A DNA stretch of 46,774 bases from Actinomycetota bacterium (GTDB taxonomy: Bacteria; Actinomycetota; Actinomycetes; S36-B12): positions 1-46,774 of the forward strand of contig JAFMFD010000011.1 of assembly GCA_017856385.1 (NCBI GenBank), given 5' to 3'. The notes under the pieces were generated by a model. The model saw only the letters and a program-made list of their open reading frames with translations, searched no databases and was not told the origin of the DNA. Numbering within the stretch: the stretch's first letter is position 1; each line of letters starts with the position of its first letter. Shown piece after piece: positions 1 to 46,774 of the stretch. Made by a program: the position numbers and the translations under genes.

Positions 1-948
1 ACCCCCACGACGATTGCCGGGGCGACGCTGGATGTCACGGTGCCCACGCCGAGCTCGCCCCCCGGAGTCTCACCCGACGTCGTCTACGACGAGGCCACCG
101 GCACGTACTACCTGTACACGACGAACATGCCGCCGACGACCTACACGAGCCGCGACGGTGTCTCCTGGACAGCCGTTCCGAATGCCACGCTGCCGAACGG
201 ATTCGACTGGTCCGTCGTGAAGATGGGTCCGAACGACTACCGCATGTACTACTCGTCCATCAACCCAAATGCCCCGTCGACCGTGCAGTGCAGCAAGCAG
301 CGCAAGGAGCTGCGCTGGGCCACCTCGTCGAACCTCGTCAACTGGACGCAGCAGCCCGGCGTGCTCCTCGACGACGTCGGCTGCGGCGTGCCGCATGTGC
401 TGCGGAAGGCGGACGGCAGCTTCCTGCTCTACTGGAACTCGATGCTGCCCCAGCACGGGGTCTACATGGCGACCTCCGCCGACGGTCTCACGTGGACGAA
501 GCTGCCCGGCATCGTCGCCAACGACGAGGACTTCGTCGATCCGGCGCCGCTGCAGATGCCCGACGGCACCTTCCTGATGGTCGGCTCGACCACCGGAAAG
601 TCAGACGCCCAGCAGCTGAGGATCCTCGCCTCCCCGAACGGCATCGACTGGACGATGCGGGCGGCGCCGCTGTACGCACCGTCCGGCATCAGCGTCCTGG
701 ACCCCGCACTGAAGCTCGTCGACGGACAACTGCGCGTCTGGTTCGGCTACGCCCCAGGGCGGGACCACGCGAACTCGACCATCGCGAGCGGACTGCTCGA
801 CCTCAAGGCCGGCAAGGTCGTGAACGCCACCGCGACCACGTCGACCAAGGCGTGCAAGAAGGCGGACCTGGGCAAGAAGCGCACCTTCCAGGGGAGCACC
901 TACCAGTGCCGCAAGGTCAAGGGCGCCTACGTGTGGGTCAAGCGCTGA
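1..948 (+). CDS. Secreted beta-propeller (GH43/GH32-like fold) protein, 5' end outside window
   Basis: The reading frame is open from base 1, so the start lies upstream of the window. The visible 315 residues carry a repeated 'S-x-D/N-G-x-x-W' blade motif (SRDGVSW, SSNLVNW, SADGLTW, SPNGIDW), each followed by a 'DP'- or 'PH'-type strand, as in five-bladed glycoside hydrolase or sialidase-like propellers. The C-terminal ~35 residues form a separate small basic domain with two cysteines (ACKKADLGKKRTF...YQCRKVKG..VWVKR). This tail is common at the end of secreted proteins of aquatic actinobacteria and probably acts at the cell surface. No catalytic acids can be assigned with certainty, so substrate and activity are unknown; a glycosidase or a carbohydrate-binding propeller are both possible. 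It precedes the molybdoenzyme gene by 61 bp with no sign of a functional link. Confidence 0.7.
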   Translation, partial: TPTTIAGATLDVTVPTPSSPPGVSPDVVYDEATGTYYLYTTNMPPTTYTSRDGVSWTAVPNATLPNGFDWSVVKMGPNDYRMYYSSINPNAPSTVQCSKQRKELRWATSSNLVNWTQQPGVLLDDVGCGVPHVLRKADGSFLLYWNSMLPQHGVYMATSADGLTWTKLPGIVANDEDFVDPAPLQMPDGTFLMVGSTTGKSDAQQLRILASPNGIDWTMRAAPLYAPSGISVLDPALKLVDGQLRVWFGYAPGRDHANSTIASGLLDLKAGKVVNATATTSTKACKKADLGKKRTFQGSTYQCRKVKGAYVWVKR

Positions 949-1009
949 CCCCGCCCTGACCCGACGTCATCGGCTGGCCGAATCCCCCGCCCCGTGGTCT
1001 CCTAGAGGC

Positions 1010-1726
1010 ATGGAGCAGACGGACACGCGTACCCGAGCGGGCTCACCCGTGGGCCGGCGGGTCGTCCTCGGCGTGGTGGGCCTCGGCGTTGCCGGCGTCG
1101 TCGCCGGGCGCTGGCTGTCCGAAGGGGTCAGTGACGTCGTCGCGTCGACGGCGCCGGGCCTGGCCGGCGTCATCCCCGCCGCCGGGGGCTTTCGCATCTA
1201 CACCGTCACCAACGGCTACCCCCCGTTCGATCCCGCGACCTACCGACTCACCGTCAGCGGGCTCGTCGCGGAGCCGAAGTCGCTCAGCCTCGACGATCTC
1301 GCCGAGCTCCCGCAGACGCAGATGACCAAGGACTTCCAGTGCGTGACCGGCTGGCGGGTCGACGACGTGCCGTGGTCCGGGGTACTCCTGCGCGATCTGC
1401 TGGCGGAGTCCGGAGTCGAGCCGGGTGGCCAGGCCCTGCAGCTGACGTCCTTCGACGGCGCCTACACCGAGTCCCTCACGCTGGACCAGGCCATGCGCGA
1501 CGACATGCTCGTCGCCACGACGATGTACGGAGCGCCACTGGAAGTGAAGCACGGTGCGCCGGTGCGTCTCGTCGCTGCGCCGATGTACGGGTACAAGTCG
1601 ATCAAGTGGATGGATGGCATCGAGGTGACGCGCGAGGTCATTCCCGGGTACTGGGAGGTCCGCGGCTACGACGTCGACGCGTGGGTCGGCCGGTCCAACG
1701 GGCGCACTGATGAGCCCGTCGTCTGA
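1010..1726 (+). CDS. Tat-exported molybdopterin-dependent oxidoreductase (sulfite oxidase/MsrP fold)
   Basis: A 238-residue protein of the oxidoreductase molybdopterin-binding family. The N-terminus has a twin-arginine motif (Arg16-Arg17, GRRVVLGVVG) followed by a hydrophobic stretch, predicting Tat export of the folded cofactor-loaded protein. Cys111 in 'KDFQCVTGWRVDDVPW' sits where the family's molybdenum-coordinating cysteine is found, and 'GAPVRLVAAPMYGYKSIKWMDGIEV' is the usual C-terminal signature of the domain. The dimerisation domain of true sulfite oxidases is absent, so it resembles YedY/MsrP-like or uncharacterised actinobacterial enzymes. Its stop overlaps the next gene, a membrane cytochrome b, by 17 bp, so the two probably form an electron-transfer pair at the outer face of the membrane. 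The substrate cannot be told from sequence; methionine sulfoxide or another S- or N-oxide is possible. Confidence 0.87.
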   Translation: MEQTDTRTRAGSPVGRRVVLGVVGLGVAGVVAGRWLSEGVSDVVASTAPGLAGVIPAAGGFRIYTVTNGYPPFDPATYRLTVSGLVAEPKSLSLDDLAELPQTQMTKDFQCVTGWRVDDVPWSGVLLRDLLAESGVEPGGQALQLTSFDGAYTESLTLDQAMRDDMLVATTMYGAPLEVKHGAPVRLVAAPMYGYKSIKWMDGIEVTREVIPGYWEVRGYDVDAWVGRSNGRTDEPVV

Positions 1727-2360
1727 CGCCACGCTGCCGCGCTTCGCCCCCGCGGAGCGCTGGGTGCACCGCGGTCTCGGGATCCTCGTCGGCGTGCTGC
1801 TCGTCACCGGCGCGATCATGTTCTTTCCCGACCTCAGCGGCCTGGTCGGCAACCGGCAGATCATCACCACGTCGCACGAGATCGCCGGCTGGCTCATCCC
1901 AGTGCCGCTGCTGCTCGCCCTGCTGTCCCGCGCATTCCGGCTCGACGCGGGCCGGCTCAACCGATTCTCGCCCGCGGACTGGGAGTGGCTGCGCTCGCGC
2001 GATCGCCGCACCGGAAGGATCGCCGTGGGCAAGTTCAATGCCGGGCAGAAGCTGAACGCGGCGCTCACCCTCGGCGCCCTCATCGTCCTGTTCGGCACAG
2101 GCATGGTGATGTTCTGGTCGAGCCTGTTCCCGGACTCCCTGCGCACCGGCGCGACGTTCGTGCACGACTGGGTCTCACTGGCTCTCGGGATCCTGGTGAT
2201 CGGCCACATCTCAATGGCGTTCGGCGACGCAACGGCGCGCGCAGGCATGCGCACCGGCTCCGTGCCCCTCGACTGGGCGGAGCGCGAGCATCGCGCCTGG
2301 GCTGACGAGCTGACCGGTGGGATGACGGACGACGTGACGTCCGACCTCAGCCCGCGCTGA
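1710..2360 (+). CDS. Membrane cytochrome b subunit (FDH-gamma/cytochrome b561-like)
   Basis: A 216-residue integral membrane protein with four clear hydrophobic segments (about residues 20-40, 55-73, 113-132 and 150-170). Candidate haem-ligand histidines lie in or near the helices: 'RWVHRGLG', 'TTSHEIAG', 'FVHDWVSL' and 'IGHISMAF', the pattern of the formate dehydrogenase gamma/cytochrome b561 group. The ATG lies 17 bp inside the molybdoenzyme gene, indicating translational coupling. The likely role is to pass electrons between the quinone pool and the exported molybdoenzyme. The 3' end converges with, and overlaps by 14 bp, the aminotransferase gene on the other strand. Confidence 0.83.
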   Translation: MSPSSDATLPRFAPAERWVHRGLGILVGVLLVTGAIMFFPDLSGLVGNRQIITTSHEIAGWLIPVPLLLALLSRAFRLDAGRLNRFSPADWEWLRSRDRRTGRIAVGKFNAGQKLNAALTLGALIVLFGTGMVMFWSSLFPDSLRTGATFVHDWVSLALGILVIGHISMAFGDATARAGMRTGSVPLDWAEREHRAWADELTGGMTDDVTSDLSPR

Positions 2361-3558
2361 GCGCCGCCACGCCTTCCAGCAGTCGCTCGACATCCTCTGC
2401 GCTCGTGTAGGGGGCCAGTCCCGCGCGGACCGCACCCCGACTGCCCAGCCCGATCCACTCCGATGCCTCGATCGCGTAGAACGAGCCGGCCGGGGCGTTG
2501 ACCCCGCGCTCTGCGAGCGCGCGGTACACGTCCTGCGCGTCCCGGCCCTCCACGCTGAACAGCTCGGTGGGCGTGCGCAGTGGCGCGTGCCCGTGCAGGT
2601 GCACCCCCGGCAGGTCCTCCAAGCCCTGGCGGAGCCGGGCGTGCAGGGCATCCTCGTGCTCCTCGAGCGCGTGCATCGAGCGCACGAGCCTCTCGCGTCG
2701 CGACAGGGATGTCTCGTCGCCGGGCACGAGGTCAGCGAGGAAGTCGATTGCGGCAGCGACCCCCGCAAGCAACTCGTACGGCAGCGTCCCGAGCTCGAAG
2801 CGCTCCGGGACCTGCTCCGTGCTCGGGCGGAGCTTGTCCGGGTGGAGTGCCTCGAGCAGCGCAGGCGAGGCCGCGAGCATGCCGCAGTGTGGCCCGAGGA
2901 ACTTGTACGGACTGCACGCATAGAAGTCGGCCCCGATGGCCTGCATGTCGACGGACGCATGCGCGGTCAGGTGGACCCCATCGACGAAGAACAGCGTGTC
3001 GGTATCGGCGAGGGCTGTCCCGATCGCCGCGACATCGGGGCGCGTGCCGAGGATGTTGGACGCGCCCGTCACGGCCACCAGCCGGGTGCGGTCCGTCACG
3101 AGGCGAAGGACGTCGTCCGCCGTCAGCACCCCGGTGCGTGGGTCGAACGCAGCCCAGCGCACCGTCGCGCCCGCCCGCTCGGCGTAGGTCACCCAGGGTC
3201 TGATGTTGGCATCGTGGTCCAGACGCGTCACGATGATCTCATCGCCCGGACCCCAGTCCTGGCCCAGCGTGCGGGCAATCTCGAAGGTCAGCTCCGTCAT
3301 GCTGCGACCGAAGACGATGCCGGAGGGGTCAGCGTTGAGCAGGTCGGCGCCCGCCATGCGCGCCGCGGTCACGACCTCCTCCGCACGGCGCTCCGCCCTC
3401 GTGACCGTGCCGCGGTTGGACACCCCGGACTTCAGGACGTCCGCCATGGCATCAGCCACGACGTCGGGCATCTGCGTCCCTCCCGGACCGTCGAAGTACG
3501 CGGTGCCGTCGGCAAGGGCGGGAATGCGGGCGCGTACCCGTTCGACATCGATGCTCAT
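2347..3558 (-). CDS. PLP-dependent class V aminotransferase, cysteine desulfurase-like
   Basis: A 403-residue fold-type I PLP enzyme of the aminotransferase class V family. Visible features are 'YFDGPGGTQMP' at the N-terminus, the aspartate region 'LFFVDGVHLTAH', and the cofactor lysine in 'DFYACSPYKFLGPHCGML', as in the IscS/NifS/SufS-like superfamily. A cysteine desulfurase-like protein of the VC1184 type is the best match. The usual mobile-loop catalytic cysteine of IscS is not obvious, so desulfurase activity is not assured; a kynureninase-like or other Cβ-lyase role is possible. The longer open frame upstream was not used: the ATG at 3558 overlaps the stop of the upstream methyltransferase (ATGA), marking a coupled two-gene operon. 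Confidence 0.87.
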   Translation of the reverse strand: MSIDVERVRARIPALADGTAYFDGPGGTQMPDVVADAMADVLKSGVSNRGTVTRAERRAEEVVTAARMAGADLLNADPSGIVFGRSMTELTFEIARTLGQDWGPGDEIIVTRLDHDANIRPWVTYAERAGATVRWAAFDPRTGVLTADDVLRLVTDRTRLVAVTGASNILGTRPDVAAIGTALADTDTLFFVDGVHLTAHASVDMQAIGADFYACSPYKFLGPHCGMLAASPALLEALHPDKLRPSTEQVPERFELGTLPYELLAGVAAAIDFLADLVPGDETSLSRRERLVRSMHALEEHEDALHARLRQGLEDLPGVHLHGHAPLRTPTELFSVEGRDAQDVYRALAERGVNAPAGSFYAIEASEWIGLGSRGAVRAGLAPYTSAEDVERLLEGVAALSAG

Positions 3559-4364
3559 CGCTGCACATCCCACCAGATCGTCGCCACCTCGCGCGGGGAG
3601 TTGTCGGACTCCTCGATCAGCGCCGCCGCAACCTCGGCATCCCGCTCCTCGGTGAGGCACAGGCGGATCCGGGCGAACCGCACCCGCTCCTCGTCGGGCA
3701 GTGCCACCCGCCGTCCCCACGTCGGGTCCTGCCACGACTCGATGCGGGCGTCGAACCCCAGTGCGCAGGCGATCTCGAAGAGCTGATCGGCCGTCGGCCG
3801 GGTGGGGCGATCGAGGTTCCAGAAGCGCTTCCACAGCGGGTTCATGCCGGACAGGGGATGTCGCGCCGGCACCTCCAGCACGACGCGGTGGCGCGCATGG
3901 GAGTCGAGGGCGAGCAGGAACGGGCCGATGCCGGGCACGTTGTAGGCCACGTGGTGGCAGACGACGACATCGGCCTCCGGCACCTCGTCCGCCACGTCCG
4001 GCCAGTCACCGAGGAAGGTATGCGCGCGGACACCGCGTCGAGTCGCCGCATCCTCGAAGGCGTCGAGCATCGCCTGCTGGTGGTCGACAGCGACGAGCAT
4101 CGCGGCGGGAGGCACGAGCGCCATCGATGCGCGTCCGCCACCGCTGCCGACATCGAGCACGCTGCCCTGCTGCGGCACTGCATCGCGCGCGATGCGGTGC
4201 GAGGGCGACTCCGGGACCTCGTCGTCGACGGTGAACATCGACACCGGGTGCACCCACGGCGGCTGCTCCGCCCTCGCAAGGATCTCCTCGGGGATGGCCC
4301 ACGATGCAAGGTCGGCGCGCCACTGCGCGAGCAGCTCGTCCGCCCGCGAATCCGTCTCCGTCAC
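3555..4364 (-). CDS. Class I SAM-dependent methyltransferase
   Basis: A 269-residue protein with the Rossmann methyltransferase signature: motif I 'VLDVGSGGGRASMAL' at about residues 69-83, the acidic end of strand 2 in 'LVAVDHQQAML', and 'ADVVVCHHVAYNVPGI' as motif IV. The C-terminal third (PLWKRFWNLDRPTRPT...FEIACALGFDA) is typical of small-molecule methyltransferases. The start is GTG at 4364. A TAGCGT hexamer lies exactly 6 bp upstream, so the transcript is probably leaderless. It is the first gene of an operon with the aminotransferase (4-bp overlap). The substrate is unknown. Confidence 0.83.
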   Translation of the reverse strand: MTETDSRADELLAQWRADLASWAIPEEILARAEQPPWVHPVSMFTVDDEVPESPSHRIARDAVPQQGSVLDVGSGGGRASMALVPPAAMLVAVDHQQAMLDAFEDAATRRGVRAHTFLGDWPDVADEVPEADVVVCHHVAYNVPGIGPFLLALDSHARHRVVLEVPARHPLSGMNPLWKRFWNLDRPTRPTADQLFEIACALGFDARIESWQDPTWGRRVALPDEERVRFARIRLCLTEERDAEVAAALIEESDNSPREVATIWWDVQR

Positions 4365-4370
4365 GCTCCG

Positions 4371-4376
4371 ACGCTA
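4371..4376 (-). promoter_or_regulatory. -10 element (TAGCGT) for leaderless methyltransferase mRNA
   Basis: On the minus strand the hexamer TAGCGT is followed by six bases and then the GTG start at 4364, the TANNNT-N6-RTG arrangement of actinobacterial leaderless genes. It lies back-to-back with the plus-strand hexamer at 4382. Confidence 0.55.
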
Positions 4377-4381
4377 GCCGG

Positions 4382-4387
4382 TATCGT
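4382..4387 (+). promoter_or_regulatory. -10 element (TATCGT) for leaderless DUF3159 mRNA
   Basis: TATCGT is followed by six bases and the GTG start at 4394. No Shine-Dalgarno sequence fits this start. Confidence 0.55.
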
Positions 4388-4393
4388 GCCGCT

Positions 4394-5092
4394 GTGGTTC
4401 ACCCGAGCGACGAGCTGTCGCAGCAGAATGCCGACGACGTGTCGGATAGCGTCGCGCGTCCGTTCATCCGCCTGCTCGGCGGCGTGCGCGGTGCGCTCGA
4501 GAGCATCCTGCCCCCGCTGGTGTTTGTGGGCGTCTACCTGGCCCTTGGCGGCACGCCCGAGGAGGACCTCACGTGGGCCATCGTCGCGGCGATCGGCCTG
4601 GGGCTCGTGTTCACCGCCTGGAGGCTCATCGAGCGCAAGCACCCGGCACGCGCGCTCGGCTCGATCCTGCTCGTCCTCGTCAGCGCGTACGTCGCGAGCC
4701 GCACGGGAAGCGCGGCCGACTTCTTCTGGCCGCGCGTGCTGCTCAACGCGGCATCAGCCCTGGCCTTCGTCGTGGCCAACCTCGCGGGCTGGCCCCTGAT
4801 CGGCGTCATCCTCGGACCCCTGGTCGGCACCCGCATGCGCTGGCGCGCCGACCCGGTGCTCATGCGGGCCTACCGTCGCGCCTCATGGCCGTGGGTGCTG
4901 CTGAACATCATCCGCACGGCGCTGCTCCTGCTGTTCATCGACGGCGACAACCTGTGGGCGCTCGCCGCGTCCGGCGCGGTCTTCTACGGCCTGACGATCC
5001 TCACGATCATCGCGTCCTGGTGGATCATCACCCGGACGCTCTCGCACGCCGATCACCCGGGAGTCCGTCGACCGCAGGTCGCCGACGCCTGA
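4394..5092 (+). CDS. DUF3159 family integral membrane protein
   Basis: A 232-residue protein with about six hydrophobic helices (from 'ILPPLVFVGVYLALGG' to 'GLTILTIIASWWII'), matching the actinobacterial DUF3159 membrane family, whose function is unknown. Typical family landmarks are the early 'LLGGVRGALESILPPLVFVG' region, 'SADFFWPRVLLNAASALAF', 'RADPVLMRAYRRASWPW' and the C-terminal 'WWIITRTLSH'. The start is GTG at 4394 because the TANNNT box lies 6 bp upstream; a longer frame exists but would run through the divergent promoter. It is divergent from the methyltransferase with only 29 bp between starts. Confidence 0.83.
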   Translation: MVHPSDELSQQNADDVSDSVARPFIRLLGGVRGALESILPPLVFVGVYLALGGTPEEDLTWAIVAAIGLGLVFTAWRLIERKHPARALGSILLVLVSAYVASRTGSAADFFWPRVLLNAASALAFVVANLAGWPLIGVILGPLVGTRMRWRADPVLMRAYRRASWPWVLLNIIRTALLLLFIDGDNLWALAASGAVFYGLTILTIIASWWIITRTLSHADHPGVRRPQVADA

Positions 5093-5101
5093 GCCGAGGC
5101 A

Positions 5102-5911
5102 TCAGGCAGGCTGGCAGCCCGGGCACCAGTACAGGTTCCGGCCCTGCATGTCGGCGATCAGCACCTCGGCATCGCACAGGTAGCACTCGCGCCCTGCCCG
5201 GCGGTACACGTACACCTCGCCGCCATGCCGGTCCCTTCGCGGGGAGCGACCCATCACGTCGGGCAGGTGCTCCGGGCGCACTGTGTCTATCCGGCCGCGC
5301 TTCGTGCCCGCCGACATCAGCATCACCAGGTCGTCCCACATGGCGTCGAACTCTGACCGGGAGACCTCCCGGCCCGTGCGGTACGGCGACACCCCATTCC
5401 GGAAGAGCACCTCGGCCCGGTAGATGTTCCCCACGCCCGCGAACACGTCCTGGTTCATGAGAAGCGCACCGATGGGTGCGCTGCTGCGATGCACCCGCTG
5501 CCATGCCCGCTCCGGATCGGCGTCCTTGCGGATCGGGTCCGGCCCGACGCGTCGCACCGCCGCGCGCTTGGCATCCTCGTCGAGGACCTCGCAGACGGTG
5601 GGCCCGCGCAGTTCGGCGTAGGCGCCGTCGGTGATCAGCCGCATGCGCACCTGGCCGCGCGGCTCGGGCGGCTCGCCCCTGCCGATCCGCCACTTGCCGA
5701 ACAGGCCGAGGTGCACGTGGATCCACAGCCGGTTGTCAAAGCCTATGAACAGGTGCTTGCCGTGGGCCTCGACCTTGCGGACCACGCGCCCGCTGACCTG
5801 GGCGGCGCCTTCGGAGAAGCGGCCCTGCGGGCTGTCGACCTCCACGACCCGCCGGCTGAAGGCGCGGCCAAGACGTCGGGCCTGATGGTGGATGACGTTC
5901 CCCTCCGGCAT
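5102..5911 (-). CDS. Fpg/Nei-family DNA glycosylase/AP lyase
   Basis: A 269-residue base-excision repair glycosylase. It begins 'MPEGN': Pro2 would be the Schiff-base nucleophile and Glu3 the catalytic acid after Met removal. Conserved family pieces follow: 'KVEAHGKHLFIGF', 'IHVHLGLFGKW', the helix-two-turn-helix 'IGALLMNQDVFAGVGNIYRAEVLF', and a C-terminal zinc finger with the pattern CxxC-N16-CxxC (CYLC...CPGC). The 'MPEGN' start and overall form resemble actinobacterial Nei2-type enzymes rather than MutM (which starts MPELPE). It excises oxidised bases. The start at 5911 has AAGGA nine bases upstream; the long frame reading through from 6496 is a shadow of the neighbouring gene. Confidence 0.9.
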   Translation of the reverse strand: MPEGNVIHHQARRLGRAFSRRVVEVDSPQGRFSEGAAQVSGRVVRKVEAHGKHLFIGFDNRLWIHVHLGLFGKWRIGRGEPPEPRGQVRMRLITDGAYAELRGPTVCEVLDEDAKRAAVRRVGPDPIRKDADPERAWQRVHRSSAPIGALLMNQDVFAGVGNIYRAEVLFRNGVSPYRTGREVSRSEFDAMWDDLVMLMSAGTKRGRIDTVRPEHLPDVMGRSPRRDRHGGEVYVYRRAGRECYLCDAEVLIADMQGRNLYWCPGCQPA

Positions 5912-5950
5912 GGTCACGCATCCTTGCAGGGGTGCTGGCATGCTGCAGGC

Positions 5951-6628
5951 GTGGCCGTGATCGGCGTGGACGGGTACCGGGGCGGTTGGGTGGCCGCACG
6001 CGTCACGGGGTCGGCCGCCTCCGCGACGGTCATGTGGGCCACCTGCAGCGTCGGCGCCATAAGTGAACTGCTGGACCCGGCCTGCGTCGTCGGCATCGAC
6101 ATGCCCATCGGTCTCGCCGACTCCGGCTGGCGCGCGTGCGACCAGCACGCCAAGCAGGTCCTCGGCCGCGCCGGGTCCCGGGTGTTCCTGACGCCGCCGC
6201 GCGCGGTGCTGGAGCTCGGGATGGGCGCGCCCAACGCCGTCGTGCAGGAGCGCAGCCGTGCCCTGACCGGGCAGGGCACGAGTCGCCAGGCAATGGCGCT
6301 CTCCGAGCGCATCCTGGTGCTGGACTCGGCCCTCACCCGGCACCGTGGTCGCGACGTCATCGAGGTGCATCCCGAGTTGTCGTTCGCGCAGCTGGCCGGC
6401 ACGGTGCTCGCCCCGAAGACCACCGCGGCGGGGGTCGGCCAGCGCATCGCAGCGCTGGGTGCCTGGCTTCCCGGCGTGGTCGTCGCCCTTGCGCATGCCC
6501 CCGCGGACGTCCCCGTCGACGATGCGCTCGACGCCCTCGCCTGCGCATGGACCGCCCAGCGCTGGGAGGCTGGCACCGCAGTGACCGTGCCCGAGGATCG
6601 CGACACCGGGCCGTTCATCGCGACGTAG
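5951..6628 (+). CDS. DUF429 protein, predicted RNase H-fold nuclease-like
   Basis: A 225-residue protein of the DUF429 family: 'VIGVDGYRGGWVAARV' at the N-terminus, 'VVGIDMPIGLAD' near residue 40, 'RVFLTPPRAVLE', 'VIEVHPELSFAQLAG' and 'DDALDALACAWTAQRW' at the C-terminus. The conserved aspartates and glutamate form an RNase H-like acidic set, which is why a nuclease function has been predicted for the family; no activity is established. The GTG start at 5951 is the first that leaves the DUF429 core intact and not overlapping the divergent glycosylase. The stop codon lies inside an 18-bp tandem repeat. Confidence 0.8.
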   Translation: MAVIGVDGYRGGWVAARVTGSAASATVMWATCSVGAISELLDPACVVGIDMPIGLADSGWRACDQHAKQVLGRAGSRVFLTPPRAVLELGMGAPNAVVQERSRALTGQGTSRQAMALSERILVLDSALTRHRGRDVIEVHPELSFAQLAGTVLAPKTTAAGVGQRIAALGAWLPGVVVALAHAPADVPVDDALDALACAWTAQRWEAGTAVTVPEDRDTGPFIAT

Positions 6629-6667
6629 CCCTGAATCGCGAACCAGACCTTCATCGCGACGTAGCGG
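6614..6667 (+). repeat. Three 18-bp degenerate tandem units at the end of the DUF429 gene
   Basis: Units begin at 6614, 6632 and 6650. The first and third share 16 consecutive bases (TTCATCGCGACGTAGC); the middle one keeps ATCGCGA. The DUF429 stop codon lies in the first unit. It looks like a local duplication in the 3' untranslated region between two convergent genes. Confidence 0.7.
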
Positions 6668-6685
6668 GCCCGGGCGGCAGGACGC

Positions 6686-7315
6686 TCAGTCGAAGATCGG
6701 GTCGACGGTGCGGGTGCGCTTGAGTTCGAAGAAGCCGGGTGTCCCCGCGACGAGCACGCAGCCGTCCCAGAGCAGACCTGCCGCCTCACCCTTCGGCGCC
6801 GGACTGATCACGGGCCCGAAGAAGGCGACGGGCGAGCCGTCCGGCCCCGGGAACGCCACCACGGGGGTGCCGACGTCCTCACCGACCAGGGCGATGCCCG
6901 CGGCATGGCTGACGCGCAGGGCCTCGTCCACCTGCGTGGTCCCCATCACGTCGGCGAGCCCTGCTGGCAGGCCCACCTCCTCGAGCGCCTCGCGGCAGAT
7001 CGACTCGTAGTCACTGCGGGCCTGCAGATGGATGCGGGATCCCAGCGCCGTGTAGAGCGGAAGCACGACCTCGTCACCCGACTGCTTTTGCGCCGCGACG
7101 ACCACGCGCACCGGACCCCAGGCCTTCTCGATGAGCTCCTCGTACTCGGGTGTGAGATCACGCCCCTCGTTGAGGACGGCGAGGCTCATGACGTGCCAGC
7201 GCACCTGCACGTCCCGCACCTGCTCGACCTCGAGCATCCACCGCGAGGTCATCCATGCCCAGGGGCACAGGGGGTCGAACCAGAAGTCGGCCGTCAGCCG
7301 CGATGCGGAGGTCAT
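6686..7315 (-). CDS. DsbA-family protein, mycothiol-dependent nitroreductase (Rv2466c)-like
   Basis: A 209-residue thioredoxin-fold protein with an inserted helical domain. It starts 'ADFWFDPLCPWAWMTSRWMLEVE', the actinobacterial DsbA/FrnE-like pattern used by mycothiol-linked reductases of the Rv2466c type. The active-site motif is C-P-W-A, so the second cysteine of a CxxC pair is missing; a monothiol mechanism using mycothiol is therefore expected rather than disulfide oxidation. There is no signal peptide, so it is cytoplasmic. It is divergent from pepN, with starts 17 bp apart. Confidence 0.8.
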   Translation of the reverse strand: MTSASRLTADFWFDPLCPWAWMTSRWMLEVEQVRDVQVRWHVMSLAVLNEGRDLTPEYEELIEKAWGPVRVVVAAQKQSGDEVVLPLYTALGSRIHLQARSDYESICREALEEVGLPAGLADVMGTTQVDEALRVSHAAGIALVGEDVGTPVVAFPGPDGSPVAFFGPVISPAPKGEAAGLLWDGCVLVAGTPGFFELKRTRTVDPIFD

Positions 7316-7332
7316 AGTGGTTGGATTCCATC

Positions 7333-9888
7333 ATGAGCGCCTCCGAGAACATCACCCGGGCCGAGGCCGCGGAGCGGTCCGCACTGGTCGCCGTCGACTC
7401 CTACGAGGTCACCCTCGACGTCGCGACAGCCGAGCCGACCTTCCGGTCCGTCACGACGGTCCGCTTCACCTGCCGGGAACCCGGCTCTGCGACGTGGCTT
7501 GACCTCATCGCCGACCGAGTCGACTCCGTGGTGCTGAACGGCGAGGCGCTCGACGTCGAGGCAGTCGTGCAGGGCCCGCGGATCCTCCTGCCCGGGCTGC
7601 AGGCCGACAACGTCGTCACTGTCGATGCCACGTGCCTGTTCATGAACACCGGCGAGGGCCTGCACCGCTTCGTCGATCCCGTCGACGACGAGACGTACCT
7701 CTACACGCAGTTCGAGTCGGCGGACTCGCGGCGCATGTACGCCGTCTTCGAGCAGCCCGACCTGAAGGCGACCTTCCAGCTCACTGTCACCGCTCCGTCA
7801 CACTGGCAGCTAGTGAGTAACGCACCAAGCCCCACCCCGACCGACCACGGCGATGGCACCGCCACCTGGGCCTTCGAGCCGACCGCGCGCATGTCGACGT
7901 ACATCACCGCTCTCGTCGCCGGCCCCTACCACCGGGTCGAGGACTCCTACACCGGCCCGCACGGCACGTACCCGCTCGGCGTGTACTGCCGCGCCTCCCT
8001 GGCGCAGTACCTCGACGCCGACGACATCCTGCTGCTCACCAAGCAGGGCTTCGCCTTCTTCGAGGAGCAGTTCCAGACGCCGTATCCCTTCGGCAAGTAC
8101 GACCAGCTGTTCGTCCCCGAGTTCAACGCAGGGGCGATGGAGAACGCGGGGTGCGTCACCTTCCTCGAGGACCTGGTCTTCCGGTCGCGCGTGACCGACG
8201 CCGCCTACGAGCAGCGCGCGAACACGATCCTGCACGAGCTGGCCCACATGTGGTTCGGCAATCTCGTCACGATGAGGTGGTGGGACGACCTGTGGCTCAA
8301 CGAGTCGTTCGCCGAGTGGGCCGCCCACTGGGCGAATGTCAATGCCACCCGCTACACCGACGCGTGGACCACCTTCGCCAACCTGCGCAAGGCGTGGGCC
8401 TACCGGCAGGACCAGCTGCCCTCCACACACCCGATCGCCGCCGACATGGTCGACCTCGATGCCGTTCGCGTGAACTTCGACGGCATCACGTACGCGAAGG
8501 GGGCCTCGGCGCTGCGCCAGCTGGTCGCGTGGGTCGGCGAGGCGGAGTTCCTCGCCGGGGTGCGCAACTACTTCGCCAAGCACGCCTGGGGCAACACTGA
8601 ACTGCGAGACCTGCTGGTCGAGCTCGAGGCCACCAGCGGACGCGACCTGTCCGAGTGGACGCGCGAGTGGCTGCAGACCAGCGGGGTGAACCTGCTGCGT
8701 CCGTCGATCCGCATGGCCGATGACGACGTCATCGCCGGCGTCGTCATCGAGCAGGAGCCTCCGTCGGTGCCCGAGGGGATCGCACCCACCCTGCGGTCGC
8801 ACCGGGTCGGCATCGGCGTGTACGACCTGGCCGACAGCGCGCTTGTGCTGCGCGAGCGGGTGGAGGTCGATGTCGTGGGTGCGCGGACCGAGGTCCCGGC
8901 ACTGGCCGGGGCACGGCGCCCCGACCTGCTGCTGGTGAATGACGGCGACCTGACCTTTGCGAAGGTCCGTCTCGACGAGCGCTCCTGGCGCACGGCCGTC
9001 GAGCATCTCGGCAGCCTGTCCGACCCGCTCGCACGCGCCGTGATCTGGAGCGCCGCCTGGGACATGACCCGCGATGCGGAGGTCTCGACCGGCGACTTCC
9101 TGTCCCTCGTGCTGTCGGGCATCGGCGCCGAGACCGACATCGGCGTGGTGCAGGGCGTGCTGCGCCAGCTGCGCACCGCGATCGACGTGTACTCGGCACC
9201 CGGTCACCGCGACGAGTACCTCACCCGGCTTGCCGACGCCGCACGCCTGCACGCTCAGGAGTCGGCCGAGGGAAGCGACCGGCAGCTCGCCTTCGCGCGT
9301 GCGTTCGCCGCGGCGGCCACCACGCCGGAGCAACTCGGCACTGTGGCCGCGCTCCTCGACGGCTCCCTTGAGTGGGCTGGACTGGTGATCGACACCGACC
9401 TGCGGTGGTTCCTGCTCCAGCAGCTCGTCGGTGCCGGACTCCGGGAAGACGACGCCATCGAGGCTGAGGTGGCGCAGGACGACACCGCGACCGGTCGACG
9501 TCAGGCAGCGCTCGCCCGCGCCCTGCGTCCGACGCCGGCCGCCAAGGAGCTCGCCTGGGCCGCCATCCTCGACCGCCCGGACCTGCCGAACGCGATCATC
9601 GAGGCCACGATCGGCGGCTTCATGGATCCCGGACAGTCGGACCTGCTGCGTCCGTACCGGGACCGCTACTTCGCCGCCCTGCCGTCGGTGTGGCAGACGC
9701 GCACGATGGAGATCGCCCAGTCGGTGACGATGGGCCTGTACCCGATGTTCCTCGTCGAGGAGCAGACCCTCGCCGCGACGGATGCCTTCCTGGCGCAGGA
9801 CGGACTGTCGTCCGCGTGCCGGCGCCTGGTCACCGAGGGCCGCGACGGCGTCGTCCGGGCCATGCGGGCCCAGCAGGCCGACACCTGA
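7333..9888 (+). CDS. pepN: Aminopeptidase N, M1 family
   Basis: An 851-residue zinc metallopeptidase that removes N-terminal residues from peptides in the cytoplasm. The substrate-anchoring exopeptidase motif GAMEN appears in 'FNAGAMENAGCVTF'. The zinc site is His301-Glu302-x-x-His305 with Glu324 eighteen residues on ('HELAHMWFGNLVTMRW...LWLNESFAEW'). A Tyr for transition-state stabilisation probably lies in 'FDGITYAKGASAL'. The last ~330 residues form the helical ERAP1-like C-terminal domain. Length matches actinobacterial PepN (about 850). A TTG at 7321 in the same frame is a possible but less likely start. The gene ends 5 bp before a very long hairpin that may serve as its terminator. Confidence 0.95.
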   Translation: MSASENITRAEAAERSALVAVDSYEVTLDVATAEPTFRSVTTVRFTCREPGSATWLDLIADRVDSVVLNGEALDVEAVVQGPRILLPGLQADNVVTVDATCLFMNTGEGLHRFVDPVDDETYLYTQFESADSRRMYAVFEQPDLKATFQLTVTAPSHWQLVSNAPSPTPTDHGDGTATWAFEPTARMSTYITALVAGPYHRVEDSYTGPHGTYPLGVYCRASLAQYLDADDILLLTKQGFAFFEEQFQTPYPFGKYDQLFVPEFNAGAMENAGCVTFLEDLVFRSRVTDAAYEQRANTILHELAHMWFGNLVTMRWWDDLWLNESFAEWAAHWANVNATRYTDAWTTFANLRKAWAYRQDQLPSTHPIAADMVDLDAVRVNFDGITYAKGASALRQLVAWVGEAEFLAGVRNYFAKHAWGNTELRDLLVELEATSGRDLSEWTREWLQTSGVNLLRPSIRMADDDVIAGVVIEQEPPSVPEGIAPTLRSHRVGIGVYDLADSALVLRERVEVDVVGARTEVPALAGARRPDLLLVNDGDLTFAKVRLDERSWRTAVEHLGSLSDPLARAVIWSAAWDMTRDAEVSTGDFLSLVLSGIGAETDIGVVQGVLRQLRTAIDVYSAPGHRDEYLTRLADAARLHAQESAEGSDRQLAFARAFAAAATTPEQLGTVAALLDGSLEWAGLVIDTDLRWFLLQQLVGAGLREDDAIEAEVAQDDTATGRRQAALARALRPTPAAKELAWAAILDRPDLPNAIIEATIGGFMDPGQSDLLRPYRDRYFAALPSVWQTRTMEIAQSVTMGLYPMFLVEEQTLAATDAFLAQDGLSSACRRLVTEGRDGVVRAMRAQQADT

Positions 9889-9892
9889 CGCC

Positions 9893-9976
9893 CCCTCCCT
9901 GCTCGCGAGCGGGCGGTTACCGGGCCGGTGCGCCCGCACTTCGGCCCGGTAACCGCCCGCTCGCGGGTAGGGAGGG
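9893..9976. repeat. Long imperfect palindrome H1 between pepN and the DUF559 gene
   Basis: Two 34-base arms (9893-9926 and 9943-9976) are complementary except at two positions, around a 16-base centre that can form a small inner hairpin (GTGC-gccc-GCAC). The outer part contains CGCGAGCGGGC, shared with the second palindrome at 10989. H1 begins 5 bp after the pepN stop and also encodes the last ~19 codons and the TAA of the DUF559 gene on the minus strand. It could act as a bidirectional terminator, but its length and its shared sequence with H2 suggest a repeat family. There is no T-tract after either arm. Confidence 0.85.
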
Positions 9977-10870
9977 GTGCCAGCCCCTGAGCAGGAGGGC
10001 GGACCGGATCAACTCGAGCGCCTGCTGGGGCCGGTGGAGGTCCCTGCCGGTGAGCACGATGACGAGCCACCCGGCATCCTGCAGCAGGTTGCGGCGCACA
10101 GCATCGTGGCGTCGTTTGTCCTCGGCGAGGTGGACGGCCCCGTCGTACTCGACGATGAGCCTGAACTCCGGCCACGCGATGTCCGCACGCGCCAGCCACG
10201 ACCCGTGGTCGACGATGTCGACGTTGCAGTCGGGCCGCGGCAGGCCGGCATCGAGAATGTGGAACCTGACCACCGACTCGGCTGGCGACTCGGCTCGAGC
10301 GTCCATCCACGGCAGGACGCGCCGAGCCGACTTCACGCCGCGCCGGCCCCTTCCCCAGAAGACCATGCTCGACAGATCGCTCACGACGACGAGGCCGCGT
10401 CGCACGAAGTCATCCGCCATCGCCAGGGTGTACCCCGCGGGGACGCACGCCGCGCAGTCCAGCCACGTCCTCGCGGGCGTGGTCACGCGCACGCCGTCAC
10501 GGTCAACGACGTGGTCATCGGGAAGGAGCAGGCGTCGACCCCGTACGCCTGCTCGACGCTGCCGGTTGCTCTTCGGCAGGACGGCCACCGAAGCGGTGTC
10601 GTCGTCCCTCTGCCAGGCAGGCAGCGGCGCGCCCCAGATGCGAGCCGCGCTCAGGTCGGTGGCGACCGCCTCGGGGTTCGCCACCATGAGGACGCCCTGC
10701 AGTCGATTGCGCTCCTCGAGGGGAACACCGGCCGGCAGCCGCACCCCGCGCGTCGGGCGCGCGAAGCGACGATGCCGCAGCTGCTCGACGGTGAGACTGC
10801 CGAAACCTTCGGGGGTCACGACGAACGGATGGCGGGGGTCGGGGTCATATGCGGAGGCAGACATACCCAT
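9917..10870 (-). CDS. DUF559-domain (Vsr-like nuclease fold) protein with N-terminal wHTH/AbiEi-like region
   Basis: A 317-residue protein. The first ~150 residues ('GSLTVEQLRHRRFARPTRGVRLPAG...VTTPARTWLDCAACV') match the AbiEi-antitoxin-like region found in many actinobacterial DUF559 proteins. The C-terminal domain (about 195-300) has 'ARADIAWPEFRLIVEYDGAVHL', whose Asp and Glu fit the catalytic positions of Vsr/PD-(D/E)XK-related nucleases, then 'AVRRNLLQDAGWLVIVLTGRDL'. The final ~19 residues (HPSLPASGRLPGRSAGAPAR region) are encoded by palindrome H1, where the TAA also lies, so this tail is probably not part of the original fold. No Shine-Dalgarno is clear; the second Met at 10864 is an equally good start. 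The gene is an insertion-like unit between two convergent genes. Its biological role is unknown. Confidence 0.75.
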   Translation of the reverse strand: MGMSASAYDPDPRHPFVVTPEGFGSLTVEQLRHRRFARPTRGVRLPAGVPLEERNRLQGVLMVANPEAVATDLSAARIWGAPLPAWQRDDDTASVAVLPKSNRQRRAGVRGRRLLLPDDHVVDRDGVRVTTPARTWLDCAACVPAGYTLAMADDFVRRGLVVVSDLSSMVFWGRGRRGVKSARRVLPWMDARAESPAESVVRFHILDAGLPRPDCNVDIVDHGSWLARADIAWPEFRLIVEYDGAVHLAEDKRRHDAVRRNLLQDAGWLVIVLTGRDLHRPQQALELIRSALLLRGWHPSLPASGRLPGRSAGAPAR

Positions 10871-10913
10871 GTCATGTCATCGGCGTGGCCGCCGTGTCAC
10901 CGGGCCAGCATCA

Positions 10914-10949
10914 CCTGTGGACGGAGTCCCCCGCGCGATGCCCTGTGGA
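10914..10949 (-). promoter_or_regulatory. Paired TCCACAGG motifs upstream of the DUF559 gene
   Basis: Read on the gene's strand, TCCACAGG occurs twice (plus-strand CCTGTGGA at 10914-10921 and 10942-10949), 28 bp apart and 44-79 bp before the start. A similar pair lies upstream of ssb. Direct repeats at near three-helical-turn spacing fit a regulator binding site; the regulator is unknown. Confidence 0.4.
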
Positions 10950-10988
10950 GAACGCGCCGCCCCCCGGCGCAAGCACCCGACCCCGCCC

Positions 10989-11050
10989 CGCGAGCGGGCA
11001 CTTAGCGGGCGCTTTGCGGAGCAAAGCGGCCCGCTAAGTGCCCGCTCGCG
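10989..11050. repeat. Long palindrome H2 between the DUF559 and DUF5130 genes
   Basis: Perfect 22-base arms (10989-11010 and 11029-11050) enclose a second perfect inverted repeat, GCTTTGC-GGA-GCAAAGC (11011-11027), with one unpaired base between, so nearly 29 pairs can stack. The outer segment CGCGAGCGGGC is the same as in H1, and the right flanks are alike too (GCCCGCTCGCG followed by RGTARGGAGG). It ends about 16 bp from the DUF5130 stop and could terminate that gene. The inner halves of H1 and H2 differ completely. Confidence 0.85.
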
Positions 11051-11066
11051 AGTAAGGAGGAGGGTC

Positions 11067-11483
11067 TCAGGCGGGGTCGTCGAGGTGCAGCACCCGCGGG
11101 TGGCGCGCGTGCTCGGCGAGCATCACGATGCCCTCGCGCAGTCCGGCCGCGAGGTCACCGGCAGCGAAGCTGGACGTCATCGACAGTGCGGCCAGCTCGC
11201 AGGCCCGATCGTCGAGGTCGACGGCGACATTGACGCCCACGACGATCTCCAGCTGGCGTGCCGTCGGGCTCACCGCCACGAGGACGGTCGATGCGGGGTC
11301 CTGCAGTGCACCGTGCTCGGCGATCGCGGAGCCACGACCGTCGGGCAGGGGGCCGACGTAGAGCGCGAATCCGAAACCGCTGATGGTGCGGGCCTTCTCG
11401 AGGACGCCCTGCAGGCTGCGCCGGTCTGCCTGCGTGATCGGGGACAGCCCCGACTCGATCGCGGTCGGATCACCACCGGGCAC
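11067..11483 (-). CDS. DUF5130 family protein (TPM-like)
   Basis: A 138-residue soluble protein matching actinobacterial DUF5130: 'GFALYVGPLPDG', 'STVLVAVSPTARQLEIVVGVNVAVDLDDRACELAALSMTSSFAAGDLAAGLREGIVMLAEHA'. The fold resembles TPM-domain proteins; function is not known. GTG at 11483 was chosen because GGGAGG lies eight bases upstream; the in-frame GTG at 11492 would sit inside that Shine-Dalgarno. The gene overlaps the 3' end of the small membrane protein gene by 14 bp, so the two are co-transcribed. Confidence 0.77.
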   Translation of the reverse strand: MPGGDPTAIESGLSPITQADRRSLQGVLEKARTISGFGFALYVGPLPDGRGSAIAEHGALQDPASTVLVAVSPTARQLEIVVGVNVAVDLDDRACELAALSMTSSFAAGDLAAGLREGIVMLAEHARHPRVLHLDDPA

Positions 11484-11703
11484 TGACGCCACCTCCCGCC
11501 AGGGAGCCCGCGGGCGCGAGCTCGCTCGGCAGCCGCGAGGGGTCCGGGAGCGGGCGTGGGCTGGTCAGCAGCAGCGGGCCGCCCTCCTCGCCGGTGCCCG
11601 ACGCGGACCGCAGCCACATCGGCGCGCTCACGAGTGCGTAGAGGATGATGCCGAGGGTGATCGGCACCCCGAGGAACAGGCCTACGGCCAGCACTGGACT
11701 CAC
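11470..11703 (-). CDS. Small single-pass membrane protein, unknown function
   Basis: A 77-residue protein with one hydrophobic segment (residues 2-26, 'SPVLAVGLFLGVPITLGIILYAL') and a Pro/Gly/Ser-rich cytoplasmic or extracytoplasmic tail. I do not recognise a family beyond its frequent actinobacterial partnership with DUF5130. The GTG start at 11703 is preceded by TAGGGT at exactly 6 bp, so it is probably leaderless; that box overlaps the stop codon of malQ. It overlaps the DUF5130 gene and is likely to be co-expressed with it. Confidence 0.65.
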   Translation of the reverse strand: MSPVLAVGLFLGVPITLGIILYALVSAPMWLRSASGTGEEGGPLLLTSPRPLPDPSRLPSELAPAGSLAGGGVSARW

Positions 11704-11709
11704 GCCGAC

Positions 11710-11715
11710 ACCCTA
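11710..11715 (-). promoter_or_regulatory. -10 element (TAGGGT) for the small membrane protein/DUF5130 operon
   Basis: On the minus strand TAGGGT is followed by six bases (GTCGGC) and the GTG start at 11703. The first three bases of the box are also the TAG stop codon of malQ. Confidence 0.5.
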
Positions 11716-13896
11716 ATGGACCGCCCGCGTGAGCCTCTCCGCCTGCTCGGCCTCGGCCATGATCTCGGCCAGCAGGACCGGCCGACCGGACCCGTCGGCC
11801 AGCGGCACCCGCCAGTTGGGGTACTCCTGGTCAGTGCCCGGCTGGTTCTGCGCACGCCGGTCGCCCACGACGTCGGTCAGCCCGATGCCGACGAGGCGGG
11901 CGGGTGACGCCCCCACGGCCCGGTGCAACGCGATGACGAACTCGTCCAGGCCGGCGTCGGTCGCCAGGTCCGCATCCGCGCTCAGCCAGCCGTGCCGGCG
12001 CAGCACGTCGGCCCAGGCCACCCGGCCGGCAGCCGCGTGGGCTCGCTCCTCGGCCTCCGGCACCGTGAGCAGGCCGAGGTCGGCCCGGATGCGCACATGC
12101 TCGTCGCGCAGGTATCCCGCGGTGGGCGGCAGGTCATGGACGGTGACGCTCGCCAGCACATCGCGTCGCCAGTCATGCGGGTCACGGACGGTGCCGTCAT
12201 CCTGGTTCTCGAACCACAGGATGCTCGTGCCGAGGATGCCCCTCTCCGCGAGCGCCTGCTGGACCCAGGGCTCGACGGTGCCGAGGTCCTCGCCGACGAC
12301 GACGGCTCCCGCCCTATGCGCCTCGAGCATCAGGATGCTGAGCATCGCGTCGTGGTCAGACCGCACGAAGGTGCCGGCGGACGCTGGATGCCCGGCGGGC
12401 ACCCACCACAGGCGGAACAGGCCGATCACGTGGTCGATGCGCAGGGCCCCGGCATGCCGCAGGACGGTGCGGAGCATGTCGCGGAAGGGCACGAAGGCCT
12501 GCTCGGCGAGGGCATCGGGACGCCACGGCGGTTGGTGCCAGTTCTGGCCCAGCTGGTTGTACATGTCCGGAGGTGCGCCGACACCGATGCCGGGGGCCAG
12601 CACGTCCTGCAGCGCCCACGCATCCGCTCCCTCGGGGTGGACGCCCACAGCGAGGTCGTGCATGACCCCGAGGCGCATTCCCGCATCGACCGCTCGCCCC
12701 TGCACCGATGCGAGCTGGGAGTCCATCAGCCACTGCATCCAGCGATGGAAGTCGACGAGCGGCTCGTAGTCGTCGCGGAAGGCTGCCACCGCAGGACTCC
12801 CGGGATGGCCGAGCTCCTCGGGCCACTCGGACGGGTGGCCGTGGATGTCAGTGATCGCGCACCACGTCGCGAAGTCCCGCAGCCCTGGTCCCTGGCTCTC
12901 GACGTACGCCTGGTACGCCGCCTCGCGGACATCGTCGCGCCGGAGCACATGGATCGCCGACAGCGCTGCGCGCTTGACCGCCCACACCGCGTCACGATCG
13001 AGCAGGTCGTCCGTGTGGTCGAGCTGACGCAGGTGCTCGGCCTGCTCCTCGATGAACTCCGCACGTGAGCCGGCGAGCCGCTGCCACTCCGGGATGTCCT
13101 CGATGCGCAGGTAGATCGGATTGGCGAAGCGGCGCGTGACGGGCAGGTAGGGCGAGGACTGCATCGGCGGAACGGGTGATGCGGCGTGCAGCGGATTGAT
13201 GAGCACGAAGCCGGCACCGAGCCGCTCGGCACTCCACGCGGCGAGGTCGCCGAGGTCGTGCAGGTCGCCCAGGCCCCAGGACTGCGCCGACCGCATCGCG
13301 TACAGCTGCGTCATGAACCCCCACTGCCGGTCCCCGATCAGCGCATCCGGGTCGAGGCGCTCGGGGGCGACGACCACCGGGCTCGAGGCGGACATGGTCC
13401 CGCAGGCGGCGTGCACGGTGTGCCAACCGAGGGGAAGGCTTCCGGGCAGCCGGAAGCTCGCCTCGCCGACGCGGGTGACGTGGAGCTCGCCAGGCTCCGA
13501 GCCCCAGGCCCCCTCGACATCGACGGGATCGACCCAGTGGTCGATCTGGTCGAGCGCGAGGCGCTCCCCGCCCTCGAGCTCCAGCCAGCATTCGACAGGC
13601 TCGCCGTCGGGCACGTGCACCCACAGCCGCTGGTCCGCGCCCTGTCGCATGACGAAAACGGACGGGAGCATGCGACGCCAGTCGCGCAGCTGCCTGTCAC
13701 GCAGAGCGGCGGCGATCGCCTCGGGTGTGCTGACGTCGAGGCCGAGGGCCACGAGCACCGCGCTGACCGTCGCGGCACCGACCTGGACGAGGGTGCCGCC
13801 CTGGTCCCAGTACTCGGTGGCGACGCCGTAGGCATCGGCGAGCCGGCGCAGGTCCTCCGGGACGGGCTGCCATGCGGGGGCGTCGGGCTCGCTCAC
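11713..13896 (-). CDS. malQ: 4-alpha-glucanotransferase (amylomaltase, GH77)
   Basis: A 727-residue GH77 enzyme that transfers alpha-1,4-glucan segments in maltodextrin/glycogen metabolism in the cytoplasm. The GH77 core has 'LRIDHVIGLFRLWWVPAG' (nucleophile Asp), 'VVVGEDLGTVEPWVQQAL' (acid/base Glu), 'SPYLPVTRRFANPIYLRIED' and 'NQPGTDQEYPNWRVPLAD'. The N-terminal ~150 residues form an extra beta-domain, as in the long MalQ of actinobacteria and enterobacteria (about 700 residues). The GTG at 13896 overlaps the amidase stop (GTGA) and has GGAGG upstream, so it was chosen over the ATG at 13923. Confidence 0.93.
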   Translation of the reverse strand: MSEPDAPAWQPVPEDLRRLADAYGVATEYWDQGGTLVQVGAATVSAVLVALGLDVSTPEAIAAALRDRQLRDWRRMLPSVFVMRQGADQRLWVHVPDGEPVECWLELEGGERLALDQIDHWVDPVDVEGAWGSEPGELHVTRVGEASFRLPGSLPLGWHTVHAACGTMSASSPVVVAPERLDPDALIGDRQWGFMTQLYAMRSAQSWGLGDLHDLGDLAAWSAERLGAGFVLINPLHAASPVPPMQSSPYLPVTRRFANPIYLRIEDIPEWQRLAGSRAEFIEEQAEHLRQLDHTDDLLDRDAVWAVKRAALSAIHVLRRDDVREAAYQAYVESQGPGLRDFATWCAITDIHGHPSEWPEELGHPGSPAVAAFRDDYEPLVDFHRWMQWLMDSQLASVQGRAVDAGMRLGVMHDLAVGVHPEGADAWALQDVLAPGIGVGAPPDMYNQLGQNWHQPPWRPDALAEQAFVPFRDMLRTVLRHAGALRIDHVIGLFRLWWVPAGHPASAGTFVRSDHDAMLSILMLEAHRAGAVVVGEDLGTVEPWVQQALAERGILGTSILWFENQDDGTVRDPHDWRRDVLASVTVHDLPPTAGYLRDEHVRIRADLGLLTVPEAEERAHAAAGRVAWADVLRRHGWLSADADLATDAGLDEFVIALHRAVGASPARLVGIGLTDVVGDRRAQNQPGTDQEYPNWRVPLADGSGRPVLLAEIMAEAEQAERLTRAVH

Positions 13897-15275
13897 CAGA
13901 CCTCCGGGTGACGGGACGCCCACGGGCGGGCGTGCTCGATGCGGGCCGACAGGGCCAGCAGCTGGGCCTCGCGGTGCGGCCGCCCCACCAGCTGCACGCC
14001 GACGGGCAGGCCCGCGGCCGTCCAGTGCACCGGCAGCGAGACCGCGGGCTGCCCCGTCATGTTGTAGGGAGCGGTGTACGGCGTGAAGGCCTTCTGCATC
14101 TCGAAATCCCCTGCCGGGTCGTCATCGTCGCGCAGTCCCCCTACTGGGGCCGGCAGCTGCGCCAGTGTGGGAGTGATGACGATGTCGACATGGGCCGTGG
14201 CGCGTAGCGCGCGGTGGCTGGCCTCCTCCATCAGGCGCGCCGCCTCCTCCACCTCGTGAGCGGCAAGCGCGAGGCCTCGCTCACGGAGCCAGCGCGTCAG
14301 CGGGCGCAGGCCCGCGACCTGCGCGTCGTTCAGGGGGATGCGCGCAGCCCCAGCGGCCCACACGCGTTCGAAGACGGGGATCTGGTCGATGCTGACCGGG
14401 ACGTCGAGGTCGACCAGGCGGTGGCCCATCGACTCCAGCAGCAGGCAGGTGTCTTCCCACGCCGCGAGCACCTCAGGGTCGGGCACGGTGTCCGCGACGA
14501 CCGGGATTCCGCAACGGCCGATGACGAGCGACGGGACGTCGGCGTCGAGCATGCGCACGTACGTGTCGTCACGCTCGGCCATGACGCCGAGCAGGGCTGC
14601 CGCGTCGGCCACGGTGCGCGCGAGCGGCCCCATGACGGCGAGGCGGCCCGGTCCGTCGGGGAGCGGCCCGTTGGAGATCAGGCCGCGGGTCGGCTTCAGG
14701 CCGACGAGGCCGCAGCAGCTCGCCGGGATGCGGATCGACCCGCCTCCGTCGGACCCCTGGGCCACTGCGGCGAGACCCGCGGCGACCGCGACCGCTGCAC
14801 CGCCGCTGGATCCCCCGGCGCCGCGCGTCAGGTCCCACGGCGTGCGGGCGTGGGGGCCGATGTCGCTCTCGGTGTAGCACGGCAGGCCGAACTCCGGCGT
14901 CGTCGTCTTGCCCAGCAGGACGGTGCCGCCCGACCGCATCGCGGCCACGACGTCATCATCCGTCGTCGGCACGAGCTCCAGGACGGTCGTGCCGAACCGA
15001 GTGAGGACGCCTGCCGTCTGGTTGAGATCCTTGACCGGCACAACGACACCGTGCAGGACGGGCAGGCGGCTCGGATCCTCGGCCTGTGCCACCGCTCGGT
15101 CCGCTGCCGCGGCCTGCTCGAGCGCGAGGTCGTCGCACAGCAGCGCGTAGGCACCGACCGACTCGTTCAGTCGATGGGCGCGCTCGAGATAGTGGCGGGT
15201 CAGCTCGACCGCCGAGATCTCGCGGGTGCGGATCGCCGAGGCCTGCTCGAGAGCGGTCAGGTCGTGCAGCCCCAT
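13893..15275 (-). CDS. Amidase signature family hydrolase
   Basis: A 460-residue amidase-signature enzyme. The Ser-cisSer-Lys triad is visible: Lys in '[13 protein letters not shown]', the cis-Ser in '[16 protein letters not shown]', and the nucleophilic Ser in '[26 protein letters not shown]'. No GatB or GatC gene is near, so it is a stand-alone amidase rather than part of the tRNA amidotransferase. The substrate (amide, peptide amide or aryl amide) is unknown. It is the first gene of a pair with malQ (GTGA overlap). The ATG start is preceded by TAGGGT at 6 bp, so it is probably leaderless. Confidence 0.9.
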
Positions 15276-15281
15276 GGGTGA

Positions 15282-15291
15282 ACCCTAGGGT
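15282..15291. promoter_or_regulatory. Shared palindromic -10 elements (ACCCTAGGGT) for divergent leaderless genes
   Basis: The perfect 10-bp palindrome supplies TAGGGT on both strands. On the minus strand it lies 6 bp before the amidase ATG (15275), and on the plus strand 6 bp before the peptidase GTG (15298). The two -10 boxes share the central TA, so RNA polymerase cannot occupy both at once. Confidence 0.6.
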
Positions 15292-15297
15292 GGGCCG

Positions 15298-17382
15298 GTG
15301 ACGTCGACCCGCCCCGCCTATCCGGCCGCTCCCCGCCTCGACATCGTCGACGAGTTCCACGGCACCGCGGTGCCGGACCCCTACCGGTGGCTCGAGGACT
15401 CCGAGGATCCGCGCACCGTCGAGTGGCTGGCCGAGCAGGCCCGGCTGATGGGTGACGAGCGGGCCTCCTGGTCCACCCGCGAGCGCTTCGCGCAGCGGGT
15501 GGAGGCACTGCTCGGTGCCGGCACGATCTCGCCCCCCTACTGGCGCGGTGACCGGCACTTCCTGGTGCGTCGTGAGCCGGGGCAGCAGTTCGCCGTGCTG
15601 TACGTCGTGGACCCCGACGGGACCGAGCGCGTGCTCATCGACCCGATGGCCCTCGACCCGTCCGGCGTCACGACCCTGGACAGCTGGCAGCCGTCGAAGG
15701 AGGGCGACCGCATCGCGTACCAGCTGTCCGTCGGTGGCGACGAGGAGTCCCTCGTCCACGTGATGGATGTCGCGACCGGCGCCACCATCGAGGGCCCGAT
15801 CGAGCGGTGCCGCTACTCGCCCGTCGCATGGCTGCCCGGGGGCGAGGCCTTCTACTACGTGCGACGGATCGCCCCGGAGCTGCTGCCGGAGTCGGAGCGC
15901 AACTTCCATCGCCGCGTCTACCTCCATCGGGTCGGAACCTCGCCCGACGACGACGTCCTCGTCTTCGGGGCTGGCATGACCATGACGAACTACTACGGCG
16001 TCGAGGTCAGCTGCGACGGCCGCTGGCTGCAGGTGTCCGCGTCGGAGGGAACGGAGCCGCGCAACGACCTGTGGGTCGCTGACCTCGGCAGCTGCCCTGC
16101 CGATGCGCCGGCATTCACGCTCGTGCAGGGCGATGTCGACGCCCAGACCGGGCTTACCTTCCTGCGCGACGGCCGCGTCATGGTCAGTACCGACCGCGAC
16201 GCCCCACGCGGTCGCGTGGCGGTCACGCAGCCGGGTGCGTGGGGTGCAGATGCGTGGGTCGACCTGATCGCTGAGGACCCGGTGGCAGTGCTGGAGTCGG
16301 TCACCGTGCTCGACGGGCCGGAGCTCGACGAGGACCTCCTCGTCGTCGTGCGCACGGCCCACGGGGTGGCCCGCATGTCGCTGCACCGTGCTGCAGACGG
16401 CGCCTGGCTCCGCGACATCGACCTGCCCGGTGCCGGCACGATCGGCGGTCCCGTCGAGCACATCGACGGGGGCCCCGTCACCTGGTTCGTGTTCACCGAC
16501 CACACCACGGTGCCGACGGTGTACGTATTCGACGCACGCACGGGAGAGGTGACGCTCCATGCACGACCGCCGGGTTCGGTGGAGGTGCCCACGGTGCACT
16601 CCCAGCAGGTCACGTACACCTCGCTCGACGGCACCCAGGTGCGCATGTTCGTGCTCTCCCCGACGGCCGAGCCCGACAGCCCCCGCCCGACGATCCTCTA
16701 CGGGTACGGGGGCTTCGGGATCCCGCTGACACCGGGCTACTCCGCGGCGATCCTCGCGTGGGTCGAGGCCGGGGGCGTCTGGGCCGTGGCGAACATCCGC
16801 GGAGGGGGCGAGGAGGGCGAGGACTGGCATCGGGCCGGGATGCTCGGCAGCAAGCAGAACGTCTACGACGACTTCCACGCCGCCGCGCAGTGGCTGATCG
16901 ATCAGGGCTGGACGAGTGCCGCGCAGTTGGGGATCTACGGTGGCTCCAACGGAGGGCTGCTCGTCGGAGCGGCAATGACCCAGCGGCCGGAACTGTTCAA
17001 CGCCGTGGTGTGCGTCGCCCCGCTGCTCGACATGCTCCGCTACACCACCAGCGAGCTCGGCCCGACCTGGACGGTCGAGTACGGCGACCCGGAGGACCCT
17101 GAGCAGTTCGGCTGGCTGCACGCGTACTCCCCCTACCACCGCGTGAGCGATGGCACCGACTACCCGGCGACGATGTTCGCGGTGTTCGACAACGACACCC
17201 GCACCGATCCCATGCACGGGCGCAAGATGTGCGCCGCGGTGCAGCACGCCACGTCGGGGGATCGCCCCATCCTGCTCCGTACGGAGGGCGACGTGGGACA
17301 CGGTGCACGCTCGATCGCCAAGTCGGTCGAGGAGACCGCCGACACGCTCGCTTTCATGGCCCACTGGACGGGGATGTCATGA
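15298..17382 (+). CDS. Prolyl oligopeptidase family serine peptidase (S9A)
   Basis: A 694-residue cytoplasmic serine peptidase that cleaves short peptides, usually after proline. The N-terminus (PAAPRLDIVDEFHGTAVPDPYRWLEDSEDPRTVEW) is the S9A hallmark. Residues about 70-410 form the seven-bladed propeller and the C-terminus the alpha/beta hydrolase. Ser550 lies in 'GIYGGSNGGLLVGA'; the Asp is expected in 'AVFDNDTRTDPMHGRKM' and the His in 'GDVGHGARSIAKS'. 'VANIRGGGEEGEDWHRAG' is another family block. The GTG start has TAGGGT 6 bp upstream. The stop overlaps the globin ATG. Confidence 0.93.
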   Translation: MTSTRPAYPAAPRLDIVDEFHGTAVPDPYRWLEDSEDPRTVEWLAEQARLMGDERASWSTRERFAQRVEALLGAGTISPPYWRGDRHFLVRREPGQQFAVLYVVDPDGTERVLIDPMALDPSGVTTLDSWQPSKEGDRIAYQLSVGGDEESLVHVMDVATGATIEGPIERCRYSPVAWLPGGEAFYYVRRIAPELLPESERNFHRRVYLHRVGTSPDDDVLVFGAGMTMTNYYGVEVSCDGRWLQVSASEGTEPRNDLWVADLGSCPADAPAFTLVQGDVDAQTGLTFLRDGRVMVSTDRDAPRGRVAVTQPGAWGADAWVDLIAEDPVAVLESVTVLDGPELDEDLLVVVRTAHGVARMSLHRAADGAWLRDIDLPGAGTIGGPVEHIDGGPVTWFVFTDHTTVPTVYVFDARTGEVTLHARPPGSVEVPTVHSQQVTYTSLDGTQVRMFVLSPTAEPDSPRPTILYGYGGFGIPLTPGYSAAILAWVEAGGVWAVANIRGGGEEGEDWHRAGMLGSKQNVYDDFHAAAQWLIDQGWTSAAQLGIYGGSNGGLLVGAAMTQRPELFNAVVCVAPLLDMLRYTTSELGPTWTVEYGDPEDPEQFGWLHAYSPYHRVSDGTDYPATMFAVFDNDTRTDPMHGRKMCAAVQHATSGDRPILLRTEGDVGHGARSIAKSVEETADTLAFMAHWTGMS

Positions 17383-17792
17383 CGACCCCCCCGTACGAGG
17401 ACTTCGGCGGCGAGGCGTTCTTCACCAGCCTCGTCGCGGCTTTCTACCGGCGGGTGGCCGACGACGACATCCTTCGTCCCATGTACCCGGCGGACGACCT
17501 CTCCGGCGCAGAGCGCCGACTGCGCCTGTTCCTGATGCAGTACTGGGGCGGGCCCACCACGTACGACGAGGAGCGCGGCCACCCGCGACTGCGCATGCGC
17601 CACATGGGATTCCCGATCGACGGACGGGCACGCGACCGCTGGCTGACCCTGATGGGCGAGGCCGTGACCGAGCAGGCGATGGACCCCGAGCTCGAATCGA
17701 GGCTGTGGACATACCTCGTCGGCGCCGCGTTCGCAATGCAGAACATCCCGGACGATCCGGCAGGGCGGCCGGTCGCGACCCTGAGCGAGTGA
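17379..17792 (+). CDS. glbO: Group II truncated haemoglobin (GlbO-like)
   Basis: A 137-residue truncated globin. 'AAFYRRVADDD' holds the B10 tyrosine, 'ILRPMYPADD' the CD region, 'MQYWGGPTTYDEERGHPRLRMRHMGFPI' the E-F region with the proximal F8 His, and 'RDRWLTLM' the G8 Trp, all as in mycobacterial GlbO. It binds haem and O2 or NO and is linked to oxidative and nitrosative stress or to O2 handling. Its ATG overlaps the peptidase stop (ATGA), so it is translated from the same mRNA; a peptidase-globin pair has no obvious functional logic. Confidence 0.93.
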   Translation: MTTPPYEDFGGEAFFTSLVAAFYRRVADDDILRPMYPADDLSGAERRLRLFLMQYWGGPTTYDEERGHPRLRMRHMGFPIDGRARDRWLTLMGEAVTEQAMDPELESRLWTYLVGAAFAMQNIPDDPAGRPVATLSE

Positions 17793-17807
17793 CGTCCCAG
17801 CGGCGCG

Positions 17808-18470
17808 TCAGCGGACGACGTGCAGCGCGAGCCTGGCTGACGGGCCCTTCATGTAGGTGAAGACCTGGCCGCGTGGCGTGCTCAGGCGCTTCCACGGACC
17901 GCACGTCGCGGCGGCGATCCTCGACCGGTCGTTCGGGATCATGCCGAGCCGGTGCGCGGCCTGGAGGGCCCGCATGGGCAGGCCGGCAAATCCGGGCCGG
18001 TCCCAGATCTCGTTGGCGACGGCCTCCTGCGCTCGGGCCGGCAGCCCCTGGGACCGCTGGGTCAGCTCGCTCGCGGCACCCTCGATCGCCGGCAGCAGGT
18101 CGCCCGACAGGCCGTGGATGGGCATCTGCCAGCCCTCATGCGGCGGCAGGTGGCCGAGGTTGGGGGCGGGCCCGGGCGGCACCAGCGCGCGGGGAAGCGC
18201 ATCGAGGTCGAGGCCGTCATCCGCGCATGAGTGGAGGGCGTCGGCCAGTGCCCCGAGCGGCACTGACACATCGCTCGGATCGTCCGCCGCGCACGGCTCC
18301 GCGAGCGGGACCGCGAAGAAGACGAGGACACCCATCGGCGGGGAGGTGAACACCCCGAGCGCCCGAGCGGAGGTCACGACCCGGGCCGGGAGGCGGGGGT
18401 CCCAGGACAGCTGCCGGCGGCAGAAGCCCTCCAGCACGGTGGCCTCGGGGCCGGCGAGGCGGATCGTCAC
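17808..18470 (-). CDS. Conserved actinobacterial protein of unknown function downstream of ettA/thioesterase
   Basis: A 220-residue soluble protein with no motif I can tie to a function. Visible segments are 'MGVLVFFAVPLAE', a central 'LHSCADDGLDLDALPRALVPPGPAPNLGHLPPHEGWQMPIHG', and a C-terminal 'GFAGLPMRALQAAHRLGMI'. The GTG start at 18470 overlaps the stop of the thioesterase (GTGA), so it is the last gene of the ettA-thioesterase operon. It is not part of the 36-residue upstream extension that remains open. Confidence 0.65.
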   Translation of the reverse strand: MTIRLAGPEATVLEGFCRRQLSWDPRLPARVVTSARALGVFTSPPMGVLVFFAVPLAEPCAADDPSDVSVPLGALADALHSCADDGLDLDALPRALVPPGPAPNLGHLPPHEGWQMPIHGLSGDLLPAIEGAASELTQRSQGLPARAQEAVANEIWDRPGFAGLPMRALQAAHRLGMIPNDRSRIAAATCGPWKRLSTPRGQVFTYMKGPSARLALHVVR

Positions 18471-18886
18471 TCCAAGATTGTGGTGGGGGCCAATCGGGCA
18501 CGCAACTCCACTGGGATGCGCACGGGTCGACCGGTCGTGGAGTCGACCACCGCCATGACGGTCGTCGCCTCGGCGCACAGCTCCCCGTGCTCGTCGAGGA
18601 TCCGGTAGCCCACGGTGTACGACGAGTTGCCGATGCGATCGACCCAGACCTCGACGATCACCGGCTCGCGCGCGTAGAGCAGCGGCTTGCGATGGGTGAT
18701 CTGCTGCTTGACGACGACCTGCGAGAAGTCCGAACCCCGGACGAAGTCGAGCTCCTGGAGCAGGCCTACACGCGCCTCCTGCAGGTAGTCCAGGAACGCG
18801 ACGTTGTTGACGTGGCCGAGCGGGTCGAGGTCGCTAAAGCGTCGCTGGACGGGGATCGCATGGACCGATGAGGGCTCGTGCCGCAT
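18467..18886 (-). CDS. Hotdog-fold acyl-CoA thioesterase
   Basis: A 139-residue protein of the 4-hydroxybenzoyl-CoA thioesterase-like group. 'RRFSDLDPLGHVNNVAFLDYLQEARVGLL' has the D-x(3)-HVNN catalytic block at about residues 18-30. The remainder (VVVKQQITHRKPLLYAREPVIVEVWVDRIGNSSYTVGYRIL) matches the hotdog sheet. It hydrolyses acyl-CoA; the chain is unknown. It begins 13 bp after the ettA stop and overlaps the next gene by 4 bp. Confidence 0.85.
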   Translation of the reverse strand: MRHEPSSVHAIPVQRRFSDLDPLGHVNNVAFLDYLQEARVGLLQELDFVRGSDFSQVVVKQQITHRKPLLYAREPVIVEVWVDRIGNSSYTVGYRILDEHGELCAEATTVMAVVDSTTGRPVRIPVELRARLAPTTILE

Positions 18887-18899
18887 GGCGGGACCGGGC

Positions 18900-20606
<1,707 letters not shown>

Positions 20607-20612
20607 GGCGCC

Positions 20613-20618
20613 AGAGTA
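20613..20618 (-). promoter_or_regulatory. -10 element (TACTCT) for leaderless ettA mRNA
   Basis: TACTCT on the minus strand is followed by GGCGCC and the ATG at 20606. Confidence 0.5.
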
Positions 20619-20641
20619 GTGGGGACGCATGCGCTGCCTGG

Positions 20642-20678
20642 ACCGCGGATGGACGACGGGGGGGCGCCCACCCGCGGT
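20642..20678 (-). terminator. Possible hairpin terminator after ssb
   Basis: ACCGCGG (20642-20648) and CCGCGGT (20672-20678) are complementary around a GC-rich loop. The hairpin starts 14 bp past the ssb stop and precedes the ettA promoter. No U-tract is present, so an intrinsic terminator is uncertain. Confidence 0.35.
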
Positions 20679-20691
20679 GCCTGCAGGGTGA

Positions 20692-21243
20692 TCAGACAGC
20701 CTGGCGCTCGAGGATCTCGCCCGTCTGCGGGTCGATCAGGTCGTCGTCGAGCTCGTCGTCCACGTCGTCGAGGTCGTCGCCGACGTCCGCAGCGAGGCCA
20801 CCCGCAGCGACGAGTCGTGCGTGGGCGAAGGCGTCTGCCGTCGCGCGCTGCTCGGCCTCGAGCACCGCCTCGTGCTTCACTCGCTGGAAGGACGCGATGC
20901 CCCGGGCGAGGTCATGCCCCACCGTCAGTGCATCGAGGTCACGGTAGGTCACGGAGTGGACGTGGTCGCCGCACTCCTTGTGGACCTCGCGACTGCGCAG
21001 TCTGCCGACCACGATGACCGGCATCCCCTTGCTGAAGCTCTGGATCGCGTTGTGGCCGAGGTTGCGCCAGCACGAGACCTCGAAGAAGTGGGTGTCGCCG
21101 TCGACCCACTGGTCGGCGGCCCTGTCGAAGCGGCGCGTGCCCGCCGCGAGGCGGAAGCTCGCCACCGGCTCCCCGCTCTTGGTGAAGCGCAGCCGCACAT
21201 CGGTGATGAGGTTGCCCACGACGTGCAGGACGATGTCGTTCAT
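20692..21243 (-). CDS. ssb: Single-stranded DNA-binding protein (second-type, SsbB-like)
   Basis: A 183-residue protein with an N-terminal OB fold: 'IVLHVVGNLITDVRLRFTKSGEPVASFRLAAGTRRFD', 'FFEVSCWRNLGHNAIQSFSKGMPVIVVGRLR'. The C-terminal ~65 residues are not the usual Gly-rich linker: there is a helical stretch and then an acidic run (DDLDDVDDELDDD), but the chain ends 'ILERQAV' without the DDDIPF partner-binding tip. This suggests a paralogue of the replicative SSB, perhaps specialised for recombination or uptake. The start is supported by AGGAG five bases upstream. Paired CTGTGG motifs lie in the promoter, as at the DUF559 gene. Confidence 0.88.
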   Translation of the reverse strand: MNDIVLHVVGNLITDVRLRFTKSGEPVASFRLAAGTRRFDRAADQWVDGDTHFFEVSCWRNLGHNAIQSFSKGMPVIVVGRLRSREVHKECGDHVHSVTYRDLDALTVGHDLARGIASFQRVKHEAVLEAEQRATADAFAHARLVAAGGLAADVGDDLDDVDDELDDDLIDPQTGEILERQAV

Positions 21244-21329
21244 GTCTGCTCCTGGTGTCTGACCCGGGTCGACCCGGCTGCGACGACAGTGGTGCAGCCG
21301 ACCGCAGGGTGACCATGAGCCGGCACGCC

Positions 21330-21366
21330 CCTGTGGACCGTCGGCCCACGAGAACCGCGCTGTGGG
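21330..21366 (-). promoter_or_regulatory. Paired CTGTGG motifs upstream of ssb
   Basis: CCTGTGGA (21330-21337) and GCTGTGGG (21359-21366) lie 29 bp apart in the 149-bp divergent region between ssb and the MFS gene, on the same strand relative to ssb as the pair before the DUF559 gene. Confidence 0.35.
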
Positions 21367-21380
21367 CCGTGCGCGTCCCC

Positions 21381-21386
21381 TAGGGT
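21381..21386 (+). promoter_or_regulatory. -10 element (TAGGGT) for leaderless MFS mRNA
   Basis: TAGGGT is followed by GATCGG and the GTG start at 21393. Confidence 0.55.
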
Positions 21387-21392
21387 GATCGG

Positions 21393-22676
21393 GTGCTGAC
21401 GAGGGTCCACCGCGCGTGGCTCGTCGCCGGCGTGACCTTCCTCGTCCTCCTGGCATCCGCGGCGTTCCGCTCCTCGACCGGCGTCATGGTGGTGCCCTTC
21501 GAGGAGGAGTTCGGGTGGTCACGCGCCGCGATCTCCCTCGCGGTGTCCGTGAACCTGGTGATCTACGGCGTGACCGCGCCGTTCGCCGCAGCGCTGATGG
21601 AGCGCTTCGGGATCCGCCAGGTGGCCAGCGCGGCCCTCGTCCTCATCTGCGTCGGCTCCGGCCTCACCCTCGTCATGACCGCGTCGTGGCAGCTGGTGAT
21701 CGCCTGGGGCGTGCTCATCGGCCTCGGCGTCGGCGCAACGGCACTGGTGTTCGGCGCGCTGGTCGCGAATCGATGGTTCGTCAGGCGCCGGGGCCTGGTG
21801 CTCGGCCTGCTCGGCGCGGCCTGGGCGACGGGCCAGCTGGTGTTCCTGCCGCTGATCACGACGATCGTCCAGAACGTCGGCTGGCGCTACGCATCGCTGC
21901 TCGTCTGCCTGCTGAGCGCCCTGCTCATCCCCCTGGTGTGGGCGGTCCTGCGCGACCGGCCCGCCGACGTGGGGCTGCGACCGTACGGCGCGGAGGGTGA
22001 CCTCACGGCGGAGGAGCAGGAGCAGAACTCCACCCACAGCGGCTGGTCGGCCGCTCGCCTGGCGATCGACGGCTTGGTCAGTGCGGCACGCACGCGCGCC
22101 TTCTGGCTCCTGGCCGGGACGTTCTTCGTCTGCGGCTGGACGACCAACGGCATCATCAGCACGCACTTCGTCCCGGCAGCGCACGATCACGGCATGGCAG
22201 CGACCGCGGCGGCGGCCCTGCTCGCGATCGTCGGCATCTTCGATCTGGTCGGCACGATCGGGTCAGGCTGGCTGACCGACCGCTTCGATCCTCGCTACCT
22301 GCTGGCGGCGTACTACGGCCTGCGCGGAGTCGCACTGCTGGGCCTTCCGCTGCTCCTCGGGCCGAGCATCGACCCGCCGCTGGTGGTGATCATGATCCTG
22401 TTCGGCCTGGACTGGGTCGCGACCGTGCCGCCCACCGCGATCCTCTGCACCCGGATCTACGGCCGTGAGCGCGGTCCGATCGTGTTCGGCTGGGTCTTCG
22501 CGGCCCACATGATCGGCGGCGGGGTCGCCGCCGCCGCCAGCGGAGCCATCCGCGACATCGCCGGCGACTACGCCACCGCCTGGTACCTGGCCGGGGCCCT
22601 GGCGGTGCTGGCCGCCCTGGCGGCACTCCTTATCCCCCGGACGCAGCCCACAGGTACCAAGGTGGACATGCACTAG
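21393..22676 (+). CDS. MFS transporter
   Basis: A 427-residue protein with about 12 hydrophobic segments and MFS features: the N-terminal 'GVMVVPFEEEFGWSRAAISLAVSVNLVIYG' is like oxalate/formate- and monocarboxylate-type MFS carriers, and 'GSGWLTDRFDPRYLLAAYYGLRG' resembles motif A of the second half. It probably moves a small organic anion, but the substrate is not evident. The GTG start has TAGGGT 6 bp upstream. It is divergent from ssb. Confidence 0.85.
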   Translation: MLTRVHRAWLVAGVTFLVLLASAAFRSSTGVMVVPFEEEFGWSRAAISLAVSVNLVIYGVTAPFAAALMERFGIRQVASAALVLICVGSGLTLVMTASWQLVIAWGVLIGLGVGATALVFGALVANRWFVRRRGLVLGLLGAAWATGQLVFLPLITTIVQNVGWRYASLLVCLLSALLIPLVWAVLRDRPADVGLRPYGAEGDLTAEEQEQNSTHSGWSAARLAIDGLVSAARTRAFWLLAGTFFVCGWTTNGIISTHFVPAAHDHGMAATAAAALLAIVGIFDLVGTIGSGWLTDRFDPRYLLAAYYGLRGVALLGLPLLLGPSIDPPLVVIMILFGLDWVATVPPTAILCTRIYGRERGPIVFGWVFAAHMIGGGVAAAASGAIRDIAGDYATAWYLAGALAVLAALAALLIPRTQPTGTKVDMH

Positions 22677-22697
22677 ACCTTGATACACGCTGGCACC

Positions 22698-22991
22698 ATG
22701 GCCATGAACATCAGGAGCGCCGAGGCCCATCAACTCGCCAAGCAGCTCGCCGCCCTCGAGCACACGACCGTGACCGATGCCGTCATCCTGGCCCTGCGCG
22801 AGGCCGTGGAGCGTCGCCAACGGGAGGATGACCGCTCGGCCAAGGCGGAGGCCATGAAGGACATCGCCGGACGGTTCGCGAGGATCGACAGGGCAAGGCA
22901 GGGACCGAGCCTCTGGGAGATCGCTGCAGACCTCTACGACGAGCCAGGCCCGCATTGCCCGGGAGGCGTACCGCGACTTCGGCAGGGGTAG
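22698..22991 (+). CDS. vapB: VapB-type antitoxin with altered C-terminus
   Basis: A 97-residue protein starting '[41 protein letters not shown]', the Rv0623-like VapB ribbon-helix-helix and its dimerisation helix. The toxin-wrapping part ends normally at '[16 protein letters not shown]'; the last ~11 residues ([12 protein letters not shown]) are out-of-frame reading of the following vapC fragment. The cognate toxin is reduced to its C-terminal third, so VapB is an orphan. It might still bind its promoter or neutralise VapC toxins elsewhere. Confidence 0.75.
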
Positions 22992-23121
22992 CGGACATCC
23001 CGCACGCCTCAACTTCGGCGACTGCCTCTCGTACGCCCTCGCCAAGGACGTCGACGAACCGCTCCTGTTCAAGGGAGACGACTTCCACCACACCGACGTG
23101 CGCGTCGTCGCCCCTCGCTGA
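22942..23121 (+). pseudogene. vapC: VapC toxin C-terminal remnant (PIN domain)
   Basis: In the frame +1 relative to vapB the DNA encodes '[52 protein letters not shown]' and then a stop at 23119. This is the characteristic end of a VapC PIN-domain ribonuclease ('LNFGDCxSYALA..[10 protein letters not shown]'). The first ~70 residues, including the N-terminal catalytic Asp, are missing and no start codon exists. A deletion apparently joined the end of vapB to the late part of vapC, removing toxin activity. Confidence 0.85.
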
Positions 23122-23142
23122 CGCTCGCACCGCGTCGGGCAC

Positions 23143-24423
23143 TCACTCCCCGCGCGCCTCGCGCGCATCGCGCTGCGCCTGCGCGTGCGGGCTCGTCCGG
23201 CTGTCGTAGCGCCACAGCGACGGCAGGGCGATGGCCGTGAGTCCCACGCCGATAACGCACAGCACACCACCGCTGACGAAGGACATGCGCAGGGAGGTCA
23301 ATGACGCGGCGGTGCTGGCGCGCAGCTGGCCCAGGAGCGGTCCCACCGAGTAGCTCAGCAGCTCGATCCCGGCGAGGCGCCCGCGCACATCGTCCGGGAT
23401 CGTCTGGTTCCACATGGTCCCCCGGAAGATCCCGCTGACCATGTCCGCGCCGCCGGCCACCGCGAGGAAGAGCAGCACGAGCGGCAGCACATCCCACGCA
23501 CCGACGAGGGCGATCGCCGCACCCCAGGCCATGGCCGCGAGGACGATGGCGCGCCCGTGCCGGTGCACGTGCGCTGTCCAGCCGCTGGTGAGGGAGACGA
23601 CCAGGGCGCCGACCGCAGGGGCCGCGTAGAGCAGGCCCAGGGTCCACGCGCCACCGAGGTCCTCGGCGAGGAACGGGAAGATCGCATACGGGAACGCGAA
23701 GACCATGGCGACGAGGTCGATGGCGTACGTGCCCAGCAGGTCCTTGCGGCTCCACGCGTAGCGCAGACCCTCGCCGATGTGGCGCAGGGAGGCGCGCTCC
23801 TCACCAGCGCCCTCGACCCGGATGCTGCGCAAGCGCCACAGCAGGAGGATCGACATGGCGAAGGTCACCACGTCGACGCCGTAGGCCGCCGCCGCGCCGC
23901 CCACGCTCAGCAGCAGCCCACCGATGGCCGGTCCGAGGATGCTGCCGACCTGCCAGCGCAGCGATGTCAGTGCGCTCGCGGCGGCGAGCTGGTCGTGCGC
24001 GACAACCCGCGGGATCATCGCCTCGAGCGACGGACGCTGCAGTCCGTCGACGGCCGCCATGAGCATCGCGACGAAGTACAGCACCCACACCTGCGGCGTA
24101 GCGGCGAGGCTGTTGATGAGCAGCACGGCGATGAGCAGCCCGAGGGCCACCTCGGTCGCGATGACCATGATGCGCCGGTCCACCACATCGGCGAGCGCCC
24201 CTCCGTAGAGGCCGAAGACGATGAGGGGCACGAGCTCCGCGAGGCCGATCAGGCCCACCGCGATGAATGAGCCAGTCAGCTGAGCGACCTGGAAGGGAAT
24301 CGCGACGTACGTGACCATCGAGCCGAGGTAGGTGATCATCCCGCTCGCGAAGATCAGGCGGAAGTCGCGCGAGGAGCGCAGGGGTGAGATGTCGATGCGC
24401 CAGCGCCGCGTCCCGCCACTCAC
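23143..24423 (-). CDS. MFS transporter, EntS/MFS_3-like exporter
   Basis: A 426-residue protein with about 12 membrane segments. 'SPLRSSRDFRLIFASGMITYLGSMVTYVAIPFQVAQLTGS' and 'GLYGGALADVVDRRIMVIATE' (motif A) are typical of the enterobactin-exporter-like MFS_3 group, common in actinobacteria as drug or siderophore efflux. 'LEAMIPRVVAHDQLAAASALTSLRWQVGSILGPAIGG' is another group signature. The GTG start at 24423 has TAGCCT 6 bp upstream. Substrate unknown. Confidence 0.85.
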   Translation of the reverse strand: MSGGTRRWRIDISPLRSSRDFRLIFASGMITYLGSMVTYVAIPFQVAQLTGSFIAVGLIGLAELVPLIVFGLYGGALADVVDRRIMVIATEVALGLLIAVLLINSLAATPQVWVLYFVAMLMAAVDGLQRPSLEAMIPRVVAHDQLAAASALTSLRWQVGSILGPAIGGLLLSVGGAAAAYGVDVVTFAMSILLLWRLRSIRVEGAGEERASLRHIGEGLRYAWSRKDLLGTYAIDLVAMVFAFPYAIFPFLAEDLGGAWTLGLLYAAPAVGALVVSLTSGWTAHVHRHGRAIVLAAMAWGAAIALVGAWDVLPLVLLFLAVAGGADMVSGIFRGTMWNQTIPDDVRGRLAGIELLSYSVGPLLGQLRASTAASLTSLRMSFVSGGVLCVIGVGLTAIALPSLWRYDSRTSPHAQAQRDAREARGE

Positions 24424-24429
24424 CGGCAG

Positions 24430-24435
24430 AGGCTA
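24430..24435 (-). promoter_or_regulatory. -10 element (TAGCCT) for leaderless MFS_3 mRNA
   Basis: On the minus strand TAGCCT is followed by CTGCCG and the GTG start at 24423. Confidence 0.5.
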
Positions 24436-24454
24436 CCGCCGCCCCGAGGATTGA

Positions 24455-25327
24455 CTAGCGCGATCGAGTGGCGGTCAGTGTGTACGTCATGGGCAGGCGC
24501 TCGCGCCCGGCGACCAGCCGCCACTCGTCGTGCTCGTCCTTCTCCATCTGGCCCGGCAGCGCATTCCATGGCACGGAGTCGTGCTCGGCCAGCGAGGTGA
24601 TCGTCATCCCGGAGGCCAGGAGCGAGGAGACCACCTCGCCGAGGCCGTGGTTCCACGAGTGGGCCATCGTCGCGGTCAGGGGGCGCTCGATGGTCACGTA
24701 CGACTCGGCCTCGTCGAGCGACAGCGGCTCGGGCGTCTCGAAGTACGGATAGCGGACGACGAGGGCGTCGGGCACGTTCTCGTCCAGCGCCCACAGCATC
24801 GGATGCCCTTCGCGGATGAAGAGCCGCCCGCCGGGGACCAGCAGGTCGTGGACCACCGAAGCCCATGCATCTATGCGCGGCAGCCAGCACAGCGCTCCGA
24901 TCCCGGTGTAGACGAGGTCGAAGGACTTCGCGCCGAGCAGGCGCACCGCGTCGTAGGCATCACCTTCGACGAATCGCACATCGACTCCGCAGGCCTCCGC
25001 AAGCCGACGGCCCTCCGCCACTGCAGCGCCGGAGAAGTCCAACCCGGTCACCATGGCCCCGAGGCGGGCGAGCGAGACGGTGTCGGTGCCGATGTGGCAT
25101 TGCAGGTGCAGCACGCGCAGGCCCGTGATGTCGCCAAGTCGGGTTAGGTCGAACCGCACGACGTCACTCAGCGCGGCCGCATCGTCGATCAGGGCGCGGG
25201 TGCCGTAATCGTCGGACCTGGCATGAAGCCCGGCTCGCTCACTCCAGTTGGCGAGGTTCTCCGCTCTGTAGCGAGCGATCCCCTCGAGCCACACACCCTG
25301 CGACGTCACCGGCTCCATACGCACCAT
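24455..25327 (-). CDS. Class I SAM-dependent methyltransferase
   Basis: A 290-residue protein. Motif I is 'LRVLHLQCHIGTDTVSLARLGAMVTGLDFSGAAV' (about residues 71-103), with 'FDLVYTGIGALCWLPRIDAWASVVHDLLVPGGRLFIREGHP' as motifs IV-VI. The 'LHLQCHIGTDTLSLARLGA.VTGLDFS' form is a widespread small-molecule methyltransferase subgroup. AGGAG lies nine bases before the ATG at 25327; an ATG at 25318 is an alternative. Substrate unknown; it stands alone between genes of unrelated function. Confidence 0.83.
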   Translation of the reverse strand: MVRMEPVTSQGVWLEGIARYRAENLANWSERAGLHARSDDYGTRALIDDAAALSDVVRFDLTRLGDITGLRVLHLQCHIGTDTVSLARLGAMVTGLDFSGAAVAEGRRLAEACGVDVRFVEGDAYDAVRLLGAKSFDLVYTGIGALCWLPRIDAWASVVHDLLVPGGRLFIREGHPMLWALDENVPDALVVRYPYFETPEPLSLDEAESYVTIERPLTATMAHSWNHGLGEVVSSLLASGMTITSLAEHDSVPWNALPGQMEKDEHDEWRLVAGRERLPMTYTLTATRSR

Positions 25328-25354
25328 CCTTCACGACTCCTGCACCGGAGCGGC

Positions 25355-26179
25355 TCAGGGCTTCCCGGGTCGGCGCACGTCCGTGTCGAGGACACCCTGC
25401 GCGGCGCGAGAGCCGGACACTCCCCCACCGCGACCGCGCAGCAGATAGGCGACGCCGACTGCGAGGACGGCACCCGCCAACGGACCCACCACATAAACCC
25501 AGTAGGTGCTGAGGTCGCCACCGACGAGGTTGGGCCCGAAGGTGCGTGCCGAGTTCATCGACGCCCCGGACAGCGGCGCCGCCCACAGGCCCGCGAGCGC
25601 GATGTAGCCGCCCACACCGATCGCGGCGATGATCCCGATGTTCTGCGCCCCGGACGCCGTGCCGAGAATGACGCTCACGAGGCCGAAGGTAAGGATCGCC
25701 TCGGTCACGCACGCGATCAGCGGACTCGTCGTGCTGCCCGGGTAACTCCCGCCGATCATGGCGCTCTGGCCGGTCAGAGCCACCACGACCAGCGCTGCCA
25801 GTGTCGCCGCAGCGAACTGCACGACGATGTAGCCCGGCACCCGCCGCCACGGAAAGTCACCTCGCAGGGCGAACGCGATGCTGACGCCGGGATTGAGGTG
25901 CGCGCCGCTCACCTTCCCCATGAACATGATGATCGCCATGACCATGAGTCCGGGCGCGACGACCATCGCAGCGGTCGGGATCGATCCCGGGTACTGCGCC
26001 GCCACCATCGGCGCACCAGCTGCGACCAGCACGAGGAAGAAGGTGCCGATCGCTTCGGACACCAGCCGACGCCACTCCTGCTTCGGATTGGCGAAGTCAT
26101 CGACGTCGTCCATGACGTCACGAAAATGGTCGATGACGGGATTGCCATCTGGCCCGATGGTCGAAGCGGTATCCGCCAT
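25355..26179 (-). CDS. MIP-family channel (aquaporin-like) with altered NPA motifs
   Basis: A 274-residue six-helix channel: an N-terminal soluble ~38 residues, 'EAIGTFFLVLVAAGAPMV' as TM1, the first half-helix 'SGAHLNPGVSIAFALRGDFPWRRVPGY', and the second half-helix 'SGASMNSARTFGPNL'. Both NPA boxes are changed: NPG in the first, NSA in the second. The selectivity-filter Arg after the second box (SAR) is kept. It probably conducts water or small neutral solutes, but the pore ends may be altered. It begins 4 bp after the stop of the ParB-like gene, so the two form an operon. Confidence 0.85.
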   Translation of the reverse strand: MADTASTIGPDGNPVIDHFRDVMDDVDDFANPKQEWRRLVSEAIGTFFLVLVAAGAPMVAAQYPGSIPTAAMVVAPGLMVMAIIMFMGKVSGAHLNPGVSIAFALRGDFPWRRVPGYIVVQFAAATLAALVVVALTGQSAMIGGSYPGSTTSPLIACVTEAILTFGLVSVILGTASGAQNIGIIAAIGVGGYIALAGLWAAPLSGASMNSARTFGPNLVGGDLSTYWVYVVGPLAGAVLAVGVAYLLRGRGGGVSGSRAAQGVLDTDVRRPGKP

Positions 26180-26183
26180 GCGA

Positions 26184-26645
26184 CTACTTGCTCGGGTAGT
26201 CGATGATGCGGCAGGGGATCTGCTCGTTCTCGCTTAGGTGGTAGCTCGCGCAGACCCGGTGGTAGCCATCGGCGATGACTGCCCGAATGCCCCTCTCGCT
26301 GTCGCCGCGCACGATGAGCACCGGCGAGAGGTTGTCGCCGGCCTTGACCTTGGCAAGGTCCCGCACGACCGAAGGGTCGTTCTTGGGAAGCAGCTCCAAC
26401 TGGGCGCTGCGCAGGATGTCCTTTGCCGGATGCCTCTCGATCGGCGCGTTCCGGAAGGTTTCGGCCACCTTCTTCGCCCGCTTCGCCGGCATCAGCAGCG
26501 ACAGGAAGGAGCGGGCTGCTGGGTAGTCGTGGTCGTCGGGGATCTCCTTCCAGATCTCTGCCGGCGTGTCGACGACCGGGATTGGGGGCGCCGACCGGCG
26601 TCGCGGCACGGCAACTTGTGGCGTCGCAGCAACCTTGCGTGGCAT
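26184..26645 (-). CDS. ParB/sulfiredoxin-fold domain protein
   Basis: A 153-residue protein. The C-terminal half (LAKVKAGDNLSPVLIVRGD...RAVIADGYHRVCASYHLSENEQIPCRII) matches the ParB N-terminal/sulfiredoxin fold: 'SPVLIV' is the first strand and 'IADGYHRVCA' corresponds to the ParB GxxR box region. The N-terminal ~60 residues include 'SFLSLLMPAKRAKKVAETFR'. There is no DNA-binding HTH, so it is not a chromosome-partition ParB. A nucleotide-binding or regulatory role is possible. GAGAGG lies eight bases upstream of the start. It is co-transcribed with the aquaporin gene. Confidence 0.7.
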   Translation of the reverse strand: MPRKVAATPQVAVPRRRSAPPIPVVDTPAEIWKEIPDDHDYPAARSFLSLLMPAKRAKKVAETFRNAPIERHPAKDILRSAQLELLPKNDPSVVRDLAKVKAGDNLSPVLIVRGDSERGIRAVIADGYHRVCASYHLSENEQIPCRIIDYPSK

Positions 26646-26827
26646 GGCGTCGACCTCTCATCTGGGCCGACATGAAGGATCACGCACGACGCCCGGCCCA
26701 CCCGCTCGTCGATGCCCGCTCAGCGTAGGACACCGTCAATGAGCCGGAGTGAGGGCACGAGGCACTTCCCAGGCCAAGGAGGAGGCCGCTATTCGAGGAA
26801 GGTCGCCGTTCGGGAGAATGCTGCTGA

Positions 26828-26903
26828 GCGCCCGTAGCTCAACGGATAGAGCAACCGGTTTCTACCCGGTCGGTTGAGGGTTCGAGTCCTTCCGGGCGCA
26901 CCA
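26828..26903 (+). tRNA. tRNA-Arg (anticodon TCT)
   Basis: Acceptor GCGCCCG pairs with CGGGCGC (26893-26899). The D-arm GCTC/GAGC encloses AACGGATA. The anticodon stem ACCGG/CCGGT holds the loop TTTCTAC, giving anticodon TCT at 26861-26863. The T-loop is TTCGAGT with a five-pair stem. Discriminator A is at 26900 and CCA is encoded (26901-26903). It reads AGA, a rare codon in this GC-rich genome. Confidence 0.95.
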
Positions 26904-26981
26904 TTTTCGTGCGCGTACCGCCACGGGGTGCCACGCAGTGAGTGCCGACGGGCTGTGCAGGAACTTCGTCTGAAACGACGA

Positions 26982-27027
26982 GGCTCCGGGATCCCGGTCA
27001 GCCGTGGCCGAACGAGATCCCGGAGCC
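26982..27027 (-). terminator. Hairpin terminator after the betaine-binding lipoprotein gene
   Basis: GGCTCCGGGATC (26982-26993) and its exact complement (27016-27027) form a 12-bp stem, 15 bp past the minus-strand stop at 27042. It could also stop transcription from the tRNA on the plus strand. No strong T-tract follows on either side. Confidence 0.65.
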
Positions 27028-27041
27028 ACCGGGTCATGCGC

Positions 27042-28112
27042 CTACATCGATGCGCCGGTGCCCTCGAGCCATCCGTTCACCGTGTCCATGTTGGCGTCGA
27101 TCCACTTCTGGGCCGCCTCCTCCGGTGACGTCCCGGACTCGATGTCCAGGGCCACCTGGTTCTGGTCCTCGTTGGTCCACGAGAAGTTCTGGACCAGCGT
27201 GGCGAACGGCGAGCCCGACTCCATCAGCTCGGTGCTGGCCAGCTTCTTCAGCTCCGTCTTCGGGTAGTCCGTCAGGCCGGAGGCCTCAGCCGCGTCCGTC
27301 CAGTCGTTGGCCGGGAAGTTGACCCGGCACAGCGGAACCTTCGCGAGGAAGTTCTGCGGCTCGTAGAAGTACGCGATGACCGGGGTCTTCTCCTCCGAGC
27401 CCTTGGTGAGCACGTCGATGAGCGCCTGCTCCGACCCGGTGTTGATGGCCTTGAAGTCAAACTTGTTGGCCTCGATCATCTTCTCGCCGATCGTGGTGTA
27501 GCCGGGAGGACCCTCGTACCAGGCTCCCTTGCCACCGGACTCCGGCGTCACGAAGAGCTCGGCGTACTTGTTCAGGTTCGCCGCATCGGAAATGTCCGGG
27601 TACTCGTCGCACATCCACTGCGGGACGTACATGCCGATGAGGCCGACGTTGCCGTTGTTGCCGACCTCCTGCACCGCGCCGCGGTCGACCCACTCCTGCC
27701 AGCGCCCGCCACCCCAGTCCTCGATGACGACGTCGGTCGAGCCGGCCTCAATGGCGTCGTAGGTGACACCGGCCTCGTCGAGCTGCGCCTGCTCAATCGT
27801 GCAGCCAAGCGCGCTCTGGGCCACGTTGGTGATCACCTGGGCCGAGGCGGTGTAGCCGACCCATGGGTGCATGGCGATGCCCCACTCGCCGCACTCGGCA
27901 GGTGCCGCAGCGGCAGGCTCTTCTGCCGGCGCCTCCTCGGCCGGAGCCTCGGCAGCCGGCTCCTCCGCTGCAGGGGCTTCAGCCGCCGGTGCCTCGGCAG
28001 CCGGCTCCTGGGCAGCTTCGTTGACCCCGCCGCCGCAGGCGGCCAGGACGAGCCCGGTCGACGCGATGGCGGCGACGAGGGCGATGCGGGTGGTGGGTCG
28101 AGAATGTCGCAT
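27042..28112 (-). CDS. proX: Glycine betaine/choline ABC transporter substrate-binding lipoprotein
   Basis: A 356-residue OpuAC/ProX-type binding protein. The signal peptide ends at the lipobox L-A-A-C (Cys26), so it is anchored outside the membrane. A ~45-residue linker of Ala/Glu/Pro repeats (AAEAP, AEEAP units) follows. The mature domain has 'HPWVGYTASAQVITNVAQSALGCTIEQAQL', 'GSTDVVIEDWGGGRW', 'YVPQWMCDEYPD' and 'YFYEPQNFLAKVPL', whose Trp/Tyr residues would form the aromatic box for a quaternary amine. The ATG at 28112 has GGAAGGA upstream; the longer open frame is not a signal peptide. A 138-bp gap to the permease gene suggests it may have its own promoter. Confidence 0.92.
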   Translation of the reverse strand: MRHSRPTTRIALVAAIASTGLVLAACGGGVNEAAQEPAAEAPAAEAPAAEEPAAEAPAEEAPAEEPAAAAPAECGEWGIAMHPWVGYTASAQVITNVAQSALGCTIEQAQLDEAGVTYDAIEAGSTDVVIEDWGGGRWQEWVDRGAVQEVGNNGNVGLIGMYVPQWMCDEYPDISDAANLNKYAELFVTPESGGKGAWYEGPPGYTTIGEKMIEANKFDFKAINTGSEQALIDVLTKGSEEKTPVIAYFYEPQNFLAKVPLCRVNFPANDWTDAAEASGLTDYPKTELKKLASTELMESGSPFATLVQNFSWTNEDQNQVALDIESGTSPEEAAQKWIDANMDTVNGWLEGTGASM

Positions 28113-28250
28113 GGGCTTCCTTCCGATGAGGACCATTGAGGTGAGCGTAGTCATTTCAGGTCCGCGTGCGGCTGATACCGGGATCACAGTCCGGCAACAT
28201 CACGCGTCCGGGTCGTCCGTGCGGGTCATCCGCGCAGGCCCCGGGTCAGA

Positions 28251-30245
28251 TCACGAGCGGCGTCGGGCGCTGGACTGGGCGATGCGGTCGAGGACGACGC
28301 CGAGGAGGACGATGGCCAGACCCGCCGCCAGCCCCTTGCCGGCCAGCTCGGGCTTGGACTGCCCCACCAGGACGAGGTAGCCCAGGCCCCCGCCGCCGAC
28401 GAGACCGCCGATCACGACCACGGCGAGCACGAAGATCAGGCCCTGATTCACGGCGAGCATCAGGGACTTGCTCGAGGCCGGCAGCTGGACCTTGCGGATG
28501 ATCTGCCAGCTGCTCGAGCCCTGGGCGGTGGCGGACTCGACCATGTCGCTCGAGACCCCCCGCACGCCGTCGGCAACCACGCGCACGACCACCGGAGCTG
28601 CGTAGAACACACCGCACACGATGGCGGCGAATCGGGTGGGGCCGAAGAGCGCGAGGACCGGCACCAGGTAGACGAAGGCCGGCAGGGTCTGGCCCGCGTC
28701 GAGGATCGGCTTCAGCGCGCGTTCGACTTTCGCACTCCGGCCGGCGAGGACGCCAAGGACCACGCCGACGATCATCGTGAAGGCAGTGGCCATGAGCACC
28801 TGGGCGAAGGTCGCCATCGCGTCGGACCACAGGCCGATGACGACGATCGCCGTCAGCAGCACCACGGTGACGACGCCGACGACGCGACCGCCGATCAGGA
28901 GGCCGATGAGCGAGATGGCCACGACGGTGAGCCACCACGGGGAGTTGACGAGCAGCGACTCCAGCGGGTTGAGCACCCAGACAGTGAGGAATTCCGCGAC
29001 CCCTGTGGTCAGCCAGCTGAACGTGGACGTGAACCACTCTGTCGCGGCATCGGCAGCGGCTCCCACGGGCTCGCCGATGACGAGCGCGGGCGGGAACACC
29101 GCCGCCCAGAGCACCTGGCGCGAAAGGATGATCGCCGCCACAGCGGCAACGGCGGCCACCGCCAGCGCGATCCGCCGACGCACGCGACCCTCGTCGGAGA
29201 GGATCGTGTCGCTGCGCACCACTGCAGCGGTCGTGGCGCGGTCGAGCATGATCGCGAGGAACACCACGGCCAGGCCGGCCACCACCCCGTCGCCGACATT
29301 GCGGATCGTCAGGGCCGTCACGATCGGCTTGCCCAAGCCGGGCGCGGCGATCAGGGCCGCGATGACGACGAAGGACAGCGCCGCAAGCGTCGTCTGGTTG
29401 ACACCCAGGATGATCGTGCGCTTCGCCATCGGCAGTTCCACCTTGCGCAGCATCTGCCAGCGGGTCGACCCCATCGACCGGGCGGCCTCCAAGGCCCCCG
29501 AGCCGCGGAGCTCACGGATGGCGTGCGACGTGAGCCTGACGCAGATGGGGATCGAGTAGACCATCGTCGCGATGGTCGCTGAGGCGACGCCGATGAGGAA
29601 CACCAGCGCCAGCGGCGCCAGGTAGACGAGCGTGGGCAGGATCTGCGCGAGGTCGAGGGCCGGGCGCATGACGGCGAGCGCCCGGTCGCTGAGGCCGGCC
29701 CAGATGCCGAGCGGCAGGCCGATGGCCAGCGAGAGCGCCACCGAGCCGAGCGTCATCGCCAGGGTGTCCATGGTGTCGGACCACACACCGAGGGCGCCGC
29801 ACGCGAAGAGCAGGGCCATGCACAGCAGGGAGGTGCGCCAGTTCGAGGTGGCGAAGACCACGAATCCCACGATGGCGATGACCCCGAGCCAGCCGATCAC
29901 CGGGATGACGTCACCGGCACCCGGCACGGCGATTACGGAGCGGATCACCTCGATGAACCCCTCGATGCCTCCGCGCACGGGGTTGAAGAAGTAGACGAAG
30001 GCCACGCTCTCGGTCCGGTTTCCCCGGATCGCCGACGCGACCTCCGTCAGCCAGCTCGTGAACGGCGACTGCGCGGCCGTGGCGAGCGTGAGCGTGTGGA
30101 TCCCGCTGAGGATCGAGCCCAGGATGATCCAGACGGCCAGCACCACGAGCACCCACGACGCCTTGCTGCTGAAGACGCGGTGCAGGGACCAGCGTTCCCG
30201 GGGCGCCGGCGGTGCGGGCGCCTCCTCAAGCACCGGCGCACTCAC
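28251..30245 (-). CDS. proW: Glycine betaine/choline ABC permease, two ProW domains fused
   Basis: A 664-residue protein containing two tandem BPD_transp_1 permease domains (roughly residues 130-335 and 445-655). Each has the coupling-helix block: '[32 protein letters not shown]' and '[32 protein letters not shown]'. The repeated '[26 protein letters not shown]' and '[26 protein letters not shown]' show an internal duplication. In most ProU systems ProW is one domain that dimerises; here the pair is covalent. The GTG start at 30245 overlaps the ATPase stop (GTGA). Confidence 0.92.
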
Positions 30246-31285
30246 GCGGGATCGTCCGCCGAGATCAGGCGCAGGACCTCGTCCTTCGTGACGACGCCGA
30301 CCACGTCATCCCCCGAGACCACCTGCACCGGGTGCTGGGAGTCGAGGATGGCGCGGGCGGCATCGCGGACGATCGTCGTGCCCGGGAGGCGCGGACCCGT
30401 GAGGTCGTCGTCGCCGCGCACCGGCCGGGCGATGGCCTGAAGCGTGAGCACGTGCGATCGCGGGATGTCGCGCGTGAAATCCGCGACGTAGTCGTCGACC
30501 GGGCGGGCGACGAGGTCCTCGGCGGTCCCGACCTGCACGACGGCGCCATCGCGCATGATGGCGATGCGGTCACCGACCTTCATCGCCTCGGCGAGGTCGT
30601 GGGTGATGAACACCATCGTCTTGCCGAGGTCACGGTGGAGCCGCATGACCTCCGCCTGCATGTCTCGGCGGATGAGCGGGTCCAGCGCACTGAACGGCTC
30701 GTCGAGGAACATGACCTCGGGATCGACGGCGAGCGCGCGAGCCAGGCCCACCCGCTGCTGCATGCCGCCCGACAGCTGCTCGGGGTAGTGCTGGTCGTAG
30801 CCGGTCAGCCCCACCAGCTCGATGACCTCGCGGGCCCGCGCATGGCGCGCCTCGCGGCCGACGCCGTTGATCTCCAGGCTGTAGGCGATGTTGTCGATGA
30901 CGCGTCGGTGGGGCAGCAGCCCGAAGTGCTGGAACACCATGGAGAACTTCGTGCGCCGGAGCTCCCGGAGCCGCTTGGGCGAGGCCTGCGCGATGTCCTC
31001 GCCGTCGAGCAGCACCGAGCCTGACGTGGGCTCGATGAGTCGCGTCAGGCAGCGGACCAGCGTCGACTTGCCGGAGCCGGAGAGTCCCATGACGACGAAG
31101 ACCTCGCCGGGAGCCACGTCGAAACTCACATCGCGCACCGCGGCGACGCATCCGGTCTGGGCGAGGAGGTCCGCCCGGCTCAGCTCGGCGAGGTCGGTGC
31201 CGACAACGGTGTCGGCCTTCGGGCCGAACACCTTCCACAGGGAGTGGACCGCGATGGTCGCGTCAGGACTGCTTGTCACGGTCAC
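30242..31285 (-). CDS. proV: Glycine betaine/choline ABC transporter ATPase with CBS domain
   Basis: A 347-residue ProV/OpuAA-type ATPase. The start is within the GTGA overlap with betB (31285), so the longer frame is rejected; a second GTG at 31279 is possible. Walker A '[23 protein letters not shown]', Q-loop '[12 protein letters not shown]', signature '[33 protein letters not shown]' and H-loop '[10 protein letters not shown]' are present. The C-terminal '[20 protein letters not shown]' is a CBS-like remnant; ProV/OpuAA use two CBS domains to sense ionic strength. Confidence 0.93.
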
Positions 31286-32781
31286 TGATCCGCACCCCTC
31301 CGGTCCGTCTCGCGGAACCACCCGCTGACCCCCGGCCGGATGTTGCGGTAGGTGTGCTTGGGCTCCTGATACTCCGCCAATCCTGTGGGACCGAGCTCGC
31401 GCCCGACACCGGATTGGCCGAATCCGCCCCATTCGGCCTGCGGGAGGTAGGGGTGGTAGTCGTTGATCCACACCGTCCCGTGCCGCAGGGCGCCCGCCAC
31501 GCGCTCCGCCCGGGAGCCGTCGTTCGTCCAGACCGCACCGGCCAGCCCGTAGTAGGTGTCATTGCCCAGCTCGACGGCCTCGTCCTCGGTGCGGAACGTC
31601 TCGACCGTGAGCACCGGCCCGAAGGACTCGTCCTGCACGCAGGTCATCCGGGTGTGGCAGCGGTCGAGAACCGTCGGCAAGAAGTAGGTGCCAGCGGCGA
31701 GGCGGGGGTCGTCCGGCGGGCGCCCCCCGCACCTGAGCACGGCGCCCTCGGCGACGGCCGCATCGACGTACGCCTGCACCTTCGACCGATGCGCCTCGGA
31801 GATCAGCGGGCCGGTCTCGGCGTCGGGATCGAAGGGACCGCCGAGGGTGATCCGCTCGGCCCGGCGGACGAGCGCGTCGACGAAGGCGTCGTGGATCGAC
31901 TCCTCGACGATCAGCCGCGCGCCGGCCGAGCACACCTGGCCGGAGTGGAGGAACACCGCGGTGAGTGCGTTGTCGAGGGCCGCGTCGAAGTCGGCGTCGG
32001 CGAAGACGATGTTGGGGTTCTTGCCGCCGAGCTCGAGCGCCACCCTCTTCACGGTCGCCGCGGCGGAGGCCATGATCGCGCGGCCCGTGACGAGGCCGCC
32101 GGTGAAGGAGACCAGGTCGACGCGGGGATCGACGGCCAGGGGCGCCCCCGCGGTGGCGCCAGCGCCGAGGATCAGGTTGGCGACGCCCGCGGGGAGCCCC
32201 GCCTCCTCGAGCAGCGACATCAGGTGGATGGCCGTCCCGGGCGTCAGCTCACTGGGCTTGAGCACGAACGTGCACCCCGCCACGAGGGCGGGGGCGACCT
32301 TCCAGGACGCCTGCAGGAGCGGATAGTTCCAGGGGGTGATCAGGGCGCACACCCCGGCGGGCAGCAGATCGATCCGCGAGATCGCCGAGGGATTGCCGGT
32401 GTCGACCACGCGGCCCCCGGTGCCTCCGGCGACACCCAGCCCCGCGAAGTAGCGGAAGCAGCGCACGACGTCGGCGACGTCGTACTCGGCCTCGACGAGG
32501 CGCTTGCCCGTGTCGAGCGCCTCGGTGCGGGCGATCTCCGCGGCATCGCGCTCGAGGAGGTCTGCCACGCGCTGCACGAGGGCGGCGCGCTCGGTGACCG
32601 GCCGCTCGCTCCATCGCCCGTCGTCGAAGGCCCGACGCGCGGCGGCGATGGCTCGCTCGGTGTCGACAGCCGTGGCCTCGTCGACCGTGCGCACCACGAC
32701 GCCGTCGGCCGGGCAGGTGATGTCCCGGGTGCCGCCGCCCTGGGCGGCCACCCACTCGCCGTCGATGTACAGCGTGGGCAT
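31282..32781 (-). CDS. betB: Betaine aldehyde dehydrogenase-like aldehyde dehydrogenase
   Basis: A 499-residue NAD(P)-dependent aldehyde dehydrogenase. The catalytic Cys is in '[18 protein letters not shown]' and the general-base Glu in '[16 protein letters not shown]'; '[21 protein letters not shown]' is the cofactor-binding block, and '[28 protein letters not shown]' the C-terminal motif often seen in BetB. It should oxidise betaine aldehyde to glycine betaine after the GMC enzyme acts on choline. The start follows betA by 26 bp; the end overlaps the ABC ATPase gene by 4 bp. Other aminoaldehydes are possible substrates. Confidence 0.9.
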
Positions 32782-32807
32782 GCCGGCCTCCGAGCGTCGT
32801 GGGGCGA

Positions 32808-34469
32808 TCAGGCGCCCCGGGGGTGATGGTCGCGATGACGATAGAACGGCACGGGCTCCGCCGAAAGGGGCGGCACACCGCGGATCAGGTCCGCTGCCTT
32901 CTCGGCGATCATCATCGTCGGTGCGTAGATGTTGCCGTTGGTGACGTACGGCATGACGGAGGCGTCGACCACACGCAGGCCCTCGAGTCCGTGGACCCGC
33001 ATGGTTGCCGGGTCGACAACAGACATCTCATCGACACCCATGCGGCACGTGCAGGACGGGTGGTAGGCGGTCTCCCCGTCACGACGCACCCAGTCGAGGA
33101 TCTCCTCGTCGGTCCGGACCTCCGGGCCCGGGGAGATCTCTCCGCCGTCGAAGGGGGCGAAGGCCGGCTGTCGCAGGATCTCGCGCGACAGGGCGATCGC
33201 CTCGACCCACTCGCGGCGGTCCTGCTCGGTGGACAGGTAGTTGAACAGGATCGACGGGGGCGCATCGGGGTCGGCCGACACGATCCGAACCCGACCACGC
33301 GAGTCCGAGTACATCGGCCCTATGTGCACCTGGTAGCCGTGCCCGCCCTCCGGGGAGGAGCCGTCGTACCGCACTGCGATCGGCAGGAAGTGGTACATGA
33401 GGTTGGGGTAGTCGACCTCGTCATTGCTGCGGATGAACCCTCCCCCCTCGAATTGGTTGGACGCGCCCGGCCCCTTGCGCAGGAACAGCCATGAGGCTCC
33501 GATGAACGGGCGCCTCCACAGCTTCAGGTTCGGGTTCAGGGACACCGGCTGCGTGCAGGCGTGCTGCACGTACACCTCGAGGTGGTCCTGCAGGTTCTCA
33601 CCCACGCCCGGCAGGTGATGGACGGGTGCCACCCCGACCGAGCGGAGATGGTCCGCGTCGCCGATCCCCGAGCGCTGGAGCAGGGCCGGTGAGTTGAACG
33701 CGCCACCGCACAGGATCACCTCGCCGGCGCTGATCCGCTCGACTCCAGAGCGGGTGCGCACCTCGACACCGGTTGCCCGGGTGCCCGACATCAGGACGCG
33801 GGACACCTGGGCGCGCGTCCGCACGTGCAGGTTCGGCCGGCGCATGGCTGGGTGCAGGTAGGCGCGTGCCGCCGAGAGGCGTCGTCCTCGCACGAGGTTG
33901 CGGTCGAATGCCGCGAAGCCCTCCTGCTTGTATCCGTTGACGTCGGCCGTGATCTCGTGACCCGCCTGCTGGACGGCGGCGAAGAACGCCCCGAAGAGCG
34001 GGTTGCGCACCTCGCCGCGTTCGAGCACGAGCGGACCCGATCCCCCGCGGTACTCGTCCGCCCCGGCCAGGCAAGTCTCCATCCGCTTGAAATACGGCAG
34101 GCAGTGGGCGTAGTCCCAGTCCGCCATGCCGGGGTCGGCGGCCCAGCGCTCGTAGTCCAGCGGATTGCCCCGCTGGAAGATCATCCCGTTGATGCTGCTG
34201 GATCCCCCGAGGATCTTGCCCCGCCCCGCGGTGATCCGCCGGTTGTTCATGTGCGGCTCGGGGTCACTGGAGTACATCCAGTCGTAGCGGGGATTGCCGA
34301 TCGGGAAGGTGAGTGCCGCCGGCATGTGCACGTAGACGTCCCAGAGCGAGTCCGGGCGACCGGCCTCGAGCACGAGGACGCTGGTGCCGGGGTCCTCGGT
34401 GAGCCGGGCTGCGAGTGCACTGCCCGCGGATCCCCCGCCGGCGATGATCACGTCGTAGGAGCGTGACAT
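32808..34469 (-). CDS. betA: GMC oxidoreductase, choline dehydrogenase-like
   Basis: A 553-residue FAD enzyme. '[33 protein letters not shown]' is the FAD-binding motif, '[29 protein letters not shown]' and '[23 protein letters not shown]' the two GMC signatures. C-terminal active-site residues lie in '[10 protein letters not shown]' (His) and '[22 protein letters not shown]' (Asn). The length matches BetA (about 550). It would oxidise choline to betaine aldehyde at the membrane or in the cytoplasm. The start overlaps the methyltransferase stop by one base (TGATG). Confidence 0.92.
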
Positions 34470-35908
34470 CAGTCTCCCAGTTCGGCTCGCCGCCGCGCCA
34501 CGAACGCCTCGAGCTCCTCACGCAGCGCGGGATCCATCGGCGGCATCTCGTACTCGTCGATCCGCTTCTGCGCGATCACCCCGGCCCGCGCAGCGGTGTC
34601 GAGCGCGCCGTTGCGGGTCCAGCGCTCGAAATTGTCGCTGCTCGACAGGAACGGTCGGTAGAAGCAGGTGCGGAACCGCTCCATGGTGTGCATCGCCCCG
34701 AGGAAGTGGCCGCCGTGGCCGACCTCCTCGTGCGCGCCGAAGGCCATCGAGTCCTCGTCGATCTCCAGCGGCGTGAACTCGCGCTCGAGCATCTCGAGGA
34801 TCTGCATGTCGATGACGTACTTCTCATAGGAGGCGACGAGTCCGCCCTCGAGCCAGCCCGCCGCGTGCATCACGAAGTTGGCTCCGGCGAGGAAGGTCGG
34901 CAGCATCGTCATGAGCGACTCGTAGCCCGCCTGGGCATCCGGCACCTGAGAGCTGTTGAGGCCACCGCCCGTGCGGAACGGCAGGCCGAACCGCCGGGCG
35001 ATCTGCCCGGTGCACAGCAGGCCGATGGCCGACTCCGGGGTGCCGAACTGCGGGGACCCGGACTGCATGTCGATGTTCGACAGGAACGAGCCGAAGACCA
35101 CCGGGGCGCCCGGCCGGATGAGCTGCGACAGCACGATGCCCGACAGCGCCTCGGCGATCTGCTGGACGAGGGCCGCCGGGATGGTCACGGGCGACATCGC
35201 CCCCATGAGCAGGAACGGCGTCATGATCACCGGCTGGTTGGCCTTGGTGTACTCGAACTGCGCATCGAGCATCCGGTCGTCCCACCGCAGCGGCGAGTTG
35301 CAGTTGACCAGCGAGATGCAGAAGGGCTTCTCCTCGATGGAGGCCCGAGACCCGAACACCATCTCCCCCATGGCGATGGTGTCGAGCGCGTTCCGGGCGC
35401 TGACGACGTTGCCCATGATGATCTTGTCGGTGTAGATGAGCGCGCGGGAGACCATGTCGAGGTGGCGCGAGTCGAGGGGCGCATCATTGGGCTCGACGAC
35501 GACGCCACCGACCGAGTCCATTGCGTCGAAGGACTGGGCGAGCTTGCAGAAGTTGGTGAAGTCGTCGAGCGTCCCGTCGCCGCGTGAGTCGCCACGGCGG
35601 ACGAAGGGCGAGCCGTAGTTGCTCGAGAAGACCATGTGCGAGCCGCCGATGTGCACGTCGTGGTCGTGGTTGCGGGCCTGCATGTCGAACTCGCGCGGGG
35701 CCTTGGCCACCTGCTCGAGCACAAACTCCGGGTCCAGGAAGACCGTGTTGTCGACGACCTTCTGGCCCGCGGCCCGGAACAGGTCCAGGGCCTCAGGCTT
35801 CATGAACTCGACACCGATCTCGGTGTGCAGGCGCTGCCAGCCGCGATCGAGGGTGGCCAGTGCCTCCTCGCTGAGGATGTCGTAACGGGGCATGCGGTTG
35901 ACGAACAT
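34469..35908 (-). CDS. mtgB: Non-pyrrolysine MttB-family methyltransferase (glycine betaine:corrinoid type)
   Basis: A 479-residue COG5598/MttB-superfamily protein ('[30 protein letters not shown]', '[15 protein letters not shown]'-type N-terminus, '[27 protein letters not shown]', '[43 protein letters not shown]'). There is no in-frame amber codon, so it lacks the pyrrolysine of trimethylamine methyltransferase and belongs with glycine betaine or related methyltransferases. It would pass a methyl group from glycine betaine to the corrinoid protein, giving dimethylglycine. The start at 35908 has GGGAGG upstream. Next to it lie betA and, divergently, the corrinoid protein, the MetV- and MetF-like pair and the methyl-THF transferase. 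Confidence 0.9.
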
Positions 35909-35937
35909 GGGTCCTCCCCGGCTGGGCTGAGCGCTCG

Positions 35938-35999
35938 GGAACGCCGGTGCGCCCCGGAACGCCTGCGCGTTGTGGAACAACTGTGCCACCATATGGAAC
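35938..35999. promoter_or_regulatory. Four GGAAC repeats in the divergent mtgB/IclR promoter, candidate IclR operators
   Basis: GGAAC begins at 35938, 35956, 35974 and 35995, i.e. spacings of 18, 18 and 21 bp, all on one strand. The third copy is centred in a perfect inverted repeat GTTGT-GGA-ACAAC (35969-35981). The first two are followed by GCC. They lie between the IclR start (36057) and the mtgB start (35908), where an autoregulator would act. Near two-turn spacing places the sites on almost one face of the helix. Confidence 0.5.
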
Positions 36000-36056
36000 G
36001 GCTCGATCCTAGACGGCGGAAGCCGGGAGCGGAGCCGATTCTCGAGAGGGGCGGAG

Positions 36057-36809
36057 ATGGCAGGGACCCAGGCGGTGGACCGGGCGGCGCAGGTGCTGCT
36101 GGCCGTCATCGACGCCGCCGAGCCGCCCACCCAGGGTGAGATCCAGGCTGCGACCGGGCTCGCCAAGAGCACGCTCTCCCGCCTCGTGGGCAGCCTCGAG
36201 CGCCACTGCCTCGTGTCCCGGGACACCGACGGCCGGGTGCGCCCCGGGGTCGCTCTCCAGCGCTACGCGCACTCGAGCCGTCGTGACGACGACCTCAGGG
36301 CGCTGGCCGACCCCCACCTGCACGCCCTCGCCGAGTCCACGGGCGAGACGGTCAACCTCGCGGTGCTCGTCGACGGGGAGGTCGAGCAGCTCGCCCAGGT
36401 CGACTCCCGCTACTTCCTCGGCAGCGTGAACTGGGTGGGCCAACGGGTGCCGCTGCACTGCTCGGCCCAGGGGAAGGTGTTCCTCGCCGCTGGCGCGGCG
36501 CTTCCGCCCGGACCCCTCGAGCGCCGCACGTCGAACACGATCTGCGATCGGGCAGCCCTCGCGGACGAGGTCCGGCGGCACCGCGACCGGGGCTGGGCCC
36601 TGGCCGACGGGGAGCTCGAGCCCGGCCTCGTGGCGCTCGCGGCGCCGATCCTCGAGCGGGGCGGCGACGTCGTGGCCGCATTGTCGGTCTCCGGCCCCTC
36701 TCTCCGGCTGCACGCTCGCATTGACGATGTCGCAGGGCTCCTCACCCACCACGCTGCCCGACTGTCGCAGGACCTCGGTTGGCAACCCCCACGAAAGGCC
36801 AGTGCATGA
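36057..36809 (+). CDS. IclR-family transcriptional regulator
   Basis: A 250-residue regulator. The N-terminal winged helix is 'AVDRAAQVLLAVIDAAEPPTQGEIQAATGLAKSTLSRLVGSLERHCLVSRD' and the C-terminal effector domain runs from about residue 80 ('LHALAESTGETVNLAVLVDGEVEQLAQVDSRYFLG...LHCSAQGKVFLA'). The ATG at 36057 has GGAG just upstream. It is divergent from mtgB, and its stop overlaps the corrinoid-protein ATG (ATGA), so it is co-transcribed with the downstream arm and is probably its local regulator. The effector may be choline, betaine or a product. Confidence 0.9.
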   Translation: MAGTQAVDRAAQVLLAVIDAAEPPTQGEIQAATGLAKSTLSRLVGSLERHCLVSRDTDGRVRPGVALQRYAHSSRRDDDLRALADPHLHALAESTGETVNLAVLVDGEVEQLAQVDSRYFLGSVNWVGQRVPLHCSAQGKVFLAAGAALPPGPLERRTSNTICDRAALADEVRRHRDRGWALADGELEPGLVALAAPILERGGDVVAALSVSGPSLRLHARIDDVAGLLTHHAARLSQDLGWQPPRKASA

Positions 36810-37462
36810 ACGCGGACGAGCTGCTCAAGAACCTCTACGACGAGACGATGGTCGGCAACGCGCCCGCCGTCCTCGAGCTCACCCACGCCGGCCTCGACGC
36901 GGGCCTTGGTCCGGAGACCCTGCTGTTCGACTCCCTCATCCCCGCGCTCGAGGAGGTCGGCGCGCGATTCGAGCGCGGCGACTGGTTCGTGCCCGAGATG
37001 CTGATCGCCGGCCGGGCCATGAGCGGCGCCCTTGACGTGCTGCGACCGCTGCTCGCGCAGACCGGGGCCGAGAGCGTCGGCACGTTCCTCATGGGCACCG
37101 TGAAGGGCGACGTCCACGACATCGGCAAGAACCTCGTCAACATCATGCTCGAGGGCGCGGGCTTCACGGTGATCGACCTCGGCGTCCAGTGCCCGCCCGA
37201 GAAGTTCATCGCGGGCATCGAGGAGCACAAGCCGGACATCGTCGGCATGTCGGCCTTCCTCACCACCACGATGCCGATGTTCAAGGCGAACATCAACGCG
37301 ATCGAGAAGGCCGGACTCCGCGACTCGGTGATCATCATGGTCGGCGGCGCGCCCGTGACCCAGGAGTACGCCGATGCGTGCGGGGCGGACGGCTACGCCG
37401 CCGATGCCGCCACCGCCGTCCGCCGGGCCAAGGACCTCATAGCCGCCAAGAGGCGCGGCTGA
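36806..37462 (+). CDS. mtgC: Corrinoid (B12-binding) methyltransferase protein
   Basis: A 218-residue MtaC/MttC-type corrinoid protein: an N-terminal helical cap (residues 1-90) and a C-terminal Rossmann domain. The base-off/His-on motif DxHxxG is Asp102-Val-His104-Asp-Ile-Gly107, so His104 ligates cobalt. 'GFTVIDLGVQCPPEKFIAGIEEHKPDIVGMSAFLTTTM' and 'VGGAPVTQEYADACGADGYAADA' are family blocks. It would carry the methyl group between MtgB and the methyl-THF transferase. The ATG overlaps the IclR stop by 4 bp, and the next gene's ATG overlaps its own stop. Confidence 0.95.
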   Translation: MNADELLKNLYDETMVGNAPAVLELTHAGLDAGLGPETLLFDSLIPALEEVGARFERGDWFVPEMLIAGRAMSGALDVLRPLLAQTGAESVGTFLMGTVKGDVHDIGKNLVNIMLEGAGFTVIDLGVQCPPEKFIAGIEEHKPDIVGMSAFLTTTMPMFKANINAIEKAGLRDSVIIMVGGAPVTQEYADACGADGYAADAATAVRRAKDLIAAKRRG

Positions 37463-37836
37463 TGCCAGGCCTCCTGCCGCTGGTTGAGCATGCGGTCAAG
37501 AAGCCTGTGTGGGACTGCCGCATGTGCGGTCAGTGCGTCCTGCACTCCACCGGGATGACGTGCCCGATGACCTGCCCGAAGACGCTGCGCAACGGGCCCT
37601 GCGGCGGGGTCCGCGAGGACGGTCACTGCGAGGTCAAGCCCGAGATGCGCTGCGTCTGGGTCAAGGCCCACCACCGAGCCGCGACCCTGCCACTGCTCCC
37701 CGCCTCGTGGCGTGCCGAGGTCGGCCACCTGCGCCCGCCCGTCGACAACTCCCTCCAGGGCACGTCCTCATGGCGCAACCTGGTGACCGGGCGCGATCGG
37801 GTCACACCCGCAGGCTGGCAGGGGGTCGAGCACTGA
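37462..37836 (+). CDS. metV: MetV-like cysteine-rich protein (MTHFR C-terminal/DUF5981-type domain)
   Basis: A 124-residue protein. Eight cysteines fall in the first 64 residues: Cys19-x2-Cys22-x2-Cys25 ('CRMCGQC'), Cys34 and Cys38 ('TCPMTCPK'), Cys47 ('NGPCGG'), Cys56 and Cys64. This is the metal/iron-sulfur pattern of the 'methylenetetrahydrofolate reductase C-terminal' domain, which in acetogens forms MetV, the partner of MetF. It lies between the corrinoid-protein and MetF-like genes with 1-bp overlaps on both sides. MetV of acetogens is longer (about 200), so only its Cys-rich part is kept. It may couple methyl-THF oxidation to a low-potential or other acceptor. Confidence 0.85.
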   Translation: MPGLLPLVEHAVKKPVWDCRMCGQCVLHSTGMTCPMTCPKTLRNGPCGGVREDGHCEVKPEMRCVWVKAHHRAATLPLLPASWRAEVGHLRPPVDNSLQGTSSWRNLVTGRDRVTPAGWQGVEH

Positions 37837-38780
37837 TGCTGCGCGACCTCGTGCGCGATCGGCCCCGCATGATCGTCACCGCCGAGTGCCCCTCGATGGA
37901 CGGCGGCTCCGTCGCCGACCTCGGCGAGCGGATTGCACGCATCGCCCCGTACGTCGACGCGATGAACGCCACCGACAATCCCGCCGCTCACGCCCACGCA
38001 TCGAACCTCGCCACCGCCATCGCGCTCGCCCAACTCGGCGTCGAGCCGCTCATGCAGCTCGTCTGCCGCGACAAGAACCGGATCGCGCTCCAGGCCGACG
38101 TCGCCGGTGCAGCGCTGTTCGGGATCACCAACTTCTGCGCCCTGACGGGCGATGACGTCACCGCCGGCGACGAGCCCGAGGCGCGGCGCGTCTTCGACCT
38201 CGACGGTCCGCAGCTCGTCTCAGTGCTGGCGGGCATGGGGCGCGGCACCTATCTCTCCGGACGCACCTTCCACCCGCCCGGGGAGTTCCTCGTCGCCGCC
38301 GTCGAGAATCCCGCGGCGCCACCGCTGGACTACCGCGCCGAGCGAGCCAGGCTGAAGGTCGATGCGGGCGCGTCCCTGCTCCAGCTGCAGATCTGCTACC
38401 TGCCCGACCGCCTCGCCGACTTCATGGCCGCGACCGTGCGCAACGGAGCTGCCGCCCGTGCCGCGATCCTGCCCTCGGTCTGCCTCACCCGAAATGCCCG
38501 GGCGCTGACGTTCATGGACGAGAAGGTGCCCGGGATCCACGTGCCGGCAGCGACCATCGCCCGTGTCGCCGGGGCCGCGGACCCGGCGGAGGAGGCGTTC
38601 GTGCTGGTCCGGGAGCTGGCCGCCCATGCGCTCTCGCTGCCCGGCGTGGCCGGCCTGCACATCACGGACTTCCGCCATGACGGATCAGTGGAGCGCCTCG
38701 TCAGGGAGCTGCGCATCGGTCCGGTCCACGATCCGTCCATCGCAGCGACTGGAGAGATGACCTATGCACACCACGGTTAG
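37836..38780 (+). CDS. metF: MetF-like methylenetetrahydrofolate reductase
   Basis: A 314-residue MTHFR-fold flavoprotein: 'MIVTAECPSMDGGSVADLGERIARIAPYVDAMNATDNPAAHAHASNLATAIALAQLGVEPLMQLVCRDKNRIALQADVAGAALFGITNFCALTGDD', then 'LQLQICYLPDRLADFMAAT' and 'GVAGLHITDFRHDGSVERLV'. It is less similar to housekeeping MetF and carries the form found next to MetV genes. In this setting it should oxidise methyl-THF (from betaine) to methylene-THF, the reverse of its usual role. It overlaps both neighbours (1 and 17 bp). Confidence 0.87.
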   Translation: MLRDLVRDRPRMIVTAECPSMDGGSVADLGERIARIAPYVDAMNATDNPAAHAHASNLATAIALAQLGVEPLMQLVCRDKNRIALQADVAGAALFGITNFCALTGDDVTAGDEPEARRVFDLDGPQLVSVLAGMGRGTYLSGRTFHPPGEFLVAAVENPAAPPLDYRAERARLKVDAGASLLQLQICYLPDRLADFMAATVRNGAAARAAILPSVCLTRNARALTFMDEKVPGIHVPAATIARVAGAADPAEEAFVLVRELAAHALSLPGVAGLHITDFRHDGSVERLVRELRIGPVHDPSIAATGEMTYAHHG

Positions 38781-39621
38781 TTCACCGACGAAGACGGTCG
38801 TGATCGGCCCCGATCAGCCCTTCTGCATCATCGGTGAGCGCATCAACCCCACGGGCCGCAAGGCCTTCCAGGAGCAGCTGCGCGCCGGCGACCTGTCGGC
38901 CGTCGAGAAGGACGTCGCCGACCAGGTGGCCGGGGGCGCGATGATGCTCGACGTCAACATGGGCGCGCCCTTCGTCGACGAGCCCGAGATGCTCGCACGT
39001 GCGGTCCAGCTCATCCAGTCGATCACGGACCTGCCGCTGTGCATCGACTCCTCCGTCGTCGAGGCACTCGAGGCCGGCCTCGCGGCGTACCAGGGCAAGG
39101 CGCTGGTCAACTCCGTCACCGCCGAGGACGAGCGGATGGAGCTGATTCTCCCGCTCGTGAAGAAGTACGGGGCGGCCATCATCGCGCTGCCCAACGATGA
39201 CGTCGAGATCCCCGAGGAGCCGCAGCGGCGGCTCGAGCTGACCCGCAGGATCGTCGACGTCGCGACCACGAAGTACGGCATCCCCATCGAGGACATCGTC
39301 ATCGACCCCCTGGCCATGCCCATCGGAGCCGACCCGACCATGGTCGTGCGCACCACGGAGACCATCGCGCTCATCAAGGAGCACATCGGGGTGAACATGA
39401 CCGTCGGAGCCTCGAACGTCTCGTTCGGGATGCCTGACCGCCACACCCTGAACAGCGTGTTCCTGCCCATGGCCATCCAGTCCGGGCTCACCAGCGCGAT
39501 CATGGACGCGCGCACCCCCCAGATCGTGACCGCCGTGAAGGCGGCCGACCTCATGCGCGGCAATGACGAGTGGGGCGGCGCCTGGATCGCCGCCCACCGC
39601 GCGCGGCAGGCGGCCGGCTGA
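38764..39621 (+). CDS. mtgA: Methyltetrahydrofolate:corrinoid methyltransferase (pterin-binding)
   Basis: A 285-residue pterin-binding TIM-barrel protein like AcsE/MtgA/MtvA. 'FCIIGERINPTGRKAFQEQL' at the N-terminus, 'GAMMLDVNMGAPFVDEPEMLARAVQLIQ', 'PLCIDSSVVEALEAGL', 'ALVNSVTAEDERMELILPLVKKYGAAIIALPND', and 'MTVGASNVSFGMPDRHTLNSVFLPMAIQSGLTSAIMDA' are all family blocks, including the conserved Asp/Asn of the pterin pocket. It would move methyl from the corrinoid protein to THF. The start overlaps the MetF-like gene by 17 bp. Confidence 0.95.
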   Translation: MHTTVSSPTKTVVIGPDQPFCIIGERINPTGRKAFQEQLRAGDLSAVEKDVADQVAGGAMMLDVNMGAPFVDEPEMLARAVQLIQSITDLPLCIDSSVVEALEAGLAAYQGKALVNSVTAEDERMELILPLVKKYGAAIIALPNDDVEIPEEPQRRLELTRRIVDVATTKYGIPIEDIVIDPLAMPIGADPTMVVRTTETIALIKEHIGVNMTVGASNVSFGMPDRHTLNSVFLPMAIQSGLTSAIMDARTPQIVTAVKAADLMRGNDEWGGAWIAAHRARQAAG

Positions 39622-39626
39622 TCGAC

Positions 39627-41471
39627 GTGACCTCCGACACCTCTCCCGCGCCGCTCGCGCGGGTCGACCTGTCCTTCGAGCCGTCCGGCACAACAGTGCG
39701 CGTGCCCGCCGGCGTCTCCGTCTTCGACGCGGCGAGCTGGAACGGCATCGCCATCGACTCCACATGCGGTGGCCATGGCACCTGCCGCAAGTGCAAGGTG
39801 CAGATCCTCGAGGGCTCCGTCCCCGAGAGCCGCCTCGACCACCGGGCCTTCGGCCCCGAGCAGATCCGCGACGGGTGGCGGCTGGCCTGCCTGGCGCAGG
39901 CCCAGCAGAGCCTGCGCGTGCACGTCCCCCCCCTCACCACCCGCCCCAAGGCGGCCACCGTGGGGGTCGGACGGCAGGTCATCCTGCGCCCGTCCGTCGT
40001 CAAGCGCGCCCTGCAGCTCTCCGACCCGACGCTCTCCGACCAGCGCTCGGACCTCCGGCGCGTCCTTGACGAGATCACCGACCTGGCCGAGTCCGTCGAT
40101 CCCGCCGTGCTCCGCTCGCTGCCGGGTGCCGTGCGCGCGTCGGACGGGGCGGTCACCGCCGTCGTCGTCGACGACGAGCTCGTCGCGATCGAGCCCGGAG
40201 ACACCACGGACCGCCTCTACGCCATCGCCTTCGACCTCGGCACGACGACCGTGGTGGGCACGCTGCTCGACCTCGCGACCGGCACTCCGATGGCGGTGGC
40301 GTCGATGCTCAACAAGCAGCAGCCGTTCGGCGCCGACGTCATCACGCGCATCAGCGCGACGATGATGGATCCGCAGGCCCTTCCGCGGCTGCGCGAGCTG
40401 GCCTCGGCCACGCTGGCCGAGCTTGCCGCCGACGTGTGCGCCTCGGCCGGCGTCGATCCGACGGACATCTACCAGGTGGCCGTCGCGGGCAATGCGACCA
40501 TGATCCAGATCGCCCTCGGCATCGACCCCGAGCCCCTCGGTGTGGCGCCCTTCATCCTGGCCACCGAGGAGTACCCGACGATGGCGGCGACCGAGCTCGG
40601 GCTCACGCTCCATCCCCAGGCCCGGGCCTACCTCTTCCCGGCTCTCGGCGCCTACGTCGGCGGCGACATCATCGCGGGCGCCCTCGCAACCGGCATGGAT
40701 CGCGACAAGCGCCTGCGCCTGTTCATCGACATCGGCACGAACTGCGAGATCATCCTCGGCGACAGCGAGCGCCTGCTTGCGACCGCGGCTCCGGCGGGAC
40801 CCGCGTTCGAGGCCGCGAGCATCAGCAGCGGCATGCGCGCCGCGCCCGGCGCCATCGAGGTCGTCACGATCGACGACTCCGGCGTCCACCTGCAGGTCAT
40901 CGGCGACGTCGAGCCGTCGGGGATCTGCGGCTCCGGACTCGTCGACGCGATCGCCGAGCTGGCACGGGTCGGAATCCTGGACCCGTCCGGCAAGTACGTC
41001 GATGACGAGGCTGCGCGACGCGACCACCCCGGACTCGCCGATCGGCTGCGCACGATCGGCGAGCAGCGCGTCTTCGTTCTCGCCGACACCGAGGACGGCC
41101 CCATCGCCCTGACGCAGCGCGACGTGCGGGAGCTGCAGTTCGCCAAGGCCGCGATCTCGACCGGCTGGAAGCTGCTCCTCGAGGAGTACGGCGCCCGCGA
41201 GGACGACGTCCAGCAGGTCCTGCTCGCGGGCTCCTTCGGCACCTACCTCTCCGCGCGCAATGCCATCCGCATCGGGCTGGTGCCCAAGGTGCCCGTCATG
41301 CGCGTGGTCAGCGCGGGCAATGTCGCCGGCGAGGGCGCCAAGATGGTGCTGCTCTCGGGCACCGAGCGACACGGCGCGTCGACCCTGCTCCGCGAGGTCA
41401 GCTACGTCGAGCTGAGCGACCGCGGCGACTTCAACGACCGGTTCGTCGATGAGCTCGCCTTCCCGGCCTGA
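39627..41471 (+). CDS. Corrinoid reactivation ATPase (2Fe-2S plus ASKHA/DUF4445, RACE/RamA-like)
   Basis: A 614-residue protein. The N-terminal plant-type 2Fe-2S domain has Cys47, Cys53, Cys56 ('CGGHGTCRKC') and Cys88. After a linker, the C-terminal ASKHA part (from about 200) has 'IAFDLGTTTVVGTLLDL' (phosphate 1), 'LFIDIGTNCEIILGD', 'EPSGICGSGLVDAIAEL', 'QFAKAAISTGWKLLLEEYG' and 'VLLAGSFGTYLSARNAIRIGL'. It reduces accidentally oxidised Co(II)-corrinoid back to Co(I) with ATP, restarting the methyl cycle. The GTG start lies 5 bp after mtgA. An electron donor protein is not encoded next to it. Confidence 0.92.
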   Translation: MTSDTSPAPLARVDLSFEPSGTTVRVPAGVSVFDAASWNGIAIDSTCGGHGTCRKCKVQILEGSVPESRLDHRAFGPEQIRDGWRLACLAQAQQSLRVHVPPLTTRPKAATVGVGRQVILRPSVVKRALQLSDPTLSDQRSDLRRVLDEITDLAESVDPAVLRSLPGAVRASDGAVTAVVVDDELVAIEPGDTTDRLYAIAFDLGTTTVVGTLLDLATGTPMAVASMLNKQQPFGADVITRISATMMDPQALPRLRELASATLAELAADVCASAGVDPTDIYQVAVAGNATMIQIALGIDPEPLGVAPFILATEEYPTMAATELGLTLHPQARAYLFPALGAYVGGDIIAGALATGMDRDKRLRLFIDIGTNCEIILGDSERLLATAAPAGPAFEAASISSGMRAAPGAIEVVTIDDSGVHLQVIGDVEPSGICGSGLVDAIAELARVGILDPSGKYVDDEAARRDHPGLADRLRTIGEQRVFVLADTEDGPIALTQRDVRELQFAKAAISTGWKLLLEEYGAREDDVQQVLLAGSFGTYLSARNAIRIGLVPKVPVMRVVSAGNVAGEGAKMVLLSGTERHGASTLLREVSYVELSDRGDFNDRFVDELAFPA

Positions 41472-42015
41472 GCGCGTCGCGATCCTCGGGTGCGGGGCCC
41501 TGACGCCCGACCTGCCGGACGACGTGGAAGTCGTCGCCCTGCCTCCCCTCCTGCACAACCGCCCCGAGCTCATCCCCGACGCGATCCGCGATGCCTACCA
41601 GCGCATCCGGGACGACTACGACCGGGTGATCATCGGCTACGCCGACTGCGGCACCTACGGGGCGATCGACCGGCTGTGCGATGAGCTGGGACTGACCCGC
41701 CTGCCCGGGCGGCACTGCTATGACCTGTACGCCGGGTCCGCTGCCGTCGACGCCCTGATGGCCGAGGAGCCCGGCACGTACCTGCTGACCGACTTCCTCG
41801 TGGCCAGCTTTGCCGGAACCGTGTGGCGCCAGCTCGGACTCGACCGCCACCCCGAGCTGCGGGATGACTACTTCGGCCATTACCGGCGCTGCGTGTGGCT
41901 GACCGCCCGACCCACCCCGGACCTCCGGCGGGCCGCCGAACGGGCCGCCGGGATGCTCGGGCTGCCTCTGGAGGTCAGGGTGGTCGAACGGCTGACAGAC
42001 CTGCCATACGACTGA
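41449..42015 (+). CDS. DUF1638 family protein
   Basis: A 188-residue soluble protein: 'VAILGCGALTPDL', 'LPPLLHNRPELIPDAIRDAYQRIRDDYDRVIIGYADCGTYGAIDRLC', 'HCYDLYAG...GTYLLTDFLVASFAGTVW'. This is DUF1638, which is often found next to MttB-family methyltransferases and corrinoid proteins; its activity is unknown. Conserved Cys and His residues ('GCG', 'DCGTYG', 'RHCYD') could bind a metal or the corrinoid. The ATG is 23 bp inside the reactivator gene, so the two are coupled. Confidence 0.83.
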   Translation: MSSPSRPERVAILGCGALTPDLPDDVEVVALPPLLHNRPELIPDAIRDAYQRIRDDYDRVIIGYADCGTYGAIDRLCDELGLTRLPGRHCYDLYAGSAAVDALMAEEPGTYLLTDFLVASFAGTVWRQLGLDRHPELRDDYFGHYRRCVWLTARPTPDLRRAAERAAGMLGLPLEVRVVERLTDLPYD

Positions 42016-42021
42016 TATATC
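42014..42021. promoter_or_regulatory. GATATATC palindrome before the GntR gene
   Basis: GATATATC is a perfect 8-bp palindrome in a short AT-rich patch, centred about 12 bp before the GntR ATG at 42030. No Shine-Dalgarno is present, so it may hold a -10-like element or an operator, though the exact TANNNT-N6 spacing is not met. Confidence 0.3.
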
Positions 42022-42029
42022 TGTCTGTC

Positions 42030-42692
42030 ATGACGTCGGCCGTGCTCCTCGAGCCCGAGATCGGCTCGGCATCCCTCTCCGAGCGCGCCTACCGGCAGAT
42101 CCGCCGCCTCATCGTCACCCTCGAGCTGCCCCCGGGCGCCCTGATCAGCGAGGCAGAGCTCGCCGAGCGGCTCGGTATCGGCCGCACCCCCGTGCGGGAG
42201 GCGGTCCGCAGCCTCGCGGCCGAGCGGCTGATCGAGGTGCTCCCCCGGCGGGGCATGTTCGTCGCCGACGTCGACCCGCGTGACCTCTCGGCCCTGGCGG
42301 AGGTGCGTGAGCAGCTCGAGCCCTTCGCCGCCCGGCTCGCCGCGACCCGCCGGACCGCAGCCGATGTGGCCGAGATCGATGCCCTGCTGGCCGAGATGAG
42401 CAGCGGCCGCACCGCGGACATGCGCGACCTGATCGAGATGGACCAGCGGATCCACCATCACGTCTACCGATGCGCCCACAACGACGTGCTCGCCGGGCTC
42501 TGCGAGCGCAACTACATGCACGCCCTGCGGATCTGGTTCCTCGCCCTCGACAGGGTGAGCGAGCTGGAGGCGGCGGTGACCGAGCACCGCGACCTGCTCG
42601 ACGCCATCCGCGCCCGCGACGCCGACCGAGCGGCCGAGGTCATGCGGGCCCACATCGTGGAGTTCGAGTCAGCGGTCCGACAGGCCATCTGA
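42030..42692 (+). CDS. GntR/FCD-type transcriptional regulator
   Basis: A 220-residue FadR-subfamily regulator: the N-terminal winged helix 'RAYRQIRRLIVTLELPPGALISEAELAERLGIGRTPVREAVRSLAAERLIEVLPRRGMFVADV' and an FCD all-helical effector domain ('DMRDLIEMDQRIHHHVYRCAHNDVLAGLCERN...EHRDLLDAIRARDADRAAEVMRAHI') with candidate metal-ligand His/Asp. It lies between the corrinoid arm and the dehydrogenase/ETF genes and may control the latter. The ATG at 42030 leaves a 14-bp gap to DUF1638; upstream in-frame starts would lie inside DUF1638. Confidence 0.88.
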   Translation: MTSAVLLEPEIGSASLSERAYRQIRRLIVTLELPPGALISEAELAERLGIGRTPVREAVRSLAAERLIEVLPRRGMFVADVDPRDLSALAEVREQLEPFAARLAATRRTAADVAEIDALLAEMSSGRTADMRDLIEMDQRIHHHVYRCAHNDVLAGLCERNYMHALRIWFLALDRVSELEAAVTEHRDLLDAIRARDADRAAEVMRAHIVEFESAVRQAI

Positions 42693-42746
42693 GACGAACT
42701 CCGGAACGCACATCACGAGATCGACCTGAGAGCGAGGGAGCAACAC

Positions 42747-45266
42747 ATGAGCGCACTGCCCACGTCAGCGCGATGCGTCGTCATCGGTGCCGGCATCGTC
42801 GGCAACAGTCTGGTCTACCACCTGGCCAGGCTCGGGTGGCGCGACATCGTGCAGGTGGACAAGGGCCCGCTGCCGAATCCGGGCGGCTCCACCGGCCATG
42901 CGTCCAACTTCATCTTCTGGGTCGACCACAGCAAGGAGATGACCGAGCTGACCGCCGAGTCGGTCCGCCAGTACAAGGAGATGGACGTCTTCACCGAGTG
43001 CGGCGGCATCGAGATCGCCCGCACCCCCGAACGCGTGCAGGAGCTGCAGCGCCGGATGTCCTCGGCCAAGGCCTTCGGCATCGACAACTGCGAGATCATC
43101 ACGCCGGAGCGCGTCAAGGAGCTCGTGCCCTTCGTCGACGAGTCGATCGTGCTCGCCGGCTTCCACACTCCGAGCGTCGGCGTCGTCGACTCGCTGCGCG
43201 CCGGGACGATCATGCGCGAGCGCGCCACGGAGATGGGTGCCCTGCAGTCGTTCGCGAACACCGAGGTGCTCGACCTCGTCGTCGAGGACGGCCGCATCAG
43301 GGCGGTCGTCACCGACAAGGGCACGATCGAGGCCGAGACCGTCGTCATTGCCTGCGGCTGCTGGAGCCCCAAGCTCGCCAAGATGGCCGGAGCCGAGATC
43401 CCGCTGACTCCCGCCGTCCACCAGATGAAGGACATCGGCCCCGTCCCGTTCTTCGCAGACTCCAAGGGCGACATCGAGTGGCCGATCATCCGCGACATGG
43501 ACGTGTTCATGTACGAGCGGCAGCACGGATCCGGCCTGGAGATCGGCTCCTACGCCCACCGGCCGATCCTGCACACCGTGGATGAGATCCCGTCGATCGC
43601 CGAGGCCGCGCTGTCCCCCACCGAGATGCCGTTCACCCAGGCGGACTTCGACCTGCAGGACGAGCACGCCCTCGAGATCATGCCCGACATCGTGGGCGAC
43701 GAGTCCGTCGGCGAGAAGTACGCCATCAACGGCCTGCTGTCCTACACCCCGGACGGGATGCCGATCCTCGGCGAGACCCCCGAGGTCAAGGGCCTGTGGT
43801 CCTGCGCCGCAGTGTGGATCAAGGAGGGTCCGGGCACGGGCAAGAGCGTCGCCGAGTGGATGGTGCACGGGGAGTCCGAGATCGACCTCCACGCCTCCGA
43901 CATCGCGCGCTTCCACGAGCACCACAAGAGCCGAGAGCACATCGTGGCGCGGGTCGCGGAGTCGTTCAACAAGACCTACGGCATCGTCCACCCGGCCGAG
44001 CAGTACGCCTCGAACCGCAACGTCCGACTGTCTCCCTACTACTCCCGCGAGCAGGAGCTCGGGGCGGTGTTCTACGAGACCGTGGGCTGGGAGCGGCCGT
44101 TCTGGTACGAGTCGAACGCCCCGCTCGTGGAGCACTACGGCGACGCCGTGATGCCGCGCACGGCGGAGTGGGAGTCACGCTGGTGGTCGCCCATCATCAA
44201 TGCCGAGCACCTGCGCATGCGCGAGACCGCCGGCATCGTGGACCTCACGGCGTTCACCCTCTTCGACATCACCGGGCCGGGAGCCCTCGGTGTCGTCCAG
44301 CAGGCCGCCGTGCGCCAGATGGACGTCGCCGTGGGCAAGGTCGTCTACACGCCGGTTCTCTCGCCCAGCGGCGGCTTCAAGTCCGACCTCACCATCATGC
44401 GCCTCGGGCACGACCACTTCCGCGTGGTGACCGGCGGCGCCCACGGCATGGCCGACAGGAAGTGGTTCGCCGACCTGCTCCCCGCGGACGGCAGCGCCCA
44501 GATCGCCGACCTGACCTGCGCCTACACGACCCTCGGACTCTGGGGACCCAAGGCCCGCACGATCCTGCAGGAGCTCACCAGCGACGACCTCTCGCATGAG
44601 GGCTTCCCGTTCGGCACCTGCCGGGTGATCGAGATCGGCCCACTGCGCGTGCTGGCCTCGCGCATCTCCTACGTCGGCGACCTCGGGTGGGAGCTGTACC
44701 TGCCGATGGAGCAGGGCGCGCGCCTCTGGGACCTGATCTGGACGGCCGGCCAGGCCCACGGGCTGATCCCCGTCGGCATCGGCGTCTACGGCACCACGGG
44801 CCGGCTGGAGAAGGGCTACCGCGCCTACGGCAACGAGCTGGAGACGGAGTACACCCTCGTCGAGGCCGGCATGCAGATGGCGAAGGTGAAGCCGCAGGAC
44901 TTCATCGGCAAGCAGGCGCACCTCCAGCACCGCGAGGAGGATCCGGCCGCACTCCTGTGCACCCTGCGCGTCGACGACCACACGTCCTCGACCGGCGAGA
45001 AGCGGTACATGCTCGGGCGGGAGCCGATCCTCACGCTCGACGGTGAGCCGATCACCGACAAGCGTGGACGCCGGTCGTACTGCACGAGCGCCGGCTCCGC
45101 GCCGTCGCTCGGTGCCCATCTGCTGATGTCGTACCTGCCACCGGAGCACGCGGTCGAGGGCACACAGCTGCTCGTCGAGTACCTCGGCGAGACCTACCCG
45201 GTCACAGTGGCCCGCGTCGGCACCACTCCCCTGTTCGATCCTGCGAACGATCGGATCCTGGCCTGA
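42747..45266 (+). CDS. Dimethylglycine/sarcosine dehydrogenase-like FAD enzyme with GcvT domain
   Basis: An 839-residue two-domain enzyme. Residues 1-~390 are a DAO-type FAD domain ('CVVIGAGIVGNSLVYHLARLG', and 'PGGSTGHASNFIFW', whose His aligns with the covalent-FAD His of dimethylglycine dehydrogenase). A FAO_M-type middle ('ANGLLSYTPDGMPILGE'-like region) follows. The C-terminal ~400 residues are GcvT folate-binding ('AGIVDLTAFTLFDITGPGAL', 'SYVGDLGWELYLPMEQGARLWDLIW', 'LEKGYRAYGNELETEYTLVEAGM'). It would oxidatively demethylate dimethylglycine (and perhaps sarcosine), trap formaldehyde on THF as methylene-THF, and give electrons to the ETF encoded next. It has GGGAG upstream of its ATG. 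Confidence 0.9.
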   Translation: MSALPTSARCVVIGAGIVGNSLVYHLARLGWRDIVQVDKGPLPNPGGSTGHASNFIFWVDHSKEMTELTAESVRQYKEMDVFTECGGIEIARTPERVQELQRRMSSAKAFGIDNCEIITPERVKELVPFVDESIVLAGFHTPSVGVVDSLRAGTIMRERATEMGALQSFANTEVLDLVVEDGRIRAVVTDKGTIEAETVVIACGCWSPKLAKMAGAEIPLTPAVHQMKDIGPVPFFADSKGDIEWPIIRDMDVFMYERQHGSGLEIGSYAHRPILHTVDEIPSIAEAALSPTEMPFTQADFDLQDEHALEIMPDIVGDESVGEKYAINGLLSYTPDGMPILGETPEVKGLWSCAAVWIKEGPGTGKSVAEWMVHGESEIDLHASDIARFHEHHKSREHIVARVAESFNKTYGIVHPAEQYASNRNVRLSPYYSREQELGAVFYETVGWERPFWYESNAPLVEHYGDAVMPRTAEWESRWWSPIINAEHLRMRETAGIVDLTAFTLFDITGPGALGVVQQAAVRQMDVAVGKVVYTPVLSPSGGFKSDLTIMRLGHDHFRVVTGGAHGMADRKWFADLLPADGSAQIADLTCAYTTLGLWGPKARTILQELTSDDLSHEGFPFGTCRVIEIGPLRVLASRISYVGDLGWELYLPMEQGARLWDLIWTAGQAHGLIPVGIGVYGTTGRLEKGYRAYGNELETEYTLVEAGMQMAKVKPQDFIGKQAHLQHREEDPAALLCTLRVDDHTSSTGEKRYMLGREPILTLDGEPITDKRGRRSYCTSAGSAPSLGAHLLMSYLPPEHAVEGTQLLVEYLGETYPVTVARVGTTPLFDPANDRILA

Positions 45267-46021
45267 TGAACATCCTCGTCTGCATCAAGCGCATCGCGCT
45301 CGTGGGCAGCCAGATCGTGCTCACGGCCGACGGCACCGACGTCGACACCAGCAAGCTGGGATTCCAGCTCAGCCCGCACGAGGAGAACGCGGTCGAGGCC
45401 GCAGTGCGCCTCGTCGAGCAGCACGGCGGCGAGGTGGTCCTCATCACCGTGGGCGAGGCGGCCGCAGAGGAGCAGCTGCGCGAGCTGCTCGCCGTGGGTG
45501 CCGATCGCGGCATCATCGTCGAGGCCGGTGGTGAGCTCGATCCGCAGGCCGTCGCGTCGGCGATTGCGGAGGCCGCACGGGCGGACGGCACGGCGTGGGA
45601 CCTCGTCATCTGCGGCAACGAGTCCGGGGACAACACCAACTCCCAGGTGCCCATCCGGCTGGCTCACCAGCTCGGCCTGCCCGTCGTGACGAACGTCAAG
45701 GGCCTGGAGGTCGACGGCACGACGGCTCGGTGCGAGCGCGCGGTCGGCTCCGAGCGCGAGGTGTACACCGCGCCCCTGCCCGCCGTCATCGCCGTCCGGG
45801 ACGGCCTGAACCAGCCGCGCTACCCGTCCGTCCCCGGACGCATCAAGGCCCGCAAGAAGCCCGTCGTCACGGTGTCGGCGCAGATCGCCGGCCCGCGCCT
45901 GCAGGCCCAGCAGCTGCGCGTGCCGGCCGTCACCACCAAGGGGGTCACGGATCTCGGCACCGGGCCCGATGCAGCGGGCCGGCTTGTCGAGGTCTTCACC
46001 CAGATCGGAGTGCTGCCATGA
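45266..46021 (+). CDS. etfB: Electron transfer flavoprotein, beta subunit
   Basis: A 251-residue EtfB: 'MNILVCIKRIALVGSQIVLTADG', 'QLSPHEENAVEAAVRLVEQHGGEVVLITVG', 'DLVICGNESGDNTNSQVPIRLAHQLGLPVVTNVKGLEV', and 'PAVIAVRDGLNQPRYPSVPGRIKARKKPV', which holds the beta-subunit signature. It carries AMP and forms the complex with EtfA that takes electrons from the flavin dehydrogenase. The ATG overlaps the dehydrogenase stop (TGATG) and its own stop overlaps the etfA ATG, so this is a dedicated ETF. Confidence 0.95.
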   Translation: MNILVCIKRIALVGSQIVLTADGTDVDTSKLGFQLSPHEENAVEAAVRLVEQHGGEVVLITVGEAAAEEQLRELLAVGADRGIIVEAGGELDPQAVASAIAEAARADGTAWDLVICGNESGDNTNSQVPIRLAHQLGLPVVTNVKGLEVDGTTARCERAVGSEREVYTAPLPAVIAVRDGLNQPRYPSVPGRIKARKKPVVTVSAQIAGPRLQAQQLRVPAVTTKGVTDLGTGPDAAGRLVEVFTQIGVLP

Positions 46022-46774
46022 TCCTCGTCCACGTCGACCACGATCGCGGGACCATTGACCCGGTGAGCCTGCAGGCCCTCACCCTGGCGCGCTCGCTCGA
46101 TGCGGACGTGCAGGCGGTGGTCTGCGGCACAGGGGCAACGGCGACCGTCGCCGACCTCGCCGAGCACGGCGCATCCGTCGTGCACATCGGCGAGCATCCC
46201 TCGCTCGGGGACTTCACGCCCCAGGCCGCAGGGCGCATCGTCACCCAGGCGGCGGCTGCCCTCGCGCCCGCAGCCGTGCTCGCCGGAGGCACGCCGCGCG
46301 GCAACGAGGTCCTCGCCCACGCGGCCGCGATCATGGACCTGCCCCTGGCCACCGAGTGCGTGGCGATCTCCCTCGGCTCGCCCACCACCGTTACCCGCAC
46401 CCGCTGGGGCGGCAACCTCCTCGAGGACGCCGTCCTCGAGGGCTCACCCGCGCTGGCGACCGTCGTGGCACACGCCGTGCCCGCCACGACGGCCCCGGCC
46501 GCCGGGGAGGTGCGCACCTTCGCAGCCGACCTCGAGCCCGCCGACCTGGTGGTGTCACTCACCGATCGCATCGGCGCCGCGACCGGAGGCGTGGGACTCA
46601 CGGAGGCCCGCGTCGTCGTCTCGGGCGGCCGCGGCGCGGGTGGTCCGGAAGGCTTCGCGATCATCGACGAGCTCGCCGCACTGCTGCAGGGCTCCGTGGG
46701 CTGCTCCCGGGTCGTGACCTCAGCCGGCTGGCGCCCCCACAGCGAGCAGGTCGGCCAGACCGGCACCAAGGTCG
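46018..46774 (+). CDS. etfA: Electron transfer flavoprotein, alpha subunit (3' end outside window)
   Basis: The ATG at 46018 overlaps etfB by 4 bp. The frame stays open for 252 codons to the window end. N-terminal EtfA domain features are 'MILVHVDHDRGTIDPVSLQALTLARSL' and 'VLAGGTPRGNEVLAHAAAIMDLPLATECVAI'. The FAD domain begins with 'ARVVVSGGRGAGGPEGFAIIDELAALL' and 'GCSRVVTSAGWRPHSEQVGQTGT', the EtfA signature, at the edge. It holds the redox FAD and passes electrons to ETF-quinone oxidoreductase. Confidence 0.95.
   Translation, partial: MILVHVDHDRGTIDPVSLQALTLARSLDADVQAVVCGTGATATVADLAEHGASVVHIGEHPSLGDFTPQAAGRIVTQAAAALAPAAVLAGGTPRGNEVLAHAAAIMDLPLATECVAISLGSPTTVTRTRWGGNLLEDAVLEGSPALATVVAHAVPATTAPAAGEVRTFAADLEPADLVVSLTDRIGAATGGVGLTEARVVVSGGRGAGGPEGFAIIDELAALLQGSVGCSRVVTSAGWRPHSEQVGQTGTKV

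Follow-up and report, generated by a model that had tools for sequence, protein, structure and literature searches.

The window analyzed here, a 46,774-nucleotide stretch from an actinobacterium of the lineage S36-B12 (contig JAFMFD010000011.1 of assembly GCA_017856385.1; genome G000 below), carries a gene for a DUF559 protein of 317 amino acids (9917 to 10870, minus strand) between two large palindromes, H1 and H2. Its left neighbor, with which it is convergent, encodes a PepN-type M1 peptidase (7321 to 9888, plus strand), and its right neighbor encodes a DUF5130 protein (11067 to 11492, minus strand). That the gene is a DUF559 nuclease-like one, as a preliminary description of this DNA had claimed, was borne out by a Pfam match (PF04480) of 24.1 bits against a cutoff of 20.6. 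Because the DUF559 reading frame terminates within H1 (stop codon at the complement of 9917 to 9919), the loop and right arm of H1 are coding. Within the window, Rfam's gathering score was reached only by a tRNA gene (26828 to 26900); no Rfam intron family was matched.

H1 (9892 to 9977, no strand assigned) has two 36-nt arms (9892 to 9927 and 9942 to 9977), 94% complementary and separated by a 14-nt spacer, while the 22-nt arms of H2 (10989 to 11050, also without strand; arms 10989 to 11010 and 11029 to 11050) are perfect around an 18-nt spacer. Folded as single-stranded DNA, H1 reached -54.3 kcal/mol (z of -12.0) and H2, with an inner stem, -42.5 kcal/mol (z of -9.2), and in neither case did any of 200 shuffles fold as well. 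The two giant hairpins described earlier are real and far beyond chance. So is their common outer sequence: the outer part and right flank (9942 to 9975 versus 11027 to 11060) are 85% identical, including the shared flanks CGGGTAGGGAGG of H1 (9964 to 9975) and CGAGTAAGGAGG of H2 (11049 to 11060), both on the plus strand and both of family D1. Outside the arms, complementarity of the flanks was about that expected from shuffling. A de novo hairpin scan of the window and seven other G000 stretches, all of them picked for holding or nearly holding a family copy, gave 10 hairpins scoring at least 15, 7 of which were family copies; none of the 10 lay wholly within a called gene, and five Markov shuffles of the window gave none. 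One G000 hairpin of unrelated sequence, with 18-bp arms, lies between two same-strand genes (L181, 4240 to 4282).

The protein has two recognizable parts. In a structure model with a mean pLDDT of 74 (residues 1 to 48 under 50), residues 50 to 190 resemble the AbiEi antitoxin (6y8q_A; Z of 12.0, rmsd of 3.7 over 130 residues), and the PADLOC AbiEi profile also matched (8e-9). Residues 193 to 297 of the model resemble the homing endonuclease I-Bth0305I (3r3p_A; Z of 13.1, rmsd of 2.2 over 95 residues) and Vsr (1cw0_A; Z of 11.1), though Foldseek placed 3r3p only at an E value of 0.05, below three mitoribosome chains, and returned nothing at 0.001. The only NCBIfam match fell far under its cutoff, and Y1 models did not match the protein. 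A working nuclease nonetheless seems likely from the modeled fold, because E198, D230, E241, and D243 are invariant throughout the strict set (32 of 32 proteins) and almost invariant in the remaining 36.

H1 and H2 belong to a dispersed repeat family, with 58-bp cores at 9906 to 9963 and 10991 to 11048 (CGAG...CTCG). The strict pattern CGAGYGGGC-N22..42-GCCCRCTCG occurs eight times in G000, each copy 58 bp long, and the reversed pattern once; an arm search gave an identical 41-nt offset in all eight pairs, and a degenerate ninth copy on contig C144 was left out of this count. Counting palindromes beside DUF559 genes, as had been suggested, placed H1 and H2 in this eight-copy family but gave no one-to-one tie, as six of the eight strict copies lie away from a DUF559 gene. 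Across 40 genomes the family was found eight times in G000, 17 times in G002, three times in G009, and once each in G005, G021, and G023, with no copies in the remaining 34. Outside G000, the protein most similar to that of the window is encoded in G002, by a gene that is itself enclosed by two copies of the H1/H2 family. G009, which shares about 95% identity with G002 at two loci, has three strict copies, and a close homologue of the cognate gene was absent among the matches listed, which we count against the explanation preferred below. Two G002 copies are common to G009, and turnover is therefore incomplete between these sister genomes.

Other genomes of the genus have families of their own. 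G001 contains 26 two-arm copies and two single arms of a family with no copies in the 13 other genus genomes (reversed-pattern control, 0), and two of the 26 copies bracket one DUF559 gene there. A third family is sparser, with at most five arms per strand per genome, and occurs in 6 of the 14 genus genomes. G000 itself has a second DUF559 homologue on contig C55 (L255, G000:C55:4720-9373), detected by protein search and missed by Pfam search, with a different matched palindrome pair of the CCTGCAGTTCGCGTCAC type. Farther afield, Curtobacterium loci (L067 at 6046 to 6698, L060, L063, L095, and L099) hold clusters of two to five such palindromes spanning about 0.3 to 2.2 kb. Four Pseudomonas loci that fit the pattern (L082, L104, L113, and L123) resemble known Pseudomonas REP doublets, and their likeness to the actinobacterial arms may be due to chance.

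The suspected link between DUF559 genes and palindromes holds well outside the window. Of 166 genomes in the order, 82 have homologues of the window protein, and 70 loci were read (30 as returned and 40 picked from the ranked homologue list), 10 of which were left out of flank tests for short flanks. Upstream and downstream flanks aligned with a score of at least 25 at 47 of the 60 DUF559 loci and at none of 195 control genes, the cut having been fixed once the control maximum of 23.7 was known; at a cut of 20 the counts were 51 of 60 and 7 of 195. Palindromes on both sides that match each other were present at 32 of the 60 loci and at none of the 195 controls; their median length was 61, and at the median the downstream one starts 2 nt short of the stop codon's end (range, -74 to 158). 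These locus counts are not independent, because many rows are related (L241 nearly duplicates L242, and L226 nearly duplicates L247). Short tandem repeats account for the flank match in at least L215, L243, and L246, and these three and L248 have such repeats in place of, or beside, the palindrome. The 13 loci without matched flanks at the cut of 25 count against the preferred explanation; L205 misses this cut owing to start-codon choice, and its palindrome pair is visible. Protein identity and palindrome-arm similarity were correlated across 56 loci (Mantel r of 0.62, reached in 0 of 2,000 permutations), after removal of proteins under 230 amino acids and those with a best palindrome score under 13, so that palindrome matching follows protein lineage.

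More distant samples gave a more uneven picture. When loci were picked by palindrome pattern alone, 5 of at least 119 stretches, chance matches included, held a DUF559 relative among the matches listed (two Curtobacterium, Agromyces, Frigoribacterium, and Herbiconiux), and near flanks matched at 25 or above in two of these (Herbiconiux and Agromyces). Six records of a plasmid collection carried a DUF559 relative, with flanks matching at 28 or above in the three from Arthrobacter and the two from Tsukamurella and not in the one from Nonomuraea; at one plasmid locus (L330) the flank match is an inverted repeat with no palindrome above threshold. Herbiconiux, Agromyces, Arthrobacter, and Tsukamurella thus supply named examples of matched flanks. 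In a phylum-wide draw (30 loci read from 59 genomes with a match, 3 removed at contig ends), matched flanks were present at 7 of the 17 loci with long DUF559 proteins, in part as tandem repeats, and at 0 of the 10 with short proteins (under 250 amino acids); the low share among long proteins also counts against the explanation preferred below. The flank bond therefore goes with the long architecture that joins AbiEi-like and DUF559 parts and is not universal. A phage-borne origin found no support in viral contigs (one weak locus) or a phage collection (two partial matches).

We consider it somewhat probable that H1, the DUF559 gene, and H2 together are the part of a nuclease-palindrome system that carries its gene, and that this system operates in the manner of RAYT/REPIN without belonging to it, because the organization is that of REPINs and RAYTs while the enzyme is unrelated and no Y1 gene was found in the 14 genus genomes. 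In such a system the DUF559 protein would recognize a half-site of about 20 nt that is present twice, inverted and a constant distance apart (GAG to CTC spanning 56 bp in two families), and would probably nick or cut at the half-sites. Cutting would then drive the copying, or the repair-coupled upkeep, of palindromes at the 3' ends of genes, with the DUF559 gene itself housed between two palindrome copies. The system may either spread selfishly or have been domesticated for host use.

The main competing idea, which we regard as unlikely, is a homing-type element: the palindrome would be the target, the DUF559 homing gene would enter solo palindromes, and recombination between the flanking copies would restore the solo state. 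The nuclease domain is indeed closest to I-Bth0305I (Z of 13.1), and occupied and unoccupied sites exist. The preliminary description had proposed comparing the PepN-DUF5130 junction among relatives, and the two genes are adjacent without a DUF559 gene in G001, G008, G011, and G012. A solo palindrome of the resident family lies at this junction in G001 (by family search) and G012 (by eye) and none in G008 or G011, versus a DUF559 unit in G000 and also in G005. G010 has the unit on two contigs, one reaching pepN and the other reaching the next gene (window 11713 to 13923, MalQ-like by eye), and in G013 the unit was seen from the side of the MalQ-like gene only; DUF5130 was not detected in either of these genomes. 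Near the same junction, two contigs end less than 250 bases from the DUF5130 gene (L039, G004:C62; L040, G003:C73), as repeats could cause. Elsewhere, the flanks of a G001 solo site (L383) match those of a DUF559 unit in G080 on both sides, and several other solo sites match on one side. Against homing, however, the palindrome is doubled and not interrupted, so that the unit's own sites would remain cuttable, and homing of the gene alone leaves 24 further G001 copies with near-identical arms unexplained.

The history of individual sites is mixed. In a DUF559 tree of 39 sequences (rows under 125 bits, L250, and L219 left out), a single clade of the five sequences from the PepN place was rejected (AU P = 0.0005), which suggests at least two arrivals there; a clade of the four other than that of the window was possible (P = 0.148). 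Vertical inheritance in synteny across all relatives, which by the preliminary description would have refuted its reading, was thus contradicted both by this test and by the four junctions that lack the gene. At site B (L206, L240, L241, and L242), the DUF559 genes form one group (80/80) yet have three palindrome sequences, which we count in favor of the preferred explanation; both flanks match in L206 and L241/L242, and one palindrome was found in L240. Against that explanation we count one group of DUF559 genes that, at a single site, seems to be vertically inherited. The sole clean presence/absence site is a palindrome at G002:C19 that G009:C61 lacks. The same convergent gene pair flanks the site in both genomes, which differ there by 81 bp, by gain or by loss, with no clear target duplication such as an insertion sequence or MITE would leave (at most 2 bp shared). 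At two other G002 solo sites, G009 instead carries different genes over 1.9 and 3.4 kb, and these are not clean empty sites; the extra genes (L320, 2096 to 3886; L321, 1982 to 5253) include an amidohydrolase-like one in each, by eye. A counterpart at about 95% of the G002:C59 unit was not found in G009, and at the empty junctions G009:C205 and G012:C27 a duplication is unreadable because they are only about 70% alike.

The anatomy of the copies bears on the preferred explanation and also on a different idea, that of a host function. The 26 G001 copies, each read over its whole length, measure 60 bp without exception, with arms 96.9% identical and 22-nt centers 43% identical (34% with letters shuffled). 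The corresponding values were 84% and 44% in G002, where lengths were 58 (13 copies), 57 (3), and 59 (1), and 90% and 47% in G000; from GAG to CTC, the G000 family and the G001 family alike span 56 bp. Arms are conserved and length is held while the center is free, which may be read as half-site recognition at fixed spacing. The proposed selection for self-complementarity did not hold in general: at variable positions the two G002 arms are independent (74 the same, 80 expected), although arms agreed above expectation in G000 (36 versus 28.6) and G001 (21 versus 13), to which pairing or shared descent may add. Likewise, the perfect pairing of inner halves is true of H2 but is no general rule, as G002 copies carry mismatched arms, and of the stop triplets claimed on both strands, TAA/TTA are not general either, the G002 arm consensus having none. 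The majority of copies sit close behind stop codons. Of 55 placed copies (some orthologous and some flanking DUF559 genes), 26 lie between convergent genes, 22 between genes in the same direction, 4 between divergent genes, 2 beside one unknown neighbor, and 1 inside a called gene; background convergent pairs were 7 of 43 in the window and 32 of 182 in G002 stretches, and 15 of 65 in G001 stretches, which are centered on palindromes.

Arms far more conserved than centers, and placement close behind stop codons, would also suit a DNA-binding DUF559 protein, its nuclease active or not, for which the 3'-end palindromes are roadblocks, terminators, or markers kept by selection. We hold such a role to be improbable given the patchy presence of the DUF559 gene, a family that has 26 copies in one of the 14 genus genomes and none in the others, and the gene's low codon score (32.5 over 317 codons versus 48.7 over 138 in DUF5130; a home-made script served for codon scores as for gene calls). 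There is still less to recommend a toxin-antitoxin or defense-like module, in which the AbiEi-like domain would bind the flanking palindromes as operators and solo copies would titrate the nuclease or protect against it: the AbiEi-like part is evident by profile (8e-9) and fold (6y8q_A, Z of 12.0), but the neighbors are PepN and DUF5130 with no AbiEii-like partner, and an operator is unexpected at a 3' end or at many other gene ends. Ordinary terminators flanking the gene by chance, a trivial outcome that the preliminary description had allowed for, are very improbable and were rejected, since, for all their 3'-end location and strong folding, the palindromes form a sequence-specific, fixed-length family that follows DUF559 lineage (Mantel r of 0.62), flanks matched at 47 of 60 DUF559 loci versus 0 of 195 controls, and no hairpin with a T run was found in 9700 to 11500, though termination without a T run could still occur.

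Beyond the RAYT/REPIN-like unit that we prefer, a bolder proposal is possible, which we put forward tentatively and think rather less probable than its opposite: a new class of repeat-driving system in which a type IV antitoxin-like domain with a Vsr/homing-type nuclease writes and homogenizes fixed-length palindromes at gene ends, independently of HUH enzymes, and in which protein and palindrome codiversify so fast that one genus uses different palindromes, in places at the same junction. If this were true, the combination of a free center with near-identical arms would imply writing or correction of the arms at every site, with the center following the local sequence. Dispersed palindromes served by an enzyme of their own are already known from RAYT/REPIN; were actinobacteria to have a second, nonhomologous solution, partnerships of nuclease and repeat would seem to have originated more than once. 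Such a system would also give a function to many long DUF559 proteins, and its many natural, codiversified enzyme-target pairs would be a ready set for a DNA recognition code. No earlier report of a DUF559-palindrome system was found in a search of an open-access library of papers other than preprints.

Among known systems, REPINs are described as inverted doublets in which the ends are conserved and the spacer is less so, although its length and folding are important; they are associated with specific enzyme genes (PMC3116915). RAYT genes, in a further account, are flanked by repeats that lie mostly downstream of genes, CGTC-tagged REPs apparently having no dedicated enzyme (PMC3733652). The palindromes here share the inverted doublet, the conserved ends, and the variable center of fixed length (26 of 26 copies at 60 bp, arms 97%, center 43%), and the enzyme gene here, like a RAYT gene, lies amid its own repeat family (with palindromes at 32 of the 60 loci and matched flanks at 47) with placement at 3' ends. 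The likeness to RAYT/REPIN suggested earlier therefore stands for the bracketed arrangement but not for the enzyme: the nuclease is DUF559/Vsr-like and nonhomologous, and RAYT membership was rejected, as no Y1 gene (PF01797) was found in any of the 14 genus genomes, that of the window included (1 of the 31 genomes searched had one, outside the genus). Nor is a GTAG/CGTC tag a family feature, judged by eye, with GTAG in the H1 flank, GTAA in that of H2, and, after the G001 copies, CGA or CAA, in one case CGC, and in some CGG. An integron attC identity was set aside on core motifs only. With I-Bth0305I, an EDxHD/Vsr-type homing endonuclease, the protein shares the fold of the catalytic domain (3r3p_A, Z of 13.1), but here that domain is fused to an AbiEi-like one; an EDxHD homing gene interrupts its own site, whereas here the palindromes flank the gene intact, though solo and occupied sites coincide at some junctions. 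The middle domain is like the AbiEi type IV antitoxin (6y8q_A, Z of 12.0; PADLOC, 8e-9), but unlike in AbiE it is fused to a nuclease-like domain and lies between PepN and DUF5130 with no AbiEii toxin adjoining. Finally, fold (1cw0_A, Z of 11.1) and Pfam DUF559 assignment are shared with the Vsr mismatch endonuclease, and for a Caulobacter DUF559 protein, VsrA, a role in mismatch repair has been predicted (PMC12907096); in contrast to the long proteins described here, short Vsr-like DUF559 proteins (under 250 amino acids) had matched flanks at 0 of 10 loci.
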